A stretch of DNA of 64,000 bases from Arbacia lixula. Taxonomy: Eukaryota > Echinodermata > Echinoidea > Arbacioida > Arbaciidae. The translations under genes were made by a program, and so were the position numbers. Numbering within the stretch: the first letter of the stretch is position 1; each line of letters begins with the position of its first letter. This document shows positions 1 through 64,000 of this stretch, one piece after another. Under the pieces are notes generated by a model. The model searched no databases and was not told the DNA's origin. It was given only the letters and a program-made list of their open reading frames with translations. The stretch is from assembly GCA_963669155.1 (NCBI GenBank), contig OZ022593.1, forward strand, positions 19,020,291-19,084,290. The letters run 5' to 3'.

Positions 1-598
1 GCCATGAAACATGACACTGACGTACATTCAGCATGTTCAGCAAATTATAAAATGGCGAACCCACAACAAATATTCAAGCTAATGTCACGTATGTTGTGTC
101 GACTAAATATGCAATCGTTCACGTGATCATAAACCTTCACACGACCATGCACTGCAATACCTTGCTATTTGTCCACGTATTTGTTTTGTTCTAACCAATT
201 TCTTTAAGTTCTTAGCAATCCCATTAATCACCAGTAGGACAATAAGCTGAGATATTCAATCCGTGAATCGCATTTAATGGAGGGTATCCCTTTTTGCATA
301 CATTACAGTTTTCCTTTTACGCTTAACGTCTTTTCCAGACCAAAATTAAACTTTGAATTAACAATGATACACACATAATCACATTTTTCAGAAAGTTGAC
401 GTCACTACGTACATCATTGTTCTGATTGAGTCACTTATTTTAAAACGATCCGGCAATAAATCAAAATTAATATGAATAATTCTAAATTCGCAGGTCAAAT
501 TCGTTCGACTCTGAACAATTGCAAATGTTTTATAAAATAACGAATCGCCTTGTTACAAGGCTGTAGATTGCATGGACGCAAGCGAGTCTGTTCAGAAC

Positions 599-860
599 CA
601 TGTCTGGTAACACAGACTACGCCCTACTCCCACTTGCTGGCCCGGGCCATATTCCATGTATAGTTTTTCAATTATTGTAACTTACCATCAATGTTAACTA
701 CCATGGCGACAGCAAATGAGCTCTCATTATTGCACCTGTTGCTATGGTAGTTACCATTGATGGTAAGAACCTATGTCATACAACATGGCACTGGCCTCTC
801 CTCAGACAGAAAGTGGGAATAGGGCGTAGTCTGTGTTACCAGACATAGTTTTTAACCGAC
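599..860. mobile_element. Foldback element (family H) with a second foldback nested in it
   Basis: The arms are inverted copies: CTGGTAACACAGACTACGCC near 603 pairs with its reverse complement near 824-842. An outer part, ending in a TTGTGTCC motif, is shared with another copy at 6164-6303. A family C element sits between the arms. There is no coding capacity, so this is a non-autonomous MITE-like element. Confidence 0.7.
643..797. mobile_element. Foldback element family C, copy 1
   Basis: This short inverted repeat is built from TAACTTACCATCAATG and its inverted partner TTACCATTGATGGTAAG, with GGGCCAT/ATGGC ends. It shares the core with copy 2 at 21499-21664, including the GAGCTCAT centre and the CTACCATGGCRACAG arm. 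It lies inside the 599-860 element, so it inserted later. Confidence 0.65.
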
Positions 861-3791
861 TGGGTTGTGTCCATGAACTCCACAACCTAAGAACTAATGA
901 TGAATAATGCATAACGAAATGTGGAAAAAAGAAGTACACAATGCCCAAGCAAATCGGAGATTCAGAGTTTTTTTCAATCTTTTTTTTAATTCCCTTTTTA
1001 CACATTTATCGATGAGCTGTGTTTTAAAAATGCGAGCAATGGATTATGAAATGGAGGAACAGAGGTAAATATCCCAAATCTTTGTGATCTTGATGTAACA
1101 CTTGTAGAAATCACATGTAGACGCCAATTATTCTCCGGTTAACCATACTGCCATACGAGTATGTGTTTCAAGTACTTGAATTAGAAGGAATATTATTGTG
1201 CACGAATACCTGGATTATAATTTTAACTATTGACTAAAGTCAACTCTGCGGTCAGACAAGGGCCATCGCATGTGGTCTGCGACAATATTCGCTAAATAAA
1301 ATCATCATGTTTGCTGTCGATCTAGGACAAGTTACTAATGAGATTAATTTAAGGCAATCAAACTTTAGCCAACTCCGAAAAAAAAGAAGCAGATCGATAT
1401 GGTTCTGCAGATAAACTCTTGCAGTTTCGAGGTCTTAGCAAGTAAATTTGTCAAACGGCGTGCTCAGAAAATCCCTGTATTCATTACCGATAACAAGGTG
1501 TGCACGGACACGTCTTCTCCTGCTGATCAAGCTTTTTTTTTAGTCTGAACCTATATTTTAGTTCGAAGGGGGCTGACGGGATTCAAAGGCCACCTTGTTG
1601 CTATGTAACCATGGAAACAGGTATATATATCGCAATGAACTGAACATTTTCCCTCATTGCGAACCTGTTGTTTATCAATCATGTGTATTGTTAAAGTTCC
1701 GGCATTCACTGTCCTTGCCAGATTTTTTTTCTTTTTGTGGATACTATTTAAATGGAAACATTCAAATCTACAAGAAACCTAGATGTCACCTTACATGCCT
1801 TAGATCACCTTAGATGCTACTAACACGAAAATCATATAAAAAGGGTGTAAGGTGGCATCTTAGGGCGTAGTCTGTGTTTCCAGACAAAATTGTTTTGTCC
1901 AACCTCATCGCATCCAAAACCACAGACCAGGTTCAGCGATCTCGGCTCTATGATGAGCACACCGCTCAAAATTGTCAATTTCTCCAGTGACCTCCAATAG
2001 ATCATCCAACTGCAAACAGGTTAGGATTCTTTTACTTGCTTCTTAAATCCGGATGGACAGTGTCCCACTTTATCTTTCCAAATTTATTCAACCAAATGTT
2101 CCTTCATCTCGACTCCAGACCTCGCTCGCACTTCGTCTTACCTTCAGACACGTTACGGCGACATAGCTCCCCCCCCCCCTCTCTCTCTCTCTCTCTCTTT
2201 CTCTCTCTGAACAGTATTCAGCCCTAATGCAAGATTCCCTACCCTAACACACTGTTATATGCTGAAAAGTCACTTTAACTGGTCAACCCTTTTTCTTAGT
2301 AATATACCCACTCTTACCTCCTCTGTTACAATTTTAGAAAATCTTCACATGTTAATCTCATGCTAAAAGTTGCCAAGGTAATTCCTTTTCAAATTTGGCT
2401 ATTGTGTTAAATAACAACTTGACCAATTTCTTAAATCCATCCTTTAAATTTCGAGCAATAATTTGTTCACTTTATTTCCGGTGTGGATCAATATCTAAAG
2501 CAATATACATGTATTATGAGAAAAGTGTCCTCACAGGCAGCGGTTTTAAGCTTTGGCTATATGGCAATGTCATTTTATTCTCGTAAATAAGAGAGTTGTT
2601 TCCGAAATAAAGCATGCATGAATAGTGAACATCGCCTTTGAACGGTTGTGTATGGATCAATACCCCTTCGTGTTATTATGACAGACGCTTTATTGTACAC
2701 CAGGCTCCTCGATTTCTACAGTAAGTTACTCGACAAACAATCCTGTCTACTGCCCTTTTAGTATTCATGCTTGCGAATGATTGACGTAAATATCAATGGA
2801 ATATGGCGAACAATTTACTCTAGCTGAGGCCGTGAGCGAAATATTATTTATTTAATGAGCGAGGTTCCCGTGAACACAATGTCTCGGTAAATATCAATTT
2901 CAGGCTCCCAAGATAAGATACAACTTAGTTATTTGAAACTTGAAATGCAGAACGAATACCTATCTTGACTTAAGTGCAGACATTCGCTGCGGACCGAACA
3001 AATATTAGGTTTGCGGAAGACCACTGCTTTACATGAATACAAATAATACATATCTCCTTTTGATCGATACATTATAGTGGTTACATCCCCCGAGTTGGTG
3101 AGATGCGGATGTGCTCACAGGCTCGACAGGGGGAATTTAGATACATCGAGAGGGACAAGGTTTGCTGACACGTGTTGTGCGATACCATGCCCTGAGCAAT
3201 GCATATACGTGAACCAATTTACGTAAGGATAGTAGAGAAACCAGTAATTCAATTTGGCTGAAAATGAGCTTCCAACAGGGTGTAATTGGTGTACAAACTG
3301 GTCAGTAATGGACACGTCTCCCGACACTACCCACGCCCACCCCCACCCCACGCTAAATACTCACACCCACCACAAGCACTAAACGTAAAACTCATCCAAA
3401 CCACTCACCCCACGCTTTTCACCCCCCTCCCAACCATAATTTTATCCTCACTCCACCTACCCCTCGCTCAATATCCACCTCCACCCATCAGCCTTACCCT
3501 TCCCGACATCCTTTACCCACACGTACGCTCAGTTGTTCGTCGTGACATTGGCATTAATTCCAAAATGGATTACAGAGAACACTTAAGCAACCTGTTTCTT
3601 CTGTCAATACGTGAATTCGATATCCTCCCAATTCAAATACACCGAGGGAGACACGAGTGCATGATGGGAGTAGAAATGATCTCCATGGTAACTGCTTGTC
3701 GGTGATTCCGCTCAGCGCGAGGGGTGTAATAAAGGTAAAACTTTTTCGTTCTTCATGTCACACAGCTTGCCAGCATCGTCGCAGAGGAGTC

Positions 3792-4913
3792 ATGGAGATT
3801 GAGTATGCCACGGGAAACGAGACATCGCCGGACGATTCGAGCTCCTCGTCATTATCGGTCGACCTAGTAGTTGCGTCTTCGTTCCAGATCATATTCGGAG
3901 TGGTCGGCTTGTTTGGGAATTTCCTGTGCTTTATGGTTCTGAGACGTCAGGCGAAAGAGAATCACACGAATTGGCTCATCATTTCTCAATGCATGATTGA
4001 TCTGCTTACGTCGCTGATCCTCATCGTTGCCACCATCCATCTCAACTGGTTCGCCCGCGTGCCTGACCAGCCCGGAGCTGGTGCTGTGTTGTACTGTAGA
4101 GTTTGGAACTCGCAGGTGCTAATATTCTGCGGCTTTGCCATTTCGACGTTCAATCTAACGGTTATATCCGTCGAGCGCTACGTCGCCGTCGTCCATCCCG
4201 TGCTGTACATGACGCGGTTTAAAACACGACATGTCGTTTACATCCTCGCCGTTATATCTTGGCTTATCGCGCCGACGTTGCAAATCATGTTTGCGGTGAC
4301 GCTTTTCCACTACGAGGATGGTCGTTGCATCGTCGATGACCTCAGCCGGACAGTGACGGCGTTGCAAGGTGCGGGAGTATTTGCTTTCGAGTTTTTCCTT
4401 CCCTCAGCCACCATGGGGTTCTCTTTCACAAAAATCGCGTTCAAGCTACGCACGCTCAACAGCATTGGTGCCGGAGCCCCTTCCGCTAAAGAAACGTCCT
4501 CATCTCGCGTCGACACCGTGCCGTTGCAAACGACGTCGAGCAACGCCGAAGATGGTCCAAGGTCTGTATCTCCATCTCGCATCACGACACGTGACTCGGA
4601 GACTGATCACAGTAAGCCGGCGGCGGCGGGGAAAATGGAAGACGGCAGAAATCTTCGACGTCGAAACATTACCATTACCCTCCTGATCGTTTACGTGACG
4701 TATCTGGTTTGCTGGACGCCCAACCAGGTGGCGTTTCTCGCCTACAACCTCGGCTGGATACCGGACTACATGGGCAGTACTGCCCATCTGACCACCAGAG
4801 TGCTGGCGACGTTGAATATTTGCGTCAACCCGATCGTGTACGCGTTGCGCTACAACGCGTTCAAGAAGGGGCTGAAAGACGCCGTTCGTCGCTGTTTCCG
4901 CCCGTGCTCATAA
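3792..4913 (+). CDS. Orphan rhodopsin-class (class A) G protein-coupled receptor, intronless
   Basis: This is a 373-residue seven-transmembrane receptor, expected at the plasma membrane and signalling through heterotrimeric G proteins. Visible class A hallmarks are: an acidic, Ser-rich N-terminus with an N-glycosylation site (N9); GN in TM1 (G42-N43); D70 in TM2; C102 at the start of TM3, pairing with C179 in loop 2; ERY (128-130) in place of DRY; W157 in TM4; a long, Ser/Thr- and Arg-rich third intracellular loop (about 220-292); CWTP (307-310) in TM6; NPIVY (346-350) in TM7; and cysteines 368 and 372 for palmitoylation. The chosen ATG has a purine at -3 and G at +4. An in-frame ATG at 3657 would add 45 residues with no signal peptide. 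The CWTPNQ plus YNLG pattern resembles the large lineage-specific receptor expansions of invertebrate deuterostomes, so no ligand can be assigned. The coding region is visibly richer in G+C and CpG than its flanks. Confidence 0.93.
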   Translation: MEIEYATGNETSPDDSSSSSLSVDLVVASSFQIIFGVVGLFGNFLCFMVLRRQAKENHTNWLIISQCMIDLLTSLILIVATIHLNWFARVPDQPGAGAVLYCRVWNSQVLIFCGFAISTFNLTVISVERYVAVVHPVLYMTRFKTRHVVYILAVISWLIAPTLQIMFAVTLFHYEDGRCIVDDLSRTVTALQGAGVFAFEFFLPSATMGFSFTKIAFKLRTLNSIGAGAPSAKETSSSRVDTVPLQTTSSNAEDGPRSVSPSRITTRDSETDHSKPAAAGKMEDGRNLRRRNITITLLIVYVTYLVCWTPNQVAFLAYNLGWIPDYMGSTAHLTTRVLATLNICVNPIVYALRYNAFKKGLKDAVRRCFRPCS

Positions 4914-5028
4914 TGGAACTCCTACCAGGGAGGTGTTACGAAGGAGTAGAAACTCGAGCATAATATATTCAAACATCTGTATGGGTTCTAAAGCGTGCTC
5001 ATGAATGCCAAAAGCATTCCATAATCAT

Positions 5029-5404
5029 GACAATGCTTTGATGTTCCATGTGCCGTGCCGACATTTAGCTGATGTCAACTTGAAAAGAAATTTCTTTAAT
5101 TTCCCATTTGTCTGTAGACGTTTTGTTTTTGACAAATTTGTTTGCAAACTTTAAGGAAGTTAACGGCAGATAATGACAGATCCTTTACTCTGCTTTTGTT
5201 TCGAAAAGTATTGAGGAATCATTAAAAATCGGACATATAAGCTATTTTTATTACTTACAAAATTGGCCAATTTCTTCACTTTCCGACAACTTGTGCATCT
5301 GGGGGATTCAACCACTCTCAAAATGATATATTAAGCTGTGTATTATCATTAACGGCGTTTGTGTGTGTTTGCGTGAAACAGAGATATTTCACTTGAAAAA
5401 CTTG
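5029..5404 (+). repeat. Dispersed 375-bp block, copy 1 (3' flank of the GPCR)
   Basis: The block begins with GACAATGCTTTGATGTTCCA and ends with CTTGAAAAACTTG. It matches 14379-14750 over its whole length with scattered substitutions and small indels. It starts about 115 bp after the GPCR stop codon, so it may lie in the receptor 3' UTR. No terminal inverted repeats are seen. Confidence 0.75.
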
Positions 5405-6163
5405 TTTATTTGTGTTTGCTGATACCTGTTATGCTCATGGAAGTATTAACAGAACGGGACAAGCGAAATGAGACTGTAAATTTCTTTTGTCCTCTCCGAG
5501 AAGCCGTTGCCACACAATCATATTCATAATTGTTCAAACACCTGAACAGCACCTGTTGAGAACACATAACATTTCAGCGGCTTGGCACATGGGTTCAAAG
5601 GAAGAAAGTTGCTTCATATCCTTCCATAACACGTCCCTGCTCCTACATAGCCAAAATTAAGTGTATTCATGATATTAGCCTTTTATGTGCCAGAACAGTA
5701 CAGAATAATTGGATTCATGTGCATTTTTTTGTGCAGAAATGCAAAAGTCGGACACAAAGAGTTTACTGAAAAAACCCTTTACTATTACATGAGCATTATC
5801 AGAATGTATACACGTACATGTATGTATAGTATTACTATACCACACGTGTTGTCACTGACGACTCCAAAAGTTTGCCCGTCCGTTACAAGAGTCTTGTTCG
5901 TATTTTGTACGTTTGGAGCGATTTGCTGGATACCTTCTCATAACGATCATGACGATATAGTAGAAGTGTTTGAGCATATAATATCAACATGTTAGTGAAC
6001 TTGATTAGTGACGAGCATGCGTGACTTGTATGCGCAACGATGAATAGTCCTCATATATTAGATTAATGTGAAACTACGATAAGTTCCAAGCCCAGTATTG
6101 AAGCTGTTATGATTTAATTGATAAGTTTATATTAGTCTAGGTACCAAGCTTTGAGGTACATTG

Positions 6164-6303
6164 ACACAACCCAGTCTGTTAACAAATAAGGCTGGTAACA
6201 CAGACTACACCCTAATCACTTCATGGCTCCTCTGGCATTCTGGAATTAGGGCATAGTCTGCATTACCAGATATAGTTGTTAACAGACTGAGTTGTGTCCA
6301 AGC
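6164..6303. mobile_element. Foldback element family H, copy 2
   Basis: Outer arms ACACAACCCAGTCTGTTAAC and GTTAACAGACTGAGTTGTGT face each other. Inside them CTGGTAACACAGACTACACC pairs with GGCATAGTCTGCATTACCAG. The length is about 140 bp with no coding capacity. This is the uninterrupted form of the element at 599-860. Confidence 0.7.
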
Positions 6304-9300
6304 ACCACACAGCCTAGCACTTAGGCTAGGTTTATTTAGAGCCTCCTCATAGGCAACTCAGCTTGCGATGTTCTAGATACAGAGAGTATTGCTCATTTGA
6401 TACGATGGCAGCTATGAAGACGCCGTCTTTTTTTGCAAAGCTTTCCGTATCAATATTTATTATCCGTGAACGTAAACATCTAATAACATATTCATTTTCA
6501 GAAATTAATTGCGCTGATATTCAAAGCTTTTTTTTCCAATGCTTTAGAATCTCCCTGATGGTAAAAATATTTTCAAGCGGATAGTTCACATTAGGTTGAC
6601 ACAGTCAGAAAGGTAGTGCTGGAAGTGTTAACTGTAATATGCATACCATCTGTGGCAACAAGCTACAATAATTTTCATTTTTATGAAATTACAATAAAAG
6701 ATAAAAGATGCTATTATAGATACACGTCAAATTAATCTGTTAATCTTATCAAAAAGAAATAGTTCAAATAATGTCTTAATAGATTGATGTAAATTATGGC
6801 TTGATTAGGAATCTCATAATAATTTAGGTAAATAAATGTATATGCAAACCACAATGTACATGATGTATAAAGCTAAGCACATGTATTTTATCAATGATAC
6901 CACACAACTTCACCAAGGTAACATAGATGTAACATAGAAAAGAGAATGTATAAAGCAACAGGATATGCTAGCTACAACATACATCAGCTTAACAAATTTT
7001 ATACAGCATGTTACCAATATTTTGCCACACAACTACTTCAATGTAACATTGGTGTAACATAGAAAAGAGAATGTACATACCTGTAGATCAACAATAGATA
7101 TGCTAACCGCAATACAAACATCCAATCATACATATATATATGTTATGAAGTCTGCTAAACAGCACGTTTATATCGACAGACCATGGGCACACAAACCTAT
7201 CAATGAAGATCATCCCGGGAGATACAAACAGAATAGTTATCAATGGACGGTTGGTTTATATAGACAGCTTCAATTAATTGCAAAATGAAAATGATGATGG
7301 GCCATCTCTACTGAATGCAAGCTTCATGCTAACGATGTGTATACATCTTTGTGAACAGGGATTACACGCTGTGCATTGACCGGACTTTGTATTTAGTGTC
7401 TCTGTTCTTTTTACAACCACCTGAACAAATCAGATGTCTAGAACCATCGTTGGCCTATTAGTTGAGATTCTCATGCACGATATATTTGTAATAGAAAAGA
7501 TGCATATTTATATGCAATACAGTATATGCAATATAACAATGTATTTCAGTAAAAAAAAAAATCATTGCCTTTATTGCATATTTCAGTGACAACTGATTCG
7601 GACATAACAGTACGTACGAATATAAGATATTGTGACGGTACAATGACTTTACAATGCGACGGTTGGAGTAATGGTTAATTTAAATATGTTTTTGCTGAGG
7701 GAATGGTCCATTTTATTTTTATTTAATGAAAGGAAGTATAGCAAACTGATATCAATTATATTGATTATGATTGTTTGAAAGGGCATAAAAACAAACGGAA
7801 CATTTCAATCTGTACATCTTAAATTTAAATCTACACTTATCATCCCTCATTATTAGCGAATAGATATTTTTTTTCCAAACTTAGAAATAGATTTTGTGAT
7901 ATGCTGACGAAAGTTCAAAAATGTATGAACAGTTCGTTGTTTTAATTATTGTTTCAATTGAGCATTGAATATTGTTTAAATGGAATTGTTGATTCAAAAC
8001 AAATTCATACTTAATACCAGCTGAGTGATGATGTTACATTGTGAAAATTAAATCAAACGAAAATTTCAGTACTGTCTACATGGTATATGAACCACTCACC
8101 GGGTAGTTAATTTCTTTTGAAATTATGAAAATAACGTTTTCTTTTAATAATGATTATTGATTCAAAATCTAATGACAGGGTGCAGTTACGTTATGGTATA
8201 AACCATATAATCAGGGGGCGAAATATTCCGTCCACTTTTGGTTGTCTACATGCATAGATTACGTGTGTTTATTTTAGACTGTATACCATGCACGTGCTAG
8301 TACTAGGTGTTAAAAATTTGAAAAATGATTAAAAATTAGTTTCAACTTAGATCAATGGAATTAACACATCATAAATTCAAGGAAACAGTGACCATTGTTT
8401 ATCACACCTGCAAATCCGTTAGCAACTGCCATAACAGTGTCATTAATAATGCATTATATTTCTAGCAGAATAGAAATTGTGGGTTCACGTGTGTGATGCA
8501 CAATGGCCATTTTTGTGTTCTGAATCAATTATCTTTACACACACATTTTTAGATCCAAATTTGTTCAAAAGTGAACATCTCATAAAAATGGCACAAAACT
8601 TTCTTCAAAAAATTGACATCCCTTGACTTTATGTTGTGGTAATTTCAGCTTGATTCGAGTTATATCTTTTTAATTTTTGATATATTTCAAAAGTGTCAAA
8701 AGTTTTTTTAACACCCAGGTATAATGGCTTATAGGAGAAAACTGTTCTTAAAAGGTACTAATAGCGAGGGCCTTCTTAGTGTTTGATTACTTCTTATTAG
8801 CACCACCCCCTCGCCCACCCCCCCCCCCCTCCCCCACCCCCAGAGAGTTGATTATTAAAAAACTTCTTTTAATCAAATGTTGCCAAACTTGCACGAACAT
8901 TGGTGTTGCTCAAAAAATGGCATCGCTTTAAAGATACAGCTGGATTGGTGCTAAAGTGTTACATGATTATTTTCAACTGTGTTTTTATAAACTAGACTTA
9001 TCAGTCATAACACAATTTAATAGCTTGTTTGTATTTTACTATATTACATAAGCCTGTCTAAATAGTTGATTACGTCGCTTTTTTAATACAGCATTTAGAT
9101 AAACTATTGATCAGATATTTGTGCCGAATTCCATGAATTGTAAATTGGAACTCGTCCACTCTAATGATCATAATCATGAAATTGCAGGTTGTATTGTAAG
9201 GTATGTTAAAATTTGAATATAAAAAGCTTTATCTCCCTTGTAGTAGATTTACAAACTATTACACCATGTAAAAGGGGTGCGGAATTTGAAATATATCTGA

Positions 9301-9763
9301 CGGTAATGGCCAAGAGCAGATCCTGCGCTTGTTCTTTGCTTTTCTTGTCATGATTGTGACAATCAATCTCCTAAATGAGGTGTTACCTATTTACCATAGT
9401 CAGGATGTGCTTATCATTTTGAATCATGCAGTAGGCAACTACAATGGTTGCGTCAAGTCATCGTTTCAATTAAAGAAAAATCTATACGCACGTACCGTAC
9501 TTGTGCAAGCTGAGCACCGTTGTAAAGTATAATACACGTACTACCACTGTATTCTAATTGCACAATAAATATGTACAATGACTTGCACGAGCAATATTCT
9601 TGTTTCCAAGTTTCACAATTATGTCATAATAGTGTTTGCTCTACAAGGTTTATAATCAGGATTGGAGCCACATCACGCACGCACCGATACTCACAAGGGG
9701 CACACACACTCGACCTCTCTCACAATACGCACACTGAATACACTAAAAAATATATACATCATT

Positions 9764-9765
<2 letters not shown>

Positions 9766-9827
<62 letters not shown>

Positions 9828-9889
9828 TGTTTGGGAGTGTGCCTGTGTGTGTGTGTGTGTTTGTGTTTGGGTGTGTGCCTGTGAGTGTA
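9766..9889. repeat. (GT)n microsatellite
   Basis: A pure GT run of about 58 bp is followed by interrupted GT repeats. Short cysteine/valine open frames over it are artefacts of the repeat. Confidence 0.95.
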
Positions 9890-12140
9890 AACATATTTAA
9901 ATATATGTAAACACAAACATGTGCAAACAAATTAATATATAATGATTAAGATATACATACACATGTATGCATACATACACACATCGACCGTTGAAGACGC
10001 CACGCTATCGAACAGAAACGCATATAAGGGGAAAAGTATCACGTGATTAATACTGCATGCAACCTTGAGAGCTTCAGGTGAAGTGCGCTGTAACCGTGCT
10101 TTAACAAGTGAGTCAAGATATTACAAGTCAGAAGGAAGAAGATTTCAATTACGAATAGAGAGCTCTAAGTACCCGCCCATTCCCCCTCCTCAAGCCTCAT
10201 TTGCCCCGTGTACTTTCAAGTACCGATTCCCTCTTCACATTGCATGACGAGGGGGGGGGGGGGGGGGGGGGTCTAGTGACGAACACCTGAACGCGGGTAC
10301 CATTAGATTCTTTGAGCATCATACTCCATCGCTAATGCAGGGCACTGGTGTTATTCAACTTATACACGGGGATATGCCGCTATAATGGACCACTCTCTCA
10401 ATAGCGACTCCTTCTGCATGCAAGGAGTAAGCTTTCATCTGAAATGACCTTGAAAACCCGTCAAATTTTACCCAAACCGAAGTTTGCTTTAATGGCCCTT
10501 CATACAATACAGCATGTACGTCACACGCGGTCAGCTCACGGAGCGGTTTGGGATTCAAGGTTTTCTTCATAGTGTTACCGAGCCAAAGGCTGGCTTGACA
10601 ATGTATGCAAAGAACAATGCATGGCAATGATGCGTTTCACCGTAAGCGAAAAGGCCGCATTTGCGCATTAAAGAGTTGAGGGAACTGGGATCGTTTGATT
10701 TATGTGATTCAATGTTTTCATACAGATATATTTGTCTCATGAGAATTAAATTCAATTGAATCTATCATTTTTCTATTTCATCCCACACACATGACAAAGA
10801 AGTGTATACGTGTATAAACAGTTCATGTGGCAAAACATAAGTGAGGAAACAGATTAAAGGGAAAATAACTTTAAACTCATGCAATAATGCTTTTACTGGG
10901 CATTAATAAAAGAATTGACACTTTTAAAAAACAATAAAGAATAAGTTACAACTCAAATCAAACTAGAATGCATACATAAAAAGTCAAAGGATGTCATTGT
11001 CTTTAAAGCAAGTTTCGTGACATTTCATTACAAGATATTCCTGTAATAATTCTTGGAATGTTTAATGGGATTTTCACTTGTGAGGTGGAAATTGAAGAGG
11101 AATGGAAATGACCGTGTATAATGATGAAATGATAAAGATGGGATTTTGAAGATATTGTGGCGAAAAGGGGCACCTCTGTTGTGATTTTCATTTGTGTCGT
11201 TGTTGCTGCACTGATTGCGGGTAGTTGTTATTTAGAGCTTTTTATCTTTAGTCTTGATATTTCCAGCTTAAATCTATTCAGAGAGGTTCTAGTCTTTATA
11301 TTACCAAGCAAACTATTCGACATGTTCGGTCCCTAATACTGTAGATCAAATTTGTTGACAACATTTCGTTCTAGCTCTAGGAAGTTGAAGTTAATCGCTT
11401 GTAGCACGTTTGAGGGAATATAAATGTGTTGGTAATTCATTCGTATTCCACAAATAGCTGAACATGCAACGGTGTTTAGCTGACTATTTCTCCCATCACA
11501 AAAATAGGTTAACTGGTTGATAACAAAATCAGGCGCAGGCAGGATATTAAAAAAAAATGGACGGAGGATAGATAACTCATGCTGAAATATTAATTAGGCC
11601 GGCATGTATTTATAGCACATGCCATCTACACAGAATGCAACCCTGGTAATAAGTTGTAGACTAATTGGAGAAATAGATTGTGTGTTTGTATGTTTGTTGT
11701 TGTGTTTTTCGGGTTTATAGATATTACTGTAAGATCATAATATCATCAGAAGAGTTTCTGTGTTTAAAAATAGTTAATCACAGGACCTGAAATCTAAAAT
11801 GGCACTGATCAAGATTCGTTGCTACTAAATTCGTTAATTATGTTGCTCTGATTTCATCTTAAGTTATCATCGGGGTGCCGTTCTCCTTTAAGTGAAGACG
11901 CCGGCCATGCTGGCTGTCATCTTGCATTGCAGCGCGGGGGAAATCAATACTTTATTCAAAATGGAGGGCGGCAATTGCGTGGTATTGTTGGTCCATGATT
12001 GCCCAGAAGTAGTGCGAAGTGCGACTTTTGTGACGGAAAATCGATGTGACGACCAGTTCTCAGATCGTCTACGGTTACCTTGGGTACGCCTTCAATAACA
12101 ATACGGAAATTGATCGCAGCATCACCGACGGAGCACTGAA
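9890..12140. other. Intergenic region
   Basis: No gene is supported. It holds a 21-base poly-G run at 10251-10271 and otherwise ordinary AT-rich sequence. An open frame at 11892-12098 (68 codons) lies in a locally GC-rich patch but has no recognisable domain and no splice-site support. Confidence 0.5.
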
Positions 12141-12144
12141 TATG

Positions 12145-12515
12145 AGAAAGTCTTTAAGGTTTTTTTCTTAAGGTGATGGTGGATGTGTTGCGGAGATTAT
12201 TCTGCTTAAGAGCCTCTTCACATCTAATGGTCGCAACTAGGTTAGGTTTTGTCCGTGTGTTTAATCTCCTGTATCTATCTAGGAATTATCAGCCTTTTTT
12301 TTTCGTTTTTCCTTCAATCAGGCGTATTCCTACAACATGGGAAAGTCTTTAAGAGGTGACGGTAGATGTGTTGCGGAGATTATTCGACTTGAGAGCCTCT
12401 TCGCATCCAATGGTCGCAACTAGGTTAGGTTTTGTTCGTGTATGTAATCTTCTGTATCAATATAGAAACTATCAGCCTTTTTTGAGTTTTTCCTTCAGTC
12501 AGGCGTCGTGCTTCA
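12145..12515 (+). repeat. Tandem duplication, unit about 196 bp, two copies
   Basis: GAAAGTCTTTAA, GTGTTGCGGAGATTATTC, GGTCGCAACTAGGTTAGG and TATCAGCCTTTTTT recur in the same order at 12145-12340 and 12341-12515 with scattered mismatches. The function is unknown. Confidence 0.75.
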
Positions 12516-12575
12516 AACTAACTAACAATATTTATTGCTCTTGTCTATCTTCTTTGCTTCTCCTTTCTGAAACGT

Positions 12576-12577
<2 letters not shown>

Positions 12578-12624
<47 letters not shown>

Positions 12625-12643
12625 CCCCCCCCTCTCTCTCTCT

Positions 12644-12701
<58 letters not shown>

Positions 12702-12964
12702 ACTCTCTCTCTCTCTCTCTCTTCTCGCTGTCCCTGTGTCCTTTCTCTCTTATTTGGTCACTCCCCTCTTATTATTTCATATCTTATATTTCTAAATACT
12801 TATATAATTCACCCTCCTCCCAACTCCCTCTGCCCCTGTCTCTGCACGTCTGTCTCTTCATCTGTATTTTGTATGTGCGCGTGTTTCTCTTGATCTGTTT
12901 TTTTCTTTCTATCTCTCTCTTTTTCCTCAGTTATCCCCTGGCTATCCTTCATATATTTCTCCCC

Positions 12965-13008
<44 letters not shown>

Positions 13009-13010
13009 GC
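12578..13010. repeat. (CT)n / (CA)n microsatellite cluster
   Basis: Long CT tracts with C-runs and a CA segment span 12578-12722. A second pure CT tract lies at 12969-13006. The long Ser/Leu open frame across it is an artefact. Confidence 0.95.
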
Positions 13011-13588
13011 CCTTCACATGCGTCATATCTCTCCTACCTTAGCATCTCTGTTTTTATCCCGCTCATTTCTACGTGATTTCCTCATTGACATTACCACTTA
13101 CAAGTTAATGTACTTTTTCTTTGATTTTGCATTTCCCCTGGTGCTCCATTTTTAGAGACTCCACCTAAATATAAACCAACCTTGTGCTCTTCAGTTTATC
13201 CCACGATATGTTCTGACGGAATTATAATTCCTAAATACCAATCGGAGAGATGTTTGTTCAGCAGTTCAGGATCGGTCCTCCTCGCGCTACCACTCGATCG
13301 CCTCAGAATACCCATATCGGCTTTCCTCCAGAGAGTCAAACTCCCGCTCCTCGAAAACAAATCTACGTCACTACATCTTGATCGGGTAGGCGTCATCGAC
13401 TAGTCTGTGCCATATACGGTGGCGTAGGTGATCATAGAGTGTCACAACTCTCTGTATTGGGTTCTTTGTATCAGCCCCATTAAGAAGTATGCAGACACCA
13501 AACCTTGCAAGTCAGTTAGTCCGTGGACCCTACTTCTTTTTCTTTTTAATCGAATTGTCATGCAATCGTGGGTAGCCTGATTAAAGGT

Positions 13589-14114
13589 TTAGTTCCCACT
13601 ATGTAAAATTATCCACTGAAAACGAAGTTTACATTCGTTTGCCGCAATAAAGTCTCAGTTTGACGTAAATTTGAAAAAAAAAACGCACGCCTCCAGTGAG
13701 GTCAGAGAAGTCAAACTGCCATAAATGCCAACGGCGTGAACAAAATATTTTATTTACACTGTTCAAACAATACGTTACCAATGGGAACCCTAAGGCTTGT
13801 CCGAGGTTTGTCCGAGTATCAACAGCTAATAGATTCAAAGTGCATTCCATCCATTGAATCTGAATGACAAGATACATGTGAATTCATTAACGCGTTACTA
13901 CGCAGTTAGGGAGAATGTTGAGAATACATAACGAAAATAGTCTATTGTTGACTTCCGTACAATCTATGGCATTTTGACTTCTCTGACGTCACAGGAGGCG
14001 TGCGTTTTTTCAAATTTTCGTCAAAATGAGACTTCATTGTGGCAAACGAATGTGAAATTCGTTTGTATTTTCACATTTGTTTGTAGTGGATAATTTTACA
14101 TAGATTAGTGGGAA
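13589..14114. mobile_element. Large foldback element with about 140-bp arms (family F)
   Basis: The left arm (about 13589-13726) starts GTTCCCACTATGTAAAATTA and contains AACGCACGCCTCC. It is mirrored by the right arm (about 13968-14114), which contains GGAGGCGTGCGTT and ends AGTGGGAAC. The centre (about 13735-13930) is a family E repeat in reverse orientation, so the structure is nested. No transposase frame is visible. Confidence 0.75.
13735..13930 (-). repeat. Dispersed repeat family E, copy 1
   Basis: It shares GTTCAAACAATACGTTACCA, TTGTCCGAGGTTTGTC and the AACTAATAGATTCAAAATGC-type segment with copies at 38777-38870, 39065-39160, 41802-41960, 51002-51200 and 52755-52950. The copies occur in both orientations. 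Confidence 0.65.
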
Positions 14115-16026
14115 CTTATTTTTCTAATTTTGTAACCCTTTAATCGTGTAATTTCATTTTTGTATATACAGTACATGTATTTATATTGGATGAAATTGCG
14201 GCTTCTTGTATCATTTGAAGGGAACTTAAAAATTCCTATTGAAAAATGTGTGTTAATATAATGAAGAGCGAAAAAAAGATACTACAAAGTTACATAATTA
14301 TGATCAAACTACATGGGCCGTATTGATAAAGTGATCAAAGGGAAGTACATTCATCGTGAAGAATCATGATAAGGAATTGACAATGCTTTGATGTTCCATT
14401 TGCTGGGCCGACATTTAGTTGTTGTCAACTTGAAAATAAATTTCTTTCATTGCCCATTTGTCTCTAGATGCTTTGTTTTTGACAAATTTGTTTGCAAACT
14501 ATAAGGAAGTTAAGGGCAGATTGTGACAGATCCTTGACTCTGCTTTTGTTTCGAAAAGTAATGAGGAATCATTAAAAAAATTGGACATATATGATACTTG
14601 TATTACTTACAAAATTGACCAATTTCTTCACTTTCCAACATCTTGTGCATTTGTGGGATTCAACCATTCTCAAAATGATATATTAAGCTGTGTATTATCA
14701 TTAACGGTGTTTGTTTGCGTGCAGCGGAGATATTTTACTTGAAAAACTTGAAAATGTGTTATTCAACGCCTTTCTTCTGTTGAGATTAAAGGAAGCTTTC
14801 GGTATTCATGTTTTTGTGGTTGAAACCACTTTTGCAAACATAGCATACAAATTAAATGTATTTACTTGTTTATTATGAAGATATCCTCTTAACCCTATTC
14901 TGACTGGGGCACGCAACTTTTGACATCAAATTTGAAAAAAATCGGGCACTCGGTTCAGTGGTTACGCAACATTATGTAATCGCGTATTAAACAAAATATG
15001 CAGCCGTGCTCTTAACAAAATTTCGCATTGATCCAAAGTTCCATGGCCGAAATATAATAATAAGGGGGGGGGGGGGGGGGGGGGGGGGTCAAAACCTGCT
15101 TTCAAAGAGCCCAGTCAAAAAAATGTCAAAATAAGAAAAAAAAAAGCAATTGATGAAATTACATGTATTTTATACTCAACATGTGGGAGAGCACTTCGCA
15201 CGTGACAACATCAAAACATTAAAATCTAATAACTATTTTTTCTTTTTTTCCTTTGACCGATTTTTGTCCAACATTCACTAAGACATGTATGTTTCTTTCA
15301 TTTGTCTCATTTTTATCGAAACCAAAATAATTTCAGAGCGAACGATTCCTTTAAAAATACCGCACACATTTCAAGTTTCACTTCAGAATCTGTCACCTCA
15401 CTGTTCGAGATCGCTTCACTCATTACTTCACTCATATCATTTGTTGGGCGTCATGCATTCTTTCCAAGTATCATGAATTTTCTTTGAAAAGGTACTATGT
15501 CCTCGTCTACTGAGATATTGCCTGCCTATGAACAAACATATGCCGTTATAAAATTTTGACAGGCAATCTAGTTGACACTTTTCTGTAAACAAAATCCTTT
15601 CTTGCACATAACACATTTGAATTCGCTCATGCACTGGTTATGATTTCTCCTGTAGCAGTCAGTGTATATTTCAGTATAATGTGCTGTAAAATCAGCTAAA
15701 AATGCAGCACCTTGTTGCAACATATCATCGTCTTAATAATCATTAAAGATTTAAGGAACAAAGTATTGTTAAATGAGTACAGTGGAGTACAGTTTCCATT
15801 CAAATGTATGTTCAGTTTAATTTTATAAAAAAAAACACATAATGTTACAAAGTCATGTCACTCAATTCTTTTAAGCATCAGGTAGGTACATCAATTTAGG
15901 TGGCAATTTAGTTAATTGCATTTTAAGGCATTGAAATTTATTGCACATGTTTAAGTTATAGTTCACATTACGTGGGAGATAAACACCTGAGTTTTACCAC
16001 TGATTACAATCATTGGCTGCACTTGA
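14115..16026. other. Intergenic region with repeat fragments
   Basis: It holds the second copy of the 375-bp block (14379-14750), a degenerate copy of a repeat also seen near 44850-45055 and 55540-55840 (about 14880-15000), a 25-base poly-G run (15064-15088), and part of family J (ACATGTGGGAGAGCACTTCG, about 15150-15300). I recognise no coding sequence. Confidence 0.55.
14379..14750 (+). repeat. Dispersed 375-bp block, copy 2
   Basis: This is a near-identical copy, in the same orientation, of 5029-5404 downstream of the GPCR. No receptor coding sequence precedes it here. Confidence 0.75.
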
Positions 16027-16256
16027 TTGCGATCAGGCGCGTATGCAGGGAGGGGGTTTCGGGGGTTGACCCCCCCACACCCCTCTTTTCGTTTTTTTTT
16101 TGGTTAACCCCCCTCCTCCCTTTTGGGGTTGAAACCCTGTCTTATCCCCCCTTTTTTTTTAATCGACCACTCCCCCCCCCCCCCCACCCCCCCTCCCCCT
16201 AACCGAGCGCACTTCCAGAGACTGGGCAGGATTGAAAAATTATGATACGCGCCTGA
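16027..16256. mobile_element. Foldback element with C-rich interior
   Basis: ATCAGGCGCGTATGCAGG at the left end is mirrored by ATACGCGCCTGAT at the right. The interior is made of G- and C-runs around GGGTTGACCCCC. This composition is typical of short non-autonomous elements in marine invertebrate genomes. Confidence 0.6.
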
Positions 16257-16944
16257 TTGCAATCATACACAGTCAGACACCCCACAAAATGGACAATTTT
16301 GACAAACAAGCCATTTTTGTAATGGGTAAATACATTAGACACAACAAAGAACATGAAAGATAAATTACAAATTGTATATATGATATTAAACATTATGTAA
16401 TGAACATGAATGCGAAGCTAATTTAATTGATTACTCGACATAAATCGTAAAGAATAAGTCATAACTTTTCAGAAGAAGATTGGTTTTAGCACCTTGTACA
16501 TGTAGCTTGTATGCTGGATATTTTCTTTCATGACTTGCTAGACCCTCCTTCGAGAATTATCATCTCTTGCATAGACTCTTTACTAAGTACCACAAATGGG
16601 CGGTTTGGTGCTAAATCTTTTCATTTCAACTATAAAAATATAACAAAACATACTTGTGGACAAGTATAAGGTGGTCTGCATTGGCAAATTCATGCACAGA
16701 CATGGGATGATAAATGCGCGGTGACACCATCTTTTCATAAGAAATCAGAGGCAACTCTCACGAAAGCTCATAGCGCATATACAACATACTTACATTGCAG
16801 AGACTTGCCGATAATAGTCAATTAAGATATAGGGGCGAGAGAAAAAAAATGGAAAGAGAATATCATCCCGGAAGGACAAAGTGAGGGAAAGAACAGAAGG
16901 AGGTGGCAAAAATCACATTGTAAAAGAAATAAAGTAATGACCCT

Positions 16945-17012
16945 ACCCACTCCGGGAAACGAACCGGGGTCACGCGTTCTTAAGGCAGCCTCTTAACTAA
17001 TTCATCCACAAA
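16945..17012 (-). repeat. tRNA-like SINE head (A and B boxes)
   Basis: On the minus strand TAGTTAAGAGG (16999-16989) matches the RNA polymerase III A box TRGYNNARNNG exactly. GGTTCGTTTCC (16965-16955) matches the B box GGTTCGANTCC at all but one position and sits in a T-arm-like stem. The 23 nt between boxes is shorter than in a normal tRNA gene and no full cloverleaf is seen, so a tRNA-derived SINE relic fits better than a tRNA gene. Confidence 0.4.
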
Positions 17013-17256
17013 TCTTCCCATTCACCTAACACGTAATGGAAAGATGGGGCTAGAATATTCAAGCTGAAATTTTGCCATGATCTCAACGTCTGATTAAAAA
17101 ACAAACACGACGCTTCAGAAAGCTAGTAGACTCAGCTACAACAGACCCAAATTTTAGAGTAAATTCCTCAAACATAAGTGAGATACAGTTATGTCATTTC
17201 ATGATTTGAAATAAATTCCCCTTTCATTGACTTAACACGTACATAAGTCTGATTTT

Positions 17257-17682
17257 GACATTAATGTGTATAATGAAATTTACACCATAAAGACGTCATC
17301 AAAATGCTTTTTACTATAGTGTATAACTTTATTTAAACACAAAAACGCATGACGCATGCGGACTTTCAACTTTGACACACCTGCACGACCTTGTTTATGC
17401 ATTAAAGTGGCTCAAAATTACAGGACCTGATGTTTGTAGTGTCAGAAACAATAATCTAGTAAAAAAAACAGAATTCTAATGTAAAAACGTACCAACGCGC
17501 GCACACGCGGAAATTTTCGAAATACTTGAAATGGCCAAGAACATATGAAAAAAAAATTGAGTTGATTTGGAGCATTTTAAAATTGTGCACGCGTGTGAAT
17601 GTATTAACGTACTCGTACGCACACATTTTTATGTCATGAAATTAATGAAAATAAGAATAATGAATATAACAAGGCATTAGCA
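17257..17682. other. Intergenic region without recognised features
   Basis: This is AT-rich sequence with several A-runs and short CG-containing words such as GCGCGCACACGCG. I see nothing coding. Confidence 0.5.
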
Positions 17683-17759
17683 ATATTGTGTCTCGCCCAC
17701 TTGCGAAAATAACCAGAAATATCGCGATCTCCGTTGCTACGCAAAAGAATTGTATTCCT

Positions 17760-18858
17760 GACCTCAAATGACCTTTGACCTTATCCTGTGACCTCCAACG
17801 GTACCATAACATGAAGGTACCCCCAGTGCATCTATAACCCAAGTTAGGTTGTAATCCAATCAACCTATGTGAAGTTATTTGTCAAAAGAGAGTCTAGCAG
17901 GTAAACTTTAACGTATGACCTCAAATGACCTTTGACCTTATCCTGTGACCTCCAACAGCACCATAACATGAAGGTACCCCTAGTGCATCTATGACCCAAG
18001 TTAGGTTGTAATCCAAGCAACCTATGTGAAGTTATTTGTCAAAAGAGAGTCTTGCAGGTAAACTTTAACGTATGACCTCAAATGACCTTTGACCTTATCC
18101 TGTGACCTCCAACGGCACCATAACATGAAGGTACCCCCAGTGCATCTATGACCCAAGTTAGGTTGTAATCCAAGCAACCCATGTGAAGTTATTTGTCAAA
18201 AGAGAGTCTTGCAGGTAAACTTTAACGTATGACCTCAAATGACCTTTGACCTTATCCTGTGACCTCCAACGGTACCATAACATGAAGGTACCCCCAGTGC
18301 ATCTATGACCCAAGTTAGGTTGTAATCCAAGCAACCTATGTTAAGTTATTTGTCAAAAGAGAGTCTTGCAGGTAAACTTTAACGTATGACCTCAAATGAC
18401 CTTTGACCTTATCCTGTGACCTCCAACGGTACCATAACATGAAGGTACCCCCAGTGCATCTATGACCCAAGTTAGGTTGTAATCCAAGCAACCCATGTGA
18501 AGTTATTTGTCAAAAGAGAGTCTTGCAGGTAAACTTTAACGTATGACCTCAAATGACCTTTGACCTTATCCTGTGACCTCCAACGGTACCATAACATGAA
18601 GGTACCCCCAGTGCATCTATGACCCAAGTTAGGTTGTAATCCAAGCAACCTATGTTAAGTTATTTGTCAAAAGAGAGTCTTGCAGGTAAACTTTAACGTA
18701 TGACCTCAAATGACCTTTGACCTTATCCTGTGACCTCCAACGGCACCATAACATGAAGGTACCCCCAGTGCATCTATGACCCAAGTTAGGTTGTAATCCA
18801 AGCAACCCATGTGAAGTTATTTGTCAAAAGAGAGTCTTGCAGGTAAACTTTAACATTT
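17760..18858 (+). repeat. 157-bp satellite, seven near-identical units
   Basis: Units start with GACCTCAAATGACC at 17760, 17917, 18074, 18231, 18388, 18545 and 18702, a constant 157-bp period. Units differ at only a few positions. Each carries TGACCTCAAATGACCT, TGACCTTTGACCT and TGTGACCT, meaning four copies of the AGGTCA half-site read on the minus strand with spacers of 7, 1 and 4 bases. Confidence 0.95.
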
Positions 18859-18920
18859 GCGACGGACGACGGACGACGGACGGACGACGGACGGACGACG
18901 GACGGACGACGGACGGACGC
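18855..18920. repeat. (CGGA/CGACGGA)n microsatellite
   Basis: Repeats of GACGGACGACGGACG directly follow the last satellite unit. Similar (CCGT)n tracts begin the related elements at 19162, 28267 and 51594. Confidence 0.9.
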
Positions 18921-19117
18921 CATTTGGATCCCTTAGTCTCGCCTTCACCTCCGGTGGGCGAGACAATAAAGAGAATGAAAATTCTGATGAAATTAAGAAG
19001 TGATCTGTTGATTGCGACAGACCACCTAATACAAGATGTATCACATAAAAGAGCACTACATTTCAGCAAAAGATGAATCCATTTTTGGCACATAGTGATA
19101 TTCACTACCTTCTTAAT

Positions 19118-19325
19118 CATTTTTATGGCTCTGCCACGAAGAGGACGGAGGCAGAATGTTGTCTGTCCGTCCGTCCGTCCGTCCCAAATCTGTCTACACA
19201 ATATCTTGAGATCCGTCCAGCAGATTTGCTCCAAACTTGGTATATGTGTGTATTGCATAACACTGATGAAAAAATGCCCCAATTTCATATTTTTTTTTAT
19301 AATACATGTAAATCCAAATCTAATG
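19118..19325 (+). mobile_element. Fragment of (CCGT)n-headed element family I
   Basis: GAGGACGGAGGCAG is followed by (CCGT)n, then ATATCTTGAGATCCGT and TTTGCTCCAAACTTGGTA. The same order occurs at 51590-51780 and, in reverse, at 28200-28330. The fragment stops shortly before the 3' end of the THAP/C2H2 gene and may contribute to its 3' UTR. Confidence 0.6.
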
Positions 19326-19349
19326 GTACATTAAAGCATATGGCTTGAC

Positions 19350-20689
19350 TCAAGAATGCATTTTTTCATGTCTTGCTAGGTTTCTCTTTCCAGAAAACGT
19401 CTTTTTGCAAACACCACAAGCAAATGGTTCGACTCCAGTATGCTTTCTTTCATGTATTACTAAATTACTCTTTTGAGCAAATTTTTTCCTACAAATAGTA
19501 CACGCAAATGGCTTGACTCCAGAATGTGTTCTTTCATGTGACACTACATGATTCTTTTGAGCAAAGTCTTTACCACAAATACTACATACATATGGCTTGA
19601 CTCCAGAATGTACTCTTTCATGTATTACAAGATAGCTCTTCTGAGAAAAGCCCTTCTTGCAAATATCACAAGCAACTGGCTTGACTCCAGAGTGTGTTTT
19701 TTCATGGTTTACTAAGCTGCTCTTTGTTAAAAACTCATTTTTGCAAATACCACAGGCAAATGGTTTGTCTCCAGTATGTATTCTTTTGTGGACTTCTAGA
19801 TTTCTCTTCATTAAGAACTCTTTCCTGCAAACATCACAAGCAAATTGCTTGACTACAGAATGGATTCTTTCATGTATTAATAGATTGCCCTTTTGAGCAA
19901 AGTCTTTACCACAAATACTACATACATATGGCTTGACTCCGGAATGTATTCTTTCATGTACTACAAGATAGCTCTTTTGAGAAAAGCACTTCTTGCAAAT
20001 TTCACAAGCAAATGGCTTGTCTCCAGTATGGATTCTTTTATGGACATCTAGATTTCTCTTTGTTAAAAACTCTTTGGTGCAAATACCACAAGCAAATGGC
20101 TTGACTCCAGTATGTGTTCTTTCATGGATTTCTAAATTACTCTTTTTTAAAAACTCTTTCCTACAAACACCACAAGAATATGGCTCGACTCCAGAATGTC
20201 TTCTTTCATGGATTTCTAGATTTCTCTTTTCTAAAAACTCTCTCCTGCAAATACCACAAGCGTATGGCTTGACTCCAGAATGTATTTTTTCATGTATTAA
20301 TACATTGTTCTTTTGAGAAAACTTTTTACCACAAATACCACATGGATATGGCTTGACTCCAGAATGTACTCTTTCATGCATAGCTAGACCGCCCTTCTGA
20401 GAAAATCTCTTCTCGCAAATACCACAAGCATATGGCCTGATTCCAGAATGAGTTCTTTTATGTGCTATAAAGCTTCTCCTTTGTGTGAATTCTTTCTTGC
20501 AAATACCACACACACATTTATATGCACCTGGCTCTTCTCCTGGCTGTGTTGTGTTAGTGGGTGATTCTGCACGGGCCTGCACAGCATCTCTTGTATTGGT
20601 GGATGGGCCAGGACTCTGATGATGATCCGCTGGACGGCACTCAACCATAGATGACAAGCTTTCATCTTTTAGCACGCCAGGGCTGGAAA
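19350..20689 (-). CDS. THAP/C2H2 gene exon 7: fourteen C2H2 zinc fingers
   Basis: This last exon of 446 codons plus two carried bases has the acceptor TTTTCTCCAG. A second AG seven bases further on would break frame. It starts with VLKDES (LKDE, another SUMO-type site), then has a Pro/Ser/Thr/Glu-rich spacer and 14 fingers of C-x2-C-x12-H-x3-H with TG/SG-x-KP linkers. All zinc ligands are intact. Helix residues at -1,2,3,6 run QRSA, QGGM, QNNI, ERNI, KSNI, TRNV, QSYV, QGNI, MRNV, TSSN, QSYI, QNHS, QSNI, GRNR. The stop follows the last finger by two residues. Confidence 0.92.
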
Positions 20690-23600
20690 CTGGAGAAAAC
20701 CACAAAAAAAAAAACATCACTAATCGTGATATCAACTGTTATATTTCACGGACAAAGAAAAAAAAAATGAAAATTTACGATTTTTTTTAACCCCTACCAC
20801 TAGCTGAGTTTTCCCCCAGATCTCTGGGGAAAAGGAAGCTAGATTTATGCTCAGTGTGACGGTGAACTGTGGCTGCCTGCTGGTGCTACTAGCTGCCGAT
20901 CAGCTTAATCAGTGACAGTTGGCAACTGAGTAGACCTATTTAGTATTAGGTTAACTGTATATAATTTGTTTACTCACAGACTTAGACTTGCTACCTTCAT
21001 CATGTTAGTGTTAATGGCCCAGCAAAAAAAGCTCACTTTTTCTTGTGTTAAAAGGCTAAGGCGAAACAAACTTTCCCTTTCCAGGAAAGTTGAAACGGAA
21101 TTTCAGATTTTGTTTCAATGGAATATCACTCTCCCTTTTTTTAGTCGAGTGAAATAAAACTTTTAAATTGGATAAAATATTATTTGTGGATGGTTTCTTA
21201 ACACTGATGCTCGGGTATCAACTATCGAGCGTTGAATGCTCATGATTAATGATATTATAATTTGTAGTCAGTGCAGCAAAATTATGAAAATTCAATCAAA
21301 CTCATGCTATGTAAAAGCAGCTCCGGTCAAGCCTAAAATAGCTCTCGTAAAAAAAAAATATGAGCATGTTTTTTCATACAAAATCCAAAGAGTATTTTTT
21401 TTTAATGGTGAGTGTGAATGGGTCTGAAATGCATAGACCAGCTTGTTTATGTTTGTACATAAGACAAGCCTTGCTGCTAGGTTAAAATCCTTTTGTATAC
21501 CTGGGCCATGTTGCATATAGGTTTTCAATTACTGTAACTTACCATCAGTGATAACTACCATGGCAACAGGTGCATTAATGAGAGCTCATTGGCGGTTGCC
21601 ATGGTAGTTACCATTGATGGTAAGTTACAAGAAATGAAAACCTACTCGCAACATGGTCCTGGAGTGTTTATAAGCTGATGCAGCATTGGTGAGCATTCTT
21701 TCTTACCTGGTTCACGCTTGATGATCGGAGAGATTTTCTCTGGACTACAGGTGTCACCTGGTAAAGTTGTGTCTCCCATCTCCAACCCTCTTACTGGACT
21801 TGGTACAGTGTCATCTGTGATGCAAACACACAAACAACTTAAGAGATTTACCACTCACCAATATTGATTCGTACTCAAGCATGTCTTCAGTAATTTGATC
21901 AATCATTTACATTTAGCCAAGCCTAGATGACAGGTCAAGATCATCTTTGTGCCACCTTCATTAGAACTCATTCTCACCTGGTTCTAGACACGAAAAACCA
22001 TCTTATTTGGGGCATTCTTTAATCAACATTACCTTTTTTTTTTACATACACCCGAAAAAGTAGGGCATTCACAGGGGCCAGATGCAAGCTCAGCAGATCC
22101 AAAGAACTACAGAGACTGACATTTTGGTCTAACCTGGTTCATGCTGGATGAGAAGAGAGAATTGCCCTAAAGTGCAGCTGTCATATGGTGATGATGTGTC
22201 CTCTGTTGTTGGGCTTCTTGGCAGGTATGTCTCAATCTCATCTGCAAAATTAACATACAAAGCATGCAGTTTAGACATCTTGTGTATTTTTTTCATTTCT
22301 TTACTATATTTTGTCACCCATTAACACCTAGAACAATTCAAAATGTCTCTTCTAAGTTCACTGCCATGGCTTGATATTTTCCTGAAGTGGCTTTCCATAG
22401 TTTTCTATCGAAAGCGCCCTAATCATCATTTCAATTCCTGCAGGGCAGAGTGAAAAGCAAAGAGGTGGAAAATGGACAATTGCTGCTCTTCATTATGAAA
22501 ATAGGTGTTCTGGGCTCCGTAACATAAAGGTTTGTGATCAATTGCAAATTTGAAAGACAAATTGTGATTACTGGTAAGTCTTTTGAATAATAAGTACATG
22601 TAACAACGGTGTTGATTGGCCATTGCCATTATGCGATTGATCGCAAACCTTTGTAACGGAACCCTTTTCAATACAGTTTGAGTGGCTAATTGATATCAAA
22701 TATTGACCCTGAATGCCTCCATTGAAATTATTGTTTTGTTATCTGGATTAATTCACTCTGGATGAATCTGTTATCACACTTTCGGATGTCATCTTTGCGC
22801 ATATACTTTTTTCAACATTGAAACATTAAGTTTGGCAATCCTGGGGTTTGGGGGTCTATGGTAAATTATTTAAGTTGATCACTTCAGCCGAGGCTCTAGG
22901 CTATAGAGTTAGGGTTAGTGTTAGGTTAGGGTTAGGTTTAAAGGGCATATACTGTACTGGGAAGGCAAAAAAGCCTTCAAAAGGTAATTGTTAGCAATCT
23001 TCTTGCCAATGGTCTTAAATGCATGTTTTGTCCATTTTAGAAGCTTGCTGAAAGTTATTTGCTCTGAAATGATCTACATATGGAGTAATGAGTGATTAAA
23101 CCAGAAATCCTCAAAATGTTCGGCCCGAACATGTTGAGGATTTAATCATTAATAATTAATTACTCCAAATGTGGATCCTTTGAGGGCAAATAACTTTCAG
23201 CAAGCTTCTAAAATGGACAAAACATGCATTTAAGACCATTGGCAAGAAGATTGCTAACAATTACCCTTTGAAGGCTTTTTTGCCTTCCCAGTACAGTATA
23301 TATGCCCTTTAAGGTCGAGGGCAGGGGGTCCCAGTTGCAAAAGTCATGGAGCTATGCAGGAATCAGCAGTATACTCTAACGATAACATGTATGAAATCTC
23401 ATAGTCATAGCTTCGCAAACAGGAAATGTGAAAAACTATCCTCCTTTGCGTACGCACCAACCATAGTCTACATTCATAATTGTCCCTGTCAGCGTGCAAT
23501 GTGGGCGTTGCTCCCGGTCAACGCATGCACTGTGGAGCAGACCGGTGCGGACAGCGGTCTCTAGGCTATAGAATTTGAACGACTCACCCCAAACCTCCTG

Positions 23601-26600
23601 AAAATTCTAATTTTGCTTAAAATCAGTTTCCAGTTCTATTCCTCGGATGGGAGGTCTGATTCAGTTCAGTATCATCTTTCACTTTTCATGCTGTTTAAAA
23701 TAAAATTATTTTTTTTTTACCTCCAAAAGGGACACCCTTTCTTCATGTCTTAATCCGAGCCCTAGGTAGCAACCTTCAATAATTTAGACCCCTTAAACCA
23801 TTTTTGCCAGAAGGTCACATTGAAATTAAGGTCCAATTGATGCACATGTTTATGTTGTAATCTGTTACACAAATGCAGCCTGAAATTAGTTAGAAGTTGA
23901 CAGCAACTCATTGAGCAAGAGAGATATTTGCATTCAGATTATCTTCAAGGTTTTTTTTAATCTCCTTTTAGAAAAACCCTGGGCAAACCTGTATTTTAGG
24001 GTACTGGATACAGTATCGGTTGAATAACAGCTTAAAGTTAAACTCAACAAAATTAGGTAAGTGTGAGGATCCAGTCTAGAATAGGGTTAGGGTTAGGGTA
24101 GGGTAGGGTTTAGTGAGGTTAATATGTGATTTTAGAACAATTTTATGGCCCGGAAATCTCCAAACCTAATAATTTCAATCAAGCACAGCAACTCTCAGCC
24201 ATAACATGGGTTTTAATGGCTTTTCAATATGAGTGCACACACAAAATAGCATGCATGTCCGTATTTCCCTATAATAACAAAAAGGCCAAAAAATTTCTCT
24301 ATTTAACCTCACAAAACCCTACCCTAACCCTATTCTAATTTCTAGTCTGGATTTTCACCCTAACCTAATTTTGTTGAGTTAATTCACATTGGTCCCCTGA
24401 AGTACATGTTTGCCAAACCCTGACCATTAAACAATTTATTGTGAAACTGTGTCGCAGGTGGAAAAAGAAATAGTGCATTGGTGCCCTCTACAGCACGATT
24501 CTCTGAGGCGATGTGTTTGAGCCTTGTTGAGGGCTCAGAAAATTTGTGTTTTTTATTACTTGATTCTCCATCGGGGGGGGGGGGGGGGGGGGGGTTCACC
24601 AAGCTATTGTTAGCTAAAAACGGCTTAATGCATGACTGGTGACCCTTTCTTGTGCTAAATGAGATATCACACTTTGTTCCTGTTCTATCAGAGTGGGAGT
24701 TAATTTCCAACAATCCTAATCAAATTTTACAAATTGGACTTTGCATTCAGACACTTGTTAGAAATTTTTTTTTTTTTATAAATATCAGATTTTGAAATTA
24801 AGCTGACAGGAATCAAACTCATTGAGAATCTGATTTAGCACAAAAAAGGTCACCAGTCATGCGTACAGTCGTTCATAGCTGAAAGGAAATATACTGTACT
24901 GGGAAGACAAAAAGCCTTCAAAAAATGATCGTGAGCAATCTTCTTGCCAATAAAAATCGTCTGGAATTCATGTATTGTCCATTTTAGAAACTTGCTGAAA
25001 GTTATTTGCTCTCAACTGATCCTCATGTGGCGAAATTAGTGATTAAATCACAAATCCTCAATATGTTCGGGCCTAACATTTTGGGAATTGTAATTTTATG
25101 ACATATGTGGATCATTTGATAGCAAATAACTTTTAGCAAATTTCTAAAATGGACAATACATGAATTTAAGACCATTGGTGAGAAGATTGCTGACGATCAT
25201 CCTGTTGAAGGCTTTTTGTCTTCCCAGTACAGTATATGCCCTTGGAGAAACAGCTTGGTTTTCACCAGTTAGTAGCGCTATTTCTTACCTGGTTCACGTT
25301 TGATGACCAGGGAGATCCCCACTATGGGACAGATGTCATATGATGATGGTGTATCTCGACTATCTTCCATCTTGTCAAATCCTGATGCTGAGATTACCAG
25401 AGCGTCATCTGCAATGGGAATGTTTTGTGCACAATCAGAGCTCGTCATATTCTCTTTTCAAAAGTTTCACAAAACCTATGTAAAAGAGAAACACTTGTTA
25501 TAGAGCAGTTGCTCTTCTAACTTGTTAGACAGGAATTCTGTCTTTTTTTTAGAGGTAGACTATGTTTCTTCCTAACATATTAGCATATCTTTTATGTAAT
25601 AATAAAAAAGTGCAAATACATGCTAAGGCTAAGCTAGGCTGGAGATAGCTAAAAACATCTCATTCTGGCCATTCTTTAATTAATTTTTTTTTATGTAAGT
25701 AGGGCATTCAGAAGAGCCAGATGCAACAACCTGTACAGAGACTGAATTGTCTAAGCTAGGGGTGGTATTCCGAAATGCTCAAATCTAGGATTCTCCTAAG
25801 TGGTAAACCAAAATTCCGCTCCTAAGTTTTCTCTTTATGCATATGTATGCAAATCATAAAGTTAGGAGGATTGATATTCCAGAATGTGTGTATGAATAGA
25901 TTTAGGAGAATAGTTTTGAGAAAAGTTAGGAGAGCCACCCCCTGTCTAAGCCATTCATAACACACGCAATAAAAAAGAGCAGCATTCATTTGCGTACATG
26001 ATTGATGTGCACGCACATAGTTGCGTGTCCACAGACTTAGGATGAAACCTAGGGGAAAATCTTGATGAGATGTTGTTTATTTAATTTATTAATTTATTTA
26101 ATTTCTCCTTGGCGGGTGGTTCGAAGAACGCCTGACACCTTATGCTGCGGGTACGGACCATCGACTTGAAAGATACTTGAGTGTTTGAAATGAAATCCAT
26201 ATATATGTACACAAATTATGCTCAATAAAATTAACAAAAACACAATTTGGAAGCTCTGAATATATTTGGATGGTTTTACAAATTAAGAAAATCTATAGAT
26301 ACATTCATTATTGATATCTATCTATGTATAGGGGTAATAAGAAAGAATCCAGATTTTTTTTTTTTTTTTTAAATGTATCATTTTGGAATAATGTCATAGT
26401 GTACTTACTTTGTACTCTTGTGGCAACTTTCTTCACTTTCATTGAAGTTTCAAATCCGACAGATCGCAGGGATTTCTGACCCTCAACTAGTGCTGCATGT
26501 TTCATCTGTAAGAAAAAAGAGGAGGGGAGAGAGCTACAATTAAGAGATGAAGTATATTATAAAATTGATATATAGTTATGATATATCTTGTAAAGATAGT

Positions 26601-29600
26601 ACAAGTTCCCTGACCCTGGGGGCTCCCATGAACAACTTAATCCATAAAGATATCTTTACATAATATGACTTGGCTGGAGTAGTCCAGAAAGAATATTTTT
26701 GGAATCTATATTTTTAACGGAGGGGGCTATGCCCCCCCCCCCCTTCTGGGGGGTGGTGTACCCCATTTGAACAAACTTAGATTCCCTCCCCCTAAGGATG
26801 ATCTCTACCAAGTTTGGTTGAAATTCAGCTCTTGGTTTTGGAGAAGGAGCAAAAAATGTATAGTTTACAAACGTTGTACGCCCAACGAAAAGCAACAGCA
26901 TAAGCTCACTTTGAGCTTTCAGCTCAGGTGAGCGAATAATATAATATGCAAGCTTGCATAGATTTTATGCATTACCTGTTGATGTAATTCCTCAGTTGAC
27001 TGTGTCTCATTATTGACGTCCATGTTCTCATGAAGGTCCCATTGACTACACCCAGGGGCATCTCCTGGGCCATCTCCTGGGTCACCTACTGGGTGACCTA
27101 CTGGGTCACCTCCTGGGTCACCTACTGGGTCACCTACAGGCTCCTCCTCTGGTTGTGGTTCCTGCTCATGTTCCGTGGCCTCTTCAGGCCCTTCATCTAG
27201 CGAAATTTCATTAGACACAACAGGAGTTCCAAGAAGTTCATCCAGCATCTGAGGGTGTAAAAAAGTTGACAAAAAAAGTGATAATCTCAGCTATTTAACA
27301 ACACATGTAACAGTAAACTAGAGCAATTCGACTGCCACGCAGTCGATAAATATTCCTCCGCCTCTTTTCTAGCTCTACTTAGATTTATTCTCTGAAAATA
27401 TGTATGTTTGGTGGGCAATGTACCATTGAATTCCTATGTGAAAGAAAAATATATTCTGTGTTTCCATGTTAAGCCAAGTTTGACAATGTTCATTGACCTT
27501 TGACCTCTTATCTCTTGACTTCCAATCCAATTTTATCAAATATGCCATCAGAAGTGATTCATCTCTGTACCATGTTTGGTTGGAAAGGAATGCATAATTG
27601 GAATTGGATTTATTGTGAAAAATTTCAATCAATTTTAGCCAGTTTTGGCAAAGTTCATAAATCTTTGACCTCTGACCTTTAGGAATTTTACCCAAACTTT
27701 AACCAGTCTATCCCCATGAGGTGATACATTTCTGTACCATGTTTGGTTTGAATTGAAACATCAGATTTTGATTCAATGTGAAAAAAGCCAATTTTGGCAA
27801 ATTTGACCTTTGACCTCTGACCTTTGAAAAATTTCACCAAAAATGTTATCAGTCTACTCCCAAGTAGTAATCCATCTATGTAGGCCTACCATGTTTAATG
27901 AGAATTGCATCCTTGGATTTGGATTTATTGTGAAGGTCAATTTTTGGCAATTTTTCACAAAGTTCATTGACCTTTGACCTCTGACCTTTCAGGAATTTTA
28001 TCAAAAATGTCACCAGTCTACCCCCAAGTAGTGATCCATCTTTGTACCATGTTAGATGAGAATTAATTGAATCCTTGGATTTGGATTTAATGTGAAACAG
28101 GTCAATTTTGGGCAATTTTTCACAAAGTTCATTGCACCTTTGACCTCTGACCTCAACAAGATTTGACCCCAATTTTACAAACTTCATTAGTTTTACGCAA
28201 TTCACACATGTAACAAGTATGAAGCAAATCTGGTCAACAGTTCTCAAGATATTGCCTAAACGGATTCGGGACGGACGGACGGACGGACGGACAGACAACC
28301 CAAAAACATAAACAGCGGAGGCAAAAAAAATGTATTTCTAGTAAAAGTAGGCCTACTAGTCGTGTCATCATGTGCCATTTCCTACACAGATTTCCAGATT
28401 TACGTAATTAAGTAGTGTGAAAAATTTAAAGTTATTTTCAATTGCAACAATCAAAATTTCCATGATTACAACTAGGTAGGTATCACTGGCATTAAAATGA
28501 GCCTCGCCAAATGGTATCGCACAATAACATGCATGCGCAACTAGCCCCGGGATCGGGACTGCTACGCGACGATCTAGCCGTGACTAGCCGACCCTATTTT
28601 TAGCGCATGCAGAGCAGTGAGCCGAGGCTGAGCGAATATTTCTTCGCAATTTACAGGATTAAAGACAGCCAGTCCCTTTTTCAGATCACCACAAAACCAT
28701 CAAAACATTGGCAAAACATAAAAAAGTGTTAGCAAGCTCTATATTCACAATTTGAAACTGATACGTAGTGTAAAATTCAAATAATGCACATAAACAAAGT
28801 CTGATTGATAGTCTTTACCTCAGGCTCTTAGCAGTTTGTGTTGAAATATCTGCTTTATTGATTAATCTGTTTATTAAATTAGAAAACGCATTATGAAAAA
28901 AATTGTTCTATAGAAGGAATAGCAATCCCGTACAATAGAGGACCAGGGTGCATCGCACATATATAATGCACGCAAATGGGAACACTGCAATACCGATTGT
29001 CGTCGGCAGAAAGTGACCTAGAAATCACTTTTTTTGACGAATTAAGCAGTGAAAATTTTGTCTAGGGTTAGGGTTAGGGTCAGTGTTAGGTTCAGAATTA
29101 GGTTTAGGGTTAGGGTTTAGGGTCAGGGTTAGGTTTAGGGTTAAAATTCATAAAATTAGTGGGATACCCTGGTCCCCTATTGTACGGGATTGCCGAAGGA
29201 ATCATCTCCAAAGTATGGTAGTTACTCATAAAATTAGGATTTCACACACGCATAATAACCACATAGATACTGTAACAAAGACTAATACTTTTTTCGTAGT
29301 ACGAAAAAAGTCGGTTTGAAATTTAACGGCTGAAATTTTTTACACATACAGAAAGCTTCAACGTGCTATATTCTTAGAAATGGTCTTGAATCACACTTTC
29401 TTCATTTTACGATCGTGATTGACGATTTCAAATTTTAAGCTTGCAAAAGGGACGGACAATCTTTAATATAAGAAAAGCAAAACAACGAGGTATACGAACC
29501 ATGATTTTCTTCCTTTTATCAAATGCTGGTCTGCTCCTTTTCTCCTCCTTTTCTTGGGTAGGCCCATTGGTCGGGAGATTAATGACGGGGACCGCATCCA

Positions 29601-29844
29601 ACTTCAACTTCCTCCTGAACTTAATGTTGAACTCCGCATACAGTCCCGCCGGCTCGTAGGCATCGTCGGGGAAGTGAGCGCCGCAAATTACGCTACTGTC
29701 GCTGGGGCCTTTCCAATTCGCACGAGTCAGCCTTACTCTCGCTGACCAAATTCGCCGTAAATTGTCATCTTTTGGGAAGAAGTGCAGGCTCACACCATTT
29801 TTGGAGGTGTTACTACACCCTGCCACTATGCACCTCTTCGGCAT
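19350..29844 (-). CDS. THAP domain plus 14 C2H2 zinc-finger protein (seven coding exons)
   Basis: Exons on the minus strand are 29844-29500, 27248-26976, 26505-26409, 25408-25289, 22241-22134, 21814-21707 and 20689-19350. They total 2391 nt and join in frame to 796 residues ending at TGA (19352-19350). Architecture: THAP zinc domain (1-91), basic stretch (101-113), acidic GDP-repeat linker, a basic segment, three cassette exons ending in EPG, then 14 C2H2 fingers. THAP domains bind DNA through a C2CH zinc centre and C2H2 arrays bind longer sites, so a nuclear DNA-binding regulator or a domesticated-transposase derivative is expected. Splice phases agree throughout (0,0,1,1,1,1). Introns are full of foldback elements. 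Targets cannot be deduced. Main uncertainties are the exon 1 donor and possible missed cassettes. Confidence 0.85.
21499..21664. mobile_element. Foldback element family C, copy 2
   Basis: ACTTACCATCAGTGATAACT pairs with GTTACCATTGATGGTAAG around a GAGCTCATT core. The ends read GGGCCATGTTGC and GCAACATGGTCC. It lies in the last intron of the THAP/C2H2 gene, 43 bp from exon 6. Confidence 0.7.
21707..21814 (-). CDS. THAP/C2H2 gene exon 6: cassette exon C ending IKREPG
   Basis: The exon has 108 nt, phase 1-1, with acceptor CATCACAG and donor GAACCAG|GTAAGA. It ends in IIKREPG, again a perfect hydrophobic-K-x-E site followed by proline. It is nearly identical at its 3' end to exon 4. Confidence 0.8.
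22134..22241 (-). CDS. THAP/C2H2 gene exon 5: cassette exon B ending IQHEPG
   Basis: The exon has 108 nt, phase 1-1, with acceptor TTTTGCAG and donor GAACCAG|GTTAGA. It keeps the D-x-I/V-x-T/S start, the TSSPYD motif and the EPG end. The position equivalent to the SUMO-acceptor lysine is glutamine (IQHE), so this copy has lost the consensus. Confidence 0.8.
22941..23309. mobile_element. TA-flanked foldback MITE family A, copy 1
   Basis: The element runs from AAGGGCATATACTGTACTGG to its inverted complement, about 369 bp, and is an almost perfect hairpin with long arms. TA dinucleotides flank both ends (22939-22940 and 23310-23311), as expected for a Tc1/mariner-type TA target duplication. It lies in the intron between exons 4 and 5 of the THAP/C2H2 gene. 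Confidence 0.85.
24038..24382. mobile_element. Foldback element with telomere-like arms
   Basis: The arm TTAAACTCAACAAAATTAGG is mirrored by CCTAATTTTGTTGAGTTAA. Internal parts of the arms hold GGGTTAGGGTTAGGG and CCCTACCCTAACCC. The loop is about 165 bp with no coding capacity. It lies in the same THAP/C2H2 intron as the family A copies. Confidence 0.75.
24883..25243. mobile_element. TA-type foldback MITE family A, copy 2 (degraded left end)
   Basis: It shares ATACTGTACTGGGAAG, TTGCTGAAAGTTATTTGCTC and TCTTCCCAGTACAGTATATG with copy 1. The flanking TA has been lost by mutation. It ends 46 bp from the donor of THAP/C2H2 exon 4. Confidence 0.8.
25289..25408 (-). CDS. THAP/C2H2 gene exon 4: cassette exon A ending IKREPG
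   Basis: The exon has 120 nt and is symmetric (phase 1-1), with acceptor CATTGCAG and donor GAACCAG|GTAAGA. It contains TPSSYD and ends in VIKREPG, where IKRE matches the SUMO consensus (hydrophobic-K-x-E). It is paralogous to exons 5 and 6. An intronic block about 250-350 bp upstream of it (25650-25755) is repeated upstream of exon 6. Confidence 0.8.
25756..25943. mobile_element. Short foldback element
   Basis: AGGGGTGGTATTCCGAAATG near the left end faces AGGAGAGCCACCCCCT at the right. Inside, CTAGGATTCTCCTAAG and TTAGGAGAATAG-type words are in inverted orientation. It lies in the intron between exons 3 and 4 of the THAP/C2H2 gene. Confidence 0.5.
26409..26505 (-). CDS. THAP/C2H2 gene exon 3: basic linker
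   Basis: The exon has 97 nt, phase 0 in and phase 1 out, with acceptor TTTCTTACAG and donor CAAA|GTAAGT. It encodes a Lys/Arg-rich segment (MKVKKVATR). No known domain is recognised. It is needed to move the frame from phase 0 to the phase 1 used by all later introns. Confidence 0.75.
26690..26940 (-). mobile_element. Dispersed element ending AGCTCACTTTGAGCTTTCAG
   Basis: The stretch holds a G/C-run hairpin (GGAGGGGGCTATGCCCCCC), the sentence-like segment ACCAAGTTTGGTTGAAATTC and the hairpin AGCTCACTTTGAGCTTTCAG. The combination looks like a short non-autonomous element. Only one copy is in the window, so the boundaries are approximate. Confidence 0.45.
26976..27248 (-). CDS. THAP/C2H2 gene exon 2: acidic linker with GDP repeats
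   Basis: The exon has 91 codons, phase 0-0, with acceptor ACCCTCAG and donor CAACAG|GTAATG. It is Glu/Asp-rich (residues 10-37 of the exon), followed by a short tandem repeat of V-G-D-P and G-D-P units from a 12-15 bp minisatellite (TGGGTCACCTAC on the plus strand). It is probably a disordered acidic region. Confidence 0.8.
27317..28330 (-). mobile_element. (CCGT)n-headed tandem-repeat element family I, reverse copy
   Basis: Read on the minus strand it starts at GCCTCCGC, passes through (CCGT)n and several roughly 170-bp units containing AGGTCAAAGGTCA-type words, and ends GGCGGAGG...GACTGCGTGGCAGTCG...TTGCTCTAG. The same end-to-end order occurs at 51590-52753. The inverted GCCTCCGC/GCGGAGGC termini mark its edges. 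It lies in intron 1 of the THAP/C2H2 gene. Confidence 0.75.
28922..29193. mobile_element. Foldback element with telomere-like core
   Basis: GCAATCCCGTACAATAG plus GGACCAGGGT at the left is mirrored by ACCCTGGTCC plus CTATTGTACGGGATTGC at the right. Between them at 29063-29142 lies a run of imperfect TTAGGG repeats. It lies in intron 1 of the THAP/C2H2 gene. Confidence 0.75.
29500..29844 (-). CDS. THAP/C2H2 gene exon 1: THAP domain
   Basis: This exon encodes residues 1-115, starting at the ATG complementary to 29842-29844. The THAP signature is complete: C5-x4-C10, P24, W33, C54-x2-H57 followed by F, and an AVP box at 84-86. Residues 100-113 are Lys/Arg-rich and could form a bipartite nuclear localisation signal. 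The chosen donor is ATG|GTTCGT at 29500/29499, which keeps phase 0 with exon 2. A nearby GTATAC is a weaker alternative. Confidence 0.85.
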
Positions 29845-29869
29845 TTCCTCTTGAATTCTTCCAATTGGA

Positions 29870-30040
29870 GGCAAATTACATGGCCAATTCTTCGACAAAG
29901 CAATACAAAACACGGGCGTTCAACACAGAGCTCGGAAAGCACGTTCCCCGGCCCGGCCCGGCCCCTGCTGCGCTCAAGTGACATCATGATTGACAGCGAT
30001 CGCGTGAAACAGAGTTTGTTTTATGGGCGGGGCTTAGAAA
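29870..30040. promoter_or_regulatory. Probable promoter region of the THAP/C2H2 gene
   Basis: The sequence immediately upstream of the THAP start codon is CpG-rich for this window. It includes GGCCCGGCCCGGCCCC near 29950-29965, a TGACATCA element near 29979 and a GC box GGGCGGGGC at 30025-30033 (Sp1-type). No TATA box is seen. It could also fire in the plus direction towards the CDS gene, but no first exon of that gene has been identified. Confidence 0.45.
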
Positions 30041-30488
30041 CTCTAAAATGGCTTATTTACGACGGAAAATCACATTTCTGTTATTAAACGATATATTCAA
30101 GTGAAAATACTTTTGAAAAGCTGTTGATATGACATGTCTAAGCAATTTAAAGACCAGAAAATATGTTGTTTTGTTGTTTTAAAGAGAAACTTTTTCAAGC
30201 AAAAGGTTTTAGTTTTTCTCATATATGTTTACTTAGAATGTATTATATATGACATAATCTCTATAAACTTTCACTCGGGGTCCAATGTACACAAGCCCTG
30301 CTTCTTTTTGGACCTCTCAAAAAAAAATATATTAATTCTACGAATAGTTGTGTTTATTGTTTCTTGTTATTATGGGGGTGGGAAGGGGCTGATCTACAAT
30401 TACCAGGGCAGATCAAATACGCAGGGTTTTTTTTTTAAATGGATGGTCATAGGCTTATGGGGCTAGTATGGTTCTGCGCGGTGTGTGC

Positions 30489-30519
<31 letters not shown>

Positions 30520-31192
30520 TGTGTGTGTGGGGGGGGGGGGGGTGTTTGCACCAGAATAGGAGCAATTGAAACCTCCAACAGGGGCGTCGATTCCCTTTTT
30601 TTTTGGCTGGGGGGGGGGGGGGGGGGGGCAAAACAGCCATCCGCAGCCATCGTCTCAGGCAGCAATTGCTCAGACAAAATTAAAATCAACTAGCTTTGAT
30701 CCACCTTATTTATTTTTCGGACTAACCAACCTTCGTACATACGAACGTTATTTCGTTTTCGGACTAACGAATCTTCGGTGGGGGTAGGGTGGAGGTAGGG
30801 GGATTTTGTTATCAACGAAGGCAGTTTTAAAACGTTCTAAAAAAAAAAAAGTTAAGTTCAAACTTGAACGTTTTAAAAACGTTCATTTAGGGCGGAGACG
30901 TACAGGACCTAAAAAACACGTTTTGAAAACGTGCTGAAAAACGTTTGGTGTTTGCTGTGAGGCCTCCACAGACACATGGTGCCAGGAAAAACCTGAAGTG
31001 TTTCACCAAGTTGTTCTAGCTAAAGCTAAGAACGACTTTACGCACGAATTGTACGTGACCCTTAGTAGTACCCAAATTGTTCCTGTTTTAACATATTGCT
31101 AGTCAATTTCCAACAACCCTAATCAATTCGACAAGTCCATAAACTTATTTTATATATTCAGAATATTGTTAACAAACAGGAATCTTAATTTA

Positions 31193-31392
31193 NNNNNNNN
31201 NNNNNNNNNNNNNNNNNNNNNNNNNNNNNNNNNNNNNNNNNNNNNNNNNNNNNNNNNNNNNNNNNNNNNNNNNNNNNNNNNNNNNNNNNNNNNNNNNNNN
31301 NNNNNNNNNNNNNNNNNNNNNNNNNNNNNNNNNNNNNNNNNNNNNNNNNNNNNNNNNNNNNNNNNNNNNNNNNNNNNNNNNNNNNNNNNNNN
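31193..31392. other. Assembly gap (200 N)
   Basis: There are exactly 200 consecutive N bases, a conventional placeholder size, so the true length is unknown. The left flank (about 30985-31190) resembles part of the repeat at 24595-24770 (TTTCCAACAA/CCTAATCAA words), so the gap probably fell in repeat DNA. Confidence 0.95.
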
Positions 31393-32848
31393 CGAAAAAT
31401 GAGTCTCTGTAGGACGTTGGATCCGCTGAGATTGCATCTGGCTCCCCTATCTAGACTCGGGGGGTATGTCCAAAAATGTAATTTTGATTAAAAAATGCCC
31501 TGAATGAGATGGTTATTCCTGTCTAGTATGTGGCCTAGGTCTATGTCTTGGTCCTGGAAAGACTAGATACGACTAGCCCAAATCTGTAAATGTATAGAAG
31601 TTGTAGTGATTGATAGTTAGAAACATGTCTAGACTAGACTCTCGATCGGCAGAGTATGGACCTGTTTCTACATTAGAATGCCAGTGACATCTCACTTGGA
31701 CTTTTTTTGGAGCTCACGCTAGCATGAATGATGCTTACTAGAAACCGTTTCTTGAAAAGAATACTACAGTAAGTCAGATATCAGTGACATCTCATGTATC
31801 GATACTGGATTGTAATTTTCAGACAAATTGATAGCCTTTCTCACGAAACTCTGCAATAATTGATAAAATATCAGGTTGAAATATGAAATGGTAATTTTGT
31901 TAAAATATGGGGTGATATGTTGTTTAAAATGTTGATAATCCTATGGCTTGATGTATAACACATCATTTTCATGAAGATTATTGTGATATCAATCTCTCAT
32001 TTTCTTCTGTTTAATCAATTCATGTGGATTTTCTTTCATGCTTTTCATTTTGGTCATATTCGTGTGTAAAGATACCATGTTAATGAGGTTAGAGTTGTCA
32101 TCGTGTCGAGAAACGCGCCCTACACCTGTATGTAAATAAATGGAGAGAGAGGGGCCATCTCTTAAGTCAAGAGTGATGCTTTGTCATCGGGTGTGTTTAA
32201 CAACCTTCAAGTTCAACAAACTATAAATGCACCCATAGATGATGCATTTAGTGTATCAATAGTCTTCAGTTAACCTTTCTAATCATGTTGGAAAACACCC
32301 AGTAGGCTAGAAATGAGTTGATATACTCGGCACATATTAATTATTGATGCATGCATGTTAGGTGATTTATTTAAGTGTTAGGTGGTCGCTAGTACTACAA
32401 ACATGCAAGGTGAAATTCTTCTTACATGTATGTACATTGACATCAGATTTAGACACAGATGCAATTCAGTCAATACAGGGATTATAAGTAATCACAACCC
32501 TTCTCCTATCCCTAAACCTAATCCTTGTCATATTATATCCTTAACCCTACTGTCTCAACCAATATGTAGCTGCTGTGATGGACTGAAAAGGAATTAGAAT
32601 CTGTTGAAGTCATCCATGCTGAAACATGCTCAGCTGCTAGAGACATTGATATCGATGGCTATGACTAGATTATATTTAATATTTAAGGGAAATGTCACCG
32701 TTTTAGATATGAAGAGGTTCTAAATAGATTTCTACAATCTTTTCAGCTCCGAAATGTGCATCAATTTACTTTGTGGTGCAAAAACAGTATCGACTAATGA
32801 TCAGTAATACCCGGTACTGTGTACCGATCGGTAATAGGGTCCTTGGCT

Positions 32849-33052
32849 ATACTCCAGCTCAAAGGAATTGGCATAGGGAAAGGGGAAGAGAGGGAAAGAG
32901 CCGCAGTTTTAAACCGCTGTATATTTTGTCCAGTTCAGCATGAAACATGCTTTTTAGGCTGAAGCATCGTGTTAAATGCTGAACTGGACAAAATATACCA
33001 CAGTTTAAAACTGCGACTCCTTCCCTTTCTTCCCTATGGGATGTGGAGTACA
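32849..33052. mobile_element. Foldback MITE family D, copy 1
   Basis: Arms AGCTCAAAGGAATTGGCATA, then AGCCGCAGTTTTAAACC and TATTTTGTCCAGTTCAGCAT, are mirrored on the right by ATGCTGAACTGGACAAAATA and TTTAAAACTGCGACTCC. The right end is partly eroded. Confidence 0.8.
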
Positions 33053-33135
33053 AATGTAGTTACTTGAACACAATTGAGTCTGTTGACATAGATCCGCATA
33101 CATCTGGTATCAAAGACTATGCTCTCTCAGGTTGT

Positions 33136-33157
33136 CCCCCCCCCCCCCCCCCCCCCC
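33136..33157. repeat. Poly-C run (22 bases)
   Basis: An uninterrupted C-run. Similar mononucleotide G/C runs of 18-25 bases occur at 10251, 15064, 24573, 30611, 39012, 44334 and 56786. Confidence 0.95.
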
Positions 33158-33346
33158 TCACAGGGGTTATTGCGTGAATTGAATACGTACCAAACTCTTA
33201 CCGGAAGTATGCGTCCCAAGAGCAATCGATCAGATCAGGTGATATCGTTTGATATCGGCTATGCGAATAGAGAAATAGAGATAGAGGAATTTCATTTTAA
33301 AATGATACAGATCCATTAACATTGACCAGTTTGTGATTTTGTGATG

Positions 33347-33576
33347 TACACTCCAGCTGAAAGGAATTGGCATAGGGAAAGGGAAAGGGAAGAAATGGAA
33401 GGAGCCGCAGTTTTAAACCGTGGTATATTTTGTCCAGTTCAGCGTGAAACATGATGTTTTAGCCTAAAAAGCATCATGTTTCATGCTGAACTGGACAAAG
33501 TATACCATGGTTTAAAGCTGCGGGTCCTTCCCTTTCGTCCCTTTCCCTATGCCAATTCCTTTCAGCTGGAGTGTAC
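33347..33576. mobile_element. Foldback MITE family D, copy 2 (intact)
   Basis: This is the best-preserved copy. TACACTCCAGCTGAAAGGAA at the left is mirrored by TTCCTTTCAGCTGGAGTGTA at the right, so nearly the whole 230 bp folds into one hairpin with a short loop around ATGTTTTAGCC. There is no coding capacity. Confidence 0.88.
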
Positions 33577-35941
33577 ATGCTTACACAAGTACATGTATGC
33601 ATTGATCAACACACACGTCATGCATTTCAAAGTCTTGTAATCTGTAAGTGGCCATAAATCATCAAGAATGTTTGAGAATATTCTAGTACACTGTGCAATG
33701 CTGTATGGTTTGCCATTTTTGGTTTCTTTGTCAGCAACATATTCACATCAGTGCATGTAAAATACGTTGCCTAGCTTTATGGGGTGCCAAATAAATCATC
33801 TGATGCTGCTATAAAATCATTGATTTTCAGCACAGAATCAATTATACTTCAATTATTTGTTGTAATTGCTTTGTGGAGAAACTTACTATTCCATAGGGCT
33901 TATGAGGACAATATCAATTATATGGAATTAATGATAATTTATTATTTGGTGTCCCGTAAAGTTAGGCCAGGTTTAGTACACTGTTTCCATTAAACCTTTA
34001 TTTAGAATATATACATGTAGGCCAAAGCGTTTAAAGCCCTTTTACCTCAAAACAGTGCACTACTAGAGGTCTTGATCATAGACTATCCCTGCATCCCCTT
34101 CCTTCACACCGATCTATTTTTAGACACAAATTCAGCCGTAGGCTTGATGAATACATTACCACCAGTCCTACCTTTGTATTTTGGGGTCTTTTGGTGTCCA
34201 TGTCTACTACATGAAATCCACACTGACCATAGATTTGTTCATACAAGGTAATCTCAGTAATCATGTACTTGTTCACACCTGTCTCGTCTTATAACTAATT
34301 GTGTGAAAATGTAATATTTAATGAAATGTTGAAATATGAGAAACCATAGGAAATCCTGCATCACAAATCTTGCATCATATTTGCTGTGAAAAAAACACAG
34401 GGCTCTGTGCCTAAACGTGCATCAGATTTGATGATTTGCTGTGATTATTTTGTTCTCCATTTTTATTTTGGAAACTGCATGGAGCTGAGTCTGTAGAGTG
34501 GAACAGCTGTCATGCTTTTGATTACAGTAGTGTGAACATGGAGCCATGGGTATTGTCAGAACTGGTACCCTGCAATCACTAGAGCTGTCTTATCATTGTA
34601 TGCAGTTTGTGCACTAGTATACTGGCGCAGTGTACACATTCAGTACCAGAAGATTTGTCAGTATCACTGTTTGAACTAGCTCTGCCTTCATGCTACAACA
34701 GTATGTACAGTGTAGAATGTGTAATACTAGGCATGAAAAGGAAATATACTGTACATGTAGTAATTCCTGTACAGGTAGTAATTCCTGTACAGTATGGCTG
34801 ATCAATGAAAAAAAAAAGAAAATTGAGCAAAATTGTACAATTTATGGAGTTCTCTACCATGTGTTGTTTCTGTTTATTTTATTATTCTGACTGACAAAAA
34901 TGTGCTACATGTACATGAAAGGATAAGAGATGGACAAAAATAAAAACATTTATATTTGTCCTTATAAATTAAAGATTGGTGTCAAATTGCTTCTCTCTGT
35001 CATTTGATGGCGAATAAAAAAAAAAAAAAAGTTGCAAACGTTCTGTCTGCCCAAGGCTTTAGATATGCGTATCCAACGTGCAAGACACAAGGTATGGAAA
35101 GATTACCCAGATGTTGAATTTTGTACAGTATATGTGTACAATACCCATCAATCTGTACCCGTAATTGTAAAAATAACCCGTAAAAATGAGGGTTTGGCCC
35201 ATTTGTGCACAGAGACTGGCGGTACCCAGTGGTATTTCAAGTCCGCCCCTGCCTGTGCTGTGCATGCAAGCATAATGTGTCACGGTCGGGTGATGTGACA
35301 AAAAATCAAAACTACCCATTATATTGTCAGGTGTTGTTTATGGTAAAAAAAATTATTTGAAGTTTAAGTACAGTGTAGGTAATTTTTGGATGAATTTGTT
35401 CTTCTCAGACTACCCAAATAGGGACATTACAAAAGCTGAATATTTCACCATTATTGCCATAGTCTGACTGCTCTTGTAGAGCTATTTTAAAGTGAGCTTT
35501 CAATACGATATACAGTACATTTGTCTGTCAAGTCTGTGGAGAGTGGTACCAGTGCATTAATTAACCAAGTCAGTGCCAGGTAGACAGACTTCAAATTGCA
35601 TTACACAATTACCATACGGCCATACACTTGTGAGAGTGATTAGCATGCATGTCACTCGATACACCCTTTCCCATCAGGTGAAGGCCATAAGACTTTATTA
35701 TCTTGCCACATCAGAATAAGTGCGGTATCATGTAAGCACTGACGTCATAGACACTGTGCAGTCCTTGAAAATTCATTGTACTTCAGTTTCCATGGTGATA
35801 GATACTCCATCTGAATTAAAGAGTAAGTGTTAGAATGTGTAACCATGTTGCAGCTATACATTGTACCAGGGACAGACTCCTGTGTTGCAGCAATGAACTG
35901 TTTCATGTGTGTGTGTGCCTGTGTGAGAGAGGGATGGCAAG

Positions 35942-36259
35942 TTAAAGGGAAAGTCGACCCTGAAGTTAAGTTGGTTTTCATAAAAGGCTGATGAGACATG
36001 AAGGAAATTTTGTGATGTCATACTTGTGCGAGATGCTCTCCCATATGTTGTGTTTTATTTTTTTTTTGAAAGAGCAATTTATGGAATCATACAGCACCCA
36101 ACATATGGGAGAGCACCTTGCATGTGACGTCACAAAATCAAAATTTTAAAAGGTCATATCTTTTTTTATAATCATTTTATCAATCTTCGTCAAACCTTCA
36201 CTGACATGTTTCTGCTTTTTTGAAGACCAACTTAACTTCAGGGAGGACCTTCCCTTTAA
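35942..36259. mobile_element. Foldback element family J
   Basis: TTAAAGGGAAAGTCGACCCT and CTGAAGTTAAGTTGGT at the left face ACCAACTTAACTTCAGG and GACCTTCCCTTTAA at the right. Internal words such as TATGGGAGAGCACC also occur in inverted form as GATGCTCTCCCATATG, so the arms are long. A related fragment lies near 15150-15300. Confidence 0.8.
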
Positions 36260-36305
36260 GATGTGCAACAAGGGAGCTGTTATTATATGGAGGGTAGCCT
36301 AAATG

Positions 36306-36541
36306 TATACTACAGCTCAAAGGAATTGGCATAGGGAAAGGGAAAAGGAAGAAAGGGAAGGAGCCGCAGTTTTAAACCTGGTATATTTTGTCCAGTTCAA
36401 CATGAAACATGATGCTTCTCAGGCTAAAACATTGTGTTTCGTGCTGAATTGGACAAAATATACCATGGTTTAAAACTGCGGCTCCTTCCCTTTCTTCCCT
36501 TTCCTTTTCCCTATGCCAATTCCTTTGAGCTGGAGTGTATG
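36306..36541. mobile_element. Foldback MITE family D, copy 3
   Basis: It has the same arms as copies 1 and 2 (AAAGGAATTGGCATAGGGAA and TTTTGTCCAGTTCAACATG) with the inverted right half ending GAGCTGGAGTGTAT. It forms a near-complete hairpin. Confidence 0.85.
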
Positions 36542-38880
36542 CTATGGAGGATCACTTGGTGCTGTAATTTATTCCAATACCTGCACATTTATTGAAGTCA
36601 ATTCAGAATATTTGACACAATTTCACTCTTTCATGTAATCATTGTCAATGTTTATCTGCAAAATTAGATAACATTGACACATGTGACAGAAATCTTTAGA
36701 ATTAAAGGCTTTGCACAGACAAATTTGGACTAATGTGCTCTTGAATGCAATCATGGGATTTGTGGTTAGGAAATGAAGATTATTTTCCCTGAATTGAGAC
36801 CCTGGTTCAAGAAATGTTGGCCTGCATAGCATGTTCTAGGAAGTGTCAAATTTTGCACATTTTTATTCAAGTCGTGTCAGATATCATTAGTTGTATTCCA
36901 TTCAGAGAGGCATACTGTACGTATGTCAGGCATGTGGGAAAGTGAGTGGGGTAGTTTTGGGACAAATAAGTTGGAACGAATTCAGTGCTTCGCTTAATAA
37001 TGATGGCTGTATAGCGCTTCATGTACTATGTAACATCGCAAATAAGTAAACCAGCAAAATGATAAGAGAAATATATACAGAGATTTGCAGCCAACAATGA
37101 CTGTAAGATTATGAACTGGTTGATTAAAAGCACTTATTAACATGCATTAATTTCGAAGTGACTACACATAGTGTGTTTACATCGCCTCTATTACAGTACA
37201 TAGGTTCATGTACTTGTATAATGTACATGTGTGCACGGATTGTACAGTATTCTCATTTTTATCATTAATCTGACCGCAAGTAACTCTAGATGTATTTGCA
37301 GATAACATTTTTAAAACAAACATACTTAGATTGATTTGTATTTGCACACCCCAGATTTATGTAGATCACATTTGCTACTCAAGCATTTACTGAACATGTA
37401 CCAGATATGGGTGCATATGTTCGTTGTAACAAAGGTTGATGTTTATTCCGAACAGACGCATTTTGAACATGTACCTCTGAGCTATTTAATAAAAAAACAA
37501 ACAAACAAACAAGGTGTACTTTTTCTAAACATTTAAATGCATGCAAATATCTGAAGGTTCTTCAATCTGAAAATGAAGTGAGTTTTATTATCCGAAGTGA
37601 AATAGATACGTGTAGGCTTTGCTGATTCTATGATAAAGGGTTCTCCAATCCAAAATGAAATAAACTCCTTTTTTAAAACTCCTTCTCCGCCAGGCCCCAT
37701 AGTACTGCCCTTGATGGGTACATGTACTACATCTCTGTGATTTTGTGTACATGGACATGTTGTTAGTAAAGGGGGAAAATTGCACATTGCACTATGAAAT
37801 CATACAAGGTATTATCATACAATCATATCAAATTCAAAGGGTCCCTTTTAAATTTTGTCTAAATATGTTCGAAATGACAATGTACTTTTTCATTATGCTT
37901 TACATATTATGAATAATAAATCATAACCCTTCAAATTACACTGTATGCACACCCACAGCCTCTATGCATGTGTGCAGTATTATACTGTATGCAGTATTAT
38001 AGCTGTAAACATAAACATGTACTCAAGAAGGTGGCCAGTGTATTTTTAGCATGTGATTAGACTGATAAGTGATGATTACACACCTCTCAGTGTGAAGATG
38101 CCTTTCATGTACTGTATGGGTCAGGGATAGCCAGTTCATTGCCTCTGTGGTTTACAGTAGAAATAACAATTCAAGCCAGGCCTGTAGATATTTCATACAG
38201 TGTATAACGCTTCAACAGTTGCATACAGTGAATACATCTGTAATTGTATTGTTCCCTTCGCTATCACATTTCTAGTACTTCCTTCTGAATTAATCACTGA
38301 TATACAGACGTGCATCCTACAGTGTATATGAACGTGTCTATAGCAGTACAGCATTCTCACGTACCATACTGTACAGAAAAATTACATTTAAGTATACATG
38401 TACACAAGTTTTTCATTATCCTATATAAAAGCACCCCTGATACATTAATTTTGTGCCTGTAAGTAATACACACAACTCTTATGGGGCACACACATTATAT
38501 GCTTGAAAATGCAAACTGTACATGATGTATACTTGATCTGTACATGCATACAAATATGTTGGGTAGAGAGATCTACATGTAGTAGTAAACCAAAAAATCT
38601 TCAATGTCTTAGTCACATACATGTACGTACACTGCATGGATGTGTACAACCTTGTTGAAGATAGATCCAGGCTTTTGTATCAATCTTTAATAAACAAGCT
38701 GTTTTTGTAATGACTTCTATTCCCCCTTACTGCAGCGTAACATCTTATTTCATTCACATGTATCTAGTGATCCATTTTCAATGGGTGGAACGCACCATTT
38801 ATCTATTAGTTGTTGCTAGTCGGACAAACTTGGGACAAGCATTGTGTTGTTTGAATGGCATGTATAACAGCTGCTTATAA

Positions 38881-39000
38881 TACACTCCAGCTCAGAGGAA
38901 TTGGCATAGGGAAGGGGAAAGGGAAGAAAAGGAAGGAGCCGCAGTTTTAAGCCGCAGTATATTTTTCCCAGTTCAGCATGAAACACGCTGCATGTAATGT
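38881..39000. mobile_element. Foldback MITE family D, copy 4 (left half only)
   Basis: It starts TACACTCCAGCTCAGAGGAA and continues to CCCAGTTCAGCATGAAACA, then stops before a poly-C run at 39012-39029. The right arm is missing, so this is a truncated copy. It is flanked on both sides by family E fragments (38777-38870 and 39065-39160). Confidence 0.75.
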
Positions 39001-39223
39001 ATTTACAGCTTCCCCCCCCCCCCCCCCCCGCGCCCCGAAGTGCGCAAAAACGTGGTATTTCAATCACCTGTACAGTGTATCTAGTGATGCAGTTTCTATT
39101 AATGGAATGCACTCTAAATCTATGTAATTGTTGCTAGTCAGACCAGTATAATAATCTGCTTATTGCACAGTAATGATAAATTCTGTTGTTAAATTGTAAT
39201 CTTGACTCTTGTGTCCTCTCCAG

Positions 39224-39453
39224 AAGCCCTCTAGTGCTGAGAAGCTGTCCAGTGCTGAGACACCCTCTAGTGGTGAGAATAAGCCACCTAGCGATGGGAA
39301 GCCACCCAGCGATGGGAAGCCGTCTAGCGATGAGAAGCCAGTCAGTGCTGGGTGTGTGCCCCCAGCCAGCTTGGGGCTACCAGAGATTCATGAGCCCCCC
39401 ATCCCTCCCCAGAGAGACAACATCCCCTTCTTCCTCAAGGGGCTGCCCCCAAG
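39224..39453 (+). CDS. CDS2: CDS gene exon 1 of those visible: N-terminal low-complexity region
   Basis: Acceptor CTCTCCAG and donor CCCAAG|GTATGG, phase 0 in and 2 out. It encodes residues 1-76 of the visible part: an imperfect repeat of about eight residues ([31 protein letters not shown]) followed by a Pro-rich stretch leading into the first conserved block. The N-terminal cytosolic region of this family is normally variable. An in-frame TGA at 39203 shows that the exon cannot extend upstream. Confidence 0.85.
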
Positions 39454-42400
39454 GTATGGTCCCAGAGTCAAACCAGGGCCCTGTTGCATAAAACTTACTA
39501 TTAATGGTACATATGTAATTCTGCCATCAATGGTGGTAACATTGCTGAACAGCCAATCAAAGTCAAAGTTTTCATAAAAATTACCATTGATAGCAAAGTT
39601 ACTATCAATGGTAAGTTTTATGCAATAGGGCCCAGGGGGATGTTTCACCAAGATGTGTCTAAGCTACACATGACTGGTAACCTGTTCTTGGGTGCCATAA
39701 TAGATTCTCATTGATTTTTATTCCCATGAGCTAAAGTTGAAACCTGATCTTTTTGGATTAAAAATCTTTTTGTTAACAAGCATCTGAATTCATTATTTGT
39801 CAAAGTTGATGATTGTAGGTAATTCACTCCGTCTTTGTTAGAAACAGGAACAAATTATATCTCATTTAGCACAAGGACAGGAGCCATATTCATGGAACCT
39901 TACTAAGCCTAGTTACTTACTAAAGTGCATCAAAATGCATGCATTGTAGTAACCAACTAGGCTATTATGCTTTCATGAATATGACCTCAGGTCACCAGTC
40001 ATGCATAACTTCTTACATCTTGTTGAAACACCCCCAGTACCAGACACATAGATGCTGTGCAGAATTTTGAATACAATATGCGGGACAGTGACATACATAC
40101 ATGTACATGCACACGCACATGTACTATGAACAGTATGTACATGTTCACTGTATTACTGAGTATCTGTATTTCTTTGCAGTGTGCACAGTCACCTGTATTG
40201 CAAACACTTCAAAGTAATTTGTAATTTGTGTGCATACGCTTTCTCATAATATGCATAAGACGTTGTACCCTACATACATGTATGGTTTGGGTCTCTTTAA
40301 ATGGGCACAATGCTGTTATTTTAATTTCCATTATCATTATCTTAATCCTTTTCCGCCTCTTCTCCCCTTCACCCTTTCCGCTATTTCTTTCTTCTTCTTC
40401 CCCTCTTCCTCCTCTTCCTCCCCATCTCTATTTCTTCCTTCCCTCTTCCTTCCTCTTTTCCTCCTCCCCTGCCTTCCCCTCTTCCCCCCCTTTCTCTCTT
40501 TGTTTCTTCCTTCTTCCTCTTTTTCTTCATCCCTTCTTCCTCATCAACACACCCTTTCTTTTCTTTAACCTCCCCTCCACTCTTCCTCCTTCTTCATGTC
40601 CTCATGTGGCCCCTTATTGTTTGCTTATGTCTCATGATCATCATGATCTACCATTTTTGAGTTTTATCTCCTCCTCTCTAATTGATTTCCGTCATCCTGT
40701 TCTTTTTTGTCTCTCCTCCTCCTCCTCCTCCTCCTCCTCCTCCTCCTCCTCCTCGTCTGCCCATCCCCATGTCCTGTAGATGGCAGAACTGGGTGATCCG
40801 AGGAGCAGTGTCCTTTGCGCTGGTGTTTGGCTACATGTTCATCATCTACATGGGCCCAGTGGGACTCACAGGACTGGTACGAAAACAAATCAACATTGCT
40901 TTCCTGGGGAAAAAAAATATCCCAGAGAAGAGAATGTCAACTTTAAATGCAAGCACAGAGAAATTATATATTGTAAATAGTTCATTTATTTATTCTGAGC
41001 AGGAAATTCATTTTCCACTTCTACAAAAATAGATACAATATACATAAACACAGAATTATATCACATAAACATAAATATACTTAAACATAACATTACATAA
41101 CATAACATAAGCATTAACATACATACAACTACAATGCTACATTATTAACGATCAATCCACAGTGTCTAAATTCACTTCAGAGTGAAATTGATTGCCATTT
41201 ATTCAGATACTAGATTGTCAAACTTTCACTTTGGGATAATGCATGACCATATACATTATAATTGTGTTCCTTGTTCGAGTGTTTGAAACATAAACGAGAG
41301 AGAATAGTATCAGAAAGTGAAAGAGTGAGAGAAAGGGGGAGGGGAGTGGTAGAGGGCAGAGCAAGAGAGAGAGAGAGAGATGGATCATGCAAGATTGCAG
41401 ACACTATGTACACTATCACATAGTATCATATAATGCAAGCTCATGAAAATGAAACTTATCTAACTTGAGAGTTTAGAAAGATGCATCAAGTCGGGGAGGA
41501 ACAATTGTCGAAAATGTGCACCCTTTTTGCATGGTGAACATAGGCATATTTTTGGCTGGTTGGAAAGGTCATTTAATGGGTGCGAGGGGCCCCGCATTCT
41601 TTGTTTCTCTTTAGACAGGACATTCTTGTGGTGCAGGCCTTCAATGGAGGGAACCTCAACCCCTATGGCATGTCTCGCTACTTTTCTTGGGCACTCTTTA
41701 TCACACTGATGTTATGTTTTTCCTGTAGATGCAGTTTCCATTCATTTAATAAGCCATTTTCATAATGTATTCACAACTTTCCCGTAATTGCTTGGTGACA
41801 TCCACCTGTATTTTGTGATTCAGTTTGAATGGATGGAATGCACATTGAATCTATTAGTTGTTGCTACTCAGACAAACTTAGGACAAGGTGTGGGGTTACC
41901 AATAGGAACGTTCTGTATTGTTTGAACAATGTGAATAAAATTTGCATACAAAGTGAAAATGGGATATTGAATCTGTTCACCATGCCATATGATAATGTCA
42001 TGTGTTTATTTCTTAATCCTACATGTATATTCTTCAGATTGAGAGGTGATGTATGTATTGGTGATCATCAGCATCATGCAATCTGATACTTGTTCTTCAG
42101 ATCACAGAAAATAACTGAGGATGTAAAATTTGATGAGCGGAGAAATTAGTGTGCAGACCAATTACCAATGACTGTTATACGTCTGTGACTCTCTGTGGAG
42201 CAATCTGCTTAAAATAGGGAGCAAATTGCATTGCTACACCAGGCAAATCATTCCCTGGAGCATTTCAATCTCATGAAGAGTAATGAATTTGTTTATATTA
42301 TCATTTTCTATGTTTATTTGATCTAGATTCTGCTGATTGAAGTGATGTGTTTTAAGGAGATCATCAGCATTGGCCATGCAGTCTACCGCACACAGAACCT

Positions 42401-45400
42401 GCCCTGGTTCAGAACGCTCAGCTGGTACTTCTTAGTTTGTGCCAACTATTTCGTCTATGGACAGAGCGTCAAAGACTACTTTGGCATCGTCCTCAGGAGA
42501 GAACTAGTAAGCTTCATATATGTGTACTGCATTCACTTCGCCACATCAATTCTCCCTATCGTATATAGCCGATATCAAGCGATATCACCACGCGATTCCG
42601 ACATCTGATAGATTGCTTTTGGGATGTATACTCCCAGTAAGAGTTTGATACGTATTCAGTTCACGCAATAACGCACAGAATCTGTAATTTCGACCCTCGT
42701 AAACCTCGTAATATTAAAATGGAAGGGTTGTTACATGGACGAATGACTTGAAAAAAATACCACCAATCACTCATGGCCATGTTTTTGCCTACCTCAACAT
42801 TGATTGTGGATGGACTAATGAAGGAATGAAAAGACACAAGCAAGACGATGGCTATAGAATGTTCGTGAACCAGAAGTTCATATCCCAAGAATTAAAGGTT
42901 AAAAAAATTAGAGCGCCACATGCGTTCAGATTCGGAGAGCTATATGCGATAGGGAGAATTGCACTCACAAGATGTAGGGATCCCTTACTGCTACTTGATA
43001 TGATATTTAGTCGTTGGTTTTCTGTGCATTGTTGAAGATTGAAGAATGTTCTACAGAAATAAATGAAATGAAATGAAAATACATAAAAACTTTCATACAT
43101 GTACACACTGTATATACATACATACTGGGTAGATAATGAAAATGAAATGAAATGAATAGTTTTTAATGATATCTACCATTTTGTTTGTATTTTCAGAATG
43201 TCCTGCAGCCATTTATTGACTACTACCGATTCATCTCATTCTGTCTGTACGTCATTGGTAAGAAGATTTATTGAAACATGAATTTGTTCTCTATTTATCG
43301 AGAGTTACAGTACATCATTGGTAAGAAGATATGTTGAAACATGAATTTGTTCTCTATTTATAGAGAGTTACAGTGCATCATTGGTAAGAAGATTTGTTGA
43401 AACATGAATTTGTTCTCTATTTATAGAGAGTTACAGTACATCATTGGTAAGAAGATATGTTGAAACATGAATTTGTTCTCTATTTATATACTGTAAACAT
43501 ATATTTTGTGGTGTTTTAACTTTCGGGAATGAGGCGCAGACTGCGAAAATAACAACACACAAACATTTTAATGGTTGCTATTGATTATTGTATCCAGCGC
43601 GCTCTATTACTGTTTCCTACAACCTGTACAAAATGGTCAGACTAGACCATGCCATGTAATTCCAAGTACCGAGATCATGATCGTTAGCTAGAATGGTGCA
43701 GCGCGCCTTGTTAGTGTACTAGCACATTTGGTTTGGCTTTTCTGAGCTGTGTTGTATCATGTTGTATGCCTGTATGTTGGGCCCTGAGATTACTGAGAGT
43801 ACCCACCACTCATTGGCCCCAGGCATTGTGTTTTGGGGTTGTCTTTCCCCAGACTGTTTACACAATATCTTCAAGCAGTTAAACTCTTTCAAACTTGACA
43901 CCTACAAACCATTCAAACTTGACACCTGCATTTAATCCATACAACCAATGACCTGTGTAGGACTAGGGTCAAACACAGACAAATGTCAATGTCAAGGTAA
44001 AATTGTGAAAAGTTGCTTTTTACAGGATAACTTGTGCAATATTTGACCAAATATGACCAAACATGGTGTAATGATTATATAGAACAGGTCTCTCTCAGTT
44101 AGGTCTGATTTCATTTCCGAATAGCAAGTCTTCTGGGCACCAGACAATTAATTTCTACTGTCAGAGATTATGGTAATACTCAAGTGTCTGCATAGTCAAA
44201 ATTTCTCTTTTTTCCCTATGTTTTCTTTTCTTCTTCGTCATCTATTGGCAGGCTTCATGATGTTTGTGCTGTCACTCCAGAAGAAGCAATACTTGTGCAA
44301 TTCACTCTGGTAAGCAGTGGGCACAATTCATTTGGGGGGGGGGGGGGGGGGGGGAGGGGGGGGACGGCATGCCCAGAGCCTTTTAGCCTATTGGGGGGGG
44401 GCGGGGGCCCTAGGATCTTGACCGTTGATTGCGTGATCGCCGAGGAAAATTGGCACCTACGTCACCGATGACGTAATCGCCAAATTAGATTGTCAGTTGC
44501 ACCCAATTATTCAAATTATTCAAATTTTTAATCAATCAATTATGCTGATTAAATGCATGAAATCACAATTTGGTTGTATATCTTCAAATGTAGCCCCAAA
44601 ACTGCTAGATTTCAGTCCAGACACTCATCTTAGGATTATTATAAAATTGGAATTTTAAAAAATGGCAATATTAAAGTTTTTCTTACGTATTTTATTGTTT
44701 TTTGAATTTCTTATTTATTTCTTTGTTTTTTCTACTTTATGTTTTTCATTGTTGTTCCCGATGGAAATCATTGGCAACACTATTTCGGTCATAAATTACA
44801 TGAAATCTATTGTTTTTCATCTGTAAAAATAAAAATAATGATACATTTATGAATTTTGGCTAGATACAGTATTTGCATTGGATTTGTACATGAAATCATG
44901 TTTTTGAGCAATTTTTGGTCTGACATGCACGTACAAAATGTTACATAACTTCGGAACCGCGTACCCCCACATCGCAAATTCGGTCTTAAAAGTTGCGTGA
45001 GACTTGAAGGGAAAAAAGTCATGAAACGTCGTGGCGCAATCTTTTTGCATTACAAATTAATTGCGAAAAATGTCTCAATTACCCCCAATTCTATATCTTT
45101 ATCTTCCTCCTTACAGTTTGGATGGACCCACATAGCACTCCTCATTGTGGTCACCCAGTCCAACCTGATAGTACAGACCTTGTTTGAAGGAATGATCTGG
45201 TTCCTTCTCTCGACAACGTGTGTCATCTGCAATGACATCATGGCATACATGTTTGGTGAGTTCATTTAGTCCTCATGCATGTAGCCATAACATGGTTGTA
45301 AGGTCCGAGCGATAATACTGTTGTGGCAACTGCTGCCATGTTGAGAGCTCAATGGCTGATGCTATGATAGGTGTACATGTAACTAAGGCAAATTTATGTT

Positions 45401-48400
45401 GTCTTTTTGCTTGCAGCTATAAAATCTTTATAACTATAGGTGATCAAAACTACCATGCCAACAGCTGTATTGCAGAGAGCTGAAAGACGGGGTAGCTCAT
45501 TTGCAAAAGTCATGAAACTCAGCAGGAATCACCAGTATACCTTAACAATGTAGTGTAAGCAATCTCACAGTAATAGCTTTACACATCTTTGTTTAAGTTT
45601 GAACAGATGCTGTACACCATTAAAAGATAAACATAATTGTGTGTAACATTTCATGGCAAAATGATGACATGTAATATCCACATCCATACCGAAATCTTTT
45701 GTACAGGGTTCTTTTTCGGAAGGACATCGCTGATCAAGCTGTCACCCAAGAAGACATGGGAAGGCTTCATCGGAGCTCTCTTCTCTACTGTCATCTACAG
45801 CTTCTTTGTGAGTATCTATTTATTCAGCTGCCGTATCGATTGACTTTGGCGATCATGTTCCTCCACAACTTCCTGTTTCTAGCCTTTCCTATAAGATGTA
45901 CTCCTCGATCCACTACTTCTCTCTCTTCCAAGCCATTTCATCAAGCTATCCATCCAAAGTACTCTTCTTTCTCTACTCCTCATTTTCTCAATCTTTCCTG
46001 TCATTGACAAGTTCTTAAGTCCTTCTTCATGTATTCTCTTCCAAGCCATTTCATCAAGTTATCCATCCAAAGTACTCTTCTTTATCTACTCCTCTTTTTC
46101 TCAATCTTTCATGTCATTGACAAGTTCTTAAGTCCTTCTTCATGTATTCAAAGCCCTGTGAATCTCATCTTCCTAGTCCTCATGTTGAAAAGTTGTTTCT
46201 GATTGACTGTAGCTCTTTTCAGTACTTTTTTGTTGTTTACCCTCTCTGTCCATTTGATTGTCATAATTTGTGAGTATGCAGCCATCAATTAACATCCAAC
46301 TCACTTTATCCTTTAACGGGGATAGAATCATTAAGGATATGTCTATTCCTTTCTGTTTGTATTTTTAAACAAGTTTTTCACTATAACTTCTCCACACTTT
46401 GCCTTTTCTCATTTATCTCCTCTTCTTTTCTCTGTATAACTACTTTGTGACTAGTTCACAACTCTGAATCACCACCCATCCTATTCTTCCACTTCCATTT
46501 CATCCCATTTATTTTCGGTTTAAACACTGAAAACTAAAGCTAAAATAGTCTTGTGTAAGTGTTATAAAATACAAAAAAATCACCTCTCCTCTCTTTTTCA
46601 CTCTCCTTTTCCTTTTCTTCACCCCATAAGTGGGCCAATTATCCAAAAGAACACAACCACATGGTGTCAATGAAAGTTTTACTATTTTCTAAATTGTATT
46701 TTTTAGTACACATTCACCATGGAAACATTCAAAGAACATTCAAGTTATTATTTGTATTTGCATTTACATCGGTGCTTACATTCCACCTCTTTGTGTGGCA
46801 GGAAAACTGCTCCATGTGAATTGTGTGTATCAATGGTGAAACACTCCACAAGTGGCCCTTTAATGGTTATTGAATACAGACATGGATATGAATATAAATA
46901 GTCCAATGTTTGAGGACTTTTTTCAAAATTAATATGAGCACACTTCTTACATTCTTCTTCTTATTATTTTGTATGGCACTCTTAATGCCTGTGTGATACC
47001 GTTTGGAGGCTGAATTGCCTTCTGGGATGAACCACGAGGGGTCGGCATCTTTTACCTGTTTTCCATGAGAGGCTTTCTGTCCACTCCACCGGGTTTTTAC
47101 CCTCATCTTAATCAAGAAGTTAAGTGGGTTCTTTAACGTGCATATATAGTTTGGCTGCTGTATACACAGGACCTCCATTTAGCGTCCTATCCGAGGGACG
47201 GAGTGTTTTGCCACGAAGAGGGGGAGGCATGAAAAAACACAACGCTGGCTCTTTTGGAAAGGACTTGTGTGGGACTCAAACCCAGGGCCTTGCCATTGAG
47301 AGACAAATTCTCTACTCTCGAATTTTCCACAAAGTGACGCCAATCTTCATCTGAATGACCCCTTAACCCTACAGAGGCTGAGGGTTGAGAGGGTGTGCAA
47401 TATCCCCAAACTACATACTTTGTGCCAGCATTGACTCTAAACTCTTAAGACTTCTGTCTCCCATTACTGTGTAATGCTCATAATATCATACTGGTCGTGT
47501 CACATCTTTTATTTTCCATCCAAACCAAAACAAACTTGAATATAATTTGGCAGGATTTGTTTTCTTATCATAATGCAGACAGGTTTGATACCAGGTTTAT
47601 AAAAAATTAATCTATAGTTACTTATTAGTCCCAAAATGTCTGGTATTATAATGCTGTTTGAGCAATGAGTTCCCCTTATATCATTAAACATTATTTGATT
47701 TCATTATTGATTACACTATGCTTTTGTTTTCCTCTTGTAGTTTGCAAGACTTCTGGCGCAGTTTCAGTTCTTCACTTGCCCTGCTGAGGTGAGTAAACCA
47801 ACAAATAGAATGATAACAGAAACAAATGTTGGATGTATTGAAATACAGATGCATACAAAGGTCGATGGCTACATATCATTTTATTTACATATACTATCAA
47901 TTTATAAATATAGGTTAAATGATAAACAAGTGCATGGATAATGTACTTTCATATTTATAAATAGAGAAAAATGTATGTAAATGTGGGTTTGTTGCATAAC
48001 TTGTTGATTAAAAAGATTTGTACTTGTTTGTTTATAAAGAAAAGTACATCAAATTTATTGCATAATTGAATATTGATATATGGATTGCTTCATAGATATA
48101 CAACAAGGAAGTAACAGTAGAAGCAAAGCATATGTATGTTTTTTATATGTACATGTAGAGAGAGAGAGAGAACAATAAATAATGTTATAGAAAGATGGAT
48201 ACTTATTTATCAATCTTTCATCCTACTTATACATATATTTAGGAATGCTTAGTTGATAATAGATGAGTAAATGTTATGGATAGATACATGTAGATAGATA
48301 AGAAGACTGGTATATATTTTCAATGAACTCTAAAAATACATTTGTGAGGTAATATTTTCTATCAGGTGGGGCTGTTTGTGATATCTGTATTGTTCATCCC

Positions 48401-51400
48401 AACTGTGTAAATAACAGCACACGAATATATACACTTAATTGCTTGTGTTTGCAATCACATGTACAGTGTATGGTTTATTGCCATTTGGTCCAGTCCTAGT
48501 TGGTCCACTAACCATTTCATCTACAAGAAACCCCTTAAAAATACTGTTTTAGATTAAAATACTGGGTTAACGTATCAACAACTCTAATCTACACCATAAC
48601 CTCAACTGTTAACCCTAATCCAGACCTCCTACCCCAACCCTAACCCATACATATCAGCATGTGATGGTAGACGGAATGGTGAGTGGACTAACTGGGATTG
48701 GACCAAATGGCAAATCACCCAGTGTATTATCCACCAATTACAAATACAGCCACTCACAAAATTGTCTGTGGATTTCAATTAACTGTTGATCTGTGAATGT
48801 TTATTTATGTTTCTTTATGGATGTGAATTAATGAAATGAAATGAAGTAGGATATTTGTATGCATGATTGATAGGGTATACTATATCTATCTCTAGCCTAT
48901 TTCTCTCCACTGCTGAAGGAAGGGCTCCTCATCATTTTTCCATTTTGATCTATCTTGTGCTGTTCATTTCCATGTTATACTACCATATTCTCAAGGGTAT
49001 ACATTAGGGTACAAAAGTAGTTGAAATGTTTTTTTGGTTTTGCTTTGCCTGTTTCAGTATGACGAGGAGAGTATGGTGTTTAGCATGGAGTGTGAACCCA
49101 GCTCCACGTTTCATGTCAGGGAATACATCTTGCCAGGATTCATGCAGACCGTTCTCAGCATGGTGAGTATCACTGCTCAAGTCAAGTGTACGACAGCTTC
49201 TACTGCTATCCTATCATAGACAAAGGAGTGCAGTCTAGGATCAGTTCCATTACTCATTCTTTGTATTAGACAGAATACATCTTGTCATGTAGCGTAAGTT
49301 CAAGGCTGTGGAGACTGTTATTTCTGTTAAACTGTTGCAACCACAGCTAAAATTGGACACTTATCATGAACATTTTAACACCACTTAAAAGACGATGGCT
49401 GTACAACGCTTCACAACATGCAACACATGCACAAGTTGAATACCAGTATTCGTAACTCCGAAATCCCCGCTACACAGCTTTCATAAGCGAAAGCTAAAAT
49501 GTATTCATGTTTAGGAATATGCATGGTATATTATGAATTCCAGGTGGACATGACAAAATCGTGTATGCATCATACTGTTAACAGCAGCTGCCAGTCATGA
49601 ATATGGAGTGGCGGCTTCAAACCTTGCTCAAAGGGATGGATATCCATTTATTTTAACATCCTTGCTATGGCATTGTGGCATTGCTGGTTATGAACAAACC
49701 TCATTTGATTTAACTCCGTAGAGAGACAAACCTCATATTTCTGTAAAGTCGGTAAAGGGACAAACCTCACTTGATTTAACTCCGTAAAGAGACAAAACCT
49801 CATCTTCCTGTTAAGTCAGTAAAGGGACAAACCTCATTTGATCAGGAGGTGAGTATGATGAGGTCTAGGAGCGTACCCAGCGATGTGGGATGCCTGTGTC
49901 CCAGCCTCCTTCCTGCTTCCCCTTCAGTAGGCTAGGAAGAATCCTCTCCCACATCCTTCTTCAACCAGCAAACAGAACAGAGGAAGGAAGAAATGAGTCA
50001 TGCGATGTGTCAGTAACCTCATTCAGATACGTCACCTGTCCACGAAATAAGTGCAACACTTGTAGCAATTTTGCCAATGCATTCTGATAAATGTGGGTGT
50101 CACTCAAATAATGCGGCATTTGCGACCTCCTTTTTTTCACGCCAATTGCGTGCTCATTTACCAAAGTTGTACAGAGATTTCAGAAAGGTTATCCGAGCCG
50201 TGCCAGGCTCCAGAACACCTCGATTTGCGTCTTTACGCAGATTGACTGTCCGGAAGACGGACAGTCAATCTGCCCGAAACGTCAAGTCTACCTCTCTACT
50301 CATCAGCTCTTCACGCTTTCTGGTTTACAGTCCTTTTCAGGTATACACTCATTTCGAAAGAATACTCTACTTTCAAATCCATCCACATTTTTCTCATCTC
50401 AGTCCTCCCAGGACTTTACACATGGTGTACCGTAAACCTCTCTTGTGATTGATCATACCACCATGCAAACCTTTAAACATCATCTATACATTGCGTGTCT
50501 CTGCGATTCCTCTCTAGATTGGTCTGAATTGGGAGACGGTCAATCTAATGCCAGCTCAGCTGCATGGCCTTGTCATTGCCCTCTTCGCATCTGTCGTCGG
50601 ACCGTTTGGGGGCTTCTTCGCCAGCGGATTCAAGAGGGCTTTTAAGATTAAGGTGAGCCCTTATCCAACATATGAATAATCATTAATAATTTCTGATTGA
50701 TTCATCTGTCGAAGAACTAAATGTACCTCATTCGTGGTTAGGTGACTCAATTAATCAACAACAAAAAAGGAGCAAATGTTGCCAAATTGAATGAATAATT
50801 AATGATGCTGTTGATTGGCAGGTTGTTCAGAATGTTATCACCATTTGTATGTGCTTTGATGAAATTTGATAGTGAATACAGTAAACTCTCTGCTCACAGA
50901 AGACTAAATAAAAAGTTAAATTTGTTTGATTGACACTCGTTGAATTATTTTGTGTGTGTTTGATTGTTCCTTCCTGTATCAAGTTGGCTTGATGCAGTCG
51001 ACCATTTTCATTGTGTATGCATATTTTATGCACGTCTTTCAAACAATACATCACGATTAGAAACCCCAAAGTTTGTCTGAGGTTTGTCCCGAGTAGCAAC
51101 AACTAATAGATTCAAAATGCATTCCACCCATGGAATCTGAATGACAAAATATAGGTGAATACAGTAACACGTTATTGCACAGTTACGGGGAGAGTTGTGA
51201 ATACATTACAAAACTTGTAAGTCAGACTAAGATTGATAAGCAGATATGGACTACACAGAAAGATACTTCTTGCTGGCATTCCTCCTCATTTTCCCTTTTT
51301 TTTTTTTTTTTTTTTTTTTTACTTCCACCAGGACTTTGGTGATGTGTTCCCGGGCCACGGAGGCATCATGGATCGCTTTGATTGCCAGTTCCTCATGGCT

Positions 51401-53065
51401 TCATTCCTCTACGTCTACATTCACACTTTCCTCAAGTAAGTGGCAAATGCTGCCCTCTGCATGTGGTTTGACTTTAGGATATCTCTTTGTCTGTCTGAGT
51501 GTATGAAATCCTATTTGCTTTAGTTATCATATTCTGCTTTGCTTGCAATAGACCTTTTTATGTTTTATGTTTTATGTTATGTTTTCAGGTTGTCCGTCCG
51601 TCCGTCCGTCCGTCTGTACGTCCGTCCGTCCGTCCGTACGTCCGTCTGTACGTCCGTCCGTCCGTCCGTCCGTCCGTACGTCCGTCCCGAATCCATTTAG
51701 GCAATATCTTGAGAACCATTAACCAGATTTGCTTCAAACTTGGTACATGTGTGTATTGCATGAAACCAAAGAAGTGTGTAAAATAGGGGTCAATTCTGAT
51801 TGAGGTCAAAGGTCATAGGTCAATGAACTTTGTGAAAAATTGCCCCAAATTGACCTTTTTCACAATAAAGCCAAATCCAAGGATCCAATTCTCATGAAAC
51901 ATGGTACAAAGATGGATCGCTACTTGGGAATAGACTGGTGACATTTTTGATAAAATTCCTGAAAGTTCAGAGGTCAAAGGTCAATGAACTTTGCCAAAAT
52001 TAGCTAAAAACTACCCCAAGCTTTATATTTTTCACAATAAATCCAAATTCAAGGATGCAATTCTCATGAAACATGTTATAAAGATAGATCACTACTTGGG
52101 AATAGACTGGTGACATTTGTGAAAAAAAATCCTGAAAGTTTAGAGGTCAAAGGTCAATGAAGTTTGCCAAAATTGGCTAAAAACTGCCCCAAACTTCATA
52201 TTTTTCATCATAAAATCAAATCCAAAAATGCAATACTCATGATACGTGGTACTAAGATGGATCACTACTTGGGGGTAGACGGATGATATTTTTGGTGAAA
52301 ATTCTTTAAGGTCAGAGGTCAAAGGTCAATGAACTTTGCCAAAAATTGGCTAAAAATTGTGCCAAATTTAATATTTTTCACATTAAATGCAAAACTAGTG
52401 TTCAATTTGAACCAAACATGGTACAGAGATGTATCACTTCATGGAGGTAGACTGGTAAAAGTGTGGGTAAAATTTCTGAAAGGTCAAAGGTCAACTTTAC
52501 CCCCAAATTGGCTAATTTTAAACAAACTTGATACAAGGATGGCCTTAGACGGACTGATTAGATTGGAAGTCAAAGGTCAATGAACATTGCCAAACTTGGC
52601 CAAACATGGAAAAACAGAATATGATTTTTTCATTTTACATAGGAATTAAATGGTTCATTGCCCGCCAAACAGGTTCTGAGAATAAATCGAAATGGAGCTA
52701 GCAAAGAGGCGGAGGCATATTTATCGACTGCGCGGCAGTCGAATTGCTCTAGTTTGTTATGTATGCAAATTGTATTAGCATTGTTCAAACAATACATTAC
52801 TGATGGTAACCTCAAAGCCTGTCCAAGGTTTGTCTGAGTAGCAACAACTAATAGATTCAGAGTATGTTCCACCCATTGAAACTGAATTAAACAGTTGAAT
52901 GACATAACACATTACTAGGGAAAGCTGTGAATACATTACCAAAATGGCTTATTAGTCTGTATAAAGTTCAAGTATGGCTTGCGTAAAATGTGTGAGTCAA
53001 TATGAAATTATCAGAAGATCAATAGTGAATTATTCTCTCTCTTTGTCTCTGTCTCCATCTCTCCC

Positions 53066-53097
<32 letters not shown>

Positions 53098-53278
53098 GTC
53101 TCCCTCTCACTGTCTCTGTCTGTCTGTCTGTCTGTCTTTCTCTCTCTCTCTATCCCTCTCTTTCACTCTCTCTCTGCCTCCCACATACTATCACTGTATC
53201 TGGCCCTATCTCCTCCTCTCCTTCTCTAACCCTTCCCTCTCATCACTCTCTTTTCTACCCTCCCCCCTCCCTCCCTCA

Positions 53279-53339
<61 letters not shown>

Positions 53340-53481
53340 CCTCTCTTTCACTCTCTCTCTGCCTCCCACACGCTCTCACTGTATCTGGCCCTATCTCCTT
53401 TTCTCTCTCCTTCTCTAACCCTTCCCTCTTATCACTCTCTTTTCTACCCTCCCCCCTCCCTCCCTCCCTCCCTCCCACCTC

Positions 53482-53513
<32 letters not shown>

Positions 53514-53799
53514 CCTCTCCCTCTCCCTCTCTGCCTCCCATACAATCTCATTGTATCTGTCCTCATCTCCTCTCTCTCTTTCTCTAACCCTACCCTCTTA
53601 TCACTCTCTTTTCCTCTCTTTTACCCCCCCCCCCTCCCCACCCCCATCCCCCCAACCTCCATTCCCCCTACCCTCCTACAGAACTGCCAACCCCCAGAAG
53701 CTGGTGCAACAGGTCCTTCAGCTCTCTGATGAACACCAGCTCTTTGTCTTCACCCAGCTGGAGGAGCAACTCTCCAAAAGGGGCCTGCTCAGCGCTTGA
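39224..53799 (+). CDS. CDS2: Phosphatidate cytidylyltransferase (CDP-diacylglycerol synthase), twelve exons, 5' end missing
   Basis: This integral ER-membrane enzyme converts phosphatidic acid and CTP to CDP-diacylglycerol, the precursor of phosphatidylinositol and cardiolipin. Exons: 39224-39453, 40780-40876, 42327-42506, 43197-43257, 44252-44309, 45117-45255, 45707-45807, 47741-47788, 49058-49162, 50518-50652, 51332-51435, 53682-53799. The visible protein (458 residues with exon 5 frame allowed for) has a Ser/Pro/Lys-rich N-terminal region, then the conserved multi-spanning core. Family blocks seen include [50 protein letters not shown] and [19 protein letters not shown]. The PROSITE CDS signature is complete (residues 376-402, ending HGGIMDRFD with the catalytic Asp pair). 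It is the orthologue of vertebrate CDS1/CDS2. The first exon is not located, and one base is missing in exon 5. Confidence 0.95.
39476..39633. mobile_element. Foldback MITE family B, copy 1, just after CDS exon 1
   Basis: GGGCCCTGTTGCATAAAACT is mirrored by AGTTTTATGCAATAGGGCCC. It begins only 22 bp after the exon 1 donor, inside the intron. The same family is found at 58034, 58648, 61041 and 61247. Confidence 0.85.
40780..40876 (+). CDS. CDS2: CDS gene exon 2: first transmembrane segment
   Basis: Acceptor GTCCTGTAG and donor GGACTG|GTACGA, phase 2 in and 0 out. It encodes WQNWVIRG and a hydrophobic span ending IIYMGP, which is strongly conserved in the family. A (TCC)n repeat (about 40711-40754) sits just upstream in the polypyrimidine tract. 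Confidence 0.93.
42327..42506 (+). CDS. CDS2: CDS gene exon 3
   Basis: Sixty codons, phase 0-0, with acceptor TGATCTAG and donor GAACTA|GTAAGC. It contains [29 protein letters not shown] and YGQSVKDYF, all matching conserved family blocks. Confidence 0.95.
43197..43257 (+). CDS. CDS2: CDS gene exon 4
   Basis: A 61-nt exon with acceptor TTTTCAG and donor CATTG|GTAAGA, phase 0 in and 1 out. It encodes [20 protein letters not shown]. The donor and the first intronic bases are repeated in a 63-bp tandem array. Confidence 0.92.
43253..43491 (+). repeat. 63-bp tandem repeat spanning a splice donor
   Basis: CATTGGTAAGAAG recurs at 43253, 43316, 43379 and 43442, an exact 63-bp period with few mismatches; the last unit is partial. 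The first copy contains the exon 4 donor, so the array starts inside the exon and supplies four identical donors. If a downstream donor were used, the retained sequence would meet an in-frame TGA after five codons. Confidence 0.95.
44252..44309 (+). CDS. CDS2: CDS gene exon 5, with a one-base deletion
   Basis: Acceptor ATTGGCAG and donor CTCTG|GTAAGC. It starts in phase 1 and encodes [13 protein letters not shown] as expected, but as read ends in phase 2 whereas exon 6 needs phase 0. After the TAC at 44290-44292 the sequence follows the family pattern (L-Q-F-x-L before FGWTH) only in the +1 frame, so one base is missing at about 44293-44297. A 30-base G-rich run begins 25 bases after the exon. 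Confidence 0.85.
44334..44363. repeat. Long poly-G run in intron 5
   Basis: Twenty G bases, one A, then eight G bases. It could form G-quadruplexes and is hard to sequence, which bears on the reliability of the adjacent exon 5 sequence. Confidence 0.9.
45117..45255 (+). CDS. CDS2: CDS gene exon 6
   Basis: Acceptor CTTACAG and donor TTTG|GTGAGT, phase 0 in and 1 out. It contains [24 protein letters not shown] and [10 protein letters not shown], among the most conserved blocks of the enzyme. Confidence 0.95.
45707..45807 (+). CDS. CDS2: CDS gene exon 7
   Basis: Acceptor TTGTACAG and donor TTCTTT|GTGAGT, phase 1 in and 0 out. It encodes [21 protein letters not shown], continuing the catalytic core, then a hydrophobic segment. 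Confidence 0.95.
45922..46147 (+). repeat. 113-bp direct tandem duplication in intron 7
   Basis: TCTCTTCCAAGCCATTTCAT to AGTCCTTCTTCATGTATTC occurs twice in a row with about five differences. It is purely intronic. Confidence 0.85.
47741..47788 (+). CDS. CDS2: CDS gene exon 8
   Basis: A sixteen-codon exon, phase 0-0, with acceptor CTCTTGTAG and donor GCTGAG|GTGAGT. It encodes [16 protein letters not shown]. The CPxE motif matches the family's CPVEY loop. Confidence 0.9.
48466..48726. mobile_element. Foldback element with telomere-like interior in intron 8
   Basis: GCCATTTGGTCCAGTCC and TTGGTCCACT at the left face AGTGGACTAACTGGGATTGG and GGACCAAATGGC at the right. The interior holds CCCCAACCCTAACCC. 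There is no coding capacity. Confidence 0.75.
49058..49162 (+). CDS. CDS2: CDS gene exon 9
   Basis: Thirty-five codons, phase 0-0, with acceptor TGTTTCAG and donor AGCATG|GTGAGT. It encodes the acidic lumenal or loop region [16 protein letters not shown] and the REYILPG motif, corresponding to the CEPSDLF and EYNIPG region of vertebrate CDS2. Confidence 0.93.
49700..49843 (+). repeat. 66-bp tandem repeat in intron 9
   Basis: CTCATTTGATTTAACTCCGT...GGGACAAAC recurs at 49700 and 49766, with a partial third unit at 49833. Confidence 0.85.
50238..50272. repeat. Perfect 14-bp hairpin
   Basis: CAGATTGACTGTCC, a seven-base loop (GGAAGAC) and GGACAGTCAATCTG. It lies in intron 9 of the CDS gene, downstream of a short frame with a CPRNKCNTC motif (50037-50063). 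Both may belong to a decayed retroelement. Confidence 0.8.
50518..50652 (+). CDS. CDS2: CDS gene exon 10
   Basis: Forty-five codons, phase 0-0, with acceptor CCTCTCTAG and donor ATTAAG|GTGAGC. It ends with [18 protein letters not shown], the first half of the CDS family signature. Confidence 0.96.
51332..51435 (+). CDS. CDS2: CDS gene exon 11: catalytic signature
   Basis: Acceptor TCCACCAG after a 26-base T-run, and donor CTCAA|GTAAGT, phase 0 in and 2 out. [17 protein letters not shown] completes the family signature. The two aspartates in DRFD are the expected metal and CTP ligands. Confidence 0.96.
51590..52753 (+). mobile_element. (CCGT)n-headed tandem-repeat element family I, forward copy
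   Basis: A (CCGT)n tract is followed by ATATCTTGAGAACC, then five or more units of about 170 bp, each with AGGTCAAAGGTCA (at 51803, 51971, 52144, 52316 and 52481). It closes with GAGGCGGAGGCA, a hairpin around GACTGCGCGGCAGTCG and TTGCTCTAG. It matches the reverse copy at 27317-28330. It lies in the last intron of the CDS gene, directly followed by a family E copy (52755-52950). Confidence 0.8.
53030..53681 (+). repeat. 650-bp pyrimidine-rich tract with an embedded minisatellite before the last CDS exon
   Basis: (CT)n and C-runs extend almost without purines up to the terminal acceptor. Within it a unit of about 100-185 bp containing CTCTGCCTCCCAC, CACTGTATCTGGCCCTATCT, TCTCTAACCCTTCCCTC and ATCACTCTCTTTTCTACCC occurs three times. 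The same unit appears in reverse complement at 62320-62790. Confidence 0.9.
53682..53799 (+). CDS. CDS2: CDS gene last exon
   Basis: Acceptor CCTACAG, phase 2 in. It encodes [30 protein letters not shown] and ends RGLLSA with TGA at 53797-53799, matching the family C-terminus (NPxKLxQQxLxL). Confidence 0.93.
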
Positions 53800-54823
53800 A
53801 TCCGATTGGTCCACCCATCAATTAACAGAGAGAAGCACAAATGTGAGATGATTGCCCGATCATCATCTGTAGGTGCAGCTGATCACTGCAACGCCAGAGC
53901 GTTAATGTTGCAGGTGAGCGATCGACCAATCATCTAGTCTTGGAATTCATTCGGAAGAACCCCAACACAACACTGCAAAACCGTATGTACTAGAAATAGA
54001 CTAGACGCTGCTCAGCAAGTTTGTACGCTTGTTTCAAGTCAGGAGTACTATTACGAGAGTCACTGGATTCACAGGGAAAATGCCAGAATTCTGGCCTGGT
54101 ACATATCATATGTGTGGCTTTTTGTGTGGATTGTAACTAGAAACTGGCACTTAAGCATGGTATCAGAGTGCAATACTTGGAACATTTTAAAGACGTATGC
54201 TATAGGGTTTATACTCAGTTGCAAAGTGGTCAAAGTAGGGTAGAGATTAGGAGCAAAGATAAGGGGTTCAGTTTGTATTTTGTGAGCTGCCCAAGGCTAG
54301 GGCCAGGGCAAGAGCCAGGGCTTGCATGTTGCTACGGGTCTGAGACATAGACTATTACCTTGAAGCAGCAATGTTAACATGTGATGAATAATCAGTTTTA
54401 TGTGCTCCCTCCCCCCCCCCCCCCTCCCAACCCACACACACAGACACACAGACACACACTCATACACATGCACATGCACACACCCAAACATAAACAGTAT
54501 ATTAGCTTGTCAAACCCTATGTTTTGGTGGGAGAGCTGTAGCACAAAGATATTTTTTCATAAGGTGTATACCCAAAATATATTCTTCTACACCTGGAATC
54601 CTTATCTTCATATAAATGATTATAAATGGTGTGCCCTTAACCAGATTATATCAAGTGTTAAAGGGGAAATGTTCACATTTGTCAGTGTTTGGTTAATTTG
54701 TAATATTGCAGTTTCACTCCACATTTTTTTTTTTCAAGAAAAAGGACAGACCTTCTCTCTAAGGGGTGATAGTCTGAATCTTCAGACACAGGTATACCCG
54801 GTTCCCATAGTAAATGGGTTCAT

Positions 54824-54925
54824 GTTTTAATTGATTAGTTTTTCATCAGCCGAACTTGAAACTGGTCTCTTCAGGTTTTAATTGATTAGTTTTTCATCAG
54901 CCGAACTTGAAACTGGTCTCTTCAG
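54824..54925 (+). repeat. 51-bp tandem duplication
   Basis: GTTTTAATTGATTAG to CTGGTCTCTTCAG occurs twice back to back with no difference that I can see. It is probably recent. Confidence 0.92.
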
Positions 54926-55222
54926 GTCGGATGGACTGTATGCTTAGACTCCAATGCATCTTTGTAACACACAAGAAGAATTTCTTATGTCTTGGAAGAC
55001 ATATCTAGAGGAAGATGTGTTTGAACTGCTCTAAAGCAGCTTTTCACAAAGTTAACGCATTTTTCAAATCTATGTATATGTACATGTATGATATGTATTT
55101 AAAAATGCTATGTTATCTGTGTATTTTTCTAGAACACAAAACTTACAGGTGATTTACCGTACCGACAGAAGTGGAAAGAAATTATTGTGTGCAGATTAAG
55201 CAATAGGAAATGCATAGTTTCA

Positions 55223-55228
55223 AATAAA
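55223..55228 (+). terminator. CDS2: Candidate polyadenylation signal for the CDS gene
   Basis: AATAAA is followed by a T-rich stretch (TGTTTATTTATTTT). It would give a 3' UTR of about 1.4 kb. It is one of several AATAAA words downstream, so support is weak. Confidence 0.3.
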
Positions 55229-56342
55229 TGTTTATTTATTTTACTCTATGAAAAAAAAAATGTGAGTGTCTGTGAATGAATGAAAGTTATTCAGAATATA
55301 TGTTTTCATTGTGACTTTGTTCGTATATCCAGTTTTTAATATTGTTTATTAGGCTTTACAATACAATAATGTGAATGTGATGCTGGCATCATTTTAACAG
55401 AACCAAAGCAAGTAGGGTGTACTTGTGATGTGCTTTTTAGAATGTATTAGAAAAGAAAAAATAGCCTGGGAGTGCTGTGTAAGAACCTTACATTCTGCCC
55501 CATCATCCCTATGTCCCCATTTCTAATCAAAAGACACAGAAATTGAGGAGCTTTGATATGACTCTATTCTGACTGGGTTTTGGGGAGCAAGTTTAGATGG
55601 GAGGGTGTCAAAATGCCTATGAAACACAACAGTATTATAGAGCAATTTATGAAAAGCAGTATTTTGTGGTTGCACGTGAAAAACTCGAATATTTTTCATC
55701 TGATTTTGCCTTGACATGCGACTTCATAATGTTGCATTATCTCGGAACCGAGTGTCTAATTTTTTCCTACTCCATCTCAAAAGTTGTGAGAAACTTCAAA
55801 GGGAAAAGTCATGAAAGAGCATGTCGTGATTTGCCACAATTGTAAGATTTCGATTGTGTACAAGGGGGGGGGGGTTCAATTTACATGCAACAACCTAATG
55901 ACATGCACCAATGTTTATTCACATACCTGAACCTCTCAGACTAACATGCTTACCAGAATAACATTTTCATACACGATAATTGATATTTCCATTAAGTTTT
56001 TGTTTGTGGGGTTCATATTAATTTAGGGTTTGGGGAGAAAAGTTACCCGTTTCTTCATAAGTCTGCCCAATTGTAATTGCAGATTTAGTGCGGTTCTGTA
56101 CAATGCCTGCATGCACACATTGAGGTTCATTGTGCTAGATATTATTACATATCATATATAGATTTATGTTTGTGATATTATATTTTATTCAGTGATCTAA
56201 CAAATTATTGACCATTCATTGATCAAAGTGATATCATTGACAGTTACTTTTGACGTGCTATTGCCATATTTCTGTGCCAGTGCCAGTGATACCTACCAGA
56301 CCAATGAAGCAGCTGTATGTCTGGCATAGAGTGAGTTTACAA

Positions 56343-56398
56343 GGGGAATTCCCTTAGAGTTCATATGGGGAATTCCCTTAGAGTTCAGGGGAATTCCC
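56343..56398. promoter_or_regulatory. Three palindromic kB-like sites in a tandem repeat
   Basis: GGGGAATTCCC occurs at 56343-56353, 56367-56377 and 56388-56398, separated by TTAGAGTTCA-type spacers. Each is a match to the NF-kB/Rel consensus GGGRNNYYCC. No gene start is known nearby, so function is conjecture. Confidence 0.4.
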
Positions 56399-56764
56399 TG
56401 TGGAGAGAAGCCTATTTATTACAACCCATGTCGATTTCTCAACTTGTTGATGTATAGTACATGTATATAAGCCTGCCTGTGTGTGTATATATATATATCG
56501 GTGTGTTGATATGAGGTAAATTGTAGAATGTAGCTTGTTAAGTGATCAGTTCGGTGTACTGTAGTTATAGGGTCGTTATTATGCTGCATATCATTGGCAT
56601 AGGCCAGTTTCACCCCACTTTCTAACATTGATTGATATTTCTGCACTTCTTTACCTGGGCAAGCTTGCCTATAAACAGTGGAGCCAAACTTAAACTTGTC
56701 TGACCTAGATCAAAGCACGACCATATGCATTCATGCAATGCACAAGCTAGATATTGTCTGATCT

Positions 56765-57533
56765 AAACACAACCAAAAAAAGTAACCCCCCCCCCCCCCC
56801 CCCCCCCTAAGCAAAGTAGCATCACTTTTTATCGCAGATGTTTTGGGCAAACTAATTTGGCAGGATTGTTCCTCAACTTGTTGACTAACTTCTGTGTGAA
56901 AATCACATTAATCAAATTTTTCATGCATGAGTGGGCAAATTGTAAAGGCAAAAATGTCACTTTTCAAAAGTCACAAAGGTAATTGTTTATGCTATTTTAA
57001 CAATACATTTTGGCATTTCTTGTGCAATTTTTTAAGTGTGTTCACTCAACGATCGCACAAAAATGACTTCTTGTGTTTACATAACATGTCATGTTACTTC
57101 TTTGTCAAAATATCCAGCGTTTATTTTTCACCAAAATAAAGGGTTTTTAAAAGTTTCAAACTCAAGAGGGATGAGTATTTGTTAAACAGTGCTCACTCAA
57201 CCAGAACAATGGGTTAAGTGTCGGGATAGGTGTTAGTGCATCGAGAGATGGATGATAAACATTGAAAGGACATAAATTATGCACCAGAAATGGAATTTAT
57301 CAAAAATTCATATGATAGAATCCAAGAATTACCCTTGTGATTTTTGAAAAGTGACATTTTTGCCTTTAGAATTTGCCCACTCATGCATGACTAATTGGAT
57401 TAATGTGATTTTCACACATAACTTACTCAATAAGTTAAGGAACAATCCAGCCAAGTTATTTTGCCCAAAACCTCTTCGATAAAAAGTTATGCTGTTCTGC
57501 TTAGGGGGGGACTTACTTTTTTTGTTGTGTTTA
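56765..57533. mobile_element. Large foldback element with about 220-bp arms
   Basis: AACACAACCAAAAAAAGTAA at the left is mirrored by TTACTTTTTTTGTTGTGTTT at the right. Longer arm words such as AAAAATGTCACTTTTCAAAA and its complement also pair, with a unique centre (about 56990-57310). It sits inside a roughly 60-bp tandem sequence (TGCAATGCACAAGCTAGATAT near 56736, 57560 and 57613). Confidence 0.8.
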
Positions 57534-58033
57534 CATCAAAGCAAGACCATACGCATTCATGCAATGCACAAGCTAGATATTGTTTGATCTAGATCAATTA
57601 TGCATCCTTGCAATGCACAAGCTAGATATATGAAAGTTTTAGCTAGGCTCCATTGTATATGATTCCACTAATCATAACTTACAAATTAATGGTAATTGTT
57701 ATGGCAACATGCACAATGTTGAGTCCTTATTGGCTGTTGCTGCAGTGCCGTCAGTGAAAGTGATGTGTCTGGTAGAGTAAGACTACATCCAATCAATGTC
57801 CCACATGTCAAGAAACATGCGCATTCATCTCGGGCCCTCCTGGTTCTAAACATGTAGACCTCAATATCTGACCCCAATGGCTTTGTGTGTGCAAATTCTT
57901 TTCTTCTTGTGTTGCATGTCAGGAGTTTGTTTCTACCCTAATCATGAACATTTGTTTTTATTTTTTGGTATACATCTATAAAGTCAGTAGAAAGCGTACA
58001 TCGGAAAACCAATGGATGCTGCTGACCCCTCCT

Positions 58034-58192
58034 GGGCCCTGTTCCATAAAACTTACCATTGATGGTAACTTTGCTACCAATGGCAACTTCTGTGGAATCC
58101 TTGAATTTGATTGGCTGTCAATCGGTGTTACCGTGGTAGTTACCATTGATGACAGAGTTACCATTAATGGTAAGTTTTATGCAACAGGGCCC
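58034..58192. mobile_element. Foldback MITE family B, copy 2
   Basis: GGGCCCTGTTCCATAAAACT and TTACCATTGATGGTAACTTT at the left face GTTACCATTAATGGTAAG and TTTTATGCAACAGGGCCC at the right. About 160 bp; a nearly complete hairpin. Confidence 0.85.
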
Positions 58193-58647
58193 TTCTACTC
58201 CCCATGAGGCTGTTGAGCCTACAAACAGTATCGCAAAAGCAGTCAGACTGCCATACAAGAGAAGAAATGTACAGCAAGAGAAATGGTCTGTTGTCATGCT
58301 TTGATATTGTTAAGAGGAACAGTCATTGGAGTAAGGCAATGTGGACGTTTGACATCCCTTCTACAGAGAAGTGAAAACATATACCAATCGTGCTCTGTAA
58401 TGTCAGTCTGCACGAATGGTAGGCAATTGTGATATCTCTTAGCCATGAATGTGCACAAGTTTTGTTTACATGTGTCTTGTTTTCAGAGTTGCACTATATG
58501 CTCCTGAAAAATAGCTATTGGACCATGTTTTATTTGTGAGCTTGTGTGTGCATGTGTGTAAACAATTGAAAGATGCGGTTACCTGATTGGCCTATCCAGA
58601 TGAAAACTAGCTTTGAAATTGTACTTATTGGGTACTGTACTTGATCA

Positions 58648-58789
58648 GGGCCCAGTTACATAATACTTTCCATTGATGTTAACTTTGCTACCAATGGCAA
58701 TGTCTATGGAAACCTTGAACTTGATTGACTGTCAAACCATGTTACCATTATAGTACTGTTACCATTGATTGTTTTATGCAATGGGGCCC
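58648..58789. mobile_element. Foldback MITE family B, copy 3 (diverged)
   Basis: GGGCCCAGTTACATAATAC at the left and GTTTTATGCAATGGGGCCC at the right, with TGCTACCAATGGCAA inside. More substitutions than the other copies. Confidence 0.7.
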
Positions 58790-59444
58790 TGGACCGATAC
58801 GAATCCACCAGGAAAGCATTGCTTGGGAAGGATTGCATGGACTGATGCATGCTGGGAGCAAATAAGGTATTGGAGTGTCACCTGGGTAGGGCTGGCTGGT
58901 TTACCGTTATTTTAAGAGCTTTTTGGGTTGGGATCTCATTGAGATGGGTTTGAGCAAACAGCCTGTGTTTGGGACTAAAGCAGAATTTCACCATCCTTTG
59001 AAACTAACAAATCATTTCATTTCATTCATAATGCAACATTTAGAGTCTCCATCACATCTATCATGTCTTATCAAGTAGCTTAGCAAAGTATGACAATTTG
59101 TTCTATCAAAAAATCTACTTTGGGGCCAGTCTATGCTTAGTGGAAATGAACTTGTTTATTATTTTGTATTTAAAAATAATCATGCAATAATATAAGTTAA
59201 AATGGGCATCATGTCTATAAAATGTATATATCTCTACACAGCGATATTCAGGTCAAAACCATAGTTCAATGTTAATTTAGTTTTTAGTTTTTTTGCTCAA
59301 TGATAAAACCTATGAGAATGTAGTATACAGCGAGAATATGCATTATATTCCTGACACAGATGCCATTTATGTTATACATATACTTTTAACTCCACGTTTT
59401 ATATCTCATAATAATGTCCTGTATTTTATTTATTATCTCGTATT

Positions 59445-59723
59445 TCAACTAAAGCAGTCATGTTGGCAGTTGGTGAGGTATGGCGCCAATTGGGGGTCAC
59501 TAATGTGGGTCAGTGAACAGGAAGGTCCTGTCACAGCACACCTGGTCATGACATGTTCATGGGTCTGTGCTTGACCACAAGGACAGATGTCCACAATAAC
59601 GTCCAGTATGGATGTGGTATACATTAAATGGGCTATTACATTGTATGGTTCTCGTATAGTCAATGGGTTACTAAATGTTATTCTGCAAGAGCTAGACAAC
59701 CCCTCTGTCTTTCCTATTAACAT
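59445..59723 (-). pseudogene. Relic of a non-LTR retrotransposon C-terminus
   Basis: A 92-codon minus-strand frame contains CPCGQAQTHEHVMTRC (59585-59538). This matches the C-x-C-G...Q-T-x-x-H-x(4)-C zinc-knuckle pattern found after the reverse transcriptase domain in several non-LTR retrotransposon families. Nothing recognisable precedes or follows, so it is a short decayed fragment. The family assignment rests on this one motif. Confidence 0.4.
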
Positions 59724-61040
59724 AATTTAAGACAATAATGTTCAAGTGTGAGCTATACTTTGATTTAGGCTGAAAAGTCCTTAATTACTCACTGTACTGT
59801 GAAAGCATCGTCTTTATCAGGATTTTGCTATGTTGATAATGTTCTTAGTTGTGCAAAGATAATATCTATCTATTTTCTCTATGGAGTATTTTGTGTGGTC
59901 ATGTGGTCACCCTCAGGATTTGTGTGTGTACTATTCAGGTTTATATTTTGTTACGTGGATTTAATTTTGTGATTCCACAACGAACTCATAGAATTATTAA
60001 TATCATCATTTCAGTACATATTAACCACTTTCAATTATACACATTTGTCTGCATTGTCATTGTATTTAAATTATAGCTGTACTGTATATAAAACAGTACA
60101 ACAAGCCCCAATAACCAATGAGTTTAAAATGTTTTAAGTAGTTTTTATCCTGTTTTGTATCATTTTATACTTGGCACTTTTTCCCGATTTAAATAAAATA
60201 TATGTGCACCCATTGGAAATATATTTCTTATATGCTGTTAGCTCAAATCATAATATTAGTATGGTTAAATCAATAGCAACGGCTGTGATTTATACATTTG
60301 TATACACTGTATTTGTAAAGATTTATTATTTTCCACTTATGTGACAACACTATGAACAGGGAAGGGCAAAGATCCTCCTACACTCTTGTAAAACAAAAAT
60401 TATGAAACACATGATACAATTTTTGAGGAAACTGAAAAATTCATGAGCAGAAATCAATGAAATCTTGACATTCTTAAATGGAATAAGCCCCAATAGTTAG
60501 CTACCGGTCCAGTTGTATTTGTTGCTCATTCTTTGTTCTCAAATCAAATTAAAACAGTGAGCTGTTAACATTTGGGGGCAGTTATATCCAGGTGGTCATG
60601 GAAAGAAACTAGTTTCAGACTCGAGTAAAAAAAAAAAAAAAAAAATCTCATTGTGTAACTGATCTGAGTTCTGATGTGTTTTATATTTTGAGTTCTTGTA
60701 ATCAAGTGTCACAAATGTAAACAGGAATGATATCTGTGATCTGAAATGTGCTCCTGACCTTTTTTTCAACTAAAATATAATTTTATCGTTAGGGTAAACC
60801 ATGGGTAAACCAAGCATGTTAATCTTCGCTTGATACTGGAAAGATGCAATGTAAAAACTCATTCTAAGCCATCATCCAATATAGTCTGATATGTTGTACT
60901 AGCAATAGGAGGTCTAAGGTAACGCAAAATGATTGATTGATTGGTTTGGTATATGTGTATATGTGTCGGTTCTCGCTTATGTGTGGAGTCGTTGTAACTG
61001 CCTTGTAGACTGTGGACACAGAGGAATGTGGAGTAGGCCA

Positions 61041-61203
61041 GGGCCCTGTTGCATAAAAGTAACTAACCATTGATGGTTACTTTGCTACCAATAGCATTTT
61101 CTATGGAATCCTAAAATTTGATTGGTTCTCCAGTGATGTTACTTTGGTAGTTACCATTGATGGCAGAGTTACCATTAGTGGTAAGTTTTATGCAACAAAG
61201 CCC
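61041..61203. mobile_element. Foldback MITE family B, copy 4
   Basis: GGGCCCTGTTGCATAAAAG at the left and GTAAGTTTTATGCAACAAAG at the right, with the usual TTGCTACCAATAGCA core. It lies 43 bp from copy 5. Confidence 0.8.
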
Positions 61204-61246
61204 AGGATTAGTAGAGGTGGGGTTGCCATCAATGCCGGAACGTTCA

Positions 61247-61774
61247 GGGCCCTGTTGCATAAAACTTACCATTGATGGGAACTTTTCTACCAATGGCAAG
61301 GTCTATGGAAACCTTGAATTTGATGGGCTATGTCAAGCTATGTTACCATGGAAGTTAGCATTGATGGCAGAGTTACTATTAAAGGGCATATACTGTACTG
61401 GCAAGACAAAAACGCCTTCAAATGTGAACGTGAGCAATCTTCTTGCCAGTGGTCTAAAATTCATGTATTGCCCATTTTAGAAACTTGCTGAAAGTTATTT
61501 GTGCTAAAATTAACCACATTTAGAGTAATTGGTGATTAAATCACAAATCCTCAAATTGTTCGGGCCGAATATTTCGAGGATTTGTGATTTAATCATTAAT
61601 TACTTCAAATGTGGACCATATGGAGTCAAATAACGTTCAGCAAGTTTCTAAAATGGACAATACATGAATTTAAGGCCATTGGCAAGAAGATTGTTCACGA
61701 TCACCTTTTGAAGGCCTTTTTGTCTTGCCAGTACAGTATATAACCTTTATTGGTTAGCTTTATGTAACGGGGCA
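61247..61774. mobile_element. Foldback MITE family B, copy 5, interrupted by a family A element
   Basis: The left part (61247-61381) runs from GGGCCCTGTTGCATAAAACT to GAGTTACTATTA. The right part (61748-61774) continues the same element as TATTGGTTAGCTTTATG...GGGGC. Between them sits a complete family A element. Confidence 0.8.
61382..61747. mobile_element. TA-flanked foldback MITE family A, copy 3, nested
   Basis: It runs from AAGGGCATATACTGTACTGG to TACAGTATATAACCTT, 366 bp with long inverted arms. TA at 61380-61381 and 61748-61749 is the target duplication, because the uninterrupted family B sequence has a single TA at this point. Confidence 0.88.
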
Positions 61775-62314
61775 CTGCTGTAGTCACATGCCCCATTCTC
61801 ATTTCTTTCAATATTTTAGATTATGACTTCATCATTTTGAGGCTAATCCTTCACATGATGATCTCTCAGATAAGACTTCCAAAGGGTGAAAGTAAAATGA
61901 AAGTTTTTAAAAACTCTGTAGCTAGATTTTCGGTTTACTTTTTCCTCTTTTCCACATTCTCGTTAATTGATAGGTAGGAAATTCTTCCAGTTCAGCACAT
62001 CTTGTAATTGTATTGATATCACTTTAACAGCTATCCAGAAGGCTAAATAGCTAGATAAATGATCGTTTTTAATGTACATGTGTAAAGATGGTGTGCAATG
62101 CAACTAAATGATAGAAATTCACTATGTATGAATTATGGGGAGTGATAATAAACTATGTGTAGAAAAATTAGTTTTTGTCTTTAGTGTGCTTTTATCAAGA
62201 TGTTGAAATACAAGGTGTCATATTTGCTGGTCAACAAAATAAAATTTTGGAGAAAAAAACATGGAAAACGGAAGAAAAGAACTTCCATCCCAATTATATA
62301 AGTTTAACTAAAGC

Positions 62315-62800
62315 GGAATTATAGTGGGAGGGGGAGAGTAGAAAAGCGAGTGATAAGATAAAGAGAGAGGAGACGGGGCCAGATGTGTGGGAGGTAGAGA
62401 GGTGGTGGGGGGGGGGGGGGGTAGAAAAGAGGGTGATAAGAGGGGAGGTTTAGAGAAAGAGAAGGAGAGAGAGAAGGAGATAGGGCCATATACAGTGAGA
62501 GTGTGTGGGAGGCAGAGAGGGAGAGAGGTGGGGGAGGAAGGTTGGGGGGGGGGGTAGAAAAGAGGGTGATAAGAGGGGAGGGTTAGAGAGGGAGAAAGAG
62601 AAGGGGATAGGGCCATATACAGTGAGAGTGTGTGGGAGGCAGAGAGGTGGGGAAGGAAGGTTGGGGGGGGGGGGGGGGAGAAAAGAGGGTGATAAGAGGG
62701 GAGGGTTAGAGAGGGAGAAAGAGAAGGGGATAGGGCCAGATACAGTGAGAGTATGTGGGAGGCAGAGAGAGAGAGATTAAAGGGGGGGGGGGGGGGGCGC
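62315..62800 (-). repeat. GA-rich minisatellite, reverse complement of the 53-kb array
   Basis: Three tandem units of about 120-190 bp contain GAAAAGAGGGTGATAAGAGG, GGGATAGGGCCATATACAGT and GTGTGGGAGGCAGAGAGG, with G-runs between. They are the reverse complement of the pyrimidine minisatellite at 53165-53630. Confidence 0.88.
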
Positions 62801-63474
62801 AGGCTCTTATATTGGCAGAAAGCGGGGAAGAAGGGCGTTGGAAGAGATAATATCACATTCTCATGGTTATCATGACCCCTAAGCTAAGCCAGTCATCCGT
62901 CTCTGCTAACCGCAAACCTTGCGCATCCCGAAAGTGTTTTGCTAATGTTTGAGGACAAACAAAATATATTTTCACATGAAGTCACATGATGTCGTTATCT
63001 TGGTAACCGTAATCACTCTATGAGTTCCGTAAGTCGCACCCCTGATAGAGGGCGTATTTAGTCGGACCATGGACCTTCCTATATAGTCGGGTTCATGGTC
63101 GGACCGTGAGTTTGACAATTCAGAAAGTAGTTCTTATGAATTAAAGGGATAATTCATCCTGACATTATTTTGGTTTCAATAGAAGGAGAAATTCTGGTAT
63201 ATACATCATAAACACGAAAGTGAGGGGGGGGGGGGGGTCATACTCTGGAAATATTTTGGGCAAGAAAGAAGACAAACATGTATTACACATGACAAAGTTT
63301 GAATTATTGGGGAATTCGAGAAACCCGACCCAACCCCACCCACCCTGCCACCCCATACCACCCCGCCCCCCCCCCCCTCTCCCCCACCCAAACATACAAA
63401 CATACATACATACACACATAAACATTCATACCTACCAAACACGTACGCGACAGGCACATACATGCACACCATGT

Positions 63475-63477
<3 letters not shown>

Positions 63478-63514
<37 letters not shown>
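63478..63514. repeat. (CA)n microsatellite
   Basis: A CA run of about 37 bp. Valine/cysteine open frames over it on the minus strand are artefacts. Confidence 0.95.
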
Positions 63515-63517
<3 letters not shown>

Positions 63518-63559
63518 AAATTATCACAATCATGGAGGATCAGCTTCAGGGAAGCAATT

Positions 63560-64000
63560 ATGTTACGTAACACGTGACGTAATAGAAAATGGCCATAGTT
63601 GTGATCACCTTTAAAAAAAAGATAATAGTAACAGCATGAAATGAGACTTTTTATGTGCGCTTCAGCAAAATGCGTGCGTGGTTGTTAAAAAAAAAAACAT
63701 AATCTAGATAACATGGAATAAACAAGGTACAGTTGGAGAAAATAAGCACCCATCTCTCCCGTTTGCGACATTTTCGCGGAAGAGTTGTTCATGCTGGTTC
63801 CAGTAATCACTTTCAAACATTCGGGGTTGTTATTTGCAAGGTGTCTGGGTGGAAAGTACTCGGCCTGACCAGCAAACTCGGAGAGTTGTTCAATCGCTTG
63901 GTTTTGTTCCTGACGTCTGAGGTTTAAGCCATCATTCCGTCAGCGGAGGTCTGTTGACAGTAGCGCAAGAGCGTGACACGTCAAGGCGGCGGCGCAGGCA
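63560..64000. promoter_or_regulatory. CpG-richer right edge, possible promoter or 5' region of a neighbouring gene
   Basis: An ACGTAACACGTGACGTAA cluster at 63564-63581 combines an E-box CACGTG with CRE-like ACGTAA/TGACGT words. From about 63880 the sequence is CpG-rich and unusual for this window (GTCAGCGG, GACACGTCAAGGCGGCGGC). A 64-codon frame at 63733-63927 has no recognisable domain. The window ends before this can be judged. Confidence 0.3.

Follow-up and report, generated by a model that had tools for sequence, protein, structure and literature searches.

A C2H2 zinc-finger gene of the sea urchin Arbacia lixula raises the question whether the similar exons that precede its fingers are duplicates of one another, and whether their splicing could set the number of SUMO sites in the encoded protein. 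The gene, which encodes 14 fingers, is located on the minus strand of the window, i.e., the whole 64,000-nt stretch of DNA that was analysed. Its fingers are encoded by an uninterrupted ORF in the last exon, and three exon copies, E1, E2 and E3, are found upstream of it:

25289 to 25408, minus strand: exon copy E1, 120 nt, phase 1-1, encoding (N)DALVISASGFDKMEDSRDTPSSYDICPIVGISLVIKREP plus a split codon; donor CAG/GTAAGA, score 7.15.
22134 to 22241, minus strand: exon copy E2, 108 nt, phase 1-1, encoding (D)EIETYLPRSPTTEDTSSPYDSCTLGQFSLLIQHEP plus a split codon, with the acceptor lysine absent; donor CAG/GTTAGA, score 2.37.
21707 to 21814, minus strand: exon copy E3, 108 nt, phase 1-1, encoding (D)DTVPSPVRGLEMGDTTLPGDTCSPEKISPIIKREP plus a split codon; donor CAG/GTAAGA, score 7.15.
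19350 to 20689, minus strand: last exon, entered in phase 1 with (V)SSPGVLKDES, followed by 14 C2H2 fingers and a stop codon.

The original prediction placed the three copies at these coordinates, with phase 1-1 and a GAACCAG/GT donor in all three. These points were confirmed, together with AG acceptors and lengths of 120, 108 and 108 nt. It also had each exon end in EPG, which is wrong: a glycine appears only when the exon is read on into the GT of the intron, and the last G in fact opens a codon that is split between two exons. After splicing, this codon becomes GAT (D) into a next copy and GTT (V) into the finger exon. The junctions between copies then read IKREPDEIE (E1-E2), IKREPDDTV (E1-E3) and IQHEPDDTV (E2-E3), and those into the finger exon IKREPVSSPG or IQHEPVSSPG. 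One common frame is open in E1, E2 and E3, while the other two frames of each contain stops. The introns measure 3047 nt between E1 and E2 and 319 nt between E2 and E3. Splice signals and frame suggest that E1, E2 and E3 are exons of one transcript; the gene is presumably expressed, and its exact splice pattern is likewise a prediction.

Two putative exons are located further 5′, both in frame with E1-E3:

26409 to 26505, minus strand: putative upstream exon, 97 nt, phase 0 to 1, bounded by AG...GTAAGT; donor score 4.06.
26976 to 27248, minus strand: putative upstream exon, 273 nt, phase 0-0; donor score 3.70.

The latter encodes an acidic stretch with GDPV-like repeats and has an ATG immediately after its acceptor, and the start codon of the C2H2 gene could possibly be located in this exon. 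Upstream of both, on the same strand, is a THAP domain that putatively belongs to the same gene:

29431 to 29844, minus strand: THAP ORF (MPKRCIVAGC...), matching Pfam PF05485 with E 6.4e-15 over profile positions 1-87 of 87; membership of the same gene putative.

Downstream of the THAP domain, the highest-scoring donor, ATG/GTTCGT at 29500, is of phase 0, which would fit, and is weak, with a score of -1.44 by an approximate matrix. Four GTs of the THAP ORF score above 0 (1.2 to 1.9); all are situated within the domain, which their use would cut.

That the three exons arose by duplication had been proposed from the start, and this is borne out at the DNA level, where all three pairs are homologous beyond chance. 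With the exon plus 30 nt flanks as query, blastn aligns E1 and E2 over 73 nt (72.6%, E 1.4e-6), E1 and E3 over 36 nt (88.9%, E 3.3e-8) and E2 and E3 over 73 nt (74.0%, E 1.1e-7). An ungapped, right-anchored comparison of 24 codons gives 48/72 identical nucleotides for E1-E2, 48/72 for E1-E3 and 50/72 for E2-E3, i.e., 67-69% identity between copies over 72 nt. Codon shuffles have a mean identity of about 19/72 nt, and the observed value was reached in 0 of 20000 for each pair, also when the last five codons were omitted (again 0 of 20000 per pair). At the protein level the signal is weaker. Within the window, tblastn gives E values of 0.001-0.004 for E1-E2, 0.009-0.019 for E2-E3 and 0.17-0.19 for E1-E3. 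When the last six residues are omitted, the observed score is equalled or exceeded by 11 of 5000 protein shuffles for E1-E2, 189 for E2-E3 and 3222 for E1-E3, and the protein-level similarity of E1 and E3 depends on the tail. A fourth copy was not found in the window: apart from the three copies, nothing scores below E 1.4 with an HMM built from them, or below E 0.065 by tblastn. The GAACCAGGTGAG string at 21984 was rejected as a fourth copy, being a mere 17-nt match with E 1.2. Since similarity is left only in the exons and their donors, the duplication is suggested to be old. Judged from its sequence, the tandem exon duplication in this C2H2 gene is genuine, and it is probably old.

The reading that we consider rather probable is that of an old duplication of a phase 1-1 exon in a C2H2 gene, resulting in tandem, probably disordered modules that end in a probable SUMO acceptor. 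An internal exon of this phase would have been duplicated at least twice, long ago, and the copies would now be tandem repeats of a module of 36-40 residues with the pattern D-T-x4-D-x-C-x5-S-x2-I-x2-E-P. The end of this module would be the SUMO consensus IKRE in two copies, with the lysine missing in the middle one. The module is presumed to be disordered. No Pfam domain was found in the 294-residue N-terminal part, the sole match to E 10 being an enzyme with E 0.12, below its cut-off, and the 129-residue repeat region has a single match among solved structures up to E 10, with an E value of 0.98. Each included copy with the lysine would place one more SUMO acceptor ahead of the fingers. SUMO recruits repressors in many transcription factors, and SUMO attached at the end of the module may do the same here.

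How far the motifs fit this proposal can be judged site by site. In the original prediction, two of the exon ends were perfect SUMO consensus sites and the third had lost its lysine; IKRE in E1 and E3 indeed matches [IVL]KxE and IQHE in E2 is without lysine, although the trailing glycine does not exist. Similarly, the LKDE attributed to the start of the finger exon is present and matches [IVL]KxE, although it begins only at residue seven of the finger exon, with the split codon taken as the first, after (V)SSPGV. Ahead of the fingers, a region of 295 residues contains the strict motif [VIL]KxE three times, more than expected from its composition, while the 387-residue finger part lacks it. Of 20000 shuffles of the 295-residue region, 7 contain at least three motifs and 275 at least two; the latter figure is the fairer one, because one of the three sites duplicates another, which leaves two independent sites. 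The residues before the lysine, or before the glutamine in E2, are LVI (E1), LLI (E2) and PII (E3), hydrophobic apart from one proline. In this they are like the hydrophobic-cluster SUMO motif. The acidic residues that follow the site where one copy is joined to another, as in the acid-dependent motif, also speak for an acceptor. E3 additionally fits the synergy-control pattern, with flanking prolines. Altogether, a predicted SUMO acceptor at the copy end is plausible in two of the three copies, and the E1 and E3 sites may be SUMOylated, with whatever effect this would have. Short consensus motifs are frequently unused.

Whether splicing could vary the number of these sites is a separate matter. 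Skipping without frameshift, as originally proposed, proves correct: whichever of E1, E2 and E3 are included, in eight possible combinations, the frame is kept, with one, two or three strict motifs. However, this is no evidence for alternative splicing, because an internal exon duplication that survives must be symmetric. The copies may be used as cassettes, but it comes close to an even chance that all three are constitutive, in which case the protein would simply contain an internal repeat in which one SUMO site has decayed, and its number of SUMO sites would not be controlled by splicing. Besides the obligatory symmetry, the strong donors of E1 and E3 argue for constitutive use: when donors were scored by an approximate matrix and ranked against all 557 GTs that the minus strand has between 29950 and 19300, both took joint second place. 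Moreover, no regulatory feature was found in splice-site strength or repeats. On the other hand, the donor of E2 is clearly weaker, taking 22nd place among the 557, and pyrimidines are scarcer in the acceptors of the three copies (11 of 19 for E1, 13 of 19 for both E2 and E3) than in those of the exon starting at 27248 (14 of 19), the exon starting at 26505 (19 of 19) and the finger exon (16 of 19); both features are compatible with partial skipping. By donor strength, E2 would be the likeliest copy to be skipped, if any is. Without E2, the count of strict sites would be the same.

A further alternative concerns what has been conserved. All three copies share the residues D, T, D, C, S, I, E and P, and the lysine is not among them. 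The conserved element could then be another short motif (DTxxxxDxC, S/T-P sites or the hydrophobic I-x-x-E-P end, acting in docking), with ψKxE being incidental, which we regard as possible but rather doubtful. Over the last 24 codons, dN/dS is 0.45 for E1-E2 and near 1 for the other two pairs (0.95 for E1-E3 and 0.98 for E2-E3), in keeping with this alternative, as are IVGI and ISLV in E1, which match loose SUMO-interacting patterns. As far as these ratios can be read, two of the three pairs do not show purifying selection overall across the 24 codons. For the last eight codons the values are 0.24 (E1-E2), 0.30 (E1-E3) and 1.34 (E2-E3), which so few codons cannot establish firmly. Across the three copies, 18/25 nucleotide columns are conserved at the 3′ end versus 24/48 in the remainder, a difference that is not significant (Fisher p 0.085, and p 0.20 when the last three bases are omitted). 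Against an incidental ψKxE stands the complete identity of I-K-R-E-P in E1 and E3. In addition, if the lysine is ancestral, as the agreement of E1 with E3 suggests, a single loss in E2 suffices to explain its distribution, in a comparison that has three copies and no outgroup. That the lysine is not invariant counts against a history driven by SUMO.

The copies might also be mutually exclusive, with one per transcript. The choice would then be between a module with and a module without an acceptor, instead of a choice of site count. Such a choice is linked to tandem duplicated exons in many cases, according to the available text of PMC9013439, but the introns of 3047 and 319 nt impose no exclusion by spacing, and we consider this explanation unlikely.

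More speculative still is a role of the splice junction itself. The junction separates K+3 from K+4 within the extended SUMO motif, and because of this, exon choice could set the type of site as well. Acidic residues just after ψKxE, which define the acid-dependent motif, are found in IKREPDEIE (E1-E2) and IKREPDDT (E1-E3), with Glu or Asp at K+5 in the junctions between copies; they are lacking at junctions with the finger exon (IKREPVSSPG). In the phospho-dependent motif, ψKxExxSP, the serine is followed by proline. At the junction with the finger exon K+5 is indeed a serine, but the proline is found at K+7, not at K+6, and the full motif is not matched. The serine five residues after the lysine is the feature given for this motif in the accessible part of PMC3395311. 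It is very improbable that exon choice sets both the number and the type of SUMO site, with an acidic K+5 at a copy-copy junction and a serine at K+5 with SSP at the finger junction. If this were true, splicing would toggle one lysine between constitutive, acid-dependent SUMOylation and signal-dependent SUMOylation that can be regulated by phosphorylation.

The intron upstream of E1 contains a sequence that is located outside the exon duplication:

25651 to 25757, minus strand: intronic dispersed repeat X, upstream of E1 and outside the exon duplication, similar to 22132-21994 on the minus strand and 31396-31518 on the plus strand.

That the duplicated unit included intron sequence, with the similar blocks upstream of E1 and E3 as its mark, is almost certainly wrong and was rejected: the two upstream stretches do align with a score of 71, where shuffles reach at most 25 (n=60), but the opposite strand has this sequence as well, at 31396-31518 (E 5e-17), because of which the blocks are seen as a dispersed repeat, and the stretches between repeat X and the exons are unalike, their score being reached by 225 of 300 shuffles. 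Decayed exon copies beside the dispersed repeat were not found in nine comparisons (three stretches against three exons), in which the score was reached by 57 to 273 of 300 shuffles.

At present, what is documented at this locus is a tandem duplication of exons in an animal C2H2 gene, accompanied by suggestive motifs. If the proposed SUMO-bearing modules are real, with transcripts and SUMO assays agreeing, the gene would be a compact example from nature of a DNA-binding protein for which the duplication of an exon determines how many copies of a post-translational control site there are and what follows them in the sequence.

Compared with the tandem exon duplication systems in the consulted portion of PMC9013439, the locus shares the presence of adjacent, homologous and symmetric exons in one gene, here with 67-69% identity. 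It differs in that the repeat unit is a short linear-motif module without a Pfam domain, and in that splicing is predicted here. Duplicated exons with SUMO sites are not named among the literature matches listed, which is no proof of absence. C2H2 finger-associated repeats of frogs have IKEEP-like ends, which the IKREP ends of two copies may resemble; among the literature matches listed, none was recognizable by title as a paper on these repeats.

With regard to SUMO motifs of transcription factors, the available sections of PMC3395311 distinguish canonical, hydrophobic-cluster, acid-dependent (NDSM) and phospho-dependent (PDSM) classes. The I-K-R-E-P of two copies, the mostly hydrophobic residues before the lysine, and a K+5 that is acidic or serine according to the next exon are like these motifs. 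Unlike them, the sites described here are predicted and have a splice junction within the extended motif.

Echinoderms have many THAP genes, some of them with additional zinc-finger domains, as is also seen in other animals, according to the part of PMC13228809 that was at hand. The THAP ORF upstream of the C2H2 array on the same strand is similar to this arrangement, the link into one gene being putative. The sea cucumber types named in that part are zf-C3HC4_2 and zf-SAP30, whereas here the domain is a C2H2 array. Finally, the locus resembles large lineage-specific C2H2 families with N-terminal modules, e.g., fish FiNZ as presented in the available text of PMC10547256, in having a short module before a long C2H2 array, a likeness of layout.

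The repeat features of the region and one long reading frame are located as follows.

19350-20560: C2H2 array, 14 fingers in an 84-nt register
17759-18854: tandem satellite, 157-nt unit, 7 copies, 97% matches
21500-21567 and 21595-21662: inverted-repeat arms, 68 nt each, 85% complementary, 27-nt gap
22940-23302, 24880-25250 and 61381-61748: palindromic (MITE-like) element, ~365 nt, 3 copies
27065-27137: coding tandem repeat, 12-nt unit
3615-4913, plus strand: uninterrupted ORF, 432 aa from stop to stop

The sequence of the finger array suggests expansion via tandem duplication, because the fingers keep their register, 300-nt windows have 67-79% likeness to a reference copy, and the contact residues differ among the fingers. 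The satellite lies ~500 nt downstream of this last, finger-encoding exon. In the putative acidic upstream exon (26976-27248), the 12-nt repeat is translated into GDPV-like repeats.

The palindromic copies are 81-84% alike, and two of the three reside in the intron between the duplicated exons E1 and E2. These two are 91% and 79% self-complementary and could pair with each other. The inverted-repeat arms start ~45 nt downstream of the donor of E3, the third exon copy, and could form a hairpin in the intron that follows. Lastly, the translation of the 432-aa ORF resembles a rhodopsin-type receptor, a putative assignment.
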